Source: an uncultured Phycisphaerales bacterium
Lineage (GTDB): Bacteria; Planctomycetota; Phycisphaerae; Tepidisphaerales; Tepidisphaeraceae
Direction of reading: 5' to 3'
DNA length: 64,000 bases
Assembly (NCBI GenBank): GCA_903871935.1
Contig: CAIQIQ010000050.1
Location: forward strand, 62,001-126,000
A program made the position numbers and the translations under genes. Positions 1 through 64,000 of the stretch are shown one piece after another. The notes beneath the pieces are model-generated. The model saw nothing but the letters and a program-made list of their open reading frames with translations, was not told where the DNA came from and did no database searches. Position 1 is the first letter of the stretch; each line of letters begins with the position of its first letter.

Positions 1-1101
1 GTCAGCACGGAAGCCATCCACCGGTTTACCGTTCATCTCGTAACGGGTGCAGATCTTCAACTCGTCGAGGCCGGTGAGCACATCGAGCAGCATCAGTGAG
101 ATGGCGGTGACGCCGCAGAGTTCACTGGAGTAGCGAACGGCGACGGCGTCGAACCAGCCGCAGCGGCGCGGCCGGCGGGTGGTGGTGCCGTATTCGTTGC
201 CGCGTTCGCGAATGTAGTTGCCGATCTGGTTGTCCTGTTCCGTGGGGAAGGGGCCGCCGCCGACGCGGGTGGTATAGGCCTTCATGATGCCGATGAAGTT
301 GCGGCAGATCTGCGGTGGCGCCCCAGCTCCGGTGAAGATTCCCAAGGCGGAACATGAGGAACTGGTCACGTAGGGATAAGTGCCGTGATCGACATCGAGC
401 AGGACGGCGTGGGCGCCTTCAAAGAGGATCTTCTTGCCGGCCTTGTTGGCTTTGATCAGGATCGAAGAAGTATCATCCACGAATGGTTTGAGCCGCTCAC
501 CGTAGGCCCGATACTCCAGGAAGAGCTTGGGCACATCCAGGGCGGGCAGATCGTAGACTTTCTGGAAGATGGCGCTGCGGTCGGTGGCAATCTGTTCGAG
601 CTTGGCTTTCAGGCGGGATGCATCAATGAGGTCGCTGACTCGGATCGCACTCATGCGATGCATCTTGTCCGCATAGGCTGGGCCAATGCCGCGACGGGTG
701 GTGCCGATGGAACTGCCCTGAGTTCGCGTTTCGCGGGCACCATCTTCGAGCTTGTGATAGGGCATGACGACGTGCGTCTTGTAGCTCACGCGCAGGTTAT
801 CCGGCGAGATCGGGAAGCCCTTGGCGATGAACTCGTCGACTTCTTTGAAGAAGGCTTCGGGATCGAGGACGACGCCGTTGCCGATCAGGTTCATGATGCC
901 GGGGCGGAAGATGCCGACGGGCAGGAGGTGGGTGGAGTATTTCTGGCCATTGATGCGCACGGTATGGCCGGCGTTGGCACCGCCGCAATAGCGGACGACC
1001 ACCTGGGCATCTTCGGCAAGGTAATCGACGATCTTGCCTTTGCCTTCATCGCCCCACTGGACGCCGAATACGCACGCATTTCCCTCGAGGAACGGGTTCA
1101 C
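1..1101 (-). CDS. purA: Adenylosuccinate synthetase, C-terminus cut by window edge
   Basis: This enzyme joins IMP and aspartate using GTP to form adenylosuccinate, the first committed step from IMP to AMP, in the cytosol. The 367 visible codons start at GTG 1101, preceded by AAGAAAGG about 10 bases upstream; a stop codon lies three codons before it in frame, so no earlier start is possible. The N-terminus shows the GTP-binding loop WGDEGKGKIVDY (about residues 16-27) and GGANAGHT (about 41-48), both diagnostic of PurA. Further on are the conserved QGSSIGTTRRGIGPAY and the RVGGGPFPTE segment near residue 300. Roughly 60 C-terminal residues are missing beyond the left edge. A long plus-strand open frame over the same DNA is a shadow. 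Confidence 0.97.
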   Translation of the reverse strand, partial: MNPFLEGNACVFGVQWGDEGKGKIVDYLAEDAQVVVRYCGGANAGHTVRINGQKYSTHLLPVGIFRPGIMNLIGNGVVLDPEAFFKEVDEFIAKGFPISPDNLRVSYKTHVVMPYHKLEDGARETRTQGSSIGTTRRGIGPAYADKMHRMSAIRVSDLIDASRLKAKLEQIATDRSAIFQKVYDLPALDVPKLFLEYRAYGERLKPFVDDTSSILIKANKAGKKILFEGAHAVLLDVDHGTYPYVTSSSCSALGIFTGAGAPPQICRNFIGIMKAYTTRVGGGPFPTEQDNQIGNYIRERGNEYGTTTRRPRRCGWFDAVAVRYSSELCGVTAISLMLLDVLTGLDELKICTRYEMNGKPVDGFRAD

Positions 1102-1777
1102 TGTGTTCTAGCCTTTCTTATTGATTGGGCCAGGGAAGCGATCGGATCGCAACTGCGGGGACGTCCCTGCCGGAACGTGGTCGGAAAGTATGGCGGATGC
1201 ATAGTGCTGTCAAGGCGAAGGTTGTTCATGCGGCGACTCCGGGTGGGAGTTGGGGGAGGCGGCGACCGTGAAGTCGGGATGACGCGAAGAGGATTCAGTA
1301 GTGTCGATGCTGGAAGGAAGATTCGCGAGGGTGGCGCAAATGTCTTTTTGAGATGCTTGTGCTGGCGGGGCAAGGAGTTGCGCTTCGTGGGGTGGAGAAG
1401 ATTGGCACGTTTCGTCTGCCTTGGTTTGGAGGTGAGATTCCTGCGGCTGAGGAACGGGCTGGGAGGCGGCGGCCGGCCTAATAGGAATGGTGGGTGGAAG
1501 ATCGGAGAGTTCGCTGGCGGGGTCGACTTCTGGAGGTCGGCGGGCCTAGGGAAGCTCTAGATGGAGCTACAGATCACACGATGGAAGACCCCTCGCCCCC
1601 GTGCAACCAATCCCGCCTTCGTGGAATCAGCTTTCCTGTCAATCTGATTCTCTTATCAATTCGGGCGTTTCGACTGTCAGCTTCAGACCGATCGCATGCC
1701 CTACGGCAACAAGGGTGGGGCAGAAAACTGCGGTAAGCAGGAGGCGATCGGATCGTTCCGCCACACGATGGCCCGCT
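1102..1777. other. Intergenic region, no supported gene
   Basis: About 680 bases separate purA from the minus-strand transporter. Open frames here on both strands are rich in Arg, Pro and Gly, have no recognisable domain and no good ribosome binding site, so I do not call them. The motif GCGATCGGATCG occurs near both ends (about 1138 and 1744) but without further structure. The purA promoter should lie just upstream of 1101 on the minus strand; I see no convincing -35/-10 pair. Confidence 0.6.
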
Positions 1778-3766
1778 TTAGGTTGCGGAAGCCGCCGGGC
1801 TCGGATGCACTGCTTCTCCGGGCGCCAGGTCGCGTTCGATCCAGCGGACCGCCTGCGTATTGAGGATGCTCAGGGCCAGGCTGACCAGGTTGGCGATACC
1901 CAGGATGTACAGTTCGTAGGAGAGGCCAAGGTTGATGATCCACTGGGTTTGTAGCCAGAGGGTCGGGAATGAGGCGAACCCGGTCAACGCCCCGACCATC
2001 CAGATGCCGTGGTGCGGCAGTCCGTAGACCGTCTTCTGGCCGCGTTCGCGAGCGCGGATGTCACGGATGATGAGCCAGTACTGCACCAGTCCGGCGGTCG
2101 TGAGCAGGATCTTCAAGGGGAACCAGATGTGGAGGTACCAGTGGCCGATCTCGCGTAGCTTCTCGGCGTGGAGCATTTCCCAGGTGAAGTACCCCATCAG
2201 AGCGAGATTCATGGCCATGCCCACAAGGCCCAGGTTCAGAGCCGTCCGAAGCCAACGCGGGATGGTTGCCACCGACTTGAACTGGCCGGCGGGGGGTTCC
2301 CGCCCTTCGGGCAGCCACGGCGCCGGCGCCTGGTAGTGCTCGTCGCCGCCGAGTTTCAGCCACTCGCGATAGGCGAGGCAGGTAACGACGGCGCCGACGA
2401 CGGTGAAGGTGCCGCTCCAGAGGAAACCGAAGCGGTAGGCGAAATCCGGGCCGAATTTCGCGGCCATGCTGGAGTCGTGCAGCAGCCACGTGATACCGTC
2501 AATGAAGATCCCCGCGAGGAAGCCGGCCACCATCCTGCCGATAGCGCGGATCACTGAACTGGCGGCGGAGAACTGCCCGTAAAGAGACCTGGGCATAAGC
2601 CGCATGAACAGCGCGATCCCGCAGAGGCCCGCCATGGCCCCGCTGAACTGCGACGCCACGCCGCTGATCAGCGCCGGCCAGAACATCACCGCCGAGGGCA
2701 GCGTGATGAAGAGCCAGATCCAGCCGTTGAAGCCGGAGAACGCAGCGCCGATGGCGTTGTAGGTCGAGATGCGAAGCGGATGCCAGCGATCGACGAAGAC
2801 CGACGCATAGTACGTGGCAACCATGCCGCCGAAGGTGCTGACGGTGCGGAGGATGCCCTGCTGCTTGAGCGACAGGTTTAGCTGCTGGTTGGTAAAGACA
2901 TTGAAGATGGCAACGCCGCCAGCCAGCGCGCCCACGCCGGCCGTGAGGTAGAAATACCAGTAGAACTTCGTGGAGAACGATTCCTTGCCGACCGACATGA
3001 GCTTCGCGAAGAAGCCTTCGTACTTCTCCTCTTCCGGAGGTGGCGGGTATGTGCCCTCCTTCACCCGCAGGCAGGTGATGCCCATGCCAACGAAGTAGAG
3101 GATGGCCGCCCCGGTCATGATCGGCCGGAACAGCGGGACCGAATGCTCGAAGAGAAACCAGTTGTACAAGGCCGCGGCAATGCTGCCGACGATATTGAAA
3201 TAGCCGTTGAAGCGGCCAAGCAATTGCGGGGGCACCACATCGTTGAACAGGTACCAGTAGGCGCTGTCGACAAATTGGTTGAAGAACTGGAACGACACCA
3301 TGAAGAGCACGATCATCGCGACGGTCACCGTTGTGGGCGCGAAAGTTTGTGCCATTGGCATCACGTGCCGCAGAGCAGCGCCGATCTGCTCGCTCCAGCC
3401 GATGAAGGCGAGGCTCAGGGCCTGGAACGGCAGGGTGTACCAGATGAACGGGATGCGCCGGCCCATGCGGCTGCGGTAGCGGTCGCTCTTGTAGCTGACG
3501 ACGGTGCCCACGGTGATGTCGAAGATTCCGGGGATGGTGGTCATCACCAGGGACATGAGCCAGTTAGAGACGCCCAAGTCCTTCAATTTGAGGGGCACCA
3601 TGTTGGGCCAGACGGTCTCCATCATGGTGAAGCAGAAAAAGCCCCACAGGAGCCACCCGAACAGTGCGACCAGGGCCTTGCGCGTGTATACGAGCGTACC
3701 GCAGCGATAGTGTGATTCGGCCGCAGCGGCAGATTCGCCATTCCCGGGGGCGTTGAGTTCATTCAT
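1778..3766 (-). CDS. Large MFS transporter (GPH/sugar-cation symporter-like) with extra C-terminal membrane segments
   Basis: A 662-residue inner-membrane transporter. The first 460 or so residues have the 12 hydrophobic helices of the major facilitator superfamily. The loop after helix 2 carries SDRYRSRMGRRIPFI, matching the D-(R/K)-x-G-R-(R/K) signature of the glycoside-pentoside-hexuronide and sucrose symporter branch. After a hydrophilic linker (about 465-500) come about four more predicted membrane helices, so the protein is some 200 residues longer than a standard MFS porter; that tail is unassigned. The start ATG at 3766 follows a purine-rich GTGAAG. Substrate cannot be read from sequence; a sugar or glycoside is the family expectation. 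Confidence 0.85.
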   Translation of the reverse strand: MNELNAPGNGESAAAAESHYRCGTLVYTRKALVALFGWLLWGFFCFTMMETVWPNMVPLKLKDLGVSNWLMSLVMTTIPGIFDITVGTVVSYKSDRYRSRMGRRIPFIWYTLPFQALSLAFIGWSEQIGAALRHVMPMAQTFAPTTVTVAMIVLFMVSFQFFNQFVDSAYWYLFNDVVPPQLLGRFNGYFNIVGSIAAALYNWFLFEHSVPLFRPIMTGAAILYFVGMGITCLRVKEGTYPPPPEEEKYEGFFAKLMSVGKESFSTKFYWYFYLTAGVGALAGGVAIFNVFTNQQLNLSLKQQGILRTVSTFGGMVATYYASVFVDRWHPLRISTYNAIGAAFSGFNGWIWLFITLPSAVMFWPALISGVASQFSGAMAGLCGIALFMRLMPRSLYGQFSAASSVIRAIGRMVAGFLAGIFIDGITWLLHDSSMAAKFGPDFAYRFGFLWSGTFTVVGAVVTCLAYREWLKLGGDEHYQAPAPWLPEGREPPAGQFKSVATIPRWLRTALNLGLVGMAMNLALMGYFTWEMLHAEKLREIGHWYLHIWFPLKILLTTAGLVQYWLIIRDIRARERGQKTVYGLPHHGIWMVGALTGFASFPTLWLQTQWIINLGLSYELYILGIANLVSLALSILNTQAVRWIERDLAPGEAVHPSPAASAT

Positions 3767-3883
3767 GCGACTTCACTCTTTCGCTTGCGAAGCGGTGTCA
3801 GATCGCGGTGAGCATCCCGCGACTGGCGGGGAATGATACGAGGAGGTGCAGGTTCTGTCTCGCCCCCGGCCGATGGATGTGGA

Positions 3884-5509
3884 TTATTGTGCGGGTTGGG
3901 TGGTGGGGATCTGTTTTTCCCAGTCTACGCGGGCTTGACCCAGGAGGGTGCCGGTGGCGAATGCGAGGTCGATTTGGGCGATTTCGTAGTCGGTGAGGGC
4001 GGCGATCTCGGAGGACTGGGCATCGGCCAGTTTCGTCTGGGCGTCCAGCACATCGGTGGCGGTACGGAGGCCCTGGTTGAATTGGCGCTGTTCGGCAGCG
4101 ACGGTACGTGCGGCGAGGACGGTTCGGGCTCGGCTGGCGATGATGCGGTTCCATGACGCCTGCAGTGTATCGATGGCATCCAGGACGTCTTTGCGGATCT
4201 GCAGCGACTGGGCGGCTTTGGAGGATAGATCCTGCTGCCGCTGCAGCAGGCTGCGGCGGAGTTGGCTCTTGGCGGCCTCATTGCCGATCGGCACATCCAG
4301 CCGGAGCATCGCGGTCTGGTCCTGGTAGTCCTTGCGGAAAGTCATGTCATAGGCATCGTTGGGCGTATCCCCGAGTCCGTGGACGCCGTAGGTGTATTGC
4401 AGGGCAAGCGAGGGAAGGGCCTGGTTCCTGGCGTAGTTGATCGTGAGGGCATCCTGTGCCAACTGAAGCTGCGCCTGCAATAGTTCCGACCGGTTCTCCA
4501 TGGCGGAGTCGACCAAATGTTGGGCAGTGATCGTGTAGTGAATCGGGTTGGGATCGCTGCCGGGAAGTATTAGTGTGTCATCATCGAATTGCGTGTCATT
4601 GAGCAGGCGTTTGAGGTCGCGCTGGCGTTCGCGGACAACGTTGTCGACGGTGATGATCGCGTCAAGCTGATCGGCCAGGCCGGACTCAGCGCGGGTGATC
4701 TCGATCTGGGCGGACTTGCCGGCCGCGACGAGGCGGCGGGCCTGTTCCAGCAGTGTACCGGCCAGATCGTACTGCTGCTTCTTAACCTCAAGCTGCCGCC
4801 GGGCGGCATAGAGGCGCCAGTAGGTGCGATCAACGGCCGCGAGCACGGTGGTTACCTGCAGCCGAGTCTGCATGCGGCTGATCTGCTGCTGGTATCCAGC
4901 GATGCGGATGGAGTATTCGGCCGACTCCTGCCCGGCATTGCGGAGCAGGGGCTGGCTGATGGAGAAGCTGATGTCGCTGCCATATGTGACATCTTCAGAA
5001 CTGGTGCGAGCGAACGGAGAGGAGACTTCTACTGTTCCGCCGGTACGAAGGGGGATGGTGATTCCCGGCCTTACTGATTCAAAGTCGGTCTGGGTGCTGC
5101 CAATCACCGGCCGTGTGGTAGCAGGATCAATCGTGCCTGCCCTGGCTTCGGTGAAGAAGGTGGATTCGAACTTCGCCTCTTCCTGGCTTACTTGTGTTTT
5201 GGCGATTTGGGGCGAATAGACGGAAACCTTCAGGTCGAGGTTGTTGCGCAGCGCCAGTTCGCGGATGCGTGCCAGGTTCAGTTTTGCCTGGGAGAGCGCC
5301 GGGCGCGAAGCCGGGAAGGTTGTCGGCAGCGATGTCGGCAGCGTGGCGGGCCGGCCGTCGGAGGTCATTTCCAGAACGCCGATCTGACCCGGGTCGCGCG
5401 GGGGAGCGAGCTTCCAGTCTTCTTTGGTCGGGCCGCAGCCGATACCGGTGCCGGCACCGGTGCCGGCAATGGCAAGCAGCAGGATGCTGTATGCAAAGCG
5501 TCTACTCAT
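3884..5509 (-). CDS. TolC-like outer-membrane efflux lipoprotein
   Basis: Outer-membrane channel component of a tripartite efflux or export system, 541 residues from ATG 5509. I chose this start because it yields a clean signal peptide (MSRRFAYSILLLAIAGTG) ending in a lipobox-like GIGC, so the protein is probably lipidated as in NodT/OprM proteins. The frame extends upstream to 5668 but that stretch lies inside the permease gene and is not signal-like. The rest has two halves of long amphipathic helices rich in Gln/Ala/Arg (for example ARRQLEVKKQQYDLAGTLLEQA), typical of the OEP fold. It overlaps the permease stop by 8 bases and is the last gene of the operon. Confidence 0.9.
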   Translation of the reverse strand: MSRRFAYSILLLAIAGTGAGTGIGCGPTKEDWKLAPPRDPGQIGVLEMTSDGRPATLPTSLPTTFPASRPALSQAKLNLARIRELALRNNLDLKVSVYSPQIAKTQVSQEEAKFESTFFTEARAGTIDPATTRPVIGSTQTDFESVRPGITIPLRTGGTVEVSSPFARTSSEDVTYGSDISFSISQPLLRNAGQESAEYSIRIAGYQQQISRMQTRLQVTTVLAAVDRTYWRLYAARRQLEVKKQQYDLAGTLLEQARRLVAAGKSAQIEITRAESGLADQLDAIITVDNVVRERQRDLKRLLNDTQFDDDTLILPGSDPNPIHYTITAQHLVDSAMENRSELLQAQLQLAQDALTINYARNQALPSLALQYTYGVHGLGDTPNDAYDMTFRKDYQDQTAMLRLDVPIGNEAAKSQLRRSLLQRQQDLSSKAAQSLQIRKDVLDAIDTLQASWNRIIASRARTVLAARTVAAEQRQFNQGLRTATDVLDAQTKLADAQSSEIAALTDYEIAQIDLAFATGTLLGQARVDWEKQIPTTQPAQ

Positions 5510-6761
5510 GGCGGAGGGCCTCGATGGGATCAAGACGGGCGGCTTTGATGGCCGGGAACATGCCGGACGCCACACCAATGGCGGCCGAGAAAAAGAAGGA
5601 GGCCACGATTGCGATGAAGGGGATCGATGCCTTGGCCAGCCCGCCATTGGGGAGCTTAGTGAGGCCATAGGTCAGCGTTTCGCCGATGGCGATGCCGATG
5701 AGGCCGCCGAAGAGGCAAAGGATGACGGCCTCGACGAGGAATTGGAGCAGAATTGCGCCCGGGCGTGCCCCGACGGCTTTGCGCAGGCCGATTTCACGGG
5801 TGCGTTCGGAGACGGAGACCAGCATGATGTTCATGATGCCGATGCCGCCGACCACGAGCGAGATGGCGACGATTCCGGCGGCGACGAGGGTGATCATGGT
5901 GGCCATGTTGTTGAACTGGGTCAGGTATTGCTCGATGATCTCCAGGCGGAAGGTACTGGGTTCGCCGGGCTTGATGTGACGCTGTTTGCGGAGGAAGAAG
6001 GTCAGTTCGGCACGGGCATCTTCGGATACGGAGGGCGAGCGCGAGGCGGCGATTCCGACGATAAAGCCATTGTTCATTCGCCAGGCGGAGGTGAAGGGGA
6101 TGAAGACCTCCAATTCGGAATCGCCGCTGCCGAACATGCCGGTCTGCGGGTGTTCTTCGATGAGCCCCATGATCGTGAAGCGTGCTTCGCCGACCATAAT
6201 GGTTTCGCCGACACAGTTGGTGGGGAGAGCGAGCTTGTCGCGGACTTTGGGATTGATCAGGCAAACCGGCCGGGCCTGCTGGCCATCGATCAGCGAGAAC
6301 GGCCGCCCCTGGGTGACAAAGCGGTTTTCGATCTGATGCCACTGAGGGTCGATGCCGGTGATGGAGACGCCGCTTTCGGTCTTGTCTTTATAGGAGACAT
6401 CAAGGCGCTGGCCCATAGAGCGAGTGAAGTTGGCGACGGACGGGCAGTGTTCGAGCAGGCCGGAAAACTCCTCCGGATGGAAGCGCAGGAGCCAACCGTT
6501 GGAATTCTTGAGTTTCCCCGTCTGCGGTCGTTCGGGAACGATGAAGATCTTGTTGGTCCCGATGCTCTCGAAGCTCTCGAGCACGTACAGGCGCAGGCCG
6601 GTCAAGGCGGCGATCACGGCGGTGGCGGAGGCCACGCCGATAATGATGCCGATCGTGGTCAGGATCGATCTCATCTTGTTCGCCCAGATCTGGTCCAATG
6701 CCAGCCAGGCGCTTTGCAGCAGCAGGCGCAGAAGCGAGATGGGGTGGAGGAAGAGCCGCAT
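5502..6761 (-). CDS. MacB-like ABC transporter permease (FtsX domain)
   Basis: Membrane subunit of a mechanotransmission-type ABC transporter, 419 residues. The start at ATG 6761 (MRLFLHPISLL...) lies 1 base after the ATPase gene; an in-frame Met at 6893 would overlap that gene by 130 bases and is rejected. Order of parts: first membrane helix (about 25-50, NKMRSILTTIGIIIGVAS), a periplasmic MacB_PCD-like domain (about 50-280), then three C-terminal helices with the FtsX-family GGIGIMNIMLVSVSERTREIG motif near residue 300. It works with the separate ATPase at 6763-7530, so unlike E. coli MacB the ATPase and permease are on two chains. Confidence 0.93.
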   Translation of the reverse strand: MRLFLHPISLLRLLLQSAWLALDQIWANKMRSILTTIGIIIGVASATAVIAALTGLRLYVLESFESIGTNKIFIVPERPQTGKLKNSNGWLLRFHPEEFSGLLEHCPSVANFTRSMGQRLDVSYKDKTESGVSITGIDPQWHQIENRFVTQGRPFSLIDGQQARPVCLINPKVRDKLALPTNCVGETIMVGEARFTIMGLIEEHPQTGMFGSGDSELEVFIPFTSAWRMNNGFIVGIAASRSPSVSEDARAELTFFLRKQRHIKPGEPSTFRLEIIEQYLTQFNNMATMITLVAAGIVAISLVVGGIGIMNIMLVSVSERTREIGLRKAVGARPGAILLQFLVEAVILCLFGGLIGIAIGETLTYGLTKLPNGGLAKASIPFIAIVASFFFSAAIGVASGMFPAIKAARLDPIEALRHE

Positions 6762-6762
6762 T

Positions 6763-7530
6763 TTAGGGCGCTCCCTTCTGCACACGCAGAGCCGCTTCGC
6801 GATGCGAGGCCACGGCATTATCCTGCTCAACCGGAAGATCGGAAAGGACCTTGCCATCGCGCATGCGGATAATGCGGTTGGCATGCGCCGCAACGTCGGG
6901 CTCGTGGGTCACGATCACGATGGTCTGGCCCTGTTCGTGCAATTGCGAGAAGAGGCGCAGAATCTCCGCGCTGGTAACTGTATCGAGGTTGCCGGTGGGC
7001 TCGTCAGCGAGGAGGATAGTAGGGCGGCAGACCAGGGCACGGGCAATCGCGACGCGCTGTCGCTGGCCGCCGGAAAGCTGATTGGGGCGATGCCGGGCGC
7101 GATCGGTGAGGCTGACGCGGTCCACGGCTTCGCGAGCCATTTTACGCCGGCTGCGCCAGGGAACATCGGAGTAGATGAGGGGAAGCTCGACGTTCTTCAA
7201 GGCGCTGAAGCGCGGCAGCAGTTCGAATGACTGGAAGACGAAGCCGATCCGCTGGTTTCGCACTCTGGCCATCGCGGCCGCTGAGAGGGTGCTGACGGCC
7301 TGGCCATCGAGTTCGTACATGCCTGAACTTGGTCGATCGAGGCAGCCCAGGATGTTCATCAGGGTGCTCTTGCCCGAGCCTGAAGCTCCCATGATGGCGA
7401 CATACTCGCGGGCGCGAATGTCCAGAGTGACGCCGTCGAGCGCATGGATGGTTTCCGCGCCGACCTTGTACTGCTTCTTCAGTTCGGTCACGCGAATGAC
7501 GGCCGGGGATGGATTTGCTGAGGCGGTCAT
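6763..7530 (-). CDS. MacB/LolD-type ABC transporter ATP-binding protein
   Basis: Cytoplasmic ATPase of 255 residues that powers the adjacent FtsX-like permease. Visible motifs in order: Walker [10 protein letters not shown] (about residue 50), Q-loop in [13 protein letters not shown] signature [15 protein letters not shown], Walker [13 protein letters not shown] and the H-loop VIVTHEP. The tail after residue 230 is variable. The start at 7530 overlaps the stop of the upstream adaptor gene by 4 bases, a translational coupling arrangement. Confidence 0.95.
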
Positions 7531-8933
7531 GCGCTTGCGGCCGAATCCTTCTTCTCTGGTTGCGTGGCGGGCCGCGTTGAGGGTTGGGTCGAGGGTTGCG
7601 TGGCGGCCCTCTCGTCCTTTACTTTCTGGTCGTGGGCCAGCTTCTCAAGTGCCTTGTAGGGGCCGGTAATGACCATGTCACCATCGGCCAGGCCGGCCTT
7701 AATCACGGTGTGGGTGAGATCCGAGGCACCGACCACTACGGGCACGGCAACGGCCTTGCCATCCTTCATGCGGAAGACCACCGTGGTCTGAGAACTGGCC
7801 TTGTTCACGTTCGGGTTGCCATCGCGGACTTGGGCGGGCAATTCATCGGTTGTGCGCCCGAGAATCGCCTGGCTGGGGACTTTGAGGATGTTGGTGTGGT
7901 GCGCGCTTTCGATATCAACATCCGAGGTTAGCCCGGCGAACAGGCGTTCGCCGCCAGAGTCGACGCGAACCTCGACCTTGAAGTATTTCCCGGATGATGA
8001 TCCGGAGAGTTGGGCGGCAGATCCGCCAGACTGGGCAAGGGCTACCGTCTCCACCACACCATCAAAGACACGGTCGCCATAGGCCTGTGTGTGGATGCGG
8101 GCTTTCTGCCCGACTTTCACCGTGGCGATGTTCGCCTCATCGACACGGGCGGCCAGCAGCATCTCCGAGAAGTCGCCGATCTCGAGGATGACAGTACCCG
8201 CGTTATTCATGGTACCGGTTACGACGAGCTCACCTTCCTTGGCATTGAGCTTGGTGATCATGCCGTCGATGGGCGAAGTGATCGTCGTGTAGGAAAGATT
8301 GTCGCGGGCCCGCATGATCTCGGCCTCGGCGGCATCGAGGTTGTATTTCATCACCTCAAGGTTTGCCTGCTCGGCCTCAAGCGACTGTTTTGCCGCGTCG
8401 AGCATGGCCTGAGTTTCATCGACGTGGCGCTGTGCGGTATCGACAATGGACTGGGCGACATCGTGGCTTGAGAGCAGATCGGTCTGGCGCTGGATATCGC
8501 GCTGCGCTTCGCGAAGCTGTGCCTCGCAGGCGACGACTTGCGCTTTCTGCGCCCGCATCCGTGCCTGCGAGACGGTGATCTGGGCCTTCTCGGCGGCATA
8601 GCGTGCTTCGGTGGAACGCAGGCCGGCCTGCAGATCGGTTGAATCCAGCTTGACGACGATGTCACCTTTCTTCACCACCGCGCCTTCCTTGAAGGGCAGT
8701 TCGGTGATGCGGGCGGCGACGCGGGCGGAGATAGACACCTTGTTTCGCGGCTGGATCTCGCCGGGTGCCTGCACCAACTCGGTCAGGTCGCCCCGGACCA
8801 CCGGCTCAAAGCGGACCGGTGTGGCGTCGGCATCGCCGGCTTTGCTGGCAAATCTCATCCAGGCAAGAACGCCGCCGCCGACGAGGGCCAGGACCAATGC
8901 CACGATTGCGATGATGAACAGAAGCTTCTTCAT
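7527..8933 (-). CDS. MacA/HlyD-family periplasmic adaptor protein
   Basis: Membrane fusion protein of 468 residues that should link the ABC permease to the TolC-like channel. It begins with a short cytoplasmic stretch and an uncleaved membrane anchor ([23 protein letters not shown]). A biotinyl-lipoyl hairpin half follows ([24 protein letters not shown]), then a long coiled coil (about 100-210, rich in Gln, Ala, Glu), the second lipoyl half ([20 protein letters not shown]) and a beta-barrel domain. The C-terminal 35 residues are low-complexity Thr/Gln/Pro repeats. It is the first gene of the minus-strand operon 8933-3884. I saw no strong ribosome binding site before ATG 8933. Confidence 0.93.
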
Positions 8934-9129
8934 GGATGTATTCGCCGGATGGTCAAGGACGGAATGCTATCGGAATATACCTGTCCGCCTGATTGCCAGC
9001 AACTTATGGCAGTATGCCGGAGTGGCACCATTACAATTGCAGGTTCGTTTCATACATGGCGTGACGGTGTGTGCGCGCATCGCGACTGGTGGGTTACAGC
9101 CTGCAATGCCTGTGGTATGCTCTGGCGGC

Positions 9130-10095
9130 ATGCAGTACACCACTCTTGGTTCTACCGGCGTTACGGTTTCGCGGTTGTGCTATGGGACGATGAGCTTCGG
9201 CGGCGATGCCGATGAGGCGATGTCGGCGAAGATGTTTTCCCGCTGCCGTGAGGTGGGGATCAACTTCTTCGATTGTGCGAACGTGTACTCGGCCGGGCGG
9301 GCGGAAGAGATCTTGGGACGGCTGATGAAGGGGCAACGTGATCAGCTTATCATCACCAGCAAGGTGGGGATGGCGCTGAAGGATCAACCGCTCAATGCGC
9401 GCGGGCTGTCGCGGCGGATGATCTTCCAGCAGATCGAGCTAACGCTCAAACGGCTCGCGACGGATTACCTCGATGTATACTTTTACCATTGCGACGACAT
9501 GAGCGTGCCGCAGGAGCAATACCTGCGTGCCATGGACGAGCTGGTGCGCTGCGGCAAGATTCGCTATATCGGTGCGAGCAATTGGTCGGCTTGGCGCATT
9601 GCGCGGAGTCTGGGGATCTGCGAGAGAGAGCACTTGAGCAAGGTGGCGGTCCTGCAACCGATGTACAGCCTGGCGAAGCGCACGGCCGAAGTGGAGATCC
9701 TGCCCCTGGCTCAGGCCGAGCGGCTGGGGGTGATCAGCTACAGTCCGTTGGGGGGTGGGCTGCTTTCTGGCAAGTACCGCGATGGCGGCGCGCAGGGCCG
9801 GCTGAAGGCTAATGCGATGTATGCCAGACGTTACGAACTGGAGATGTACCGCCAGATCGCCACACGATTTGCGGAGTACGCGGCGGTGGCGGGCGTGAGT
9901 CCGGTTACGCTGGCTGTGGCTTGGGCGAAGCGCCACCCAGGCGTTACCGCGCCGATCATAGGCGCCCGTAACCTGGAGCAGCTCGAACCGTCGCTTGCGG
10001 CGGCCGACTACATCATGAGTGGTGAGGAGTGGACGCAGATCGCCGGACTGACGCCGCCGGTTCCGGTCGCGACGGATCGCGATGAAGAGCGGTAG
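9130..10095 (+). CDS. Aldo/keto reductase
   Basis: NADP(H)-dependent reductase of the AKR superfamily, 321 residues, cytosolic. ATG 9130 gives the expected start MQYTTLGSTGVTVSRLCYGTM; the open frame runs back to 8611 but that part overlaps the divergent adaptor gene. The catalytic tetrad is recognisable: Asp and Tyr in FFDCANVYSAGRAEEILG (residues about 45-62), Lys in IITSKVG and His in VYFYHCDD. The C-terminal cofactor-binding region reads TAPIIGARNLEQLEPSLAA. It stands alone, transcribed divergently from the efflux operon across 196 bases. Its substrate is unknown. Confidence 0.93.
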   Translation: MQYTTLGSTGVTVSRLCYGTMSFGGDADEAMSAKMFSRCREVGINFFDCANVYSAGRAEEILGRLMKGQRDQLIITSKVGMALKDQPLNARGLSRRMIFQQIELTLKRLATDYLDVYFYHCDDMSVPQEQYLRAMDELVRCGKIRYIGASNWSAWRIARSLGICEREHLSKVAVLQPMYSLAKRTAEVEILPLAQAERLGVISYSPLGGGLLSGKYRDGGAQGRLKANAMYARRYELEMYRQIATRFAEYAAVAGVSPVTLAVAWAKRHPGVTAPIIGARNLEQLEPSLAAADYIMSGEEWTQIAGLTPPVPVATDRDEER

Positions 10096-10171
10096 AGCAG
10101 GCTGTGGTGTGTTCCGGTAATCCGGGACTTCGCCCTTTGCGTATAAACCTCTATAAGGGATACTCTTAGCC

Positions 10172-11233
<1,062 letters not shown>

Positions 11234-11254
11234 TCGGGCTAAAAGGTGGGGAGC

Positions 11255-12184
11255 ATGTCGGTTGACACGCAGGTCAGTGACTACCGCAAATACCTCGACC
11301 CTCGCGTTTTGGCGAGGATCGCGCATCTGGACTTGCGCGCACGCCTGATCGTGGAAGGGCTGATGAGCGGAATGCACCGCTCGCCCTATCAGGGGATCTC
11401 GGTCGAGTTTGCCCAGCATCGACCTTATTCCCCGGGCGATGATATCCGCCACGTGGACTGGAAAGTCCTGGCGAAGACCGACCGCATCTATCTCAAGCAG
11501 TATCAGGAAGAGACCAATCTGCAGCTTCTGCTGGTAGTCGATGCCAGCCAGAGCATGACTTACGGCAGTGTGGGCGATGGCGATGCTCGCTGGACGAAAC
11601 TCGATCATGCCACGGCCATCGCCGCATCGCTCGCATACATGGCCCTGGGGCAGCAGGATGCGGTGGGGCTGGTGGTGGCCGATTCTGAGCTGCGGCGATT
11701 CCTGCGCCCGACCAATTCGCCGGCGCAGTGGAAGCAGATCATCGCCGAACTGGGCGCTTCGCCGCGCGATCGGCAGACGCGCCTGGGCCGGGTGCTGGAT
11801 CAGGCGGCCGAGAAACTCACCCATCGCAGCCTGATCGTCGTGCTTTCCGATTTCTTCGACGATCTGCAGCAGGTGGAGCGTGGCCTGCGGCATTTGCGGC
11901 ATCGTCGCCACGAGGTGATCGTCTTTCAGGTGCTGGATCCCAACGAACTGAACTTCCCCTTCGAAGATCCGACACGCTTTCTTGGGCTGGAGGCCATGGG
12001 CGAGTTGCTTACGGACCCGCAGGCCTTGCGGCAGAGCTACCTGCAGCAACTGGAACAGGCAACCCAGACGCTGCTGAAATCGTGCCGCAGTATGCGAATC
12101 GACTTTGCCCGGATGAATACCGGCGATCTCCTGGACGTCAGCCTGAGCAGTTTCCTGGCGACCCGTGCCGCGACGATGCGATAG
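11255..12184 (+). CDS. DUF58 domain protein
   Basis: A 309-residue protein with the DUF58 signature YSPGDDIRHVDWKVLAKTDRIYLKQY (about residues 60-85) followed by a VWA-like fold with the MIDAS-like DASQSM. A GTG at 11246 is in frame, but ATG 11255 is better placed after AGGTGGGG, so I use it. The stop abuts the ATG of the next gene. In this family the protein is thought to work with the MoxR ATPase and VWA partners; the molecular activity is not established. Confidence 0.93.
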   Translation: MSVDTQVSDYRKYLDPRVLARIAHLDLRARLIVEGLMSGMHRSPYQGISVEFAQHRPYSPGDDIRHVDWKVLAKTDRIYLKQYQEETNLQLLLVVDASQSMTYGSVGDGDARWTKLDHATAIAASLAYMALGQQDAVGLVVADSELRRFLRPTNSPAQWKQIIAELGASPRDRQTRLGRVLDQAAEKLTHRSLIVVLSDFFDDLQQVERGLRHLRHRRHEVIVFQVLDPNELNFPFEDPTRFLGLEAMGELLTDPQALRQSYLQQLEQATQTLLKSCRSMRIDFARMNTGDLLDVSLSSFLATRAATMR

Positions 12185-14380
12185 ATGATGATCAGTCTCC
12201 CCACCAACCTCGTGCCGCTTCTCCTCGCCGTGGGGTTTGGCGTTCCGGGCCTGGCTGCGGCGGGGGTGCTGTTGATGAGCATCCCGATCATCATCCATTT
12301 CCTGAACCGTCGGCGCTTCAAGGTGCACCAGTGGGCGGCGATGCAGTATCTGCTGGAGGCGATGCGGAGAAACCGCCGGCGGCTGCAGTTTGAGCACTGG
12401 TTGCTGATGATGATCCGCTGCTGCGCGATTCTGCTGGCGGGGCTGGCGCTGGCTCGGCCGCTGGGCTGCTCTGGCAACTCGGCCGCCGCCGTGTTCGGGC
12501 AGGGCGGCCGACTGAATGTGATCGTCATCGATAACACCGCCTCGATGGCCTGGCAGCGGCTGCAGGGAGATGCCCATACGAATTTCGAGCGTGCACGCGA
12601 ACTGAGCGGCGAACTGCTTGCCCGCTGGGCGAAGTCGCACGATGCCGCCTGCCTGATTGCGACTGCCGGCGAGACAGGCGCTGTGGCACAGACGCCGACG
12701 TACGACATCCAGGCGGTTCGACAGGCGCTGGATCAATTGCCTCAACGTTTCACGGCCGGTGATCTGGGAACCGCTTTGCGCCAGGCGCTGACGATCGCTC
12801 GCGATGGCGGGCCATTCCCCGGCAGGCGGCTCTACATTCTGAGCGACTCGACCGTTCCCGCGTGGCAATCGGAAGCGGTGGCGAACGAACTACACAAGCT
12901 GGGGCCCGAACTGGCGCAGGTCTACGATGTTGTCCACATCGATGTTGGCGAAAACCAGATGCCCAATTCCACGGTGGAAAGCGTGCGTGTCCTGGGTGGC
13001 TTGGCGACGACGGCGATGGGTGTGGATCTTGCCGCGCAGCCGCGGGCGTATGGGCAGGGGGGCGGTACGCTGATCTGGCAGCGCGGGGCAAGGGTACTGG
13101 GCACGTCGGCCCGCCTGACGATTGATGCCTCAGCGCCGGAGCAGATCCTCCCGCAAGTGAGATTCGACACCGACGGGCCTGAGTCGTTGACCGTGCGGCT
13201 GGATCCGGGCGATCGCCTGCCAGAGGATGATGCGTTCTCTCTGGCTCTGAACGTGCGCAAGCGGCTGAATGTTGTGATCGCGGAGGGGGAACGGGGCTCG
13301 AGCGCTCTGGACAGCCCCGGCACCATGCTGCAGATGGCGCTGTCTCCCGGACAGGAAGGCGGCGCTGATGCGGGGCTGTCGCGGGTGGACCTGATCGCCG
13401 AGACGGAGCTTGCCGGACGGGTGCTGTCCGATACCGATGCGATCCTGCTGGCCGCTCCATCGCGGGTGATGCAGAGCGAGGCAGCGCAGCTTCGTGGCTA
13501 TGTCGAGGCGGGCGGCACACTTGTGATCTTCCTTGGCGAAGGGATCAATGCGGAGCAGTGCAACCAGACACTGCTGGCGGAGAAGCTGCTGCCGGGCAAG
13601 ATTCTCTCGCTGACGACGGCGGCCGAGGGGCAGGAACCCTTCCGGTTCGACTTTCGTCCGGATGCCGCGCTGCATCCGCTGCTGCGCGCCTTTCGCGAGC
13701 AGGAGAACTCGGGGCTTGCCACCGCACGCATCTTCACGTACGGCCGGGTGCAGCTTGACGCGGCACAGCAGGCGCAGCGTGTGCTGGATCTGAGCAACGG
13801 CGATCCGGCGATCACTATTCACCACCTGGGCACCGGCAAGGTGGTATTCTTTGCCACCTCTGCCGACACGCGCTGGACGACGCTGCCGGCCAAGCCGGCA
13901 TTTGTGGCTCTGCTGAACGAGATCCTTCTGGGTACGATCGACGCGGACAACGGTTGGATGAACATTGCCGCCGGCTCGCGTCTTGAGGTCCCCCGTCGCA
14001 TTGCTCAGACGGTCATGCCCCGCCTGACTGATCCGCAGGGACATTTGCTCTCGCTGGAGCCGGCCGGCGCCGACCATCCGACTACGGCATACGTCAGCAC
14101 TTCTTTGGAGATGCCGGGCCTGTACCGGCTGCAAATTGACGGCAAGAGTTACCCCATTGCGGTTCGCTTTCCGGCGTCAGAATCAAACCTGACCCACCTC
14201 GACCCGGCCGCCATCCGCCGGGCATTGGGCGATATCACCATGGAGCAGGAAGCCGACCGGCTGCCGGCCGAGTTCGCCAACTCACGGGATCAGGCCGATT
14301 TCGGGTGGCCACTGCTGCTGGCGGTGCTGATCCTGGCTGGCACGGAATGCTTCCTGGCGATGTGGTTCCGGCGCGGGTAG
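12185..14380 (+). CDS. BatA-type membrane protein with VWA domain
   Basis: A 731-residue membrane protein. Residues about 15-95 form the BatA N-terminal domain: a first helix, the motif SIPIIIHFLNRRRFKVHQWAAMQYL and a second helix ending LALARPLGC. A VWA-like domain follows, starting LNVIVIDNTASMAWQ with the DxS/T-xS-like MIDAS variant DNTAS. A glutamine-amidotransferase-like region (AILLAAPSRVMQSEAAQLRGYVEAGGTLVIFLGEG, near 420-450) resembles the DUF4159 or ThuA-like folds of these proteins. The C-terminus carries one last helix (WPLLLAVLILAGTECFLAMWF). It lies directly after DUF58 with no gap and completes the MoxR operon. Confidence 0.88.
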   Translation: MMISLPTNLVPLLLAVGFGVPGLAAAGVLLMSIPIIIHFLNRRRFKVHQWAAMQYLLEAMRRNRRRLQFEHWLLMMIRCCAILLAGLALARPLGCSGNSAAAVFGQGGRLNVIVIDNTASMAWQRLQGDAHTNFERARELSGELLARWAKSHDAACLIATAGETGAVAQTPTYDIQAVRQALDQLPQRFTAGDLGTALRQALTIARDGGPFPGRRLYILSDSTVPAWQSEAVANELHKLGPELAQVYDVVHIDVGENQMPNSTVESVRVLGGLATTAMGVDLAAQPRAYGQGGGTLIWQRGARVLGTSARLTIDASAPEQILPQVRFDTDGPESLTVRLDPGDRLPEDDAFSLALNVRKRLNVVIAEGERGSSALDSPGTMLQMALSPGQEGGADAGLSRVDLIAETELAGRVLSDTDAILLAAPSRVMQSEAAQLRGYVEAGGTLVIFLGEGINAEQCNQTLLAEKLLPGKILSLTTAAEGQEPFRFDFRPDAALHPLLRAFREQENSGLATARIFTYGRVQLDAAQQAQRVLDLSNGDPAITIHHLGTGKVVFFATSADTRWTTLPAKPAFVALLNEILLGTIDADNGWMNIAAGSRLEVPRRIAQTVMPRLTDPQGHLLSLEPAGADHPTTAYVSTSLEMPGLYRLQIDGKSYPIAVRFPASESNLTHLDPAAIRRALGDITMEQEADRLPAEFANSRDQADFGWPLLLAVLILAGTECFLAMWFRRG

Positions 14381-14510
14381 GGGAGAGGAACGGCAGAGCT
14401 CGTGGGGCGACATACACCGGGTCATTTGTGGCATTCGCGGGGGATTGGAGCAGTGCTATACTTTGGGGTGGCGTTGGGAGCGTGCGGGAGGGTTTACAGA
14501 AGGGAACGCC

Positions 14511-14720
14511 ATGACCAGAGACCCGGTTTGCGGAATGGATGTGGACGAACGTGAGGCCAAATCCAAGGCATTGACGGCCGAGTTTGGCGGACAGGTGCGG
14601 TTTTTCTGCTCGGCGGAGTGCAGGGACCGGTTTGTGGCCGAGCCAACTCGACATTGGCAGGCACAGCAGGCCGATGTGGCGCAGTATAAGCAACACCATC
14701 AGCGGCATCGGGGGACGTGA
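14511..14720 (+). CDS. YHS domain metal-binding protein
   Basis: A 69-residue protein beginning MTRDPVCGMDVDE, the YHS-domain start, with a second cysteine pair region FFCSAECRDRFVAEP. YHS domains bind metal ions through these cysteines and often accompany copper or other metal transport proteins, but no such gene is adjacent here. The start ATG 14511 follows an AGGGAA; a Met at 14445 further upstream is less likely because it would add a non-conserved extension. Confidence 0.8.
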   Translation: MTRDPVCGMDVDEREAKSKALTAEFGGQVRFFCSAECRDRFVAEPTRHWQAQQADVAQYKQHHQRHRGT

Positions 14721-14739
14721 GGGCGCACTTGGAATCTCC

Positions 14740-15024
14740 TCAAGCGGCCGTTGCCGCCGCCGGCGCGCTTCGGAATGGGACGGTCTTAAAGCCTGACGAT
14801 CCGATGGTTGGGCCACAAGAACGCAGATTGATGGTGCATGACGGCACTACCGCCCTCTCGAACTGCCCTACGATGGGCGCCGCATCAGAGTCGAGGAGGT
14901 CGCGAATCTTGCCGTGGCAGCGGTGGCAGTATTTGTAGACGAACCAATGGTCGGCCTTGCCTTGGCAGCCGGGCGTGGCGCACAAGCCCTGGTCGTTCCG
15001 AGCATTTCCAAAGAAGTATTCCAA
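14740..15024 (-). CDS. Small cysteine-rich protein, copy A (TTG start)
   Basis: A 94-residue protein of unknown function. It is closely similar to the protein at 15565-15780 over its first 55 residues: EYFFGNARNDQGLC, ATPGCQGK, HWFVYKYCHRCH and LLDSDAAPIVGQ. The pattern C-x4-C, 13 residues, then C-x2-C suggests one small zinc-binding knuckle. I start it at TTG 15024 because similarity to copy B begins exactly there and GAGGAGGAG lies just upstream; the open frame runs back to 15300 but that extension is not shared. The C-terminal 40 residues differ from copy B and may be a frame run-on. Confidence 0.6.
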   Translation of the reverse strand: MEYFFGNARNDQGLCATPGCQGKADHWFVYKYCHRCHGKIRDLLDSDAAPIVGQFERAVVPSCTINLRSCGPTIGSSGFKTVPFRSAPAAATAA

Positions 15025-15564
15025 TCTCTCCTCCTCGCTTCTACTGGTGCCGCGGTTGCGGTGGATCGCGTCCCGGGGCCTAAATCCCAGCGCCTTGAGT
15101 GGCGGCGTCATCGACGGGAATCTGTCCCCTGCCAAGCTCTGGTTGTGCGTGCCTCTCCCGGAATTGCTGAGCCCGCAAAGGACATGCCACAGTCCAGTCT
15201 GCTGGCAGGCAATGGCAGACGATGCTCGGGCGCATGAGGCGCAGAAGCGCGAAAGGCGAAGGCGGTGCGACATGAAGGGACCTGATCTGTAATTGTCCAA
15301 GGAACAGCGTGTTGTAGAGCAAAGGTCGGATGCGCAGTGGGCAGTTGGCGGGTTGATCTACCACGCCTTCAACCGCGGGGTGGGCGCAACGTGTTTCTCT
15401 ATCAAGCCCGATTCGAGTAGCTCTTCAGTGCGGGCAAACTGTCATAATTCGGCCACATTGTCCGGAGTTAATGGCGTCATACCAACCAATCAGCGCAAGG
15501 GGAAGTGCGGAGGCAGGCTGCGCGCCGATACGAAGGTCTTCAAGGCTGACGCCCGATGGTCACG
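15025..15564. other. Spacer between the two small cysteine-rich genes
   Basis: The spacer begins with the ribosome binding site and upstream region shared by both copies (an ACCGCAACCGCGG-like stretch precedes each). The only other recognisable content is the transposase-like fragment listed at 15345-15440. I see no promoter I would defend. Confidence 0.4.
15345..15440 (+). pseudogene. Fragment of a REP-associated (Y1/RAYT) transposase N-terminus
   Basis: The plus strand reads AVGGLIYHAFNRG, which matches the usual beginning of REP-associated tyrosine transposases (G-x-x-Y-H-x-x-N-R-G). One base later in another frame it continues GGRNVFLYQARFE and then hits a stop, as expected for a frameshifted remnant. 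The catalytic HUH and tyrosine regions are absent. This rests on one short motif, so it is tentative. Confidence 0.35.
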
Positions 15565-15780
15565 CTACATGAACGCGGCAGCATGACGCGTATCGGCACC
15601 TATTTCTGCCGTCTCTAGCTGCCCGACAATGGGGGCGGCATCAGAATCCAGAAGGTCGTGAATGGTGTCGTAGCAGCGATCGCAATACTTGTAGACAAAC
15701 CAATGGATGGCCTTGCCTGAGCAACCTGGCGTGGCGCACAACCCCTCATCGTTCCGGGTATTCCCAAAAAAGTATTCCAC
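15565..15780 (-). CDS. Small cysteine-rich protein, copy B (GTG start)
   Basis: A 71-residue protein, paralogous to the one at 14740-15024, starting at GTG 15780 after GAGGAGGGG. Conserved parts are EYFFGNTRNDEGLCATPGC, WFVYKYCDRC and DLLDSDAAPIVGQ. Four cysteines in a C-x4-C...C-x2-C arrangement suggest a single bound zinc. The shared ribosome binding site and about 200 bases of similar DNA show that the two genes arose by duplication. Function unknown; I do not recognise a named family. Confidence 0.65.
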   Translation of the reverse strand: MEYFFGNTRNDEGLCATPGCSGKAIHWFVYKYCDRCYDTIHDLLDSDAAPIVGQLETAEIGADTRHAAAFM

Positions 15781-15905
15781 TGTCCCCTCCTCGCTCTTGC
15801 TGACCCCGCGGTTGCGGTGAAATGTCTCTCGTCAAGGGAAGTCTATGCCAACTCATCAATGGCAGACTAGAGGGAATCTTGCAGCTTTTTTGTTTTGTGC
15901 GTTGT

Positions 15906-17888
15906 CTACATCGCCGTCAGGCGGAGCGTCTTGGCACGCAGTTCAGCATTCCGTTTTATCGGCGTTGTCCCGACTAGCACCGCGTGGCTGAGGGCGCCGG
16001 CGACACCGGGGGCATCAAGCCCGGCTTCGGTAAGCTGTTCTTTGCGCGTAGCGTGGGCAAACATGCGGTCGGGCATGCCCAGCATCGTGATGAGCTCGGT
16101 TGGAAGCTGGTTCTCGACGGCACACTCGATCACCGCAGTGCCGAAGCCGTTCTGAATCGCGTGGTCTTCCAAGGTCAGCACGGGATGGCCGGCCTTGAGG
16201 ACGGCTTTGAGCATCTCGGAATCGACAGGTTTGCAGAAGCGGGCGTCGATTACGCCGACGCGGAGGTTCTGGGCTTCCAGCAGTTTCGCGGCGGCCATTG
16301 CATGGGAAGTCAGGGCACCATAAGAAATGATTGTCGCATCATCGCCCTGGCGGAGACGGCGGCTCTTGCCGATTTCCCATTCACGGGTGGCCTGATCGCG
16401 CAGGGCTGGGTCGATGACCTTCTCAAAATCCTCGGCCGGCACGGTGTCGCGCGGGTAGCGGATGGCCGATGGCTGGTCGAGTTTGAGGGTAAGCCGCAGG
16501 CAGCGGTTCAGCTCGGATTCATCGCTGGGGGCCATTAGGATCATCCCCGGCATCGGCCGGAGGAATGCCTGATCCATGAAGCCGTGGTGTACAGCGCCGT
16601 CATCACCGACGAAGCCGGCACGATCCATGCAGAAGACGACGGGGAGCTTCTGCAGGGCGATCTCCTGCCAGATCTGGTCGAAGGCGCGCTGTGCGAAGGT
16701 GGAGTAGATGCAGGCATAGGGACGCAGGCCGCCCCTGCACATGCCGGCTGCAAATGCTGTCAGGTGACTCTCGCAGATGCCAACGTCCATGAAGCGGTCG
16801 GGGAAGAGGGGGGCGAATTTGGAGAGGCCGGTTCCATCGGGCATGGCGGCGGTGAGAGCGAAGACGCGCGGGTCTTGCTTTGCTAAAGCAATGACCGCAT
16901 CGGCGAAAGCGGTTGTCCAACTCTTGCCCGATGCCGGGGCGAACTGGACTTCCTCGCCGTCGAACTTGAAACTTGTGGGCGAGTGGAACCTGGTTGGCTG
17001 CTCGGTGGCGATCTTGTACCCGTTTCCTTTGACGGTGCGAGCATGCAGGACCACTGGCGTCTGCAGGTGTTTGATCTCGGAGAGGGTCTGGATCAGCTCG
17101 GTCAGGTCGTGGCCGTTGACAGGGCCGAAATACTTCAGGCCGAAACTCTCAAAAGGTTGGCCAGGCCAGACGGCGGACTTCAGGCCTTCCTTCACATGGT
17201 GCCAGACGGCTTCGACGGTGTGGGCGACGTTGGTGGGAAGGCGGCCTACAAGGCGCTCTGCCACGCGCTTGGCTTCATCGTAGGTGGTGCTGACGCGCAG
17301 GCGCTCGAGGTATTGGGCAAATGCCCCCTGCGGCTTGCTGATGCTCATCCCGTTATCGTTGAGGATGATGAGCAGTTGCCGGTTAAGCCCGGCCGCGTGG
17401 TTGAGGCCTTCCAATGCCAGGCCGTTGACGATGGCGGCATCGCCAACAATGGCGATGACTTTGCTGTCGCGCTTGGCGACGGCATCGGCCTTGGCGAGGC
17501 CGATCGCGGTGCTGATGGCGGTGCCGGCGTGGCCGACGTGGAAGATGTCGTAAGGGGACTCATCGGGTGAAGGGAAGCCGGCGATGGAGCCCTTCTTGCG
17601 GAGGGTCTCAAAGCGCCCGGCCCGGCCGGTGAGCATCTTGTGGGGGTAGCATTGATGGCCGACGTCAAAAAGGAGGCGATCGGGACCTTGGGGGAAGGGA
17701 CCGATGTCGTAGACGAAGTGCAGGGCGAGGGTCAGTTCGACGACACCGAGATTGCTGGCGAGATGGCCGCCGTTGCGTGAGACGGCCGAGACGATCTGCT
17801 GGCGGATTTCTTCTGCCAACTGCTCGAGTTGCTCGACTGTAAGTTTCTTAATGTCCGAAGGTTGGACGATATCCTGCAGCGACGGCAT
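15906..17888 (-). CDS. dxs: 1-deoxy-D-xylulose-5-phosphate synthase
   Basis: Thiamine-diphosphate enzyme that condenses pyruvate and glyceraldehyde 3-phosphate, the first step of the MEP isoprenoid pathway. The 660 residues match the family's usual length. Features in order: SRNGGHLASNLGVVELTLALH (His of the active site), DVGHQCYPHKMLTGR, GDAAIVNGLALEGLNHA (thiamine-binding GDG/A-type motif), and the transketolase pyrimidine-binding domain with MPDGTGLSKF and the catalytic-region sequence DRAGFVGDDGAVHHG. I place the start at ATG 17888 after GGAGAGG rather than the Met at 17915. The gene stands alone on the minus strand. Confidence 0.97.
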   Translation of the reverse strand: MPSLQDIVQPSDIKKLTVEQLEQLAEEIRQQIVSAVSRNGGHLASNLGVVELTLALHFVYDIGPFPQGPDRLLFDVGHQCYPHKMLTGRAGRFETLRKKGSIAGFPSPDESPYDIFHVGHAGTAISTAIGLAKADAVAKRDSKVIAIVGDAAIVNGLALEGLNHAAGLNRQLLIILNDNGMSISKPQGAFAQYLERLRVSTTYDEAKRVAERLVGRLPTNVAHTVEAVWHHVKEGLKSAVWPGQPFESFGLKYFGPVNGHDLTELIQTLSEIKHLQTPVVLHARTVKGNGYKIATEQPTRFHSPTSFKFDGEEVQFAPASGKSWTTAFADAVIALAKQDPRVFALTAAMPDGTGLSKFAPLFPDRFMDVGICESHLTAFAAGMCRGGLRPYACIYSTFAQRAFDQIWQEIALQKLPVVFCMDRAGFVGDDGAVHHGFMDQAFLRPMPGMILMAPSDESELNRCLRLTLKLDQPSAIRYPRDTVPAEDFEKVIDPALRDQATREWEIGKSRRLRQGDDATIISYGALTSHAMAAAKLLEAQNLRVGVIDARFCKPVDSEMLKAVLKAGHPVLTLEDHAIQNGFGTAVIECAVENQLPTELITMLGMPDRMFAHATRKEQLTEAGLDAPGVAGALSHAVLVGTTPIKRNAELRAKTLRLTAM

Positions 17889-18104
17889 TAAACCTCTCCA
17901 GTCTCGGCGCGGCATCGGCCACCCCGAAGCGAACCACTAAGCATATCCGATGAATGGGCGGGAGGCTACGTAGGGCATGTGGCGTTTCGCGCCGACGGGT
18001 ACGGATTCACAGCAGAGGCATGGACTGTAAGGGCAACATTGGTTATGTGAGCTGGCTTAAGTTAATGCGATTTGATCCAGGCCCAAACCTATGGAGTGCA
18101 CAGC

Positions 18105-19922
18105 ATGGCAAAACCTTATGAAACACTGGCGGTTTCGATCAACACATCTGACCTTGTCGAGTTCAAAGCCAAGGTGAAGCAGGCGAAAGAGATGGGCGCC
18201 ACGCATGTGTTCATCCACGCGTTGCGCGACCGCACCGATTACCGAGGGGAAAACAAGGGCAGCCCGTGGACGGAATGGAACATCGGCTTTGCGAGCATCT
18301 TCAAGCACGCCACCCCGCCGGTGCTGAAGGATCTGTATCCCGCAGCATGGCAGAAGCGGCAGATGGCGTTCATGAAAGCCAAGCACGACATCGTGGCGCG
18401 CGAAGGTCTTCGCTGCGCCTACCACGGGCTTGAGCCGCACTGGATCAGCGAGCGGATCTATGAGATGCATCCGGAGTGGCGCGGCTGCCGCTGCGATAAT
18501 TCGCTGCGCACCTGCGGGATGTTCTTCTCGCCCAACACCGATCATCCCGAAGTGCAGCAGGCGTACCGCGATGCCATGAAGATGATCGTGAAAGCCTGCC
18601 CGAAACTCGACCTGTTCACGTTTCACACCAACGACTGCGGCTCGGGTTACTCGTGGTCGAACAAGTTGTATGTGAATCCGAATGGTCCTTCCTTTGGCCC
18701 GGGCTCTTTCGGTGGCGACCAAGGCAAGCGGATCGCCGATTTTCTCCGGACGCTTCGTGCTGGAGCGAAAGATGGCGGCGTCGATGCCTGGATATACGTC
18801 GCCCCGTTCATGCTCACGCACGATGAGAGGCACCTGCTTTCCAAACAGCTCGAACCAGGGATTGGCGTGGCGTGGAACGGCGACTATGTCGAAACGGATC
18901 CCGCGTATCGGTTGAGCACGGCGGGCGATACGGGTGATTACCTGGGACTCGGGGTCGACAGCCCGTGGAGTGTGATCAACGCGGTTGCGCGGATGAAGAC
19001 GGGAAGGGCGCGCGCCTTTGAGGCGCCGAATTTGACCGATAGTTTCCGCACCGCGTTCACGGTTGCGATGAATGAGCCGCCGGCACAGACGGAGCAGGAT
19101 CGCATGGGCGTGGCGCTCAAGATCGCCGAGGCGATGTATGGTAAAGAGGTCGCAAATCAGGTGGTTGATGGATGGTATGCGCTGAAGGAAATCGTCGCCG
19201 CCGAACAAGCGATCCGTCCGCCATACTTCTGCGCGATTGCTTTGCGCTGGCTGGTGCGGCCGCTGGTGGCATATCAGAACATGCTTACGCCTGAGGAGCG
19301 GTCGTACTGGGAGCCCTATATCTACCAGTCACGCGAGTCGCAGCCTGAGACGTATCTGGACTACTTGAACACGACCGGCCGCAATTGCGTGAGCAGTTGG
19401 GAGCATGTCGCGCAGATCTGTGCGCCGTTGTACGGTGTGGTGGACGGTTACAAAGGTGTCGCAGCAAGATTCGAGGCGGCGGCGAAGGCGGCGAAGACTT
19501 CGCAAGCCAGGCGGGCCCTGGAGATCTGTGCGCTGAAGCTTCGCGCCAAAGCCTGCATTGCGTTTACCGTGCATAATGTCATACAGGTTGGCCAACTGAT
19601 CATCGAGCGGGACAAGGCTCCGAAGCTTACTTCGGTCGATCCTGCGCCGGTTCCGCAGTCCAACGATGGTAACATGGGTTCGCCGGAACTGTTCATGATG
19701 GCTCGTGCACTCCGCTGGGAGTTGGATAATACCAATGAGTTGATTCGGCTGATGGAGAAGTCGCCGGTGCCGCTGCTGCACCATGTGAAAGACAAGGCGC
19801 TGGAAGGGGCCCTGGTGTACGGCCCTGATGTGCTGGCGAATCTGAAGAAGAAGGTCAGGCTCATGATCAAGTACTGGCGCTCGGCCGAGACGGGATTCTA
19901 CCGCAGCACCAAAGGTGGTTGA
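18105..19922 (+). CDS. Putative glycoside-hydrolase-like TIM-barrel protein
   Basis: A 605-residue cytoplasmic-looking protein (no signal peptide) that opens the catabolic locus. ATG 18105 has a GGAG 8 bases upstream; an in-frame Met at 18072 lacks one. The N-terminal 330 residues have alternating strand/helix segments and aromatic- and acid-rich loops (DYRGENKGSPWTEWNIG, TFHTNDCGSGYSW, WIYVAPFM, GVAWNGDYVETDP), as in (beta/alpha)8 glycosidases. The C-terminal 250 residues are mostly helical. I cannot assign a GH family or a catalytic pair. Its position upstream of sugar-kinase and isomerase genes supports a carbohydrate role, but that is inference. Confidence 0.6.
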   Translation: MAKPYETLAVSINTSDLVEFKAKVKQAKEMGATHVFIHALRDRTDYRGENKGSPWTEWNIGFASIFKHATPPVLKDLYPAAWQKRQMAFMKAKHDIVAREGLRCAYHGLEPHWISERIYEMHPEWRGCRCDNSLRTCGMFFSPNTDHPEVQQAYRDAMKMIVKACPKLDLFTFHTNDCGSGYSWSNKLYVNPNGPSFGPGSFGGDQGKRIADFLRTLRAGAKDGGVDAWIYVAPFMLTHDERHLLSKQLEPGIGVAWNGDYVETDPAYRLSTAGDTGDYLGLGVDSPWSVINAVARMKTGRARAFEAPNLTDSFRTAFTVAMNEPPAQTEQDRMGVALKIAEAMYGKEVANQVVDGWYALKEIVAAEQAIRPPYFCAIALRWLVRPLVAYQNMLTPEERSYWEPYIYQSRESQPETYLDYLNTTGRNCVSSWEHVAQICAPLYGVVDGYKGVAARFEAAAKAAKTSQARRALEICALKLRAKACIAFTVHNVIQVGQLIIERDKAPKLTSVDPAPVPQSNDGNMGSPELFMMARALRWELDNTNELIRLMEKSPVPLLHHVKDKALEGALVYGPDVLANLKKKVRLMIKYWRSAETGFYRSTKGG

Positions 19923-19977
19923 GTGTTTGTTTCTGTGCGCTATTGCGTAAAACGCGCAGAATACGATAATTCTCGGC

Positions 19978-21516
19978 ATGGCCACCTTACGCCAACGTCG
20001 ATTCGTGCCGGTTTCGGTTTCGTTGCGTGATCTGCTCGGCGAGCAGTATGTCTCGGCTGTGGCACGGGGGCATGCCCTGCTGCATGGCAGCGATGAAGAT
20101 GCTGCCATGGAACTGGCCTGCCGGGCTGTTGATCTGCTCCCGGAATCGTTCCAGCAGCAACAAGTGAGGCTCTTGGAGAAGGTGGGTCAGCAGGTTACCG
20201 ATCCACTGACGCACTCGGCCGGTGGGGCGACGACCGCGAAGTACGCTGCTGCCACACGCAAGGCGATGGCTCCTGTGTCCACGGCGGGCATGTTTCGCCT
20301 TGCCGAGGATGGACACTTGCACGTGATCACCAAGGCCGAACACTATCATGTGTCGCTGGGCCACGGATTCCCCGGCTGGCGGCTGCTGGAGCACGCGCGG
20401 CAACTGGGCATCCCCAATGCCACGCATAACAATACCCGCGGCCACGTTACCCGATTGCTTGAAGAGCAGTTGGTGGCGGCCGCCGGGGCGGCCAGCGGCG
20501 GGCCGGATCGCGTGCTGAACCTTGAGACCGGTAGCCTTGCCCTGGAAGCCGCGATCAAGATTGTCCTGGCTCGCTTCTATCGCGCCCAGGCAGACTCTCC
20601 CGAGCCGAAGTATGAGGGTAGGGTGCCTGTGCTGCTGGTCATGGCTGACGAGGAGGGCGATATCACGGCCGGCTACCACGGCACCACGCTCCTTGCCCAA
20701 ACGATGCGCGGCATGTGGCCGGCCATCCGCCAGTCGGCGGAGAAACACGGGATCTATCGCGTTCGCGCCATCCGCCCGAATAATATCGCCGACCTGGAGC
20801 GTGTCTTCCGCGAGAACGATTCCGGCCACACCAAGATCGCCGGATTCTTCTTTGAATTGATTCTGATGAACTATGGCGCTACCACGCTCAGCTCTGAATT
20901 CTTGCATCGAATGCAGGCGCTGTGCGATCAGCACGATGTGCCGATGATCATCGATGAGATTCAGACCGGATTGTGGAGTCCGAAGCTGTTCATGTTCCGT
21001 GAGTACGGCCTAAAGCCGGCGATGATCGGGTTGGGCAAGGGATTTCCTGGCGGTGAGTATGCCGCGTCACGCCTGATCTTCTGTGGCGATCTGGATGTGC
21101 TGCCGCAGTTCGGCGCACTGGTGACCAATGGACAGGAGGAGATCGCTTCGCTGGCATACCTGGTTGCGATGCGATGGGCTCTGGCCAATGCCGAGGTCAC
21201 CAGCGCGATCGGCGAATACTTCGAAACTCGCATCCGCGAGGTTGCGGATGGACATCGTTCGATTGTGAAAGGCGTCGAGGGCCGGCGGCAGTTGCTCGGC
21301 ATCCATTTCCACGATGTATCTTCGGCACGGGCGTTCACCAAGCAGGCTGAGGCGATGGGGCTTGATATCAGCGTGCAAACGTACAAGAGCTCCATTCCGC
21401 CGGCCGCCCTGACCAAGCTTCCGCTGACGGCTCCGCCTGAGGCGGTGGATCTGGTCGTGGACAAGCTCAGCGCCGCCTTGGTCGCGGTTGAGAAGCAGGC
21501 ATCGGGAGTTGCATGA
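19978..21516 (+). CDS. Class III (fold type I) PLP-dependent aminotransferase
   Basis: A 512-residue PLP enzyme of the ornithine/GSA-aminotransferase class. The cofactor aspartate is in PMIIDEIQTGLWSP and the Schiff-base lysine in MIGLGKGFPGGEYAAS, the expected order and spacing. The N-terminal 130 residues extend beyond the core and are unusual for the class. The reaction would be transamination of an amino sugar, keto sugar or similar substrate in this locus; the partner is not predictable from sequence. The stop overlaps the ATG of the DeoR gene (ATGA), so both are probably co-transcribed. Confidence 0.85.
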   Translation: MATLRQRRFVPVSVSLRDLLGEQYVSAVARGHALLHGSDEDAAMELACRAVDLLPESFQQQQVRLLEKVGQQVTDPLTHSAGGATTAKYAAATRKAMAPVSTAGMFRLAEDGHLHVITKAEHYHVSLGHGFPGWRLLEHARQLGIPNATHNNTRGHVTRLLEEQLVAAAGAASGGPDRVLNLETGSLALEAAIKIVLARFYRAQADSPEPKYEGRVPVLLVMADEEGDITAGYHGTTLLAQTMRGMWPAIRQSAEKHGIYRVRAIRPNNIADLERVFRENDSGHTKIAGFFFELILMNYGATTLSSEFLHRMQALCDQHDVPMIIDEIQTGLWSPKLFMFREYGLKPAMIGLGKGFPGGEYAASRLIFCGDLDVLPQFGALVTNGQEEIASLAYLVAMRWALANAEVTSAIGEYFETRIREVADGHRSIVKGVEGRRQLLGIHFHDVSSARAFTKQAEAMGLDISVQTYKSSIPPAALTKLPLTAPPEAVDLVVDKLSAALVAVEKQASGVA

Positions 21517-22277
21517 ACCGACGGCAGGCAGACATTCTCGAGCTACTGGCCACGCGGGGCGAGTTGGAAGTGGCCGCGATGGCAAGGCGCTTTCGCGTGA
21601 ACCAGGCGACGGTTCGTCGCGATTTTCAGTATCTGGAGGATGAGGGGCACCTGGTTCGGTCGCATGGGGCGGCCATTTCCTCGCCGGCCGCCCTGGCACA
21701 GCTTGCATTTGTGCGCAAGGGGCAGAAGAACGAACGACAGAAGCGCGCGATTGGCCGGGCTGTGGCGGCAGAGATCAAGCCCGGGATGGTTGTGGCATTG
21801 GATACCGGGACGACAGCGCTGGAGGTGGCGCGGGCCATCACCAATATCCCCGGCATCAAGGTGCTGACCACATCGCTTCCGATCGCGGCTGTGCTCCATG
21901 CTCAGCAGAACATCGAGGTCATCCTGATGGGCGGTACGGTACGCCGGAATGACCCGGATCTGTCTGGGGCGCTGACCGAGGAGAATCTCCGCCGGTTTCG
22001 ATCCGATATCGCGGTCCTGGGTGCGGATGCTGCGGGGAAAGACGGCTTGTTCACCACCGATATGGCGATTGCTCGCACTTCCCAGGCAATGATGTCCGGC
22101 GCGCGCCGCCGCGTGGTCGCGGTCGACGCGACGAAGTTCGCAGCACGCGGGCTGTTTCGCTATGCTCCGTGGGATGATGTCGCGGCCGTCTATACCGATG
22201 CCAGCGTTACGGCATCCGATCGCGCGTGGCTGAAGAAACTCGCTATTGAGGTACGCTTCGTGGCGAAGGAGACATAG
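21513..22277 (+). CDS. DeoR-family transcriptional regulator
   Basis: A 254-residue repressor-type regulator. The N-terminal helix-turn-helix reads RQADILELLATRGELEVAAMARRFRVNQATVRRDFQYLEDEGHLVRSHGAA, the DeoR signature. The sensor domain has the phosphosugar-binding DTGTTALEVARAI motif and a LGADAAGKDGLFTTD segment. DeoR proteins respond to phosphorylated sugar intermediates; the neighbouring FGGY kinase would make such a ligand. It probably controls this locus, though I could not identify an operator. Confidence 0.93.
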   Translation: MNRRQADILELLATRGELEVAAMARRFRVNQATVRRDFQYLEDEGHLVRSHGAAISSPAALAQLAFVRKGQKNERQKRAIGRAVAAEIKPGMVVALDTGTTALEVARAITNIPGIKVLTTSLPIAAVLHAQQNIEVILMGGTVRRNDPDLSGALTEENLRRFRSDIAVLGADAAGKDGLFTTDMAIARTSQAMMSGARRRVVAVDATKFAARGLFRYAPWDDVAAVYTDASVTASDRAWLKKLAIEVRFVAKET

Positions 22278-23429
22278 ATGCGTGAGATTGGCATTGGCAT
22301 CATCGGTGGCGGCTTAATGGGGCGCGAATTCGCGTCGGCCGTTTCCCGATGGGGCCATCTGACCGGCCATCCCGTCCGGCCGAGCATCGTCGGCGTCGCC
22401 GACCGGACGCCCGCCGCGCTGGAGTATTTCGCACTGAGCCAACCAAAACCCGCGCAGCTCGTCGCGGATTACCGCGAGCTTCTGAAGAATCCCGCGATCC
22501 ATGCGGTCTATGTCGCCGTTCCCCACGACCTGCATCAGCAGGTGTATAGCGATTGCATCCGCGCGGGCAAACATCTGTTGGGCGAGAAACCATTCGGGAT
22601 CGACCAGGCGGCCAATGTGGCGATCACCAGTGAAGCGAAGAAGCGCCCGGAGCTGATCGTTCGCTGCTGTTCGGAGTTCCCTTACTGGCCCGGGGCGCAG
22701 CGGATCATCTCGATGGTGTGCAAAGGCGAGATGGGACGGATAATTGAGGTGGAATGTGGGCTGCTTCACTCGTCCGATATGGACCCGAAGAAGCCGATCA
22801 ACTGGAAGCGCCGTGTGGCGAACAACGGAGAGTATGGGTGCATGGGCGATCTGGGGATGCACGTGTTACATGTGCCGCTTCGCCTCGGCTGGCAGATCTG
22901 CAACCTGCGGGCGATTCTGAGCAAGGTGTTTACGCAGCGTCCCGGATCGGCCGGCAGCAGCGAGATGGTTCCCTGCGAGACATGGGATAATGCCACGCTC
23001 TTGTGCGAGGCGGCCACTGAGTTCGGCGACCGCTTCCCGCTGATCGCGAAAATGATGCGTATCGCCCCCGGTGAAACCAACACGTGGTATCTGAGCGTCA
23101 AGGGAACCGCTGTCTCCGCCCGCTTCAGCACGCGGCAGCCGCGTTCGCTGTTTACTCTGGCCTATACGCCGGGGAAGCCGCAGGCGTGGCAGGAAGAGCA
23201 GCTCGGATACGAGACGATCTACCAGACCATCACCGGCAGTATCTTCGAGTTTGGATTTGGCGACACGATGCTGCAGATGATCGCGGCGTTCTGCGACCAG
23301 ATTGACAAGGGTCCTCAGGCGCAGCTCCCGTTTGGGCTCGCCACGCTCGAAGAGGCGGCTGGCACTCACGCGGTCTTCACCGCGGCATTGCGCTCGCAAC
23401 AGTCGGCGCAGACTGTGCAGGTGCAGTGA
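22278..23429 (+). CDS. Gfo/Idh/MocA-family oxidoreductase
   Basis: NAD(P)-dependent dehydrogenase of 383 residues. It has the N-terminal Rossmann motif IGIIGGGLMGREFA, the AVYVAVPHDLHQQ region and the family's EKPFG motif (GEKPFGIDQAA), which carries the catalytic-region lysine. It starts directly after the DeoR stop and overlaps the start of the kinase gene. Members oxidise sugars, inositols or their derivatives; this one probably acts on the locus substrate, unidentified. Confidence 0.92.
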   Translation: MREIGIGIIGGGLMGREFASAVSRWGHLTGHPVRPSIVGVADRTPAALEYFALSQPKPAQLVADYRELLKNPAIHAVYVAVPHDLHQQVYSDCIRAGKHLLGEKPFGIDQAANVAITSEAKKRPELIVRCCSEFPYWPGAQRIISMVCKGEMGRIIEVECGLLHSSDMDPKKPINWKRRVANNGEYGCMGDLGMHVLHVPLRLGWQICNLRAILSKVFTQRPGSAGSSEMVPCETWDNATLLCEAATEFGDRFPLIAKMMRIAPGETNTWYLSVKGTAVSARFSTRQPRSLFTLAYTPGKPQAWQEEQLGYETIYQTITGSIFEFGFGDTMLQMIAAFCDQIDKGPQAQLPFGLATLEEAAGTHAVFTAALRSQQSAQTVQVQ

Positions 23430-24922
23430 TGGCCATCCTCATCGGCATCGACCTCGGCACTACCGTCCTGAAGGCCTGCGCCTTCGACCAGAAGACCGGT
23501 AAGGCGGTAGCCCAGGCGAGTTGCCGCCTTGAACCTGATGTGGACAACGCCGGCAAGCGTGAACTCGACACAACGCAAGTCATTCGAGCTCTGAAGCGCA
23601 CCTTCGCGGAAATCCGCGCCGAATTGGGCCAGAGATGGCGCGGTGTCGCTGGCCTTGGTCTGGCGGCCCAGGGCGGCAGTTGCATCCTTGCTGACCGCTC
23701 CACCGGCAAGGTTCGCACTCCGATGATCCTCTGGAACGACATGCGCTTCCTTCCCCATTGCCGGGAAGTGGAAGCAAGGGTCACTACCGATTTCTGGCAG
23801 CAACTCTCCTGGCGCGATGAGCCGGGGGCAGGTCTTGCTCGGATCCTGTGGCTTCGCGCAACTCGCCCGGCATTGCTCAAAGGCAATGTCATCTATGCCG
23901 GCGCCGGAGATTGGCTGTATTTCATGCTTACCGGTCAGTGGCGGCAGGATGCCGGCAACGCGCTCCAGGTCGGCTGCTACAACGTGGCCAAGGGTGATCT
24001 TGATCCTGCCCCGATGGCGCTGATCGGGGCCGATCTTTCGCTCGTCTCCCCAATGCGCAAAGACCATGAGACCCACACGCTGACTGCCGCCGGCGCCAAG
24101 CTGCTTGGACTTAGCCCTGGCATCCCGGTTGCTGGTCCGTATATGGATCACGAGGCTGGTTATCTCGCCGGCGTCGGCGCAGCACCGGAGGGCGCCCGTC
24201 CGCTCCAGTTCTCTCTTGGCACCGCCTGGGTAGGCAACTTCGTTCTTCCTGAAACCGCCAACTGGACCAGCCCGTTTCAGCTTGTTCTACCCTCACCGGC
24301 CGGGTCAGGATACATGGTCTGTCAGCCGCTTCTAACCGGCAACGTCACCTGGGACTGGGCATGGAAGAGCCTGCTCGACCCCGGGATCAAGTTCTCGGCG
24401 ATCGATCGCATCTTCTCCGATTCCCTGTTTCCCTCCGATGGCCTGTGCGCGTTGCCATGGCTTAACAGGCCCAATCCACTCACGCCGGATACTCTCGGTG
24501 GTGGCAGCTTCTTCGGCGTCAGTGCCACCACCACGCGAGAGGATCTGATGCGTGCGATGGCACTGGCGATGGTTTGTGAGACGCGTCGAGTGTTTGAGGA
24601 GGTCATCGCGGCCGGCCAGGTCAGCGTTGCAGTTCTCTCTGGCGGCGCGAGCAAGGGGCGGCATTTCCAGCAGCTTCTCTCGACCGCCATGCATCCACTG
24701 CCTATCCGCATGATGGGTGATGAGGACACCGCCGGCCCACGCGGTGCTCTCTATGGCCTGCACAAGCCGATCATACGCACTCGCTCTACGGCGCTGCCGC
24801 GTGCCGGCGCGAAGATCCAAGCCACGTTTGACCGACGCTATGACCAGTATCTGAAGCTCTATGATCGGCTCTACGCGCACTTGCCTGTAGGCGGAGCCGT
24901 GCACTTTACGAGGAAACCATGA
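23429..24922 (+). CDS. FGGY-family carbohydrate kinase
   Basis: ATP-dependent sugar or polyol kinase, 497 residues. The phosphate-1 motif IGIDLGTTVLKACAFDQKTG is at the N-terminus and the adenosine motif VLSGGASKGRHFQQLLS near residue 400. A GTG at 23426 precedes ATG 23429; I choose ATG, which overlaps the previous stop as TGATG. The FGGY family includes xylulokinase, fuculokinase and rhamnulokinase; which sugar it uses is not clear. It would supply the phosphorylated intermediate for the following steps and possibly the DeoR ligand. Confidence 0.9.
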   Translation: MAILIGIDLGTTVLKACAFDQKTGKAVAQASCRLEPDVDNAGKRELDTTQVIRALKRTFAEIRAELGQRWRGVAGLGLAAQGGSCILADRSTGKVRTPMILWNDMRFLPHCREVEARVTTDFWQQLSWRDEPGAGLARILWLRATRPALLKGNVIYAGAGDWLYFMLTGQWRQDAGNALQVGCYNVAKGDLDPAPMALIGADLSLVSPMRKDHETHTLTAAGAKLLGLSPGIPVAGPYMDHEAGYLAGVGAAPEGARPLQFSLGTAWVGNFVLPETANWTSPFQLVLPSPAGSGYMVCQPLLTGNVTWDWAWKSLLDPGIKFSAIDRIFSDSLFPSDGLCALPWLNRPNPLTPDTLGGGSFFGVSATTTREDLMRAMALAMVCETRRVFEEVIAAGQVSVAVLSGGASKGRHFQQLLSTAMHPLPIRMMGDEDTAGPRGALYGLHKPIIRTRSTALPRAGAKIQATFDRRYDQYLKLYDRLYAHLPVGGAVHFTRKP

Positions 24923-26304
24923 AACCCTCCGCCGGACTTCTTCCGCTGTATCTTGAACTCTATGATGACCGTCTGCCGGAAATGCGCAAGGTGCTCGACC
25001 CGTTCGCAGCGCAGGTTGCCGCCGGTCTGCAGCAGCAGGGCATTACCATCGTACAGACGCCAGTGGTCCGCACGCGCCAGGAAGCCGAGCACGCCCTGCA
25101 ACTCATGGAGAAGGGCAACGTTGATGCGGTTGTCACGCTGCATCTAGCGTATTCACCGTCGCTGGTTTCGGCCGAGTTGCTCGCTCGGACGTCGCTGCCC
25201 GTGATCCTCTGCGATACCACGATGGACTACAGTTTCGACCAGTCCACCGACATCAATCGCCTGCTCTACAACCACGGGATTCACGGTGTGCAGGATCTGG
25301 CCAGCGTGCTGCGGCGGATGGGCAAACACTTCGAGATTGCCGCCGGCCATCTGACACAGTCCAATGTGCTGCAGCGCACGGCGCAATTGGTCCGCGCGGC
25401 GGCCGCGGCGAAGTCACTGCGCAGCACCCGCGCCCTGCGCGTGGGCGATGCCTTTGTCGGCATGGGCGATTTTTCGGTGCCCGAAGAGCAATTGGCCCGG
25501 CTGCTGGGGATCAAGGTGGACCAGATTGACCCCACCGATCTGGTTGGATTTGCCAAGCGTCTCAGCGCTGCCGAACTTGACGCGGAGATCGCTCGCGACC
25601 GCGAACTCTATCGCGTTACCGCATCTGAAGGGGTGCATCGCCGCTCGGTGCGCGTCTCGCTCGCGTTGCGTAAGTGCCTGGAAGAGGGCGGCTACAGTGC
25701 CTTCAGCATGAACTTCGGGTGCTTCAACAGCAGGCAGGAGCCGATAGATACGGTACCGTTCCTGGAGGCCTCCAAGGCCATGTCGCGTGGCATCGGCTAT
25801 GCGGGCGAGGGCGATGTACTCACCGCTTCGCTGGTTGGCGCTCTGGCCCGCAGTTTCGGTGACACTACGTTCACCGAGATCTTCTGCCCGGACTGGAAGG
25901 GCAACACGCTGTTCCTCTCGCATATGGGCGAGATCAACCCGGCTCTGTCGGCCGGCAAGGCGCTGTTGTGTGAGAAGCCATATTCGCTGAGCGATACAAA
26001 CAATCCGGCCATTCTTGCTGCGGCGTGCAGGCCCGGCCCGGCCGTTCTGGTGAACCTCACGCCTGGCCCGGATGCCTCCTTCGACCTGCTTCTGGCGCCG
26101 GTCGAGGTCCTCGATGACTCGACGCACCCCTCCATGCAGGAGCAGGTACGCACTTGGATTCGCCCTGGCCGGCCGCTGGGCGACTTCCTGGAAACCTATT
26201 CGCGCCACGGCGGTACCCATCACAGCGCCATGGTGCTCAATGGAAACGTAGAAGCACTCAAAGCCTTTGCCGCCTTTGTTGGCTTTGGCTGTCACGTGAT
26301 CTGA
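24919..26304 (+). CDS. L-fucose/L-arabinose isomerase-like protein
   Basis: A 461-residue protein resembling the FucI/AraA fold. It has an N-terminal segment of Rossmann-like strands (GLLPLYLELYDD, VDAVVTLHLAYSPS, LPVILCDTTMDY), then conserved glutamate-containing regions (LEASKAMSRGIGYAGEGDVLTASLVG, FTEIFCPDWKGNTLFLSHMGE) of the type that bind the catalytic metal. These enzymes interconvert aldoses and ketoses. It overlaps the kinase stop by 4 bases (ATGA). Kinase plus isomerase is the standard pair for pentose or deoxyhexose breakdown. Confidence 0.8.
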   Translation: MKPSAGLLPLYLELYDDRLPEMRKVLDPFAAQVAAGLQQQGITIVQTPVVRTRQEAEHALQLMEKGNVDAVVTLHLAYSPSLVSAELLARTSLPVILCDTTMDYSFDQSTDINRLLYNHGIHGVQDLASVLRRMGKHFEIAAGHLTQSNVLQRTAQLVRAAAAAKSLRSTRALRVGDAFVGMGDFSVPEEQLARLLGIKVDQIDPTDLVGFAKRLSAAELDAEIARDRELYRVTASEGVHRRSVRVSLALRKCLEEGGYSAFSMNFGCFNSRQEPIDTVPFLEASKAMSRGIGYAGEGDVLTASLVGALARSFGDTTFTEIFCPDWKGNTLFLSHMGEINPALSAGKALLCEKPYSLSDTNNPAILAAACRPGPAVLVNLTPGPDASFDLLLAPVEVLDDSTHPSMQEQVRTWIRPGRPLGDFLETYSRHGGTHHSAMVLNGNVEALKAFAAFVGFGCHVI

Positions 26305-26316
26305 TAAGGAGTATTC

Positions 26317-27975
26317 ATGGCCACAGACCAGATCAGACTCGGCATCGTCGGCGCCTGCGGCCGCGGTGCTTCTTTCAAGTCCGCCTGTGATGCAATGCCC
26401 CAGGTGAGGATCCAGGCGGTCTGCGATACCAACGCGGAGGAACTGCCCAAGGCCAAGGATCGCCTGGGCGCTACGGATCAATACACCAGCTACGACGACA
26501 TGCTTGAGCGCGGCAATCTCGATGCGGTGATCATCGGCACGCCGATGCCCCTGCATGTGCCACAGGCGATTGCCGCCATCCAACGGGGTATCCACGTTTT
26601 GAGCGAAGTGCCGGCGGGCGTCTCGATCGACGAGTGCCGTGATCTGACCATCGCCTGCCGAAAGAGCAAGGCGGTCTACATGATGGCCGAGAACTACGCT
26701 TATATCCGCTCCAATGCTCTGGTTCGCGAACTGGTGAGGCGAGGCCTGTTTGGCGAGACCTACTTCGGTGAGGCTGAGTACCTGCACGAACTCAAGGGAC
26801 TCAACGAGATCACCAAGTGGCGGCGCAAGTGGCAGACGGGTATCAATGGCAATACCTATCCGACGCACTCCCTTGGCCCGCTGCTCCAGTGGATGCCGGG
26901 TGACCGCGTGACGCATGTCTGTCACGGCGGATCGGGGCACCACTACCGTGACCCGCGCGGCGATGAATATGAGCAGGAGGATTCCGTCCTAACCCTCTGT
27001 CGCATGCAGAAAGGGGGAATGGTCAAGCTTCGCATCGACATGCTCTCGGATCGCCCCCATGGGATGCACAATTATCAGCTCCAAGGAACGGATGGCTGCT
27101 ATGAGTCGGCGCGGGCGCATGGCGAACCCAACCGAATCTGGCTTCGCGCTTTGTCCAAAGACCCAAACCAATGGATGCGCCTGGAGGAATTAGAGGAGAA
27201 GTTCCTTCCCGATGACTGGAAGAACGCCTCGGAGATCGCCCGCAGGGCCGGGCACGGCGGTGGCGACTACTTTGAAGTGATCGACTTCGTCGATGCCATC
27301 GCAGGAAAACGGCCGACCGATATCGGCATTGATGTCGCCATGGACATGACGCTCCCTGGTCTGTGCAGCCAAATCTCCGCGAGCGAGAACGGGCGGTGGG
27401 TCGAGGTGCCGGATTCGCGGAAGTGGACGGCCGACTACATGCCGCCATGCGGGCAGCTTCGCATGCTCTTTGACATCAATCGGAGTGCTCCGGAGGTGAA
27501 GTTGCCGCCGGATTATCGTTTGCGCCAGCTTACCCGGGCGGACTTTGGGAAATACCGTCAACTCATGGACGGCGCAGGCTTTACCGGCTGGGATGATACG
27601 GTGATTGGCAAGGCGTTTGAGCGTTCCTTGCCGAACATGTACTTCGTGATCGAGCATGTTCCGACCGGCGATCTTGTTGCGACGGCGTTTGCCGATCACG
27701 ATCCCAGAGAGCAACTGCCCAACGCCGGCAGCCTCCAATATGTTGCCGGTGATGCTCGCCACAAAGGCAAGGGCCTGGGCTACGCCGTCTGCGCTGCCGT
27801 TACCCGCGGGCTGCTGGAGCGTGGATACGAGCGAATCCTCCTGACCACCGACGACTGGCGCCTGCCGGCCATCGCGACCTACCTCAAGCTTGGCTACGTC
27901 CCGGACTTCTATTTGCCCGATATGCAGGCGCGTTGGGACAAGGTGATGGGGGAACTGGCCGGAACACGTAAGTGA
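26317..27975 (+). CDS. Gfo/Idh/MocA oxidoreductase fused to a GNAT acetyltransferase domain
   Basis: A 552-residue two-domain protein. Residues 1 to about 395 form an NAD(P)-dependent dehydrogenase: LGIVGACGRGA at the nucleotide site and SEVPAG in place of the usual EKP. From residue about 399 (YRLRQLTRADFGKYRQLMD) to the end is a GNAT domain with the acetyl-CoA motif RHKGKGLGYAVCAA and the C-terminal strand-loop LPAIATYLKLGYVPDFY. GNATs move acetyl groups from acetyl-CoA to amines. Joining the two suggests oxidation and N-acylation (or its recognition) in one chain. The fusion is one uninterrupted frame. Start ATG 26317 follows AAGGAG. Confidence 0.85.
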   Translation: MATDQIRLGIVGACGRGASFKSACDAMPQVRIQAVCDTNAEELPKAKDRLGATDQYTSYDDMLERGNLDAVIIGTPMPLHVPQAIAAIQRGIHVLSEVPAGVSIDECRDLTIACRKSKAVYMMAENYAYIRSNALVRELVRRGLFGETYFGEAEYLHELKGLNEITKWRRKWQTGINGNTYPTHSLGPLLQWMPGDRVTHVCHGGSGHHYRDPRGDEYEQEDSVLTLCRMQKGGMVKLRIDMLSDRPHGMHNYQLQGTDGCYESARAHGEPNRIWLRALSKDPNQWMRLEELEEKFLPDDWKNASEIARRAGHGGGDYFEVIDFVDAIAGKRPTDIGIDVAMDMTLPGLCSQISASENGRWVEVPDSRKWTADYMPPCGQLRMLFDINRSAPEVKLPPDYRLRQLTRADFGKYRQLMDGAGFTGWDDTVIGKAFERSLPNMYFVIEHVPTGDLVATAFADHDPREQLPNAGSLQYVAGDARHKGKGLGYAVCAAVTRGLLERGYERILLTTDDWRLPAIATYLKLGYVPDFYLPDMQARWDKVMGELAGTRK

Positions 27976-28002
27976 GCGAGACGTTGCCAGAAGGTGCCAC
28001 AT

Positions 28003-30252
28003 ATGACTTGGAAACAGATCCCCGCAAATCAGCCATACAATCGTCGAATCTGGGAGGAGGAACTTGCTTCGTTCTTGCCGGAGCGGATCTTTGATGTCCA
28101 TTCCCACATCCTGGATGATGGGACCATCCCGGGCTCGGGCACCTTTTCCTGTGCCGGCCATCCGATGCGGGCGTATGGTGCACAAGAGCTCCTTGCGGAC
28201 TACGCGGCCGCTCTTCCGGGGAAGCATGTACAGGCGATGTGCTTTGGTTTTCCTGACCCCAGCTACGATTTCGATCGAAACAACAACTACGTCGCCACGG
28301 TTTGCGACAAGCAGAAGCTGTTCCCTCTTCGCCTGTTTGACCCGCAGAACGATACGCCCGAGCTTCTTCGCAAAGATCTGGCGGCCGGCCGGTTTGTGGG
28401 ACTGAAGCCGTATCCTGATTACGTCCGCGGCGATTTGTCTCAAGCCACAATTCACCAGATGCTGCCAGACTGGGGAATGGAGATCGCCAATGAGTTTGGC
28501 AGCATTATCATGCTGCATATTCCCCGGCCGCAGCGTCTGGCCGATCCGCTGAATCAGCAGCAGCTCATTGACATCTGTAGTCGCTATCCGCGTGCCCGGG
28601 TCATCCTGGCCCACATTGGCCGGGCGTATTTCCTGAAGAACGCCGTGGGGAATATCGCGCCGCTGGCGCATCTGCCCAACCTGTACGTTGATCTGGCGAT
28701 GGTCAACCACTGGGAGGTCATGGAGCACCTCTTTAGCATCTTTCCGCGTGATCGTATCCTGTATGGCTCGGACATGCCCATTGCCATCGCTCCCGGTAAG
28801 AGCGTCGAGATCAACGACCAGTACACTTACGTCACTCCGGTTCCCTGGAAGCTTTCGATCTCGGATGATCACGGGAAACTTCAGTTCACTTCGTTCCTGT
28901 ACGAGGAGCTGCGCGCGATCAAACACGCAGTGGAGCGCATGAAGCTCCCACGATCATTCGTCGAGGATCTGTTCTACGGCAACGCACAGCGACTGCTTGC
29001 CCGCGATGAGGCTCCGCACTCGCGCGGCTCGGGCGCTCGTTCTTCTGAGCGATGGGCCCGTAGACTGCATGATGTGATGCCTTGGGGTTCCAGTACCTGC
29101 TCGAAAGCGGCGCGGCTGATGCCGGAGGAGCCCGGTGTCATCGTTCGCGGGAAGGGGTGTCGAGTGTGGGATGCCGATGGACGGGAGTACATCGACTTCC
29201 GCAATTCGCTTGGGCCCGTGACGCTGGGGTATGGCTTTGGCCCGGTGGACGAGGCGATTCGCTGCCAACTGGAACAGGGCATTGCTTTTGGTCATCCGCA
29301 TCCCCTGGAGTGCGAAGTGGCGGAGATGATCCGCGATGCGGTTCCCTCAGCCCAGAAGGTGCGGTTCCTGAAAACCGGAGGCGAAGCGGTTGCGGCATGC
29401 ATCCGCCTTGCGCGCCATGCTACCGGACGCCAGCATGTGATCCAGATCGGCTACAACGGGTGGCTTAATAGCCTTTCTGCTGGCGGACGGGTGCTGCCTG
29501 GACGCTCGGCTGCCGATGCTCCGCCGGGAGTACCGCAATGCCTGTCCGAACTTCACCATGCGTGCCCGTGGAACGATATTGAATCCGTTCGCCTGGTCAT
29601 GGAGCGCTTCTCGGGCGATGTCGCGGCCGTCGTCGTCGCCGCCGACTATGCCGACATCGCGTCCGGCAAAGACTTTTACCCGGCCGTTCGCCGACTGACC
29701 CGGGAGCAGGGCACTCTGCTCGTGCTCGACGAGATCGTCACCGGTTATCGCATCGCCATTGGCGGGGTGCAGGAGTACTTCGGAATCAGTCCTGATCTCT
29801 CCATCTTTGCCAAGGGCATCGCCAATGGGATGCCGCTGTCGGCGTATGCTGGCCGGGCCGACGTGATGGACAAGCTCAAAGAGGTGGTCATCACGTCCAC
29901 GCTTGGCGGCGAGACGCTGTCGCTGGCGGCTGCAAAGGCAGCTCTGGAGTTCTATCGGACCAATGATGTCGTTGGCTACCTCTGGCGGATGGGTGAGCGG
30001 ATGTGGAAGGGGTTCAACAATCTCGCCGCCCGGCACAAGCTGCCGATTCAGGCAAGGGGATTCTGGCCGTGCCCGCAAATCGTCTTTGGACCGGGGAGTG
30101 CGGAAGATATTCCCGACCGGTTCTTCCGCGCTGCGTATCGGCGCGGCGTGTCGCTGTATAACGTGTCCTACGTCAACTTCAGCCACACCGAGGCGGATGT
30201 CGATGAAGCTCTGGACCGGTTGGACCAGGCTTGTGGTGATGTGAAGAAATAA
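28003..30252 (+). CDS. Amidohydrolase fused to a class III aminotransferase
   Basis: A 749-residue fusion. Residues about 25-333 form an amidohydrolase-2-type barrel with metal-site motifs IFDVHSH, IMLHIPRP, VILAHIGRAY and ILYGSDMP. After a 20-residue linker, residues about 355-749 form a GSA-aminomutase-like PLP enzyme with cofactor Asp576 in LVLDEIVTGYR and Schiff-base Lys604 in IFAKGIANGMPLSA. Both halves keep their key residues. I start at ATG 28003, 8 bases after AGAAGG, not the in-frame GTG 27994. Coupling of a hydrolase or lactonase to a transaminase in one chain is unusual and implies consecutive steps. Confidence 0.85.
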   Translation: MTWKQIPANQPYNRRIWEEELASFLPERIFDVHSHILDDGTIPGSGTFSCAGHPMRAYGAQELLADYAAALPGKHVQAMCFGFPDPSYDFDRNNNYVATVCDKQKLFPLRLFDPQNDTPELLRKDLAAGRFVGLKPYPDYVRGDLSQATIHQMLPDWGMEIANEFGSIIMLHIPRPQRLADPLNQQQLIDICSRYPRARVILAHIGRAYFLKNAVGNIAPLAHLPNLYVDLAMVNHWEVMEHLFSIFPRDRILYGSDMPIAIAPGKSVEINDQYTYVTPVPWKLSISDDHGKLQFTSFLYEELRAIKHAVERMKLPRSFVEDLFYGNAQRLLARDEAPHSRGSGARSSERWARRLHDVMPWGSSTCSKAARLMPEEPGVIVRGKGCRVWDADGREYIDFRNSLGPVTLGYGFGPVDEAIRCQLEQGIAFGHPHPLECEVAEMIRDAVPSAQKVRFLKTGGEAVAACIRLARHATGRQHVIQIGYNGWLNSLSAGGRVLPGRSAADAPPGVPQCLSELHHACPWNDIESVRLVMERFSGDVAAVVVAADYADIASGKDFYPAVRRLTREQGTLLVLDEIVTGYRIAIGGVQEYFGISPDLSIFAKGIANGMPLSAYAGRADVMDKLKEVVITSTLGGETLSLAAAKAALEFYRTNDVVGYLWRMGERMWKGFNNLAARHKLPIQARGFWPCPQIVFGPGSAEDIPDRFFRAAYRRGVSLYNVSYVNFSHTEADVDEALDRLDQACGDVKK

Positions 30253-30268
30253 GTATAGAGGTCCAGGC

Positions 30269-31045
30269 ATGATCATTGACCTGCATGTGCACCACTGCCT
30301 TAGTGCCGAACCGCGGACGGACTTCGCGGCGATGGAACGCCTCAAGCGCGTAGCCAAGGCTGTCGGGATCTCTCACGTATGCCTGCTGGGCAATGTCTTC
30401 CGGTACGGCATCCGCGCCAGTCGCGAGGGAATCCGCAAGATCAACGACTCGACGATCGCCCTGGTGCGTCGCGATCCAGGATTCGTCAGCGGCTTTTGTT
30501 TCATCAACCCCACGTTGCCGCGGGCCGTCATACGCGAGGAGGTGCAGCGGTGTGTGCGGGCGGGGCTGTCCGGGGTCAAGCTTGAGATTGACCTCAACGC
30601 CAGAGACCGACGGATGCGGCACTTGATGGAGGCGGCCGCGGATCTGGATGTGCCGGTCCTGCACCATGCATGGTACAAGTCGCACGAGAAGTATCCGCAC
30701 GAGTCTGATCCATCGGATATCGCCGACCTGGCACGCCGATTCCCTGCCTGCAGGATCATCATGGCGCATGTCGTGGCGGCCGGGGTGCGGGGCGTGCTGG
30801 ATGTTGCCGAATGCAAGAACGTCATGGTTGATACCTCGGGATCCCAGCCGGTGGCGGGGATGGTCGAATATGCGGTGCGGATGCTGGGAGCAGATCGCGT
30901 CGTGTTCGGCAGCGATGTCTGCGGGCGGGATTTCTCCTGCCAGCTTGGCAAGGTGCTGGGGGCCGAACTGAAGGCATCGGATCGTCGCAAGGTGTTGTAT
31001 GACAATGCCCGGAAAGTACTGAAGCTGGAAGGGGGCAAGCGATGA
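30269..31045 (+). CDS. Amidohydrolase family protein
   Basis: A 258-residue amidohydrolase-2-like barrel. Metal ligands are suggested by MIIDLHVHHC at the N-terminus, PVLHHAWYKS near the middle, IIMAHVV and VVFGSDVCGRDF. Such proteins act as decarboxylases or lactonases as well as hydrolases. It is shorter than the 300 or so residues usual for the family. The start follows the upstream gene by 16 bases, and the stop overlaps the next start (ATGA), indicating co-expression. Confidence 0.8.
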   Translation: MIIDLHVHHCLSAEPRTDFAAMERLKRVAKAVGISHVCLLGNVFRYGIRASREGIRKINDSTIALVRRDPGFVSGFCFINPTLPRAVIREEVQRCVRAGLSGVKLEIDLNARDRRMRHLMEAAADLDVPVLHHAWYKSHEKYPHESDPSDIADLARRFPACRIIMAHVVAAGVRGVLDVAECKNVMVDTSGSQPVAGMVEYAVRMLGADRVVFGSDVCGRDFSCQLGKVLGAELKASDRRKVLYDNARKVLKLEGGKR

Positions 31046-31809
31046 TCATCGACGTGAACGCATCCTTGGGCAACTGGCCATTCCAGAGATTTGCCCTGCG
31101 GACGGCCGGGCAATTGGACCGGCATTTTGCGGGCCTGGGGATCGACCAGGCGTGGGTCTCGTCGGCCGACGCGATTCTTTGTCCCGATATCGATGCTTGC
31201 GATGAGGAGCTTGCAAAGCATCTGCGGACGTATCCGAGGCTGAGGATGGTGCCGACGATTAATCCGGTGCTGGCCAACTGGGCGAAGAGCCTGGACAAGT
31301 GGGCGGGGCGCGGGGTGCATGCCGTAAAGGTTTATCCCAACTACCACCAGTATTCCCTCTCGTCGCCGATGATGTGCGAGGTGGCGAGGCAGGTTGCTTC
31401 GCGGCGCATGGTGCTGCAGGTGCAGATGCGGGTGGAGGATGAGCGGGGGATGTATGCGCCGTTGCGGATCAGCGGCGTGAGCGTGGAGGATGTGGCGAAG
31501 CTGGCACAGAACGTTCCCGAGGCTGCGATCATTGCCCTGTGCCCTTACTATCGCGAGGCGGTGCAGCTTGCGGCGAAGGCCCCGAAGGTGATGGTGGACC
31601 TGTCCTTCATCGAGGCTTGCGATACGGTCAAGACGCTTTTGCGCGATGTGCCGGCCGGCCGGGTGGTCTTTGGATCGCACACGCCATTCCTGTGCACGCG
31701 GGCGGAACTCATGAAGATCGAGGCGGCCAAGGTAACGCAGAGAGAACTGCGACGGATCCGGGAAGCCAACGTCCGCAGCTTGTTCTCTCTATCGGTGGAC
31801 ACCAAGTAA
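31042..31809 (+). CDS. Amidohydrolase-like protein with altered metal site
   Basis: A 255-residue relative of the flanking amidohydrolases, starting MIIDVNASLGNW. The position that should hold the His-x-His metal ligands reads VNASL, and later ligand positions read LQVQMRV and CPYY rather than His. The terminal GSHTPF retains a His instead of the usual GSD(M/T/Y)P aspartate. It may be a non-hydrolytic subunit or a barrel with another activity. It sits between two relatives in the same operon, which supports a structural or accessory role in a complex. Confidence 0.7.
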   Translation: MIIDVNASLGNWPFQRFALRTAGQLDRHFAGLGIDQAWVSSADAILCPDIDACDEELAKHLRTYPRLRMVPTINPVLANWAKSLDKWAGRGVHAVKVYPNYHQYSLSSPMMCEVARQVASRRMVLQVQMRVEDERGMYAPLRISGVSVEDVAKLAQNVPEAAIIALCPYYREAVQLAAKAPKVMVDLSFIEACDTVKTLLRDVPAGRVVFGSHTPFLCTRAELMKIEAAKVTQRELRRIREANVRSLFSLSVDTK

Positions 31810-31818
31810 GGAGAGGCT

Positions 31819-32577
31819 ATGGCCAGCATCAAGTTCTTTGATTCGCATATTCACATTTATCCGGGGAGCGAGGGGCGGTGTACGAAGTTCCTGGAGAGCG
31901 GGCATGTGGATGGGATGAATTTGATCCTGCTTTCATCGGCATATAAGGATGCGGCGAAGCTGAATGGGGAGGGGTTTGCGCTGAAGCGCAAGTTCGGGAA
32001 AATGGTGCAGCTCGCGTATTGGGTGAATATCAATGAGAAGGGGTACATGAGGGTCATGGAGAAGGCGTTTAAGGAACATCCGGAGATCACGGGGGTAAAG
32101 GTTCATCCGCCAGGGGATCGAAAAGAGATCAACGAGAAGAACTACGGGCGTGTGTTTGATTTTGCGAAGGAACGCGACCTGTACATGATCTCGCATACGC
32201 ACCCGATGCCCGGAGCCAATTCCGGAGCGTTCATGCCGGTGATGCAGAAGCGGAAGGAATTGCGATTTATCCTGGGACACTCCTCGCCGATCGAGGAATC
32301 GGTGTTTATGGCGGTGTCGTTTGAGAACTGCTATGTAGAGCCGTCGTGGCTGTCGCACTATCCGCTGATGTTCGACATGATGGGAAGGCTGTTTAAGCAT
32401 AAGAAGATGCTGGTGGGCACTGATGGGCCGATGCGATTTCATCGGTGGGAGGTGGATGGGGTGAAGTCGGATGTGATCGAGGAGGAGATTTCCTGGGCGA
32501 GAAAACACCTGCCGACGATGCGCGAGGTGCAGGCGTATTGCTATGAGAATGCGATGGAGTGTTTCAGGATCAAATAG
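31819..32577 (+). CDS. Amidohydrolase family protein
   Basis: A 252-residue barrel protein of the TatD/amidohydrolase-2 type. It begins KFFDSHIHIYPG (His-x-His ligands), has GVKVHPPGD, MISHTHPMPGA, FILGHSSP and MLVGTDGPM, so the metal site looks intact. ATG 31819 follows GGAGAG. Likely hydrolase, lactonase or deacylase; no substrate evidence. It is the third of three consecutive amidohydrolase genes. Confidence 0.8.
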   Translation: MASIKFFDSHIHIYPGSEGRCTKFLESGHVDGMNLILLSSAYKDAAKLNGEGFALKRKFGKMVQLAYWVNINEKGYMRVMEKAFKEHPEITGVKVHPPGDRKEINEKNYGRVFDFAKERDLYMISHTHPMPGANSGAFMPVMQKRKELRFILGHSSPIEESVFMAVSFENCYVEPSWLSHYPLMFDMMGRLFKHKKMLVGTDGPMRFHRWEVDGVKSDVIEEEISWARKHLPTMREVQAYCYENAMECFRIK

Positions 32578-32600
32578 GCACGAAGGAAGGTGACGCGATC

Positions 32601-33434
32601 ATGTCGTATGTTGCGCAGCGGAATGTGGTGTGTGTGCAGCCGGATGGGATCGGACTCTTGATGGATGTGTTTGTGCCCACGGTGGCCAATGCGCCGGGGA
32701 AGGGGTATGGGTTGGTGTGTGTGGCGAGTGGTGGATGGACATCGCCGCGGAGAGTGACCGAGGCGCACGAGGCGGCCGGCTACTTCAGGGAGCTGTGCCA
32801 GCGGGGGTTTACGGTGTTCGCGGTGCGTCCGGGGTCGTCATCGGCGTTCACCATTGACCAGATGGTCGCGTATGTGCACATGATGATCCGGGAAATCCGG
32901 GCGCGGGCGAAGGCAGGGGAGTATGCGATCAAGACGAACTGGCTAGGGTTGACGGGAGTGTCGGCCGGGGGACATCTGGCGGCACTGTCGGCGATCCGCG
33001 GGATGGAGAGTGATGCAGCGCAAGAGGGTGCGGCGGTACAGGCGGTGGGGCTGTTGTGTCCGGCCACGGATCTGTTGGATTGGGGCGGGGTGGGCGGGGT
33101 GAAGTATGGGCCGTACCTGAAAGACTGGAAGCTGATCTTCCCTGGCGGCGAGGACGGGAAGACGCAAGAGCAGAAGGAAATGGCCGCGAGAGCGGTATCG
33201 CCGGTGTATCAGGCGAAAGCGGGGCTGCCGCCGTTTTTCATCGCACATGGCGATAAGGATGATGCGGTGCCACTGCCGCATGCGGAAAAGCTGGCGAAGG
33301 CGCTGAGGGAAGTAGACGTGCCGGTGAAGTATGTGGTGATCCCCGGAGGGAACCATGACTGGCCACAACTGATTGGGCAAGTGGGGCCGATGGCGGACTG
33401 GCTGGTGATGCAACTGCCGCCACGCGGCGTCTGA
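32601..33434 (+). CDS. Alpha/beta hydrolase (esterase-like)
   Basis: A 277-residue serine hydrolase. The nucleophile elbow is GVSAGGHLAAL, the oxyanion region SGGWTSP and the catalytic His in GGNHDWPQL; the acid is probably in FFIAHGDKDDAVPL. I use ATG 32601 following GAAGGAAGG, since the Met at 32559 lies within the preceding gene. The last plus-strand gene of the locus, ending 11 bases from the convergent GH20 gene. It may remove an acyl or acetyl ester from the locus substrate. Confidence 0.85.
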   Translation: MSYVAQRNVVCVQPDGIGLLMDVFVPTVANAPGKGYGLVCVASGGWTSPRRVTEAHEAAGYFRELCQRGFTVFAVRPGSSSAFTIDQMVAYVHMMIREIRARAKAGEYAIKTNWLGLTGVSAGGHLAALSAIRGMESDAAQEGAAVQAVGLLCPATDLLDWGGVGGVKYGPYLKDWKLIFPGGEDGKTQEQKEMAARAVSPVYQAKAGLPPFFIAHGDKDDAVPLPHAEKLAKALREVDVPVKYVVIPGGNHDWPQLIGQVGPMADWLVMQLPPRGV

Positions 33435-33445
33435 TCAGCGCGACA

Positions 33446-35620
33446 TCACCCATAGTACGGTTCGGCTTCCTGCTCCGGCAGCGTCACTGCCAGTCCGTGC
33501 TGTTTTGCGTAATTCGCGATAGCCTGCGCCAACTGCCCGCGCCACTGCTCCAGCCCCATGCTCTCTTCCGGTGCGGTCATGTAGCTCAGGTCGGCGCGAC
33601 GGTCTGCGAAGTGGTCCTTCACGTCATCCATCACGTGCAGGAATTGCTTCCCGCCAACGCTGCGGTTGCGCGGATAGCGGCTCTTTTCCCAGACCTGCTC
33701 AAGGCGCCGCAGGGCCACGGCTCGTCCTGCAATCACGCTGCCGGCGGCTCCGTGGGCTCGAACCAGGAGCGCCGCCGCGTTGGCCGCGTCCCCGGCGACA
33801 TGCGCTTCGTGCGCGGATGACAAAGTATTCTCTACGCTCTGCATCGCCATGAGCATCTCCAGCGTATGCCGCATCAGGTACGCCAGCGACAGGAACACCT
33901 CTACGCTGTATCCGTTCCGCTGGACGCGCGACAGAGCCTCGTAGAGCTTGCCGATGAGGCGGTCGTTCTCCGCCAGGCGTTGCGGCGTTTGGGCGACCAG
34001 GTGCCCGTATCGCGCTGAGTACACCGGCTCGACACGCAGGTCTGGACCGGCCGGGAGCGCCGGGGCGGAGAGTGTCCAGTCCTCTCGGGTGTATGGATGC
34101 TTGCGCCGGGAGTTGCCGTACATCGGCCCGCGCACGGTTGAGATCGGCCGATCCCATATCGACTGCCAGAACCGCGCCTGCTGCTGCATGAGCTGATACA
34201 CCTCGGTCATGCCGCCGGCCGAGCGCCCGTAATACACATCCATGAAATCGGCGACGGTCTGGCCCACCGTCGTAGTTCCGGGGCTCCAGGAGAACTGCGC
34301 CATGGCCGCCCAGCCCAGCATGAACGTTTCGCCGTGCAGTCCCGAATCCTCCCATGTTGCGCAGAACGTTCCGATCGGATTGCCGCGCGCGGCTTTCCCT
34401 GCCGTCGTGACGACGAATCCATCGGCCAGCCTCCCGTTGTTCGTTCCGCCGCCTCCATGGTCGTCGCTGGTGGGAAAGTAGTTGGGGAACAGCAACTCCT
34501 CGCCCTGCATCGACGCGTAGGCCAGGTGCCGCATGCCGTGTTTGAGTTCCTCCTCAAGCATACGGTCATTGCCGACGACGCCGTCGATAATGTCGCTGGG
34601 CAGCAGGCTGATGTGTTCGGCCAGCAGGGGGTATTCAGCCCAGATGAGGACCTTCCGCCCCAGCTTCTTCAGGTGCGCGTGTGCCGCCTTTACGAAATCC
34701 ACCAATGCGAGGCTGCGGTTCTCCGGGTTATAGGGCTTGCGGTACTTTTCACAGATGCCCGCATAATAGACCTCGTCGGTCGAGACGTGGAAATACTCCA
34801 CGCCCGGCGTAGCGGCGCAGCAGTCGCTGTACATGTCGAAAATCAGCCGCTGGACCTCGGGGTCCTCCACGCACGCCTGATAGTTGTTGCCATCGCATTT
34901 CAGGTGGGCGAATTCTTTATGCTTCAGCACATACGTCATGTGTGCTGGGGCCTGCACATTGGGGATGAGCTGCACGTACCGGTCCAGGCCATACCGCGTC
35001 AGCTCCTGCATCTCGGTGACGGTGAACGCGCCCGGAGCGCCGATGACCGGATGCGATGGGTATTCGAACTTATCCTCGATCTCCATGGAAACCGCGTTCA
35101 CCTTAAGCCGCGCAAGAGAGTCAAAGAGTCGCTTGAGAGTCTCGGGCCGGTCCTGGTGGTGCTTGGTGTCCCAGTGCACGACCCGCAGGGCATAGCGCGG
35201 CCAATCACGAATCATAATCATTGGAAGGCCGCCCGGCCGCGGTCCGTCCAGAAGCTGCAACAGGGTCTGTACGCCGTAGAACAAGCCCTGTCGGCTGTTG
35301 CCCACGACCTCGATCTCCCCTTCGGCTATGCGCAGCAGATACCCTTGGGCGTGACACTGCGGCTCGGCTCCGGTGGCTACGGCATCTGCTCTCACCGCCA
35401 GTCGCAACCGACCGTCTCCAGTCCCAAGCCGTAGCCTCCAGGCCTCAACCATCGCCCGCACGGCCACGTCGTCGCTGCCAACGCCATCCAGGTGCATTTC
35501 CCAAAGGCCATCGACGCTGACCTCTGCCTGGCCGAATTCCACCTCGCGCGGTGCCGGCAACACCGCGTACCCTCTCGTCCGCAACGCATTGGCCACCGCC
35601 ACCGCCTGTTGATCCGCCAT
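33446..35620 (-). CDS. GH20-like beta-N-acetylhexosaminidase
   Basis: A 724-residue glycoside hydrolase with a GH20b-type N-terminal domain (about 1-140, ending SRQGLFYGVQTLLQLL) and a TIM barrel starting RYALRVVHWDTKHHQDRPETLKRL. The catalytic Asp-Glu pair is in EYFHVSTDEVYYAG (near residue 280), a variant of the family HxGxDE motif where Gly is Ser. The C-terminal region is helical. Family members release terminal GlcNAc or GalNAc. No signal peptide is visible, so it probably acts in the cytosol on imported oligosaccharides. Its nearness supports an amino-sugar substrate for the locus. Confidence 0.82.
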   Translation of the reverse strand: MADQQAVAVANALRTRGYAVLPAPREVEFGQAEVSVDGLWEMHLDGVGSDDVAVRAMVEAWRLRLGTGDGRLRLAVRADAVATGAEPQCHAQGYLLRIAEGEIEVVGNSRQGLFYGVQTLLQLLDGPRPGGLPMIMIRDWPRYALRVVHWDTKHHQDRPETLKRLFDSLARLKVNAVSMEIEDKFEYPSHPVIGAPGAFTVTEMQELTRYGLDRYVQLIPNVQAPAHMTYVLKHKEFAHLKCDGNNYQACVEDPEVQRLIFDMYSDCCAATPGVEYFHVSTDEVYYAGICEKYRKPYNPENRSLALVDFVKAAHAHLKKLGRKVLIWAEYPLLAEHISLLPSDIIDGVVGNDRMLEEELKHGMRHLAYASMQGEELLFPNYFPTSDDHGGGGTNNGRLADGFVVTTAGKAARGNPIGTFCATWEDSGLHGETFMLGWAAMAQFSWSPGTTTVGQTVADFMDVYYGRSAGGMTEVYQLMQQQARFWQSIWDRPISTVRGPMYGNSRRKHPYTREDWTLSAPALPAGPDLRVEPVYSARYGHLVAQTPQRLAENDRLIGKLYEALSRVQRNGYSVEVFLSLAYLMRHTLEMLMAMQSVENTLSSAHEAHVAGDAANAAALLVRAHGAAGSVIAGRAVALRRLEQVWEKSRYPRNRSVGGKQFLHVMDDVKDHFADRRADLSYMTAPEESMGLEQWRGQLAQAIANYAKQHGLAVTLPEQEAEPYYG

Positions 35621-35712
35621 CTTCGCCTCGCACGTTGAATTGTGAATCAGAGCCTAAGGTTTGTAACCGGGTTCCTCGACCATGCAATCGCGGCCGTCGA
35701 GAGACAATGCGA

Positions 35713-38700
35713 TCATATCGCGTCCGCGCCGATAGTTCCTTTCAGAGCATCGCAGTACGCCGGTGCGGAGGTCCGCTGCAGTTCGCGCTGGGCGTGAGCC
35801 AGGCGACCGGGAATGCCCAATTGCCGGGCGAGAGCGGCGTCGGACTGATGTTCGGTCCAGTCGGTGAGGTAGTTCAGGCATTGCTGCCAGCGTTGGACGT
35901 CGCGCTGCTGGACGTTACGGAGACGCTGGATATACCAGTCGCTGGCAAGCAGGTACTCGCGGGTGAAGAGGCGGCGGATGTCGGGGTGGTGTACGTCTTT
36001 CCCCTCACACTCGCCGTGGGCCATGATCGAGAGCAGTGCCTGCAGGGGCGGGCAGGCCTGGCCGATGCTGCCATCTTCGAAGTATTGCAGCGCGACACGC
36101 TGCTGCGCTTCAACGATGTTGAGGATGCCGTCGGCGAACGCATCCATGTCCTGGGTCTCGGGACGCAGCATGGCTTCGTCCAGCACGCGCATGGGGTTGT
36201 CGAAGATTCGGCCGAAATACGTGCGGACGAACTCGTAGGTGATGCGGTAGCCCAGGCGGCTGGCGGGGATGGTTTTGCCGGCATGGGTGAAGTCAGCGAT
36301 CTCTTCCAGACAGCCATTGGCGATTAGAGCGGCCGGGGAGCGCTCCTGGTCGCTCAGGCGACACCAGATCTCGGGCACGAGCAGGCTGATATCGTGGTCG
36401 ACGCGACGGTTCGGACCGACATAGCCGGCGGCCGTAGAGTAGCCCGCGAGGCCGGTCAGGATGAAGCCGCAAAGGGCGGCGTTGAGATCGGCGGTGGTGA
36501 ACAGTGCATTGAACGGTCCCTTGGTCATCGCACCTTCGCTGCCGGCGCCGGTGGTTGAGGGGCTCTTGCCGGTCAGTGAGCAGATCACATCCATGAAGAA
36601 CTCCGGCAGTTCCTGGTAGTGGATGGGATTGTAGACGGCGAGGTTGCGGATACCCGCGGCGGCTTCAGGAGGATTGTTGCGCCGGCCGATCAGGACTGCG
36701 TTGACGGGGAAGACGACCGGTGCATCCAGCGGCAGATTGCGAGCAAGGCGTATGCCCATCTCGGTGAGGTAGCGCTCAATGGGGCGGGCAAGGTCGGGCC
36801 GCAGTTGCAGATAACGCGGGTTCTTGGATGGTTTGCCATCGACGAGGCGCGGGTTGGCCGGGCAGGCGGTGAGGCCCTGCGACTGGGCGGCCGACGCGAG
36901 TAACTGCTGCATTGGGGCCGAGAACTCGTCGAAGTCGGTTACGCGATCGACGATCTGCTGCACGGCCTGCGATGGCAGCGGCTCGTAGTTGGAGAAGAAG
37001 TTGTCGGTCCGGGCAAAGTCTGATTCGGTCTGCTTGTCCAGGCCCGGGTGGATGGCATCGTCCGGCCGTTGGAAGAGACGCTCTTCGCAGTTGATGACGA
37101 GTTTCACGCTGCCGGTAACCTCGCTGGCGGAAGCGGCACTGATCCACGGGGCCGGGACGACCACGGACGCCGTAATGTCATCTTCGGTCTGGATCTTGGT
37201 TGCCGGGTAGAAATCCTGACGGACCTTGAACGTTCGCCATTCGCCGGATGGGAGCAGCCCCACACGGAGGTAGGTGCCGCCGGCCTTGCGGTTGTCGACT
37301 TTCAACTCGTGGCCGGGCTCGCCGTTGACGGTGTCGACGGTGAAGTGCTCACGCCAGTTCTCGCCCCACTCGGGCTGGTAGAGACGCTTGACCAGGAAGA
37401 CCAGGGCGAGGATTTCGCTGGGGACGGAACGCAGCCATGCGTTGTACTGGTCATTGTAATCGGGCGAGGGCGTCAGCAGCTTGATCGTACTGCCCAGCGA
37501 GCGGCGGGCGTCCAGGATGGTGCGTGGGGTATTCTTGGCGTAGTAGACCGCGGCCAGGTGGGGTTTCCATCGCTGGCTGTGATCCCTGCGCAGGACCTGC
37601 TCGACCTGATCGAGATCGGACTCGAGGGAGGAGACGTAGATCGGACCATAGATCATGTAATCGAGCAGCGACTTGCTGATTTCGCTCTTGCCGCCGCCGC
37701 TGACGGTGCAGGGTTTATGGCAGAAGGTGCCGTGGGGCATGGTGGTGACGATGCGGAATCGTCCAGACCCGGGATGGCGACTGAGGAAGAAACGCTGGCC
37801 CGCAGGGGTGACGTAGATGCGATCGACACGTAGCGGGATGGAGCGGGCAGCGCCTTCCAGTTGCCATTCGATGGTTCCGCGGTTCAGGTCCATTGAGGCA
37901 TCGGCGGGGAAATAGATGATCTCGGGAAAAGCGCGATCGAGCGCGTATCCCTCGGGCCGTGCATCCAGGATCTGCGGAAACTGCCCGGCGAGTTCGGCGA
38001 TGGACCGCGGCACAGAGGCGGCCAGCGTGAGCGGGGCCGGGTGGTACTCAATCCCCTGGATGTAGCTGGGGAAAGCGATGGCGCCGCCGGAGTGTTCCTC
38101 TTCGGCCTGGCCCATCAGATTGGCCGCGAAGCTGATCTGCGTCTTCACCTCCTTCTTGCAGTAGCCGAAGTAGTTGTCGGCGATGAGGGTGACCATGACG
38201 CCGCGCGAGGAGCGGCAGGTGATCTTGAATGCCTGGCCGTCGTTGTAACGCTCATCGGGTGACTTCCAGCAGGCGCCGTCGCGGCGCTGGCGCGGCGTGG
38301 CCTGGTCATAGGCGGGCAGTCCCAGTTCGGCCTTGGTGAGGCTTACCAGATGGGGCGCGAGGATGACACAGCCGGTATGGCCGGTCCAGTGCGTGACATC
38401 GAGGCGGGCATCGTTCTCGGGCAGGACGGGATCGCCGCCGTTGCCGAAGATCGACTCAACGAAGTCGAGATTGCTGACGAGGCTGCCAGGGGCGAAGAAT
38501 CGGATCTCCATCGTCTGCTGTGGGCGCAGGCTGGGGATCTCGGGGCAGACGATGGGCCGAATCAGCAGCGAACAGAATATCTTCGCTGGGTGTGGCCATT
38601 GGGCCGTGAAGGGCAGCGCGAGCAACTCCTCGGGCGGGTTGACGGCATGCTTGAAGAGATTGGCGAATACGGCGAACGGCACCGCAACCTTGTCGCCGGG

Positions 38701-39219
38701 AACGGGAAGTCCGACATCGGCAATGTGGAATGTGCCCTTGGTGGTGCGCCGATCGCTGCGCGGATTGTGCAGAACGCCGTTGCGCAGGCGATAGGAGTTG
38801 AGCCAGGAGTTCTCAAAGTGGTCGTCACCGGGTGGGAAGGCCAGTTCGCGCGCTATGCCAGGCGAACTGAGGCTGAAGGTCTCGCTTGCCAGAGCCAGGT
38901 CGGCCGGTAGTCCCTGCTCGCGGCAAAGGTCGTTGAGGAACTGTTCGATACACGAATCGGCCGGGCAGCGGTAACCCCGTAGAAGACGGGTCTTCTGGCG
39001 GTAGTTGGCAAGCAGGCCGTGGGCAAGAACCTGCTCGACGCCGGCTGCGAGACCATCGTGCTCTTCCATGCCAAGGGTAGTCAGTTGCAGGCGAATGAAT
39101 CGATGGAGTTGGCGGCGGGTAGCGGCCGAGGCCTCTGGGAGAGTACTCGCCGGGGCGCCAGGCTCATGCGTGAGGGAAGCCCGTGAATCGTCGACGCCGG
39201 GGAGAGATGGAAGCTGCAT
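35713..39219 (-). CDS. Large P-loop protein, candidate PPi-type phosphoenolpyruvate carboxykinase
   Basis: A 1,168-residue soluble protein starting at ATG 39219 after AGGAAGGA. It contains VTLIADNYFGYCKKEVKTQ (near 343) and a P-loop-like SGGGKSEISKSLLDY (near 507). The length (about 1,150) and these motifs recall the pyrophosphate-dependent PEP carboxykinase family, EC 4.1.1.38, which interconverts oxaloacetate and PEP using PPi. I am matching this from memory of the family, without an alignment, so the call is tentative. If right, the enzyme would join carbon flow at the PEP-oxaloacetate node. No neighbour supports it. It may instead be an unnamed planctomycete family. Confidence 0.45.
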   Translation of the reverse strand: MQLPSLPGVDDSRASLTHEPGAPASTLPEASAATRRQLHRFIRLQLTTLGMEEHDGLAAGVEQVLAHGLLANYRQKTRLLRGYRCPADSCIEQFLNDLCREQGLPADLALASETFSLSSPGIARELAFPPGDDHFENSWLNSYRLRNGVLHNPRSDRRTTKGTFHIADVGLPVPGDKVAVPFAVFANLFKHAVNPPEELLALPFTAQWPHPAKIFCSLLIRPIVCPEIPSLRPQQTMEIRFFAPGSLVSNLDFVESIFGNGGDPVLPENDARLDVTHWTGHTGCVILAPHLVSLTKAELGLPAYDQATPRQRRDGACWKSPDERYNDGQAFKITCRSSRGVMVTLIADNYFGYCKKEVKTQISFAANLMGQAEEEHSGGAIAFPSYIQGIEYHPAPLTLAASVPRSIAELAGQFPQILDARPEGYALDRAFPEIIYFPADASMDLNRGTIEWQLEGAARSIPLRVDRIYVTPAGQRFFLSRHPGSGRFRIVTTMPHGTFCHKPCTVSGGGKSEISKSLLDYMIYGPIYVSSLESDLDQVEQVLRRDHSQRWKPHLAAVYYAKNTPRTILDARRSLGSTIKLLTPSPDYNDQYNAWLRSVPSEILALVFLVKRLYQPEWGENWREHFTVDTVNGEPGHELKVDNRKAGGTYLRVGLLPSGEWRTFKVRQDFYPATKIQTEDDITASVVVPAPWISAASASEVTGSVKLVINCEERLFQRPDDAIHPGLDKQTESDFARTDNFFSNYEPLPSQAVQQIVDRVTDFDEFSAPMQQLLASAAQSQGLTACPANPRLVDGKPSKNPRYLQLRPDLARPIERYLTEMGIRLARNLPLDAPVVFPVNAVLIGRRNNPPEAAAGIRNLAVYNPIHYQELPEFFMDVICSLTGKSPSTTGAGSEGAMTKGPFNALFTTADLNAALCGFILTGLAGYSTAAGYVGPNRRVDHDISLLVPEIWCRLSDQERSPAALIANGCLEEIADFTHAGKTIPASRLGYRITYEFVRTYFGRIFDNPMRVLDEAMLRPETQDMDAFADGILNIVEAQQRVALQYFEDGSIGQACPPLQALLSIMAHGECEGKDVHHPDIRRLFTREYLLASDWYIQRLRNVQQRDVQRWQQCLNYLTDWTEHQSDAALARQLGIPGRLAHAQRELQRTSAPAYCDALKGTIGADAI

Positions 39220-39630
39220 AGCTGTATCCTTCCTGCGGGCAGAGCCTGTGCTGTCCCGAGATGCATGGGATGGTGCGTCACAGCTCAGATTGGGCTGCCG
39301 GAAGCGATGGTTTGACGTCGAGGGCCGCTGGGTCGGCGCAGAAGCCGTGTCCCGAAGGCCTTTGCCGTCCGATCGGTTCCAAATGGGATGCGCTCAGGCA
39401 TGTTCCTTCCCTTGCTCTCGAGGGCTGTGACGCTAATGCCAAACTGCTGTGATTATACCGTGGAGCTCGCGGCCACGTAATCGGCAAAGACTCGCGTGGC
39501 ACAGGGCCGTGGTGTATGTCTGGCGGTTCCATCATACTTTCGCGATAATCGGGAACCATACCGCTTGCCGTCGTGGCATCAGATCATCACGAGGCGAGCG
39601 AATGGGACACCAGAAAGGACGGGGCCACGC
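39220..39630. promoter_or_regulatory. Divergent intergenic region
   Basis: About 410 bases separate two divergent genes, so both promoters must lie here. Open frames within it are shadows or lack ribosome binding sites. A relatively AT-rich stretch with TGATTATACC occurs at about 39450-39460. I cannot name a specific promoter. Confidence 0.4.
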
Positions 39631-41217
39631 ATGAACACACGGTGGATCGTTTGCGTTGTCTTCATGGCGTTTGGCTGCGGGCTCTTGTCTCCGCTAAGTA
39701 CCGTGATGGCCGAGGATACCGAATGGAACAAGCTGATCGACGAGACCAAATCTCTCTATCGGCAGGGGCAGTATGACCGCGCTATCGAAGTGGCGAAGAA
39801 GGCGTTGGAATTGTCGGAGAAGGGAGGCGAGGCGAATGCTCCGTCCGTGGCTGTGAGCCTGAACAACCTGGCACAACTGTATTATGACCAGGGCCGGTAT
39901 GCGGCGGCCGAGCCGCTCTACAAACGTGCTCTGGCGATCAGAGAAAAGGAGTTGGGTCCAGATCACCCCGATGTTGCGGAGTGCCTGAACAACCTCGCAC
40001 TGCTGTACTCCATGCAAGGCCAATATGCGGCGGCCGAGCCGCTCTATAAGCGTGCCCTGACGATCATTGAGAAGGCATTGGGGCCGGATCATCCTGCCGT
40101 GGCTACGGGCCTGAATAACCTCGCGGAGTTGTATCGTACCCAAGGCCAGTGCGCGACGGCCGAGCCGCTCTACAAACGTTCCCTGGCGATTCGAGAAAAG
40201 TCGCTGGGTCCAGATCACCCCGACGTTGCGGAGAGCCTGAACAACCTCGCACTGCTGTACTCGATGCAAGGCCAGTACGCGGCGGCCGAGCCGCTCTATA
40301 AGCGTTCCCTGGCGATCATTGAGAAGGCATTAGGGCCGGATCATCCTAACGTGGCTTTGAGCCTGAATAACCTCGCAGAGTTGTATCGTACGCAAGGCCA
40401 GTATGCGGCGGCCGAGCCGCTCTACAAACGTTCGCTGGCGATCAATGAGAAGGCACTGGGACAGGATCATCCCGTCGTGGCCCTGAGCCTGAACAACCTC
40501 GCGGAGTTGTATCGAACTCAAGGCCAGTACGCGGCGGCCGAACCGCTCTACAAACGTTCCCTGGCGATCAGAGAAAAGGCGCTGAGTCCCAATCACCCGG
40601 ACGTTGCGGAGAGCCTGAACAACCTCGCGGAAGTGTATCGTGCCCAAGGCCAGTACGCGGCCGCCGAGCCGCTCTACAAGCGTTCCCTGGCAATCAATGA
40701 GAAGGCATTGGGGCCGGATCATCCTGTCGTGGCCCTGAGCCTGAACAACCTCGCGGAGTTGTATCGAACTCAAGGCCAGTATGCGGCGGCCGAACCGCTC
40801 TACAAACGTTCCCTGGCGATCAGAGAAAAGGCGCTGGGTCCAGATCACCCCGACGTTGCGCAGAGTTTGAACAACCTCGCACTGCTGTACTCTACCCAAG
40901 GCCAGTACGCGGCGGCCGAGCCACTCTACAAGCGTTCCCTGGCGGTTATTGAGAAAGCATTGGGGCCGGATAATCCCACAGTGGCTTTGAGCCTGAATAA
41001 CCTCGCACTACTGTACTCTACCGAAGGCCAGTATGCGGTGGCCGAGCCGCTCTACAAACGCTCACTGGCGATCTACGAAAAGTCGCTGGGCCCAAATCAC
41101 CCCGACGTTGCGAAGAGCCTGAGGAATCTGGCGGCTCTCTACCACAAGACCAGCCGGCCGGAAGATGCACAGGCGCTCGAACAGCGGGCTGCAGCCATTG
41201 ACCAGATCAAGCGGTAA
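39631..41217 (+). CDS. Secreted TPR protein with ten 42-residue kinesin-light-chain-like repeats
   Basis: A 528-residue protein. ATG 39631 gives a signal peptide (VCVVFMAFGCGLL...TVMAED), so it is exported. After about 75 residues come ten complete 42-residue repeats in DNA 39859-41118, then a partial eleventh. Each reads LNNLA-x-LY-x2-QGQYAAAEPLYKRSLAI-x-EKALGPDHP-x-VA-x-S, a TPR_12/kinesin-light-chain unit. Repeats occur in an alternating pattern (IREK...PDVAES with INEK/IIEK...VVALS), giving an 84-residue higher-order period. TPR arrays bind proteins; the partner is unknown. The upstream open frame to 39496 is rejected because it lacks the signal sequence. Confidence 0.9.
   Translation: MNTRWIVCVVFMAFGCGLLSPLSTVMAEDTEWNKLIDETKSLYRQGQYDRAIEVAKKALELSEKGGEANAPSVAVSLNNLAQLYYDQGRYAAAEPLYKRALAIREKELGPDHPDVAECLNNLALLYSMQGQYAAAEPLYKRALTIIEKALGPDHPAVATGLNNLAELYRTQGQCATAEPLYKRSLAIREKSLGPDHPDVAESLNNLALLYSMQGQYAAAEPLYKRSLAIIEKALGPDHPNVALSLNNLAELYRTQGQYAAAEPLYKRSLAINEKALGQDHPVVALSLNNLAELYRTQGQYAAAEPLYKRSLAIREKALSPNHPDVAESLNNLAEVYRAQGQYAAAEPLYKRSLAINEKALGPDHPVVALSLNNLAELYRTQGQYAAAEPLYKRSLAIREKALGPDHPDVAQSLNNLALLYSTQGQYAAAEPLYKRSLAVIEKALGPDNPTVALSLNNLALLYSTEGQYAVAEPLYKRSLAIYEKSLGPNHPDVAKSLRNLAALYHKTSRPEDAQALEQRAAAIDQIKR
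39859..41118 (+). repeat. Ten tandem 126-bp coding repeats
   Basis: Each unit is exactly 126 bases and starts at a CTGAA(C/T)AACCT motif. The DNA, not only the protein, is strongly conserved between units, particularly units 5-8, which suggests recent expansion or gene conversion. The eleventh unit (from 41119) is degenerate. Confidence 0.9.
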
Positions 41218-41553
41218 TGTGCTGTGGCGCTACCTACGTCCCCGTTCCACGCCTTTATTCGCCTTCGCTTACATATGGGCGCCACGTGTGAGCGCTGAAA
41301 TCAACGCCGGAATGGATGGTGTAACGCTTGCCCGCATGGATGTCTGAATTCAGAATCACGTCGTGGTCTGTAGCGATAAAGCCTCCATATTTACCAGCTA
41401 CAGTAAACGTACCCGTGTATGACTCGGAGCCGATGCGGCTCGCTATGCCTTCATCGTATGAATTTTCATCCGTGACCTCCTGGCGGCGTGGGCCGGCGCA
41501 CTCCTGTCTATCCATGCTCTGATTCGCGGCCCTCCGTCTTCGCCCGCCTCCCT
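41218..41553. other. Intergenic region with a possible small gene or remnant
   Basis: The minus strand has an open frame (41255-41515, 86 residues) whose C-terminal part, SESYTGTFTVAGKYGGFIA followed by TDHDVILNSDIHAGKRYTI, looks protein-like, with lower GC than the flanks. The natural start is not clear: an AGGAGG near 41474 precedes an ATG that opens only an eight-codon frame in a different register. This could be a truncated gene with one frameshift. I see no other structure here. Confidence 0.3.
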
Positions 41554-44157
41554 TCAACGCCCGTTTCCGAGCGCTCCCTGGCCCTTCAACCACTGCTCCA
41601 CCACTACCACATGCTCCTCGAGCGCCTTCGCCGCCTTCTCCACCTCCGCCCTCTCGCTCCCCTGGAACGCCGCGTTCAACGCCTTCATGTCTTCATCCAA
41701 TGCCGCGTTGGCCGTCTTCACGTCTTCCGGCGCCACCGTCCCCATACGCTGGGCGCGCATCACTCCCCCCTTGGCCTGCCCCTCCCTCACCATCAGTGGC
41801 GAATACTCCCGCATCAGCTGCACCCGCGCACGGATCACCGCCGGATCACGCACCACCGGCGGCCGGGTCACCAGAGGCGTGTCGGGCGCCCTCGTCACCT
41901 GGCCTCTCCCGTTCTGCGGCGGGAGCGGTTCTGCCTTGACCACCGGCACCGGCAAATCCCCCGGCCCCAGAATCTTCTTCCCGCCCAGTGCCACCTCCTC
42001 CGGCGCCCATTCAACGCCCTTCGTCTCCGCCGCCGTTCCCGGCGAAAATCCCGCAATCGCCTCCACATACGTTTCCGTCACCGTCCGCATCGGCTGCATC
42101 ATCCGAGGATCCGCCGGATTCGGCGGCACAACTAGATCCTCCACCTTTCTCACCAGCTTCCCCGGCACCTCGTCGCTCGTCCAAACCTTGATCGAAATCG
42201 TTCCGCCCTTGTAATACGACTGGTCCGTAAACTTGTAGGTCACCGATCGCCAGTGCGCCTTGATCTTCCGTCCACCCACCTCCACGTCTTCATCCCCTGT
42301 ATCCTTGTTCCCCGGCGTCGGATCAAAGCCCCGCTCCGGCCGGCTCATCGCCAACAGCGCCGCCTGCGGCCAGGCTACATTGTCCTCCACCACCCCCATC
42401 GCCTTGTGCGCAGTGGCCGTCCGGCCGCTCGTGTCCGCCTCGATCTTTGCCGGAAAGGCAATCTCCGTGTCCCGCGTTGGATGCGCTGCACCATTGGGAT
42501 CAAACACCTGCTCCGTCCGCCACAGATCTGCGCGCTCCGCATCCACCGACTTCAGCAAATACGTCATGCGATCGTCCGGATGCCTCGCCACCAACTTGTC
42601 CCCGCCCTGAACCTGCTGATACCATATCCGCTGCACCAGCGTCACTTTCGCGCCCGGCGCGAAGCCTTTCCACGCCAGATACTCCGGATAATCCACCATC
42701 GGACCGGCCACCTTCGCCACCGTCGGCTGCTCCAACTCCTTCCTGATCACATCCAACTCCCACTTGACCAGCAAATTAGGCTTCGCAGCCGCCGACCGCT
42801 TCGATGCCTCCAGCCACGCGGTCTCTCCCTTCTCTGTCGTGATCTTCTTGTACTCCCCGGGCACATCCACCTTCCCCGGATACTCAAAATCCTCACCAAA
42901 CGCGATCGCCGCCTTCAGATGCCCCTCCGGATACTTTCGGCAGATAATGTCCTCAAACGTCTCCAGCGGCATCTGCCGCGTCGCCCCCAATTCCTTCTCC
43001 CCAATGATCGATCCGCTGATCACTCGCTTCTTTGCCTTCCGTACCGACTCCGCCACTGCCAGCACTTTGTCCTCTCCGCCGAACGCTTTCACGATCCCCC
43101 CGTATGCATTCATCGCATACGTCCACTTGTCCGCTGTGCTCGGCAAGAACGACCGACCCTCGTAATACCGATTCGCTAACTGCAAAAGCAGATACCGCTT
43201 CGCATCGTCCTTCGTCGCCGCCGCCTCAAATGCCATCTTCGGATCGCGGTACACCCCCGTGATATCCTCCGGATAGGCTGCGTCATAATCATCCACTAGC
43301 GCGCCGCTGGGCCCTTTCTTCACCGGTTCCGGCAACGTCACCACCAGGTCCCCGTTCTCCTTCTTGGGCTGAGCTCGCACCCAATCCGCCGCACCCTCCA
43401 CCACCTTCGGCGAGAGTGCCTTCTTCATCCCCTCATAGGTCGCCACCGACTGCGCATACGAGAGCTTCCCGTACCGAAAATACAAGAAGATTGCGTAATG
43501 CTCCCGGTCATTGAACCCCGCCGGCACCACTCCCTTCCTGTTGAACTCCGCCCAGTCCCGCTCCATGACATACGCCTGGTATTCCTTACCGGCAGGATTC
43601 CAGACCTTCCGAAAAGTCGGCGACAGCAACCCCGCGCCCGCAACCCAACCGCCCCTGGCATACTCATCGGTAGTCTTCGCTTCCCCCAGCGCCGCCCGCG
43701 CTGCCTCCGCCCACTCCACAAATTCCGGCCTTGCCGTCGGCGGTATCCCCCCATCGACAAGCAGCCCCATCGCCTCCGCCAACTTCGCCGGAATGTCCTC
43801 TCCCCGCTGCACCGCGCTAGGCTTGGGATTGCCGACCGAACCGAACAGATACCACTGCAAATTGAACATATCCTTGTAAAACAGCGCCTGCGCAAAGGCC
43901 TCCCGTGCCTCCGCATGCCCCTTCTTGTCCGGATAAGTGTCCCAGAACTTCTGCCGCAGTTCGTCGATGTTGTCCAACTGGCCCGGCTTGCCTTCCGCCT
44001 CGGTCGTAAACGGCGCATTGAAGCGCTTCTCCGGGTGGTCCTTCATCACATCGCAATCAATGGGCCCGCACTTGAAATCATCGCCGCCTCCCGCCGCATA
44101 GTCCCACGCCCCAAGCATCAGCACGAGCGCCGCCGCCAAAAGCACATGCCGCCGCAT
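41554..44157 (-). CDS. Large secreted protein of unknown function
   Basis: An 867-residue protein that I do not recognise. ATG 44157 has GAGGT just upstream and yields a signal peptide (MRRHVLLAAALVLMLGAWDYAAGG). The mature part is rich in Lys, Glu, Ala and Pro with segments such as RSVTYKFTDQSYYKGGTIS and two cysteines near the start (KCGPIDCD). The C-terminal 60 residues are helical with charged repeats, perhaps a coiled coil. Two further in-frame Mets (44184, 44208) lie upstream but lack a signal sequence directly after them. It abuts the defence island; its function remains unassigned. Confidence 0.75.
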   Translation of the reverse strand: MRRHVLLAAALVLMLGAWDYAAGGGDDFKCGPIDCDVMKDHPEKRFNAPFTTEAEGKPGQLDNIDELRQKFWDTYPDKKGHAEAREAFAQALFYKDMFNLQWYLFGSVGNPKPSAVQRGEDIPAKLAEAMGLLVDGGIPPTARPEFVEWAEAARAALGEAKTTDEYARGGWVAGAGLLSPTFRKVWNPAGKEYQAYVMERDWAEFNRKGVVPAGFNDREHYAIFLYFRYGKLSYAQSVATYEGMKKALSPKVVEGAADWVRAQPKKENGDLVVTLPEPVKKGPSGALVDDYDAAYPEDITGVYRDPKMAFEAAATKDDAKRYLLLQLANRYYEGRSFLPSTADKWTYAMNAYGGIVKAFGGEDKVLAVAESVRKAKKRVISGSIIGEKELGATRQMPLETFEDIICRKYPEGHLKAAIAFGEDFEYPGKVDVPGEYKKITTEKGETAWLEASKRSAAAKPNLLVKWELDVIRKELEQPTVAKVAGPMVDYPEYLAWKGFAPGAKVTLVQRIWYQQVQGGDKLVARHPDDRMTYLLKSVDAERADLWRTEQVFDPNGAAHPTRDTEIAFPAKIEADTSGRTATAHKAMGVVEDNVAWPQAALLAMSRPERGFDPTPGNKDTGDEDVEVGGRKIKAHWRSVTYKFTDQSYYKGGTISIKVWTSDEVPGKLVRKVEDLVVPPNPADPRMMQPMRTVTETYVEAIAGFSPGTAAETKGVEWAPEEVALGGKKILGPGDLPVPVVKAEPLPPQNGRGQVTRAPDTPLVTRPPVVRDPAVIRARVQLMREYSPLMVREGQAKGGVMRAQRMGTVAPEDVKTANAALDEDMKALNAAFQGSERAEVEKAAKALEEHVVVVEQWLKGQGALGNGR

Positions 44158-44334
44158 GACTACCTCACTGGTTTGTTCCGACATGACCCCTAAGGAGATT
44201 TGACTCACACTTGATTCACTCTATGCGGCCCCCGTCGCCTTATCCAAACGAATTCTGCAGTTACAAAAGGGGTATCCCAGGAGCATTCAAGCGTTGGGCA
44301 GACATGTTGCACATGGTCAACTTTGACCGCGCAT

Positions 44335-44362
44335 GAAAAAGGACTCGCATTGCTGCAAGTCC
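44335..44362 (-). terminator. Terminator downstream of the first tRNA-Met 3' half
   Basis: On the minus strand, an imperfect stem (GGACTTGCAGC pairing with GCGAGTCC) is followed by five T residues (CCTTTTTC). It lies just beyond the tRNA 3' half, as expected for the terminator of the original tRNA transcript. It differs from the two terminators next to the other copies, so it is probably the chromosomal one. Confidence 0.6.
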
Positions 44363-44377
44363 TCTTCACGTAAACAG

Positions 44378-44424
44378 TAGCGGGGGCAGGATTCGAACCT
44401 GCGACCTCCGGGTTATGAGCGGGT
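44378..44424 (-). repeat. att repeat 1: tRNA-Met (CAT) 3' half
   Basis: A 47-base direct repeat, found again at 49599 and 53734. On the minus strand it reads from the anticodon loop CTCATAA through the T-arm (GCAGG TTCGAAT CCTGC) and acceptor strand of a Met-type tRNA. The bases before the loop do not form the anticodon stem, so no complete tRNA exists here. This is typical of an attachment site left by a tyrosine recombinase. Confidence 0.85.
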
Positions 44425-44538
44425 TAGCACCGCCCGCCGGAAGCCTTTGATTTCACGCAACTTACGCCAGTGCCGCTTTCTAGCAGGAACTTCAAGAAAT
44501 CGACATGTGCCACATCTGCACCATGTCGAACGGCATTT

Positions 44539-44556
44539 GGCTACATTTTGGCTACA
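44539..44556. repeat. Paired GGCTACA repeats, left end of element 1
   Basis: GGCTACATTTTGGCTACA lies exactly 115 bases right of the att core. The same 11-base-period pair is present at the equivalent distance from the other two cores (49760 and 53895). Likely arm-type binding sites of the recombinase; this is inference. Confidence 0.6.
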
Positions 44557-44589
44557 GGCGGCTCGCATGTCAAACGGTGCGAGCCAGCC

Positions 44590-44755
44590 GTGAAGATGTT
44601 TGGCTTCGCCACGAATGGAGGGCACGTCGTGGCGGACGTAGGAATGGTTCCCCCCATAGATCAATGCTGTCGTCGCCGCTGAATCACCTGCCAGGGTGCG
44701 CCCTCCGTCGAGTCCGAAGCCACGCTCCGCCAGGACTGGATCTCGATTGGCAACA
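44590..44755 (-). pseudogene. C-terminal remnant of a DUF4143 ATPase gene
   Basis: On the minus strand, sequence matching the end of the ATPase at 49818-51011: ANRDPVLAERGFGLDGGRTL..AGDSAATTALIYGGNHSYVRHDV, with a 13-base internal deletion that breaks the frame. The first 85% of the gene is absent. It lies between att 1 and the deleted SWIM gene, in the same order as the intact copies in element 2. Confidence 0.75.
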
Positions 44756-44756
44756 C

Positions 44757-45350
44757 CCACATGTTCATCGATGAAGCTTCCGAGTCGCGACAATTGGCCG
44801 ATCCTCGACCCGATCGAGGATTTCGATCAATCGGGGCCGGTTACGATGGCGCGCACGAATCTCCTCCACGATCTGTTTCCATTCATGTTCGCGATCCATG
44901 GGTCGCATGGTGGGGTTCAGTTTCCGCAGATACGCCGCGACTGTTTCGTATGCGCCGACGCTGGCGTGAGTGAGATTCTGGTTGATCCACTCGGGAACGG
45001 CTTCGCCGCGGCCCAGCGGCTCCAGATACTCCGCAACACCGCCACCGCGTGCTTACAGCCGTCATAGCCCACTGGGCATGCGCATCTGGACTGATCGAAT
45101 CTTCAGCACTTTTCTTCTTCTGCAACCATACGCACACGACGCAGCGATCGCCGCCCGCGACCGTTGCCAGTAGACGGGCATCCTCCGAGACCGCCAAATC
45201 TCGCACTCGTCTCTGTTGTTGGTACGAGCGTCCAATACCGAGCGGCTGTCCGCCCACTTCTCCAGCTCATTCCAGTCAATGCCTCCCACCGGTCCGCTGA
45301 TGATGACGATCTGCCGGCTTTGGCTGTCGGTTCTTCATCTGGTCTATTGA
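44757..45350 (-). pseudogene. SWIM zinc-finger gene with large internal deletion
   Basis: Minus strand. The N-terminal part (about 45350-45000) and the C-terminal part (about 44985-44757) of a gene homologous to 51189-53315 are joined directly; about 1.5 kb is missing. The N-terminal part has several frame disruptions but still reads EALTGMSWRSGR, RSYQQQRRVRDLAVSEDARLLA and SVLDARTNNRDE segments. It lies just after the AbiEii stop, as in the ancestral order AbiEi-AbiEii-SWIM-ATPase. Confidence 0.75.
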
Positions 45351-45379
45351 TCACAGACAAGTCCATCCAGTGGCAAGTA

Positions 45380-46273
45380 TCACGACTGCCGTTTCGCCAG
45401 CGCATCCGCCATCGCGACCGCAGCGTCGAACGCTCGGTTCAGATCGAATTGGTCAAACTCCTCTTGTCGAAGCACCGGTCGGAGTCGCGCCTGCAATTGC
45501 ACCTGCAACTGCGTCAGCCGATTCTCAGCAACGTTGACCGGTTCGATGCCGGGGATTGCCAACTTCTGACTCACAAGGCCAACCAGATCCGGGGCCATTG
45601 GGTCCAGTTCCAACGACCGGACGGCATGATCCAGATCGAAGAAGTCACGGATTGCCACCTCCCGGCGCGTCAGTGCTGCGCGAAACTTCTCCGCCCACGC
45701 TTCGCGGAGCGCGATGCACGATATACCCGTGGGCTGTACCAGCGGCTCGCCATCCAGGGGATCGAGCAGGAGCGTATTCGCTGGGCAGATAGTCACTGGC
45801 AGCAGCAGGGGCTCGCGCAGGCTTACCTCGATCTTGATGGTTTCGACACTGCCGTCGAGAATCGATCGATAGCTGATGCTGCCGTTGTATTGAGCCGAAT
45901 CGTTGGCCCCTCGCATCCCATCGGCGATTTGGCAGAACCCGAGCGTCCGGGGGATCGCCGCCATGGCTGCTTTGATGCGCTCGGCCTGCCGTCGGCGCTC
46001 GTTCCGCGAGGTCATCGTCGGCAGAGAGATGGCGAAGTCCAGGTCTTCGCTGAGCCGATAGAACCCCGCATGGACCTTGGCCAGGCAAGTGCCTCCCTTG
46101 AAGGCCAACCGTGGATCCGAAGCAGCCAGATGCACCAGTAACACGGTGCTGTAGTAGTCCTTCTCAATGAGCCGGGCCACGAAGCCGGAGCGCACGGCGG
46201 TGAAGTTCAACGCTTCCCGGAACAGGTCGGGATCCTCGTGAACGGTGAACGTGGGCGGCTGCAACTTAGCCAT
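45380..46273 (-). CDS. AbiEii-type nucleotidyltransferase toxin, copy 1
   Basis: A 297-residue putative toxin of type IV toxin-antitoxin system AbiE. The nucleotidyltransferase signature is FKGGTCLAKVHAGFYRLSEDLDFAIS (about 60-85), containing the GS-like and D-x-D catalytic residues. The rest (EAWAEKFRAALTRREVAIRDFFDLDHAV) is family-typical. It overlaps its upstream partner (46266-46952) by 8 bases. The family transfers a nucleotide to a tRNA or other RNA, and the antitoxin represses transcription. It is full length compared with copy 2 (about 75% identical by eye). Confidence 0.9.
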   Translation of the reverse strand: MAKLQPPTFTVHEDPDLFREALNFTAVRSGFVARLIEKDYYSTVLLVHLAASDPRLAFKGGTCLAKVHAGFYRLSEDLDFAISLPTMTSRNERRRQAERIKAAMAAIPRTLGFCQIADGMRGANDSAQYNGSISYRSILDGSVETIKIEVSLREPLLLPVTICPANTLLLDPLDGEPLVQPTGISCIALREAWAEKFRAALTRREVAIRDFFDLDHAVRSLELDPMAPDLVGLVSQKLAIPGIEPVNVAENRLTQLQVQLQARLRPVLRQEEFDQFDLNRAFDAAVAMADALAKRQS

Positions 46274-46952
46274 TGAGCACCACTCCCCAGCGACGGCTGA
46301 TCTCGCCTCGGCACGGTCGGTTGGGCACCCACGGGATGAGGCTGGTCGAACTGGCCAAGTCCTGTTCCAATCTGCTCAGCAGCTTTGCGGCCACACCGTC
46401 CGCTTCCAGCAGCGCCCCGATGCGGCGGATCGTTCCCTGGTTGCCGTAGCGGAGCGTCAGGTCGACCAGTTCGGGGGCGCTCACTCGGCCGGCCGACATC
46501 TCCTGCCTGATCCACCCGTATGCCCGGGGCAGCGTGTCAAAGCGCGACCAGTCATACACGGCGTCGACCAGAGAGCGGGCTCGGGAGCAGTAGACAGCGG
46601 TGAGCCCTTCGGTCGTCGTCACTTCCTCAGTGCTGCCCATGCGCTTGTCGGCCACCTTGATCAGCGACAGCCTCACGGCGCCGATGGTACGGTCGCCAGA
46701 CAGCCGGTTGTTGTAGGCGTAGATGCGGGTGGGCAACTGCTCGTCGAAACCATAGCGGCTGAAGGCATTGGGGCCGCAGATCTGGTAGCGTCCCTGGCGG
46801 TCCGCGATCAGAGTGTTCAAAGCCAGAGTTTCATCAGGGCTCCAGACGCCGCCCAGCGGCAATCGCGGCGGCACCAAGTACAACCCCCGGCGGACGCGGA
46901 CGATCAACCCGGACACGGCCATGCGACTCAGCAGATATCCAACTTGTTCCAC
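46266..46952 (-). CDS. AbiEi-type antitoxin, N-terminus truncated, copy 1
   Basis: A 228-residue protein from GTG 46952, matching copy 2 (48388-49182) from YLLSRMAVSGLIVRVRRGLYLV onward. The first 40 or so residues of the family, which include the start of the winged-helix DNA-binding domain, are missing because a deletion fused the gene to an upstream SWIM gene out of frame. The remainder (PNAFSRYGFDEQLPTRIYAYNNRLSGDRTIG, VYDWSRFDTLPRAYGWIRQEMS) is intact. Whether it is still translated and neutralises AbiEii is unknown; GTG 46952 lacks a strong ribosome binding site, and it may rely on the overlapping SWIM reading frame. Confidence 0.8.
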   Translation of the reverse strand: MEQVGYLLSRMAVSGLIVRVRRGLYLVPPRLPLGGVWSPDETLALNTLIADRQGRYQICGPNAFSRYGFDEQLPTRIYAYNNRLSGDRTIGAVRLSLIKVADKRMGSTEEVTTTEGLTAVYCSRARSLVDAVYDWSRFDTLPRAYGWIRQEMSAGRVSAPELVDLTLRYGNQGTIRRIGALLEADGVAAKLLSRLEQDLASSTSLIPWVPNRPCRGEISRRWGVVLNG

Positions 46953-47341
46953 CGCGGGTCGTCAACTTCCGCGACGGGAACAGATTCTGCCCGGCCCAGA
47001 CGTTCGAGATATCCCGCGACTACGGCCACCGCATGTTTGCAGCCGTCATGACCCACAGGGCAGGTGCATTTGGACTGGACGGAATGGTCCTTTGTCGCGT
47101 TCTCCTGCAACCGGACACGGACGACATAGCGATCGCCCCCATCAACCGTTGCGAGCAGACAGCCATCTTCGGAGATCGCCAGATCTCGTACTCGTCCCTG
47201 TCGTTGGTACGAGCGGCCACGCGACACCGAGCGGCTGCCCGCCCACTCCTCCAGATCATCCCAAGTCAATAGTTCCCAACCGCCTGCTGATGTTGGCTTA
47301 CCGCGTTCTGAACTCCGTTGCTCGGTAGATTTGCCAGCCAT
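46928..47341 (-). pseudogene. Truncated SWIM zinc-finger gene, fused at 3' end to AbiEi
   Basis: The first 137 codons of a SWIM protein, starting MAGKSTEQRSS (ATG 47341). It retains WELLTWDDLEEWAGSRSVSRGRSYQRQ and the SWIM motif CTCPVGHDGCKHAVAVVAGYLERL. At ...DDPRWNKL the sequence passes into the AbiEi gene out of frame and ends at TGA 46928. The remaining 80% of the gene is lost. The zinc finger alone may still be made. The homologous intact gene is at 51189-53315. Confidence 0.8.
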
Positions 47342-47501
47342 CGCTAATCCCACCCTTGGTGGTCGTGTCGAGTTGTGCTCCGTTGTTCAGAATGATAACC
47401 GCCTCACTGGAGCATGCACAATGAGTCGGTCGGTGTCCTGCGGAGGGATGCGCCACCACTGTGGTGTGGAACCATTCGCTCCGACTTGTGCTTGGCGGGA
47501 A

Positions 47502-48395
47502 TCATGGCGACCGCTTTGCGATCGCATCTGCCATCGCAACTGTAACGTTGAACGCCCGCTTGAGATCAAACCGATCAAAATCCTGTTGCCGAAGAACCGG
47601 TCGCAGGCGCGTCTGTAACTGCATCTGCAGCTCCGCGAGCCGACTCTCGGTGATGTTGACTGGATCGTTTCCGGGGATCGCCAATTTCTGCCTTACCAGT
47701 TGCACCAGATCCGGGGCACCTGGGTCAAGCGCAAGCGAAGCAATGGCATGGTCAAGATCGAAGAAATCACGGATCGCCGCCTCGCGGCGTGTCATCGCCG
47801 CCCGGAACTTTTCCGCCCACGCTTCGCGAAACGCGATGCACCTCACCTGAAGTGGCTGCACCAGCGGATCGCCACTCAGGGGATCCAGCAGAAGAGTGTT
47901 TGCAGGAGAGATGGCCGCCGGTAGCAGCAGGGGCTCGCGCAGGCTCACTTCGATTTTGATGGTTTCCAGGGCGCCATCAAGCATAGACCGGTAGCTGACG
48001 CTGCCATTGTATTGAGCCGAATCGTTCGCTCCCCGCATAGCCTCGGCGATCTGGAAGATGTCGCGATCGTTGGAAAGCGCCGCTACCGCGGCCTTGATAG
48101 GCGCGGCTTGTTGTCGGCGCTCACTTCGTGAGGCGGTCGTTGGCAGTGAGATGGCGAAGTCCAGATCCTCGCTGAGGCGATAGAACCCAGCGTGCACTTT
48201 GGCCAGGCACGTGCCACCCTTGAAGACCAATCGTGCATCGGCCGCAGCCAGATGCGCTAACAACGCGCTGCCAAAATAGTCTTTCTCGATTAGCCGCGCT
48301 GTGAAGCCGGTACGGACAGCCGTGAAGTTCAGTGCTTCCCGGAACATCTCGACATCTTCGTGAACCGTTAATGCTGGCGGCTTCGACTTATCCAT
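47502..48395 (-). CDS. AbiEii-type nucleotidyltransferase toxin, copy 2
   Basis: A 297-residue homologue of copy 1 at 45380. Key signature FKGGTCLAKVHAGFYRLSEDLDFAIS is conserved, and the protein has the same length. Differences are spread along the protein rather than clustered, so the two pairs diverged some time ago. The start overlaps the AbiEi stop by 8 bases, the typical AbiE gene arrangement. It should act as a bacteriostatic toxin, or abortive-infection effector, held by the AbiEi of this copy. Confidence 0.92.
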   Translation of the reverse strand: MDKSKPPALTVHEDVEMFREALNFTAVRTGFTARLIEKDYFGSALLAHLAAADARLVFKGGTCLAKVHAGFYRLSEDLDFAISLPTTASRSERRQQAAPIKAAVAALSNDRDIFQIAEAMRGANDSAQYNGSVSYRSMLDGALETIKIEVSLREPLLLPAAISPANTLLLDPLSGDPLVQPLQVRCIAFREAWAEKFRAAMTRREAAIRDFFDLDHAIASLALDPGAPDLVQLVRQKLAIPGNDPVNITESRLAELQMQLQTRLRPVLRQQDFDRFDLKRAFNVTVAMADAIAKRSP

Positions 48396-49182
48396 TGAGC
48401 ACCACCCCCCAGCGACGACTGGTCTTGCCTCGGCGCGGTTGATTGGGCACGAAGGAAATCACGCTGGCCAAATTGCCGAGAACTCGTTCCAGTTTCTTCA
48501 GAAGGTTCCGGGCGACACCATCTTGCTCCAGCAGCGCCCCGATACGCCGGATGGTTCCTTGGTTGCCATACAAGAGTGCCAGGTCGACCAACTCGGCGGC
48601 TTTCACCCGACGGACCGCCATCTCCTGTCTGATCCAGGCGTATGCCCGAGGTAAAGTGTCAAAGCGTGACCAGTCATACACCGCATCCACCAGGCAGCGG
48701 GCGCGGGAGCAGTAGACGGTAGTCAGACCATCAGGCGTTGTGATTTCTTCGGTGGCGCCCAAGCGATCGTCGGCCACTTTGATCAGCGTGAGGGCGACCG
48801 CCCCGATCATACGGTCGCCCGACAACCGATTGTTATAGGCATAAATTCGGGTCGGTACTTGCTCATCGAAGCCATAGCGGTTGAAGGCATTGGGGCCGCA
48901 GATTTGATAGCGGCCATGGCGGTCGGCGATGAGGGTGTTCAGGGCCAGGGTCTCATCGGGGCTCCAGGCATCGCCCAGCGGCAAACGCGGCGGCAGCAGG
49001 TACAATCCCCGGCGTACGCGAACAATAAGCCCGGATAGGGTCATGCGGCTCAACAGATAGCGTTCCTGCGTCGGCGTGAGGCGCAGCTGCTCAGTCAGTT
49101 CGCCTGACCGGATCGTCCGAAGCCGGCGCATCTGTGCATAGGCGAGCAGGCGGCTTTCGAGTTGTCCGAGGGGCCGTGCCAT
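48388..49182 (-). CDS. AbiEi-type antitoxin, intact, copy 2
   Basis: A 264-residue protein with an N-terminal winged helix (LLAYAQMRRLRTIRSGELTEQLRLTPTQERYLLSRMTLSGLIVRVRRGLYLLPP) followed by the AbiEi C-terminal domain (AFNRYGFDEQVPTRIYAYNNRLSG). In characterised AbiE systems the antitoxin represses its own promoter by binding inverted repeats; a candidate inverted repeat sits just upstream at 49204-49224. ATG 49182 has almost no leader after the predicted -10 box, so the mRNA may be leaderless. Co-transcribed with AbiEii. Confidence 0.92.
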   Translation of the reverse strand: MARPLGQLESRLLAYAQMRRLRTIRSGELTEQLRLTPTQERYLLSRMTLSGLIVRVRRGLYLLPPRLPLGDAWSPDETLALNTLIADRHGRYQICGPNAFNRYGFDEQVPTRIYAYNNRLSGDRMIGAVALTLIKVADDRLGATEEITTPDGLTTVYCSRARCLVDAVYDWSRFDTLPRAYAWIRQEMAVRRVKAAELVDLALLYGNQGTIRRIGALLEQDGVARNLLKKLERVLGNLASVISFVPNQPRRGKTSRRWGVVLNG

Positions 49183-49189
49183 CTATCAC

Positions 49190-49224
49190 ATTATACTTAC
49201 CAGTAATCGTCTCGCAAGCGATTA
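49190..49224 (-). promoter_or_regulatory. AbiEi promoter and candidate autorepression operator
   Basis: Minus strand: TATAAT at 49195-49190 with TTGCGA at 49217-49212, 16 bases apart. The predicted transcription start is at or very near ATG 49182, so the transcript would be leaderless. The inverted repeat TAATCG / CGATTA (49204-49209 and 49219-49224) overlaps the -35 box, fitting repression by AbiEi as known for this family. Confidence 0.55.
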
Positions 49225-49551
49225 TACGAAAATAGAATACGATAACAGTTCGCTTATGAAGGCATCCAATTCCACTCTCGGCAAGGTGGTTGATGGCCGC
49301 TTTCGTGGCAGCAATCTCGGTTGGCGTTCGTCGGCCGGATGCTTCAACCTGCGAGTGCGATGTGCGAAAGAGAAGGGGTACGCTGAAACCATGCCGATGC
49401 CTCAGCCGCTATAGAGGTGGACGAGATTCCGTCCAAGGAGCAATTGTTTAATGCATTCAGACATGCCAACCAGCGTGTACGCGGCCAAAGCGATAGCGCG
49501 TTTCCCCTCGCAGTGCCGAAACAGCTACATTTTAGCTACACCCGGCCCGCC
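49225..49551. other. Right end of element 1, no gene
   Basis: Mostly non-coding sequence between the AbiEi promoter and the terminator. It includes AGCTACATTTTAGCTACA at 49523-49540, the right-end counterpart of the GGCTACA pairs. A short stretch near 49390 (GATGCCTCAGCCGCT) is similar to one near 53600 in the other element end. No open frame here has convincing support. Confidence 0.5.
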
Positions 49552-49584
49552 GAAAAAGAAACGCCAGCCATAAGTGGCTGGCGT
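49552..49584 (-). terminator. Terminator downstream of the second tRNA-Met 3' half
   Basis: Minus strand: ACGCCAGCCA and TGGCTGGCGT form a perfect 10-base stem with a four-base loop, followed by TTCTTTTT. The stem is homologous to the one at 53697-53718. A textbook rho-independent terminator located just after the tRNA 3' half. Confidence 0.85.
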
Positions 49585-49598
49585 TCTGAAACTTACAG

Positions 49599-49645
49599 TA
49601 GCGGGGGCAGGATTCGAACCTGCGACCTCCGGGTTATGAGCGGGT
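49599..49645 (-). repeat. att repeat 2: tRNA-Met (CAT) 3' half
   Basis: Second copy of the 47-base repeat, identical to the copies at 44378 and 53734 over the core. It marks the junction between element 1 (44378-49599) and element 2 (49599-53734). Confidence 0.85.
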
Positions 49646-49759
49646 CAGGCCTGCTTCCCCGAAGCCTTTGATTTCACGCAACTTACGCCAGTGCCGTTAT
49701 CTAGCAGTATCTTCGGAATATCGACATGTGCCACATTTGCGCCATGTCGAACAGCATTT

Positions 49760-49777
49760 GGCTACATTCTGGCTACA
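49760..49777. repeat. Paired GGCTACA repeats, left end of element 2
   Basis: GGCTACATTCTGGCTACA, 115 bases from the att 2 core, the same distance as in elements 1 and 3. The intervening sequence is also conserved in all three elements. Confidence 0.6.
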
Positions 49778-49817
49778 GTCGGCTCGCATGTCAAACGGCG
49801 CGATCCAGTCGTGAGAA

Positions 49818-51011
49818 TCACATATCACGCCACGAATGGAACGCCACATCGTGGCGGACGTAGGATTGGTCGCCGCCATAGATCAATGCTGCCGGCCCGG
49901 CTGAATCACCTGCCAGGGTGCGCCAATAGTCCAAGCCCTCCGTCGAGTCCGAAGCCACGGTCTGCCCGGACTTGATCTCGATTGGCAACAACCGCTTGCC
50001 CGAATCGATCAGCACATCCACTTCGTGACCGGTCGAATCGCGCCAGAAGTAGATGTCGGCTTCCATGCCGCGGTGCAGGTAACTCTTGACCAGTTCGGAG
50101 ACGACCAGACTCTCGAAGATCGCCCCGCGTGAGGCGTGGCTTGGCAGATCTTCGGAAGTGCGAATTCGCAGGAGGTAGCACAGCAGACCGGTGTCCAGGA
50201 AATACAGCTTCGGGCTCTTGATGAGCCGCTTGCTGAAGTTCTGGTGATGCGGCCGCAACTGATAGGCGATAAAGCTGGCTTCCAGCAGCGATATCCATCG
50301 TCGGGCTGTGGTGTGGGAGACGCCGCAATCGGCAGCCAGGGAACTCAGATTGAGAAGTTGCCCATTACGACCCGCGCACAGGCGCACAAAACGATCGAAG
50401 GTGTCGATGTCCCCCACGTTCAGGACGTTTCGCACGTCGCGCTCGACGTAGGTCTGCACGTAACCGGCCAGCCATTGGGCGGGGTCCAGTTTCTGGTCAT
50501 GAATGCGCGGATAGAAACCGGTGTGCAGCACGGAGAGAAGTTCGCCTGCAGTGGGTCTGCGGCGAGGGTGCAACTCACCCAGAGACTCGGGCACCACGGG
50601 CGGATGCCGATTCAGTTCGGCAAGCGAGAATGGCAGCAAGTGCAAGATGGCGCTGCGCCCGGCCAGAGTCTGGCTGATGTTGTTCAGCAACAGAAAGTTC
50701 TGCGAGCCTGTCAGGATGAAACGGCCCGGTCGCGGCGCCTCATCGGCCAAGACCTGGATGTAGGAGAACAGCTCCGGTACACGCTGTATCTCATCGAGGA
50801 TGACGCGCCCGGTGAACTGGCGCAGGAAGCCGCGAGGATCCTCGGTGGCGAAGGTCCGCTGATCGGGCGCTTCCAGCGAGACGTATTGGGCCTTGGGAAA
50901 CGCGGAACGGACCAGCGTCGTCTTTCCGGACTGGCGCGGTCCGGTCACGGTCACCACCGGGTATTTCCGGGCGGCGGCGGCGAGCTTTGGGGCCAGGTGG
51001 CGGGCGATCAT
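49818..51011 (-). CDS. AAA ATPase with DUF4143 domain
   Basis: A 397-residue protein. The N-terminal P-loop domain has Walker A TVTGPRQSGKTTLVRSAF (near 22-40), Walker B FTGRVILDEIQRVPELF and LTGSQNFLL, all characteristic of the DUF4143-type AAA family. The C-terminal DUF4143 part includes a winged helix (LSSLAADCGVSHTTARRWISLLEASFIAYQL) and a restriction-nuclease-like core (DSTGHEVDVLIDSGKRLLPIEIKSGQ, with E-V-D...E-I-K). Such proteins are common in genomic islands and may have DNA-binding or nuclease roles. A near-perfect palindrome lies just upstream, and AGAAGGA precedes ATG 51011. Confidence 0.9.
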   Translation of the reverse strand: MIARHLAPKLAAAARKYPVVTVTGPRQSGKTTLVRSAFPKAQYVSLEAPDQRTFATEDPRGFLRQFTGRVILDEIQRVPELFSYIQVLADEAPRPGRFILTGSQNFLLLNNISQTLAGRSAILHLLPFSLAELNRHPPVVPESLGELHPRRRPTAGELLSVLHTGFYPRIHDQKLDPAQWLAGYVQTYVERDVRNVLNVGDIDTFDRFVRLCAGRNGQLLNLSSLAADCGVSHTTARRWISLLEASFIAYQLRPHHQNFSKRLIKSPKLYFLDTGLLCYLLRIRTSEDLPSHASRGAIFESLVVSELVKSYLHRGMEADIYFWRDSTGHEVDVLIDSGKRLLPIEIKSGQTVASDSTEGLDYWRTLAGDSAGPAALIYGGDQSYVRHDVAFHSWRDM

Positions 51012-51024
51012 GGCCTATCCTTCT

Positions 51025-51047
51025 GATTGAATATCCGATATTCAATC
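51025..51047. promoter_or_regulatory. Perfect palindromic operator upstream of the DUF4143 ATPase gene
   Basis: GATTGAATATC and GATATTCAATC are exact reverse complements separated by a single base, in a locally AT-rich stretch 14 bases before ATG 51011. Its position covers the likely promoter. The protein that binds it is unknown; the winged helix in the ATPase itself is one candidate. Confidence 0.6.
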
Positions 51048-51188
51048 TACAACGACACGGGAGAAAGTCAAGGTGCAGCGCCAGCATGCAATGGTTTCCA
51101 GTCGCATTCGGCGCAGCGGATGTGTCGTGCAAGAAAACGGATGCCTGGTACTGTGGTTCCCTGCCGAAGATACTGGCAATTCACATGT

Positions 51189-53315
51189 TCATCGATGGGG
51201 CTTGTGGGTTGCGACAATCGGCCGGTCCTCCAGTCGATCCAGGATTTCCATGAATCGGGGTCGGTTGCGGTGGCCAACACGGGTCTCCTCCACCAGTTGC
51301 TTCCACTCATGTTCGCGATCAATGGACCTCATGATGGGTTTCATCTTCTGCAAATAGGCCGCGACCGTTTCGTACGCGCCAACATTGGCATGAGTGAGAT
51401 TCTGATTGATCTGCGTGCGATAGATCTCCAGCGATCGCTGAGGATGCGAGAGTGCGACTGCCTCGGCCACGTTGTCCGCATGCGCTGCGGGGCTGGTCCA
51501 TGACGCGCCGCATACCGTTTGCTTCCGCTGGGCGCGCAGCAGATCAAACCAACGAAGTGCGTCGTCCGGACGTTTGTCGGCGATGGCCATGTCGATCAGA
51601 ACGTCAAAATGCGGGCCGTTCGAAGGGCGCCGATGATCGTCCGGTCGCAATAGCGGAACTAGAAACGCCGATATCGGCAGCGGCCAATCTTCGGCTGTCT
51701 GGATCTTTTGGTCGCCCCTCTTCGTTAGGGTGACATGTATCGGGGCGATACCGGTCTCCAGAAATCGCTGCGCCGATCGACACACAGCCTCCTGGCACTT
51801 TGCCTTGGCGGCCGCGGTCACGAGTTGGTTGTACGCTTCCCTGCTGGGACGATCGAAGAACTGACAGGCGGCGTGAGCAGCCACGATGTCCCATCGCTTG
51901 CGATGGCTCGCCACGTCGCAGATCTGCTTGGCAAGATTGCCCGCAATGCCCGGAAGTGTTTTCGCGGTCTTCTCGATCCCCTCCGCCGCCCAGCGTTCTG
52001 CGTCATCGTAACGCTTCTGATCGATGAGGAAGCTGACTAGGCGCTCATAGCTGCCGGTCGTACGCGCTTCCTTTTCGTATATCGCCAGCGCCTCATCGCC
52101 ACGACCAGCACTGTTCAGCGCCTGGATTAGCCAATCACTGATCTGGTCGCGCTCATAATTCCGGGAAAACCCCTCGCCAACATCGTCATTATCGCTATCG
52201 TCCGAATGCCGACGCCCAGACTTGGTCGCGGCCAGTCGGGCCGCCAAATCGTCCGCAACCGCGGACCAATCGGCTGGCTGATACTTCGCATTGAGCACGA
52301 TGTTTGCGGTATCGCCGATGACGTCATAACCATCCTGAAGCAGCGCGTCGATAGCGAAAAGCAACTTCTGAGGCCGCGTGAGGCTCGATTGGGCCACTGC
52401 TCGGAACACCACGGCCAGGCATCGGGCCAACTCCATAGCCGTTTCGCCCTCATCGTGCGATCGGCCCAGTTGTTCCATGCCGCAATCGACTATTTCCCGG
52501 CCAAGTTGCGCCACCGCATCCGCATGGCCCATCTCAACCAGTCGCTCCAGTCGATGTAGCAGCCGGCTGTAGTCCGGGATGCTTCCTTCGCCATTCCAGT
52601 GATTGCGCCACGCCTCTTGCGATGTGACGCGCTGCAGTTCTTTCCGCGCCTGCACGACCAACCGATCGACATCACCTTCAGCCAGGGCGATCCGCTCGCG
52701 GAACTCTTCTCTCAGCTCGGGGAATCGCTTCGTGAGCGAGCAAACCAGTTCCGCCAGATCGTCACGGTTCTTTGCGTGTATGTGCTGCCTGATCTTCTCG
52801 TCCCATTCTTCCCGGGTTTGTCGCTCTGGCTGGCTGCGGGCCGGCTTCACTTCTTCGCCGATCTCCTCGTCGCTCTCGTCCTCATCCAAATCCGTATCTG
52901 CGTCATCGTCCGTCAGTTTGTCCCACCGTGGATCATCCGCATCCGCTATGGGAACCACTTCGCCGCGGACCAACCGTTCGAGGTATTCCGCCACCACGGC
53001 CACCGCGTGCTTACAGCCGTCATAACCCACTGGACATGTGCATCGGGACTGAACCGGGGCTTGATTGTTCTGTTTGGCCTGCAACTCGACGCAAACCACA
53101 TAGCGATCGCCGCCCATGACCGTTGCCAATAGACGGCCATCTTCGGAGGTCGCCAAGTCTCGCACTCGGCCCTGTCGTTGGTACGAACGCCCACGTGACA
53201 CCGAGCGACCACCGGCCCACGCCTCCAGATCATTCCAGGTCAATGCTTCCCATTTGCCCGCCGACGAGGATTTGCCGGCGTTTGCTGTCGGTTCCTTATC
53301 TGATTTGTTTGCCAT
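51189..53315 (-). CDS. SWIM zinc-finger protein, intact
   Basis: A 708-residue protein. I start it at ATG 53315 (MANKSDKEP), the start also shared by the truncated homologue at 47341; the open frame extends to 53339. Near the N-terminus it reads WEALTWNDLEAWAGGRSVSRGRSYQRQGRVRDL and carries the SWIM motif CTCPVGYDGCKH (C-x-C-x6-C-x-H). A long acidic linker (about 125-160) follows, then about 500 residues of helical, TPR-like repeats. SWIM domains bind nucleic acids or proteins. The gene is repeatedly linked to AbiE genes here (two degraded copies), suggesting a functional association. Confidence 0.88.
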   Translation of the reverse strand: MANKSDKEPTANAGKSSSAGKWEALTWNDLEAWAGGRSVSRGRSYQRQGRVRDLATSEDGRLLATVMGGDRYVVCVELQAKQNNQAPVQSRCTCPVGYDGCKHAVAVVAEYLERLVRGEVVPIADADDPRWDKLTDDDADTDLDEDESDEEIGEEVKPARSQPERQTREEWDEKIRQHIHAKNRDDLAELVCSLTKRFPELREEFRERIALAEGDVDRLVVQARKELQRVTSQEAWRNHWNGEGSIPDYSRLLHRLERLVEMGHADAVAQLGREIVDCGMEQLGRSHDEGETAMELARCLAVVFRAVAQSSLTRPQKLLFAIDALLQDGYDVIGDTANIVLNAKYQPADWSAVADDLAARLAATKSGRRHSDDSDNDDVGEGFSRNYERDQISDWLIQALNSAGRGDEALAIYEKEARTTGSYERLVSFLIDQKRYDDAERWAAEGIEKTAKTLPGIAGNLAKQICDVASHRKRWDIVAAHAACQFFDRPSREAYNQLVTAAAKAKCQEAVCRSAQRFLETGIAPIHVTLTKRGDQKIQTAEDWPLPISAFLVPLLRPDDHRRPSNGPHFDVLIDMAIADKRPDDALRWFDLLRAQRKQTVCGASWTSPAAHADNVAEAVALSHPQRSLEIYRTQINQNLTHANVGAYETVAAYLQKMKPIMRSIDREHEWKQLVEETRVGHRNRPRFMEILDRLEDRPIVATHKPHR

Positions 53316-53676
53316 AGCCAACTCCATCCGTGGCAACACGGAAGTTCACGACGAAAACCAGAATAGTTCGGATGGATCATTCGGTCGAGGGGTGGCTGAT
53401 TGGCGAAGATCACAGCGACCGTCTAGCCACCCAATCCGCCTTTGCGATCGCTGCGCCGAACAACCGCTTTCTGACGGGTGGGCGTTCCGCGTCGGGAAAG
53501 AGTGAGGAATAACCGGGAAACTGAAATATCAGCACTGGTTCATCCGCTGTGCTTGCGGACGGGAACTGTCGAAAGGAGCCGATTCCATGATGCCGGGAAG
53601 ATTGCTCGGTGGCCTCATGCCTCAGCGCGCAAGGCTGAGCATGCGGCGGCGTCGAGTTAGCTACATTTCAGCTACA
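53316..53676. other. Right end of element 2, no gene
   Basis: About 360 bases upstream of the SWIM start. It contains AGCTACATTTCAGCTACA at 53659-53676, the right-end repeat pair, 58 bases before att 3. A stretch near 53600 resembles the corresponding part of element 1. No supported open frame. Confidence 0.5.
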
Positions 53677-53686
53677 CGTGCTCCCC

Positions 53687-53720
53687 CCAAAAAAGACGCC
53701 AGTCACAAGTGACTGGCGAT
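53687..53720 (-). terminator. Terminator downstream of the third tRNA-Met 3' half
   Basis: Minus strand: CGCCAGTCAC pairs with GTGACTGGCG around a two-base loop, followed by TCTTTTTTGG. Sequence and position match the terminator at 49552-49584. Confidence 0.85.
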
Positions 53721-53733
53721 AAACAACTTAAAG

Positions 53734-53780
53734 TAGCGGGGGCAGGATTCGAACCTGCGACCTCCGGGTTATGAGCGGGT
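53734..53780 (-). repeat. att repeat 3: tRNA-Met (CAT) 3' half
   Basis: Third copy of the core repeat. To the right lie the same 115-base spacer and GGCTACA pair (53895-53912), so it begins a third element that extends beyond the window. Confidence 0.85.
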
Positions 53781-53894
53781 TAGGACCGCTTTCCGGAAGC
53801 CTTTGATTTCACGCAACTTACGCCAGTGCCGTGGTCTAGCAGGAAATTCAGAAAATCGACATGTGCCACATTTGCACCATGCCGAACGGCATTC

Positions 53895-53912
53895 GGCTAC
53901 ATTTTGGCTACA
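53895..53912. repeat. Paired GGCTACA repeats, left end of element 3
   Basis: GGCTACATTTTGGCTACA, again 115 bases right of the att core. The spacer (GCCTTTGATTTCACGCAAC..., 53799 onward) is shared with the other two copies. Confidence 0.6.
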
Positions 53913-54381
53913 GTCGCCCCCCGCGTCAACACCCAACCTGGCGAACCTGCATCGTCGGGAAGACGCCACCCACAGCGAAGGGCGCGTTGCCCGCGGGAGT
54001 GAGCCAGGGCCGATCAACGATCGTACTCTGAGCTGGCGAGGTCTCAAGCTGGCAGCGCATTGAGACCATAGATCGCGTAGGTGCCGAAGGCAGAACGCAC
54101 CCAGTCTCAAAGTACCAGGTTTTTGCATCCTCCTCCGCACTACTGGTATTGCTGTCGGCAACGTCGAAGCGGCCACGGCGATGCCATTTCCCGATCTCAT
54201 CGAGAGACGCAAGCCTCGTTAGCGTTGCACGATACTCCCCCATGAACCTCGGCGGGCCACCGTAGAGGGCAGAACACTGTGTTCGGGCGGGAGGCAGAGA
54301 CACCAGCATGTAGGCGCCATTCGGATTCCGCGCGCATTGATCGGGAATTAGCCTTCCGCCAATGGTCCGGAATTAAGCCGA
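53913..54381. other. Region with an unassigned minus-strand open frame
   Basis: An open frame on the minus strand (about 53926-54369) reads RLIPDQCARNPNGAYMLVSL and RFMGEYRATLTRLASLDEIGKW, which look protein-like, but the second half is low-complexity and there is no clear start after the TAA stop near 54370. It follows the nucleoside-phosphorylase-like gene by about 13 bases. It may be a remnant of a truncated gene; function unknown. Confidence 0.3.
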
Positions 54382-55665
54382 TCAGCGTGCTGGACGTATG
54401 TCGATCAAGGCATCAGCGGCCAACAGTACATGATGCACAAGCGACACCGCCGCTGCAGCAGCCAGCGGCTGGTAGCGATCGTCCTTGTGGCCGTCTGCCC
54501 AGTCGCAGATAGCTTTCACAAGAATCCACTCGACACCCTCGCGGGCGGCAGCCGCGAACACTCCTGCGCCCTCCATCTCGCCACCGATACCTTCCGGGAA
54601 GCGGCCAAAAAGCTGGTCCTTGAACTCCTTGTCGTCGATCAGTTTTTCGCCCGAAAGTAGAGCGCCGATCTTAAGAGTGACGGGTCTACCGTCGGGGCGC
54701 ACGAACTGCCATCCCTGCACGTTACGAAACCGATTCAACAAGACGCGTCCGACAGGTGGGATCGGCGCGCGGTTCACGGACGTTTCTCCGACGCGCTGTG
54801 GCTCGTACGGGACAATTCGGTCCGCAACCAGCACGTCGGCGATCTGCTGCTTTTTGTCGTCCTTTCCGAGCGCCAGCCCCACCATGATGAGCGCGCGGGG
54901 TAGCCATGCCGCAATGGCAGTGGCCGAAGCTAAGATCGCGGCATCCCGACCAACTGCTCCCATAGCGCACATGGTCAGGGCGGTGGTGTGAGCGCCAAAC
55001 TGACCGACGAAGTATGTCTCTCCGCGGTGGTGGACGCGCAGCACCGTTGTCTGACCCGGAAGTGGTGTCAAGAACTTCAGCGCCGCGTCCCTTTCTATCT
55101 CGTTCGCAGTCATCAGGACAATATCAACGCTGGCGGGCGCGACGGATCGGTCCGCTGGTTTAGCGACCGGTACTTTGCGAACAAACCACTCCGCGGTCTG
55201 GTACTCGGTGAGAGGGTCCGTTACTCCAGGTTGTTGAACGGGATTCTCTGATGCTACAGCCGGCGTCTCAGTCGTGCCGATTGCCATCGTGACAGGATCG
55301 ACCGGAACACTCCTTCCCTCCTCCGAGAGGACGACGAATTCCGGCGACGACTGGTCTGGGTCGTCGTAGATCAAGCCGCGAGTGCGAAGCTTGTTCACCG
55401 CGTCAAAGTACTTCCTCCGCAGCCACTCAGGGCCTCGCTCACCACCGTACGCTTGGTACGCCCCGTTCATCACAAGGACCCCGGTCTCCGTGACGTTCCG
55501 ACCCAGCGCCTTTGGCGCCAATTCAAACTGCAGGATCGATTCCAGGCTTCCCCCGAAATAACCGGCTGGCGGTCTCTCCCGCTCGTTTGTTCGAAGAATG
55601 GTCAGGATTTGTCCAGCCATCTGGTCGACGGAGCACTTCTGGAGATCGATCTTCACACGACTCAT
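54382..55665 (-). CDS. Winged-helix protein with a nucleoside-phosphorylase (PNP/MTAN) domain
   Basis: A 427-residue protein, start ATG 55665 after GAGGT. Residues about 1-130 resemble a winged helix (GILIT-like QMAGQILTILRTNERERPPAGYFG, EWLRRKYFDAVNKLRTRGLIYDD). From about 150 is a phosphorylase superfamily domain: VDIVLMTANEIERDAALKFL at the start and GGEMEGAGVFAAAA (Met364 region) with DWADGHKDDRYQPLAAAAA, which match the MEG/A and D-x-A motifs of MTAN/PNP enzymes. In immune systems of bacteria such domains can act as effectors that degrade nucleotides; the neighbouring caspase-like gene fits. No experimental support is implied. Confidence 0.75.
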   Translation of the reverse strand: MSRVKIDLQKCSVDQMAGQILTILRTNERERPPAGYFGGSLESILQFELAPKALGRNVTETGVLVMNGAYQAYGGERGPEWLRRKYFDAVNKLRTRGLIYDDPDQSSPEFVVLSEEGRSVPVDPVTMAIGTTETPAVASENPVQQPGVTDPLTEYQTAEWFVRKVPVAKPADRSVAPASVDIVLMTANEIERDAALKFLTPLPGQTTVLRVHHRGETYFVGQFGAHTTALTMCAMGAVGRDAAILASATAIAAWLPRALIMVGLALGKDDKKQQIADVLVADRIVPYEPQRVGETSVNRAPIPPVGRVLLNRFRNVQGWQFVRPDGRPVTLKIGALLSGEKLIDDKEFKDQLFGRFPEGIGGEMEGAGVFAAAAREGVEWILVKAICDWADGHKDDRYQPLAAAAAVSLVHHVLLAADALIDIRPAR

Positions 55666-56211
55666 TCGGACCTCATCGGGTTCGATTCCTCGGGCATCCC
55701 GGACGCGGCAGCACGCATCCGAGGGTACAGCATTCTACCAGCACCTGACTGCAGCCAGTAGGTCCGCGGTGCTTGCGCCGCGGCGCTGCGGCATTTATGG
55801 ACCTCCTCGCGCACGTTCTCCGAACTCGTCTCACAGCGCAAGCGTGATGAGACCGCGAATCGGCTGGCTCCTCGGCCGGAAACGTGTGACGTATCAAAGT
55901 CGCCGCTTTTGGCGTCCCGCCGGGGTCCCATGCATGCACCCAAACCAGGCGAGTCGTGATGACCGCCGGGCGTTCAAGAAATGTCGTATGGCTTCCGCGG
56001 ATCGGCAAGGGGGCTTCGTTCCTGCAAGTCATCTCCGGCGTGACTGGACACCATTAAGAACTTTTTGTTCGCACCGCGTTCGGAATGAAGCGGGTCGCTT
56101 TATTGGGTCATTTCGCTGGACCATCTGACGGCTCGCCACAGCGTCGGCGAGCCATCAGATGTCCTTCGTGGAGCAACACTACTGCCCTGCCATGACATGG
56201 TGCCCTCCATT
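55666..56211. other. Intergenic region with an inverted repeat, no gene
   Basis: About 545 bases between two minus-strand genes. Open frames on the minus strand are rich in Arg and Cys without domains or ribosome binding sites. The only structure is the hairpin at 56118-56163. The promoter of the nucleoside-phosphorylase-like gene should lie in the left part. Confidence 0.5.
56118..56163. terminator. Long inverted repeat, possible terminator
   Basis: Two arms of about 20 bases (starting GGACCATCTGACGG and ending GCCATCAGATGTCC) pair with one bulge and one mismatch around an 8-base loop. It begins 49 bases downstream of the caspase-like gene stop on the minus strand. There is no poly-T tail, so it may act as an RNA structure or an unconventional terminator. 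Confidence 0.4.
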
Positions 56212-56952
56212 TCATCGCTTATCGGGCCAAATGACAGAACGACCGGCCATTACCCGATTCACGCAGACGAGGTAATCACGAAACGTCATGCCGATCTCTT
56301 GCGCGAATCCGGCCACGTTCACGTACCGTGGATCTTGATTCGGTACAAACGTCACAGGGTAGTGGAACACCGCGTGCGAGAACAACGTGCGGATGGCCTC
56401 GAACTCCTCGTCGAGATACAGGTACTTACGCGTGTGTTCCAGGAGCTTCTGCGCCATGCGGTAGCCGGCTGTCCGCATTGTTGTAGGATCAGTCATCTCA
56501 ATATCGACGCCGACGAGGTATGGGGCCCGAAGATCATCGCGGATGAGACGTGGGCTGAGTGCTCTGGCGGCATCCGCCGTATTGCAGCCGACGGTGAGTA
56601 GATGCGGTGGGACCGACGGGGCTCCTCGAACAAGCGAGTAGAGCCCGTCCCAATCGATCCACTCGTCGTCGCGGATGGAATCATCCTCGCGATCCGGCGC
56701 CGATCCAATTCCCATGGCGCGACGCGTCTCTGAATCCAAGATGCCATGTGAGACTGTGACAAGATACTGCGTGTTCGGATTGTCCGTCATCCAGTTCCGC
56801 ACACCCGCAACAAACTCCGGCCTATTCCACACGGCTACGATCTCGACTTCAGGCCGTAGTGCTTCGGGGACATCCCTGAATGCGCGGTCGACCATGCGCT
56901 CCGGCTCGGGCGCCCGCGCGTGGAACCATTGGACGAGGCAGATCGGTTTCAT
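56212..56952 (-). CDS. Putative caspase/CHAT-like peptidase
   Basis: A 246-residue protein starting at ATG 56952 after AGAAGGA. Two segments have the form of a caspase-hemoglobinase-fold dyad: YLVTVSHGILD with His69 and HLLTVGCNTADAARAL with Cys123, each preceded by a hydrophobic strand. Overall similarity is too weak to fix the family. Caspase-like proteins in bacterial immune systems act as effectors that cleave host proteins. It lies on the same strand as the phosphorylase-domain gene, 546 bases upstream of it. The dyad assignment is my reading of short motifs and needs structural support. Confidence 0.55.
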   Translation of the reverse strand: MKPICLVQWFHARAPEPERMVDRAFRDVPEALRPEVEIVAVWNRPEFVAGVRNWMTDNPNTQYLVTVSHGILDSETRRAMGIGSAPDREDDSIRDDEWIDWDGLYSLVRGAPSVPPHLLTVGCNTADAARALSPRLIRDDLRAPYLVGVDIEMTDPTTMRTAGYRMAQKLLEHTRKYLYLDEEFEAIRTLFSHAVFHYPVTFVPNQDPRYVNVAGFAQEIGMTFRDYLVCVNRVMAGRSVIWPDKR

Positions 56953-57062
56953 GGAAGATCCTTCTCTTCAAGAATTTGGCAGCAGTCGCCTGCGGCACCA
57001 ACGAGACGATCTGTATAATATGCTCGGGCCTGTAATTACGAAAATGGCTGAGAGGTCGCGTG

Positions 57063-57598
57063 ATGACCGAGCGGATGGAACTGCCCTCACTGGACGAGTT
57101 GCCTATAGCCCGTACGTTCTCAGGAATTCCGGACCCGCCGCCACTCTTCACAGACGGGAAGCCGAACGTCCAAGCGGTGTTTGCCTGGTACGCCCGAATT
57201 GGCACGGCCATGTATTCAGGCGAGGCGTTTACCGCGCTCGGCGTGCTCTTGATGGGTATCAAGCAGATTGGAGGGCGGTCGGACCTCAGTCGTCGCCACT
57301 TCACGCATCGCAAACGGATCTTCGAATTATTGCAGCGGGAGCGAGGGCTGCGGGCACTCGCTCGGAATTGGTATCTGCGGTATCGCGAGCCGCTGCATGC
57401 GGACCCGCAGTTGGCGACGCTTGGGCAAGCCCCAATTTCCTCATCGATCTTGCGGCCATCGTTGCGCACCTCATAGAGACATATCCGCCTGCGCTTCCCG
57501 AGAATGAGAACAGCACTGCCCTTGCGGAGCTTCGCGTGGCCTTGGGTTTGATCGTCGAACGCGCGATGGCAATGGTCCGGCCCAGATTGTCGCGCTAG
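57063..57598 (+). CDS. Unknown helical protein, apparent single-base frameshift
   Basis: The gene starts at ATG 57063 after GAGAGG and reads MTERMELPSLDELPIARTFSG...ALARNWYLRYREPLHADPQLATLGQA. Near 57430 the natural reading continues one frame back, PNFLIDLAAIVAHLIETYPPALPENENSTALAELRVALGLIVERAMAMVRPRLSR, to a stop at 57598. One additional C in the run GCCCC would give a single open frame of about 178 residues. Whether the frameshift is real decay, programmed slippage or an assembly error cannot be told. I do not recognise the family. It is the only plus-strand gene in this part of the island. Confidence 0.5.
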
Positions 57599-57813
57599 TC
57601 ATGGCTCTCTCCGCTCTTGCGGACGTTATTGTGCAGTCGTCCCCAAGGCGGACATCGGCACGGTCAAGACAAGCCCCGGCCGATGGGTAATCTACCCATA
57701 CCCGCACGCCGGAGAAGTGCATGTGGCAGTTAGCCGCGACGACGTCGAACCCCCAAACCTAGTAAAGCATGCAGGTCGGACACCTAATAGGCCTCAAGGC
57801 GTGCTGAGCGATC

Positions 57814-58515
57814 CTATCGCTTGGGGCCACATGTCCCCACGACGCATTCCTCCAAGACGTCAAGGAATGTCGTATCACAGGCCTCCTGCACGTAGTTCAG
57901 ATTCCAGAGTGCGCTTCGGCGGATCTCTTCGCGGGGACTGAAGTTCCCCAACCACCCACCGCTCGGGCGATCGAAGGGACAACAGTGGTTCGAGAGTAAA
58001 GCAATCGCGTTTCGCTCAATGAATGATCGCATGCTGCCAGGACCAGGCTCGTCCGGCACGTCAACCCATAACACCGACATACGGCCAATGTGTTCCGACA
58101 CGCGCTTCTCAAGAAAGGCCTCGGTCGAACGTATTGAGCGAGGGGCGGAGGATCGCTGGCCCCATGTCGCCAGTGATAATCCGTCCCGTGCCAACAGCGC
58201 AGCGCCAACATGCAGACGGAAGATCGAGCCACGATGGTTACCATTGCCCGCCTTTCCACCCCGATGCGTGCGGAGCCGCCCCCATAGCTTGGATTTGGAG
58301 CCCGCGCTCACCGCGTGCGTCCCGACGCGCACCACCCGGGGCATAGCGGGCGTCCGGTTGCGCGTTTCGCCAGGTTCCATGAAGAAATAGACGCCTCGAG
58401 CGGGCCAAGGCGACCGACCCGATTGTTCATCCAGACGGCGGCCCTGTGGTGTCACCGCCTCTAATCGCGCAAGAAGCGTGTAGAAACGATCCAGATGGTC
58501 TTCGAGATCGCTCAT
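57814..58515 (-). CDS. GIY-YIG-like nuclease domain protein
   Basis: A 233-residue protein, start ATG 58515 overlapping the upstream stop by 4 bases. The core reads RGVYFFMEPGETRNRTPAMP and RVVRVGTHAVS...KLWGRLRTHRGG. This fits the GIY-x(10-15)-YIG pattern, with VG for YIG's IG and Arg/His positions of the catalytic helix, although the YIG tyrosine is not present. It is the last gene of the tight minus-strand operon. Partnership with the DUF6884-like gene is a recurrent pairing in bacterial genomes as far as I recall; role likely in defence or DNA repair. Confidence 0.6.
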   Translation of the reverse strand: MSDLEDHLDRFYTLLARLEAVTPQGRRLDEQSGRSPWPARGVYFFMEPGETRNRTPAMPRVVRVGTHAVSAGSKSKLWGRLRTHRGGKAGNGNHRGSIFRLHVGAALLARDGLSLATWGQRSSAPRSIRSTEAFLEKRVSEHIGRMSVLWVDVPDEPGPGSMRSFIERNAIALLSNHCCPFDRPSGGWLGNFSPREEIRRSALWNLNYVQEACDTTFLDVLEECVVGTCGPKR

Positions 58516-58934
58516 GGGAACATGGCCTTCAGGCGATGTAGCTGCTCGCCTATCTTGAGGCCGGCAAACGGGACCGTAACCAAGCATCCACGCGCCTGCA
58601 GAAACGGCACGAGATCCTGTCGGTAGCGATTTCCGGCCAGCACTATGACCTGCATTCCCGGCGCGATCAGCTCCGCGAGCTGCCGTTGCACCCGCTGCGC
58701 CCAGGAGAGCCGCTCCTTCCTGCCCATCGTGTTCAGGGCGCGGTCATAGGGTGCCACGACCTGGTCCGGCGCTACAACACCATACTCGGCAGACAAGATG
58801 TACCACGCGTCGCTCTGGGATTCTGCGTAGCGCCGCAGACCGCAAAATAGGGGTGACAGGTAAAGGTCGCGCGCGGGCGAGGCCTCGCCACGCTTATGCT
58901 TCACACAGGATACCAGAGCAACCCGCTTCATCAT
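58512..58934 (-). CDS. DUF6884-like protein
   Basis: A 140-residue protein beginning MMKRVALVSCVKHKRGEASPARDLYLSPLF. This N-terminus plus WYILSAEYGVVAPDQVVAPYD and VIVLAGNRYRQDLVPFLQARG resembles the DUF6884 family, small proteins often found near nucleases. I rely on remembered family patterns, so the name is tentative. Start ATG 58934, 13 bases after the zinc-ribbon gene. Biochemical role is not established. Confidence 0.6.
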   Translation of the reverse strand: MMKRVALVSCVKHKRGEASPARDLYLSPLFCGLRRYAESQSDAWYILSAEYGVVAPDQVVAPYDRALNTMGRKERLSWAQRVQRQLAELIAPGMQVIVLAGNRYRQDLVPFLQARGCLVTVPFAGLKIGEQLHRLKAMFP

Positions 58935-58947
58935 TCACTGCTCCGCA

Positions 58948-59283
58948 TCATGAGATACACATTGAGCCTGGATCGGCAGCGAACATGTCGGCCTTGCAGT
59001 ACGGGCAGCGTCGACCTTTGAGGTCGACGGTGTCGGCGATGTCCGCCGCACCGCACTTCGGGCATTTCTCGACTGCGGCGCGGGAGTCCACCATGAACTC
59101 CTCCCCACACGCCAGGCAAAGGTGCGGCGAGTCGTTTCCGATGCACCGAGCCAGATTCTCATGGTCCGGGTGGTAGGCGTATTGCTTGGCCCCGCTTTCA
59201 TCAATGTAGTATGGGTTGCCGTCATCCCAGGCAGTGATGGCCCGCTTGCACCCTCCGCAGACGTATGTGATGCCCATCGCCAT
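58948..59283 (-). CDS. Zinc-ribbon protein with four CxxC pairs
   Basis: A 111-residue protein. It has VCGGCKRAIT, LCLACGEEF, KCPKCGAAD and RCPYCKADMF, four CxxC pairs, forming probably two zinc ribbons. Start ATG 59283; the open frame upstream to 59517 overlaps the neighbouring gene and is rejected. It lies 5 bases downstream of the frameshifted gene. Likely a nucleic-acid- or protein-binding accessory of the operon. Confidence 0.7.
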   Translation of the reverse strand: MAMGITYVCGGCKRAITAWDDGNPYYIDESGAKQYAYHPDHENLARCIGNDSPHLCLACGEEFMVDSRAAVEKCPKCGAADIADTVDLKGRRCPYCKADMFAADPGSMCIS

Positions 59284-59288
59284 GACTG

Positions 59289-59806
59289 TCACCTCGGTCT
59301 TTCGTCCGTTTCGTACGCGCCGAAAAGGCCGAAGAATGCTTTGGCCAGGGCGGGCGCTGCCGTGGCAATAACCGGGTCCGTGAAGCTGGCAAGCTCGTAG
59401 AAGAGATGCGCGATCACCGGCTTCTCGTACGCCACGATGCTCTGCCAGGTCTTCGGGCGAATCGGTCGTCTCAGCGAATCCATGATTCGGGCCATCTCCT
59501 GCATTTCGCTGTCGCACTCGAGTCCGTTGAGGAGGGGGCTCGCCGCGGCCGCCGGCTCATTGCGACGCCAGAACACGATGCCGGCGGTTTCGCCCACGCC
59601 GACCCATTCCACATCCGCGGCGGCAACTCCGGAATGTCGACCTTGGAGCGAAACCGTCGCTCTCCCTCCCGCGCCTTGAGCAGGCTCTTTCGGAACGACC
59701 GACACAGGAAGCCGTCGTCATCCAGATTGAGGTTCATGCCCGGCCGGGCGTGCTTTGCCGCGGGCGACTTGCCTAGGTAGAAATGCATGCCTCGGACGAC
59801 TGACAT
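59289..59806 (-). CDS. Unknown protein, apparent single-base frameshift
   Basis: The N-terminal part starts at ATG 59806: MSVVRGMHFYLGKSPAAKHARPGMNLNLDDDGFLCRSFRKSLLKAREGERRFRSKVDIPELPP. At about 59610 the natural reading moves to another frame: DVEWVGVGETAGIVFWRRNEPAAAASPLLNGL ... AFFGLFGAYETDERPR, ending at 59289. One extra G in CCGCCGCGG would restore ELPPADVEW and one frame of about 172 residues. I do not recognise the family. It lies 38 bases downstream of the helicase gene and is probably part of the operon. Confidence 0.5.
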
Positions 59807-59844
59807 GGCGGCATGATACCCCGCGCACCCAGCATGAGAAAGCA

Positions 59845-61971
59845 CTACGCCCGCGGTCGGAGATCGAGATTTACCTTCGCCAATTCGCGCGCACCCATAA
59901 TCGGCTCCGCTTCCGTTGATGGATCTGAGGCGAGTTTCCTGCGGTTTGGCAGTAGGACTTGGTGCCATCGCATACGGTTGACCATGACGTGAAGCACACG
60001 CTCGTCATAGGTGTCGCGGCAGAGCAGGAAATACACGTTCACGGGGCCCTTGGCTTCGCGGCCTTGGCGGTCCACGCGTCCTTCGCGTTGCTCGAGTCGC
60101 GCGGGATTCCACTCAAGATCGTAATGGATGACGTGACTGCAGTACCGCTGCAAGTCGATGCCTTCCTGACCCACCGAACTTGCCACTAATACCACCGGAC
60201 AGAAGGGGGAGTTAAACCCGCGCAGGTGTCGGTCGCGGTCTTCTTGATGCACTGCCCCATCGTATCGGGCGACCAGGTCGCGCGTGCCGTAGCGGTCGTG
60301 AATCACCGCCAGCCGCAGTGCTCGTCGGTCGTTCTCACGTCGCCGCTTCTCGGAATCGGACGCAGACGAGCGTGCTCCGACTGCCAGCAAGTGCCGCTTG
60401 AGGTGAGCCGCCTCTCTGGCAAGTGCCCTGGGATTGGCCAGCAAAAGCCCGGCTAGCCGAGAACCTGCAAATCGCCGTAACACCCGACGAAGGTTATCCT
60501 GCTCCTGGTCGCGGAGGTCGTGGGAGGTTTCACGCAGCATCGCGACCAGCTTGGTACTGATGCGAACGCTCAACTTTGAGGTAGGCCGCCGGATCAACTC
60601 GCGAAGGCATTTCTCCAGAACATTCTTGATCGTGCTGGCGGTACCGTGTCTGTCCTCACCCGAAACAAATCCCTCCTCGGTGTCCGCGCCGACGAAGGTG
60701 CTGAACACCAGGACCTTGTCGAGCCATTTCCGGTCCTCCTCGGTCGAGTTCTTTAGTTGATCGCTTACGATCTGCCGCACCAGCCGCTTTAGCGCGCCCA
60801 GCTTGGGATGCTCGTGAGATGGAATCCGAAACGCGAGGTCCCTGCCAAACCGGCTCTTCCGAAACTGCTGATAGGTGGAGAGCAACTGCCGCAGCGTGCC
60901 GGCTACAAACGGCCGCGTCGAAGACCGGCTTGCCGCCGCCAGATGGTTGCGAACCGCCAAATACGTCTGAACGTCCTCGTCCAGGAGTTCAATGAGTTCG
61001 CCGTCCCCGAGGGCGGCGTGCAGATCTGCTTCCCCCAGCCGGTAGATATCAGGGCCGATGCAGCGGGCCTGCCCTGCCGAGGTGACGAAATGGTACTGCC
61101 GCTTGTCTCGCTTGGGGTTCCGCAGCATGCGATGGCGAAGCAATTCGCTGACTGTTCGCGTGAGCTTCGCGGTGCCAGCCAGCGCATCAGCGTCCGCCGA
61201 CCTGAAGTACTGCGCGATGGCCCGCCGGTAGTTGTGGAAATCCTGATCGGCGTAGAGGCTCTTGGCATCGGCGGCGGCCCGGCGCCACAGGCTGGGTTGG
61301 CCGTAGCCTCCGAACGTGTCGCTCAGCAGGCACCGCAGTTCCCCCGGCGCGAGTTGGAAGGGCGTAGCGGTCAGGAGGATTGCATGCATGTGAGAACGCG
61401 CCAGCAGCGTATGGGGAGGCAACGATGCAAGGTCGCCGCCAATGCGGTGCGCCTCATCGATTATCACCACGTCCCACGCGGTGTTGTGGAGTTGCGTTGC
61501 CTTGCGCTCCGGGCGGTCCAGCAGGTTGCTGTTGGTAACATAGCAGCCCGGCGGGAGGACCTCCTTGCCGTAGCGCATATTGCCACGTTTGTTGAGGAGA
61601 TCGCTAAAGCGGCGCAGGACGACGACCTCGTTGGCCAACGTACGGTACACGGCGCGGGTCGCGGGGCTTTTGGCCCATCCCTGTATGTACTGGAGGAACC
61701 CGTCGGCCTCGAGTTCGGTGGCCCACTTGGTCACCAAGCCGGGCGGCACGAGGATCAGGATACGATAAGGTTGTCGCCGTTTGGCCGTCCGTCCGTGTTG
61801 CCGCTGAGCCAGGAGCGTGGCCGCAGTGGCCAACGCCTCATATGTCTTCCCCAAGCCTACGCCGTCGGCTAGGATAATGCCGCCCGGGCGCGCATTGAGT
61901 TCACGCCTCGCGGCGCGGACGACCCGGAGTTGGTGCTCCCGGCCCGTATTGACTTCGCGGATTCGCGCCAT
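59845..61971 (-). CDS. SNF2-type (superfamily 2) helicase
   Basis: A 708-residue ATPase. Motifs in order: Walker A ILADGVGLGKTYEALA (near 35-47), Ib-like RILILVPPGLVTKW, DEAH box VVIIDEAHRIGG, motif III ILLTATPFQL, and in the C-terminal lobe VLVASSVGQEGIDLQRYCSHVIHYDLEWNPARLEQREGRVDRQGRE (motifs IV-VI). A long insertion (about 430-570) separates the two lobes. Start ATG 61971 overlaps the PLD stop by one base (TAATG). SNF2-type helicases paired with PLD nucleases occur in anti-phage systems such as DISARM and in Dpd clusters; no methyltransferase or deazaguanine gene is visible here. Confidence 0.88.
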   Translation of the reverse strand: MARIREVNTGREHQLRVVRAARRELNARPGGIILADGVGLGKTYEALATAATLLAQRQHGRTAKRRQPYRILILVPPGLVTKWATELEADGFLQYIQGWAKSPATRAVYRTLANEVVVLRRFSDLLNKRGNMRYGKEVLPPGCYVTNSNLLDRPERKATQLHNTAWDVVIIDEAHRIGGDLASLPPHTLLARSHMHAILLTATPFQLAPGELRCLLSDTFGGYGQPSLWRRAAADAKSLYADQDFHNYRRAIAQYFRSADADALAGTAKLTRTVSELLRHRMLRNPKRDKRQYHFVTSAGQARCIGPDIYRLGEADLHAALGDGELIELLDEDVQTYLAVRNHLAAASRSSTRPFVAGTLRQLLSTYQQFRKSRFGRDLAFRIPSHEHPKLGALKRLVRQIVSDQLKNSTEEDRKWLDKVLVFSTFVGADTEEGFVSGEDRHGTASTIKNVLEKCLRELIRRPTSKLSVRISTKLVAMLRETSHDLRDQEQDNLRRVLRRFAGSRLAGLLLANPRALAREAAHLKRHLLAVGARSSASDSEKRRRENDRRALRLAVIHDRYGTRDLVARYDGAVHQEDRDRHLRGFNSPFCPVVLVASSVGQEGIDLQRYCSHVIHYDLEWNPARLEQREGRVDRQGREAKGPVNVYFLLCRDTYDERVLHVMVNRMRWHQVLLPNRRKLASDPSTEAEPIMGARELAKVNLDLRPRA

Positions 61972-63611
61972 TAAGCCATTCCTTCAGCTTGTCGAAAGAG
62001 CCGCTCTACGAACTCGCGTTTTGGCTTCGTCCAGCCGCCTCGCCCCGCGCGGATCTCGCCGGCCACCATCTCCCGAGCCTCCGCGATCCGAGCCAGCGCA
62101 AGTGGGTGGTTCTTCCCGGCCGACCTGAGAATGCGCGCGACCACGAGGCGCCACTGCAGTACAAAACAGTCAAGACTTCCCTGGTGCTGGCATCGCGTTA
62201 GTTCCTCCTCCTCGGCGTCTTGGTTCTCCAAAGCCGGTTCTTCGAGGGGAATCTCGCCGTTCGACTTGCCGGCGCGGCCCGGGAATAGCCGACCCGCATA
62301 GCGCCAGAACAACTCGGCAACGGCATCGACGCTGCCGGCGGTGGCCAGGCTCTCCGTCAGGCAGTTGACGTTGAGCCGCCGCCAATTGCCCTTCGGCGAC
62401 AGGCGGTATTCCATGGTCGCCGGCATCTGCTCAGTGCGGAAGCCCAGCCGCTCCGAAGTCTTGCGGTCCACCGCCGCCCGGCCCGAGGAAAACTCGAGGC
62501 TTAGACCGAATACGCGATGCTCCGCGCTCCGGACCCACAGCCTGCGCCGGGCCGGTCCGCTGGCTTCCAAAGTCAGATCATGCCCGTCCCATACGCCCTG
62601 AAGCAGACACCATCCTTCTGCGATTTCCTGTTTCTCAATTGTGATTGCGGCCGAGGCAACGGGCTTGGTGGCGGTCCAGGTATGTTTGCAGGGAAGAGAC
62701 CACAGGAAGCGGTCCCATTGTTTGTGCGTGACGTCGCTCCGCACGAGCACGTCGACGTTAGCCTTGCGGTCAGACCTGAGCCACGCGGATTCGCTGACGT
62801 TGGCGCTGCCCCAGAACAACTGTATGCCGCGGGCGGTGTGGAAAGCGAACATCTTCGCGTGCATGTGGGCGAACACGGCTATCCGTTCGTCTTCGTCCGT
62901 GCCGGCGGGAGCTTTCAGGTTCCAATACTCGTTGCAGCCGGCAATCCGGGGCATCGTCTTTATCCCGGTGTACAGGCGAATCTGCGCCGCCCCCGTCCTC
63001 TGCTTCAAGTGACCTAGCACTCGGGACGGGTCGCAGTTGAGGGGCGAGACGATGTCGATTGCCTTGACGGTGCCGCTGACTCGTTCGAGAACCAAGTCGA
63101 TCAGCCGCCCGTCCAACGTGGACATCACGGAAGCAGTACTGCCTTGAGGCAAGGCGCTGACAAACTCGCGCAGGTCGAGCGAGCCCGAGATGATGCGTCG
63201 GGCGCGAAGCCTGAGGAGAAACGAGCGGATACCGCCAAGGACTTCGGCGTCACGTTTGAGGTCGTCAAAGAACTGCCAGCACTCAAGGTTCCCCCCGAGC
63301 CCGCCCCACGTGAGATTCGCCGAACCCACTCCGACCGCCACGCGCTGGTCACCGAGAAGAACCAGCAACTTCGGGTGGAACGTACCCCGCCAGTTGGCCC
63401 GCCACACGCGGTACTTCTCGCGGGGTGGTCTCTGGCCGTCGGTGCCGACGACGACGTCAGTCACCAGGTTGCCGCGCCGAAACAGCAGTTCGAATCGCGT
63501 TTCGAAATCGTCCGGGTTGAACTCGTAGGAAAGGGCGAGCATCCGTCGGCGACCGAAGCTCTTCCCGCGGAAGAAGTCGACGCACTGGCCTGGAAGATCG
63601 AGCTGTTTCAT
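61971..63611 (-). CDS. Phospholipase D-like nuclease
   Basis: A 546-residue protein with two HKD-type motifs: FHPKLLVLLGDQRVAVGVGSANLTWGG (near 100-125) and HMHAKMFAFHTARGIQLFWGSANVSESAW (near 245-275). Each holds the H-x-K and a following S/N, and together they form one PLD active site. The C-terminal half is helical and unassigned. Start ATG 63611 overlaps the previous stop by 4 bases (ATGA). PLD enzymes in such operons usually act as nucleases rather than lipases. It likely works with the adjacent helicase. Confidence 0.88.
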   Translation of the reverse strand: MKQLDLPGQCVDFFRGKSFGRRRMLALSYEFNPDDFETRFELLFRRGNLVTDVVVGTDGQRPPREKYRVWRANWRGTFHPKLLVLLGDQRVAVGVGSANLTWGGLGGNLECWQFFDDLKRDAEVLGGIRSFLLRLRARRIISGSLDLREFVSALPQGSTASVMSTLDGRLIDLVLERVSGTVKAIDIVSPLNCDPSRVLGHLKQRTGAAQIRLYTGIKTMPRIAGCNEYWNLKAPAGTDEDERIAVFAHMHAKMFAFHTARGIQLFWGSANVSESAWLRSDRKANVDVLVRSDVTHKQWDRFLWSLPCKHTWTATKPVASAAITIEKQEIAEGWCLLQGVWDGHDLTLEASGPARRRLWVRSAEHRVFGLSLEFSSGRAAVDRKTSERLGFRTEQMPATMEYRLSPKGNWRRLNVNCLTESLATAGSVDAVAELFWRYAGRLFPGRAGKSNGEIPLEEPALENQDAEEEELTRCQHQGSLDCFVLQWRLVVARILRSAGKNHPLALARIAEAREMVAGEIRAGRGGWTKPKREFVERLFRQAEGMA

Positions 63612-64000
63612 ATCTCCCCCAGATCAGCCAGCAGCGACGCGAACTGGGAGAGCCGATAGCCGTGCAGTTGGCTACCGGAACTCCGTGCAAGTCCTTTCCG
63701 GAGTTGGTTCCACTGGCGGTCCACCCACGGTCCGTCAGCCTTGGCGCGATAGTGCCGATCCAGCAGAAACGCCTTGAGCGACTCGAGCCCCTTCGGAATC
63801 GGCGCCCGTTTATATCGCGCGGCGCAGGCGAAGTGATTGGCCATCGCATGTCGAAACCCTCGCATGTCTTCGCCAGGGCGGGGCAAAGCGTAGGGAACCG
63901 CGAGCCTTCCGGAAGGAGGGAGAGTACCCCGCAGGTGATCACCGGACCGATAGAGCCAGTAGAACAACTCGGTGCTCGGCAGCGCTTCGCACTCAAGCAC
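63608..64000 (-). CDS. Unknown protein, start beyond the right edge
   Basis: The last 130 residues of a gene that extends past the window, for example STELFYWLYRSGDHLRG and SQLHGYRLSQFASLLADLGEI. I do not recognise a domain. Its stop overlaps the PLD start, so it is upstream in the same operon. Confidence 0.6.
   Translation of the reverse strand: MLECEALPSTELFYWLYRSGDHLRGTLPPSGRLAVPYALPRPGEDMRGFRHAMANHFACAARYKRAPIPKGLESLKAFLLDRHYRAKADGPWVDRQWNQLRKGLARSSGSQLHGYRLSQFASLLADLGEI

Follow-up and report, generated by a model that had tools for sequence, protein, structure and literature searches.

A candidate bifunctional amidohydrolase–aminotransferase at the junction of two gene modules in a Phycisphaerales bacterium, and a second fusion family with the same domain order

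Introduction

Does a reading frame that joins an amidohydrolase (AH) barrel to a class III aminotransferase (AT) encode a genuine two-domain enzyme, and would its two halves act in one pathway? The question is raised by a gene of 749 codons from an uncultured Phycisphaerales bacterium, lying in a 64,000-nucleotide stretch of contig CAIQIQ010000050.1 (positions 62,001 to 126,000), which was analysed as a whole and is here called the window. The first-pass annotation of this DNA proposed that a hydrolysis or lactonase step would hand on its product to a transaminase by channelling, and knew of no characterised example; a literature search for the AH-AT fusion or pairing likewise turned up no name, description or relevant paper. 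The two halves of the protein are referred to below as AH1 and AT, and the features of the locus are collected in Table 1.

The fusion gene and its two domains

The gene runs without internal stop from an ATG at 28003 to the stop codon that ends at 30252. A GTG at 27994 is also a possible start, and the residue encoded by the ATG is the point at which AH1 homologues begin in the alignment. Pfam places Amidohydro_2 (PF04909) at residues 55-332, with 70.9 bits against a cut-off of 26.4, and Aminotran_3 (PF00202) at residues 379-687, with 135.3 bits against 30.5. The unbroken frame and the two Pfam domains bear out the earlier claim that both domains are read in one frame.

The amidohydrolase half has its closest relatives, at 51-61% identity, among separate genes of Omnitrophota, Hydrogenedentota, Planctomycetota, Kiritimatiellota and Lentisphaerota. 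Across 25 AH1 sequences the metal-site residues H33, H35, K135, H172, H204 and D257 are invariant, the first-pass annotation having already described the metal-site histidines as kept, and the alignment together with the AF2 barrel model gives the HxH, His, His and Asp of Amidohydro_2 on a TIM barrel. The same TIM barrel with HxH...K...H...H...D is found in the LigJ hydratase, 2,6-dihydroxybenzoate decarboxylase, pyrone-dicarboxylate lactonase and the COG3618 amidohydrolase, all of Amidohydro_2; these differ from AH1 in sharing just 10-18% identity with it at a TM of about 0.5, and there is no close solved relative. A fold search with the AF2 model of AH1 gave matches at the level of the superfamily only, and because hydratases, decarboxylases and lactonases are matched equally, the reaction cannot be named. 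Amidohydro_2 matches number 37 in the source genome.

The aminotransferase half carries the PLP aspartate D576 and the Schiff-base lysine K604, both of them singled out at first pass and both falling on positions that are invariant in 10 aligned ATs. Its relatives at 49-67% identity are standalone genes, and a search of this half against viral contigs found no relatives. The best solved relatives belong to the glutamate-1-semialdehyde 2,1-aminomutase (HemL) family (3bs8, E 7e-56), with which the PLP residues are shared. Identity with HemL itself is rejected on the NCBIfam equivalog cut-offs, the scores being 235.6 against 527.3 bits for TIGR00713 and 254.3 against 486 for PRK06209; a further difference from HemL is that, by Pfam, haem genes are absent from the window operon. 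GSA-like class III ATs also occur joined to other partners, namely MocA (MocA-AT, locus L084), a cytidylyltransferase (L115 and L141) and radical SAM (AT-radical SAM, L139), fusions that share the kind of AT with the window and differ in the partner domain. Such ATs thus appear to be fusion-prone, which makes a joining by chance more plausible.

An AF2 model of the whole fusion was considered for the packing of the two domains and set aside, the AT half, for which an alignment was absent, being of low confidence (mean pLDDT 66.7, pTM 0.50). As judged from its domains and conserved residues, the window gene probably encodes one two-domain enzyme, in which an Amidohydro_2 barrel precedes an aminotransferase of class III that resembles GSA aminomutase.

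Table 1. Features of the fusion gene and its neighbours, with positions in the window
Feature	Position	Strand	Basis
AH1-AT fusion gene, 749 aa	28003..30252	+	Single open frame; Pfam Amidohydro_2 and Aminotran_3
AH1 half, residues 1-334, TIM-barrel amidohydrolase	28003..29004	+	51-61% identity to 24 separate genes; AF2 pLDDT 90
Linker, about residues 335-349 (about 15 residues), without in-frame start codon	29005..29049	+	Alignments
AT half, residues 350-749, class III aminotransferase, D576 and K604	29050..30252	+	49-67% identity to separate genes
AT', second class III aminotransferase, distant subfamily, first gene of the AH1 module	19978..21516	+	Pfam Aminotran_3, 80.1 bits; homologues at 51-57% in eight other AH1 modules
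DeoR-family regulator	21513..22277	+	Pfam; kept in AH1 modules
MocA1, GFO/IDH/MocA oxidoreductase	22278..23429	+	Pfam
FGGY sugar kinase	23426..24922	+	Pfam; AH1-module comparison
L-arabinose-isomerase-like (AraA-like) protein	24919..26304	+	Pfam; AH1-module comparison
MocA2-GNAT fusion, oxidoreductase and acetyltransferase	26317..27975	+	Pfam
AH2, Amidohydro_2 protein of the AT module	30269..31045	+	Pfam; adjoins AT in L072, L076 and L078, near AT in L077
AH3, Amidohydro_2-like, AT module	31042..31809	+	Without HxH motif
AH4, Amidohydro_2 protein	31819..32577	+	Pfam
BD-FAE-type alpha/beta esterase	32604..33434	+	Pfam

Gene context and the two parent modules

Most AH1 relatives share a module with an FGGY kinase and with an AraA-like isomerase; a DeoR regulator, the class III AT' and an SSF transporter are often present as well. 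The window has both the gene content and the order of this AH1 sugar module (AT', DeoR, FGGY kinase, AraA-like isomerase, AH1), and the order is that of Hydrogenedentota genomes G828 and G830, bar the MocA genes of the window. A literature search on the FGGY/isomerase module yielded nothing relevant. To the right, AT, AH2 and AH3 stand in the order seen at L072 and L076, and the AT relatives of Planctomycetota adjoin the small amidohydrolases AH2 and AH3. Since AH1 ends the first module and AT opens the second, upstream of AH2 and AH3, the fusion sits exactly at a module boundary.

Several neighbours have peculiarities of their own. AT' represents a divergent subfamily that is kept with AH1 across several phyla. 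MocA2-GNAT is a GFO/IDH/MocA oxidoreductase, with a GH109-like C-terminal domain, joined to a GNAT acetyltransferase; in Kiritimatiellota the GNAT is fused to AH1 instead (L018, 380-2032), and at L029 and L085 it is a separate gene. AH3 has DVNASLG where the HxH metal motif is expected and may be without catalytic activity or rely on a different site, and in genome G258 (L079:5442-6974) AH2 and AH3 appear to be fused together.

The first-pass annotation had also suggested looking for homologues as separate genes in the same neighbourhood, and AH and class III AT neighbours do recur. In most genomes the closest homologues of the two halves lie in different modules, each of which is found without the other. 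At L130 an AT is followed 14 nt later by an AH as separate genes; at L074 and L031 the gene immediately after AH1 is a class III AT from a different subfamily, the two overlapping in L074; and at L030 a relative of AT' lies 25 nt before AH1. Class III ATs of other subfamilies occur at 12 of the 26 AH1 loci, several of which are cut by contig ends. Such side-by-side genes fit a functional link, and the repeated pairing supports one between such amidohydrolases and a class III transaminase. The occurrence of the window's own halves in separate modules weakens the claim that AH1 and AT would catalyse successive steps.

The distribution of the halves over genomes was also considered. Homologues of both AH1 and AT occur together in four of the 68 Hydrogenedentota genomes (hypergeometric P ~0.01, without correction for relatedness), on different contigs and unlinked. 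The AH1 orthologue is absent from five Planctomycetota genomes with AT and the AT orthologue from twelve AH1 genomes, from which it follows that neither half needs the other. Mutual exclusion of the two halves held for the Planctomycetota and the first AH1 genomes, and was dropped in its strong form as the four Hydrogenedentota have both.

A second fusion family with the same domain order

The same domain order was looked for elsewhere, as the first-pass annotation had recommended, and a second AH-AT fusion family was found, of 775-852 aa and represented in the tree by 22 different sequences (from whole-genome searches, first with the fusion as query and next with one of the matches). It is spread over at least seven Planctomycetota families, with many complete single-contig genomes, and includes one Omnitrophota sequence; two further members were seen, by coverage only, in Hydrogenedentota. 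Among its loci are L116-L122, L096-L111 and L140. It shares with the window protein the two Pfam domains, their order, a similar length and the catalytic residues, and it differs in its identity of only about 28-32% to that protein, in forming a separate clade in both the AT and the AH trees and in having no operon context.

Of the 22 sequences, 21 retain both the metal ligands and the PLP residues, and no conserved gene neighbours were found in the loci examined; the two observations together indicate that the AH and AT domains themselves are the conserved unit. With no conserved partner, the neighbourhood of this family was dropped as a clue to function. The one exception in residues (L040/L073; L073:9431-11755) has glycine in place of the metal-ligand aspartate at the position of D257, and its AH half lies on a long branch, which suggests, from the sequence, that the domain is decaying or has been repurposed.

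In the AT tree the window AT groups with six standalone ATs (support 100/100), the second family forms another clade (99/95) that includes one standalone member, and 0% of the bootstraps unite all fusions. In the AH tree AH1 of the window falls among 27 standalone AH1 proteins (100/99), while 21 second-family AHs lie elsewhere together with a small number of standalone proteins. The AH half of L131, whose history is unsure, is placed separately from the others, at the end of a long branch. Membership of the window fusion in the second family is ruled out by both trees. With the two fusions in different clades, the AH-AT architecture arose at least twice, and on these trees at least two independent fusion events are required.

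Proposed function and alternative explanations

The following mechanism is proposed. The last gene of a conserved sugar-catabolic module, AH1, would have fused in frame with AT, which heads the AT-AH2-AH3 module directly downstream, and both active sites of the product appear functional. In a metal-dependent reaction the AH1 barrel may hydrolyse, hydrate or decarboxylate a sugar-acid-like intermediate or open a lactone ring in it, and the AT half may perform a PLP-dependent amino-group exchange at a keto or aldehyde carbon. Most probably the two steps would serve one and the same catabolic route, for the breakdown of an amino sugar or a sugar acid, and the tether would supply the two activities in equal amounts and close together. 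Taken as a whole, a genuine two-domain enzyme formed at the module junction, with both steps in one pathway, is the explanation that we favour with moderate confidence; the channelling of the AH product to the AT half, as first proposed, is a reasonable hypothesis. A wider proposal, namely that Amidohydro_2 proteins and GSA-like class III ATs act one after the other in a pathway so far unrecognised and have been fused by selection at least twice independently to give a new class of bifunctional enzymes, is put forward tentatively, as a possibility that falls somewhat short of probable.

The joining may instead have been an accident, the AH1 stop and the AT start having been lost as the modules met, so that both domains work in different pathways and the tether has no function. 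This fits the position of the join exactly at the boundary of modules that are mostly found apart, the fact that the window fusion is a singleton in both parent clades and the presence of AT', already available for the module's own transamination; joins of GSA-like ATs to other partners are, moreover, common. It is, however, opposed by the second lineage, in which the same types of domain, in the same order, have been joined and kept over at least seven families, and by the recurrence of AH and class III AT neighbours as separate genes. On balance an accidental origin is regarded as rather unlikely, while deserving serious attention.

A sequencing or assembly error would mean that AH1 and AT are overlapping, translationally coupled genes and that one base is missing near the junction. 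Overlaps of four bases are indeed found between operon neighbours (21513/21516, 23426/23429, 24919/24922 and 31042/31045), positions 29006-29009 carry an out-of-frame ATGA, where the absence of one base nearby would also yield two overlapping genes, and this particular AH1-AT fusion is seen in one assembly only, a genome of the same genus being without it. Against this, the conserved parts of AH1 and AT, the first ending at about residue 333 and the second beginning with the N-terminal helix at about residue 350, share one frame, and the site is without a homopolymer. There is no in-frame ATG, GTG or TTG at residues 313-358, so that AT cannot start separately without losing its N-terminal helix and loss of a stop alone would leave it without a start codon. 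The junction DNA, moreover, occurs only once in the genome, which counts against a misassembly driven by repeats. An error of this kind seems very improbable. Least probable of all, and hardly to be expected, is that one domain has no catalytic part and serves in assembly or substrate binding, as a scaffold or regulator, a role for which the glycine of the L040/L073 protein might speak and against which stand the ligands and PLP residues kept complete in the window and in 21 of the 22 second-family members.

Significance

Bifunctional fusion enzymes are a known kind, and the AH-AT pairing found here is without a published description in the literature searched. The broader, independent fusion family is a more useful lead than the window fusion, and the two together provide concrete proteins to express and assay, some of them from complete planctomycete genomes. 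Planctomycetota, Omnitrophota and Hydrogenedentota are rich in Amidohydro_2 enzymes of unknown function; if the amidohydrolase and the aminotransferase act in sequence, their pairing would point directly to a pathway for sugar acids or amino sugars in these phyla that has yet to be characterised.
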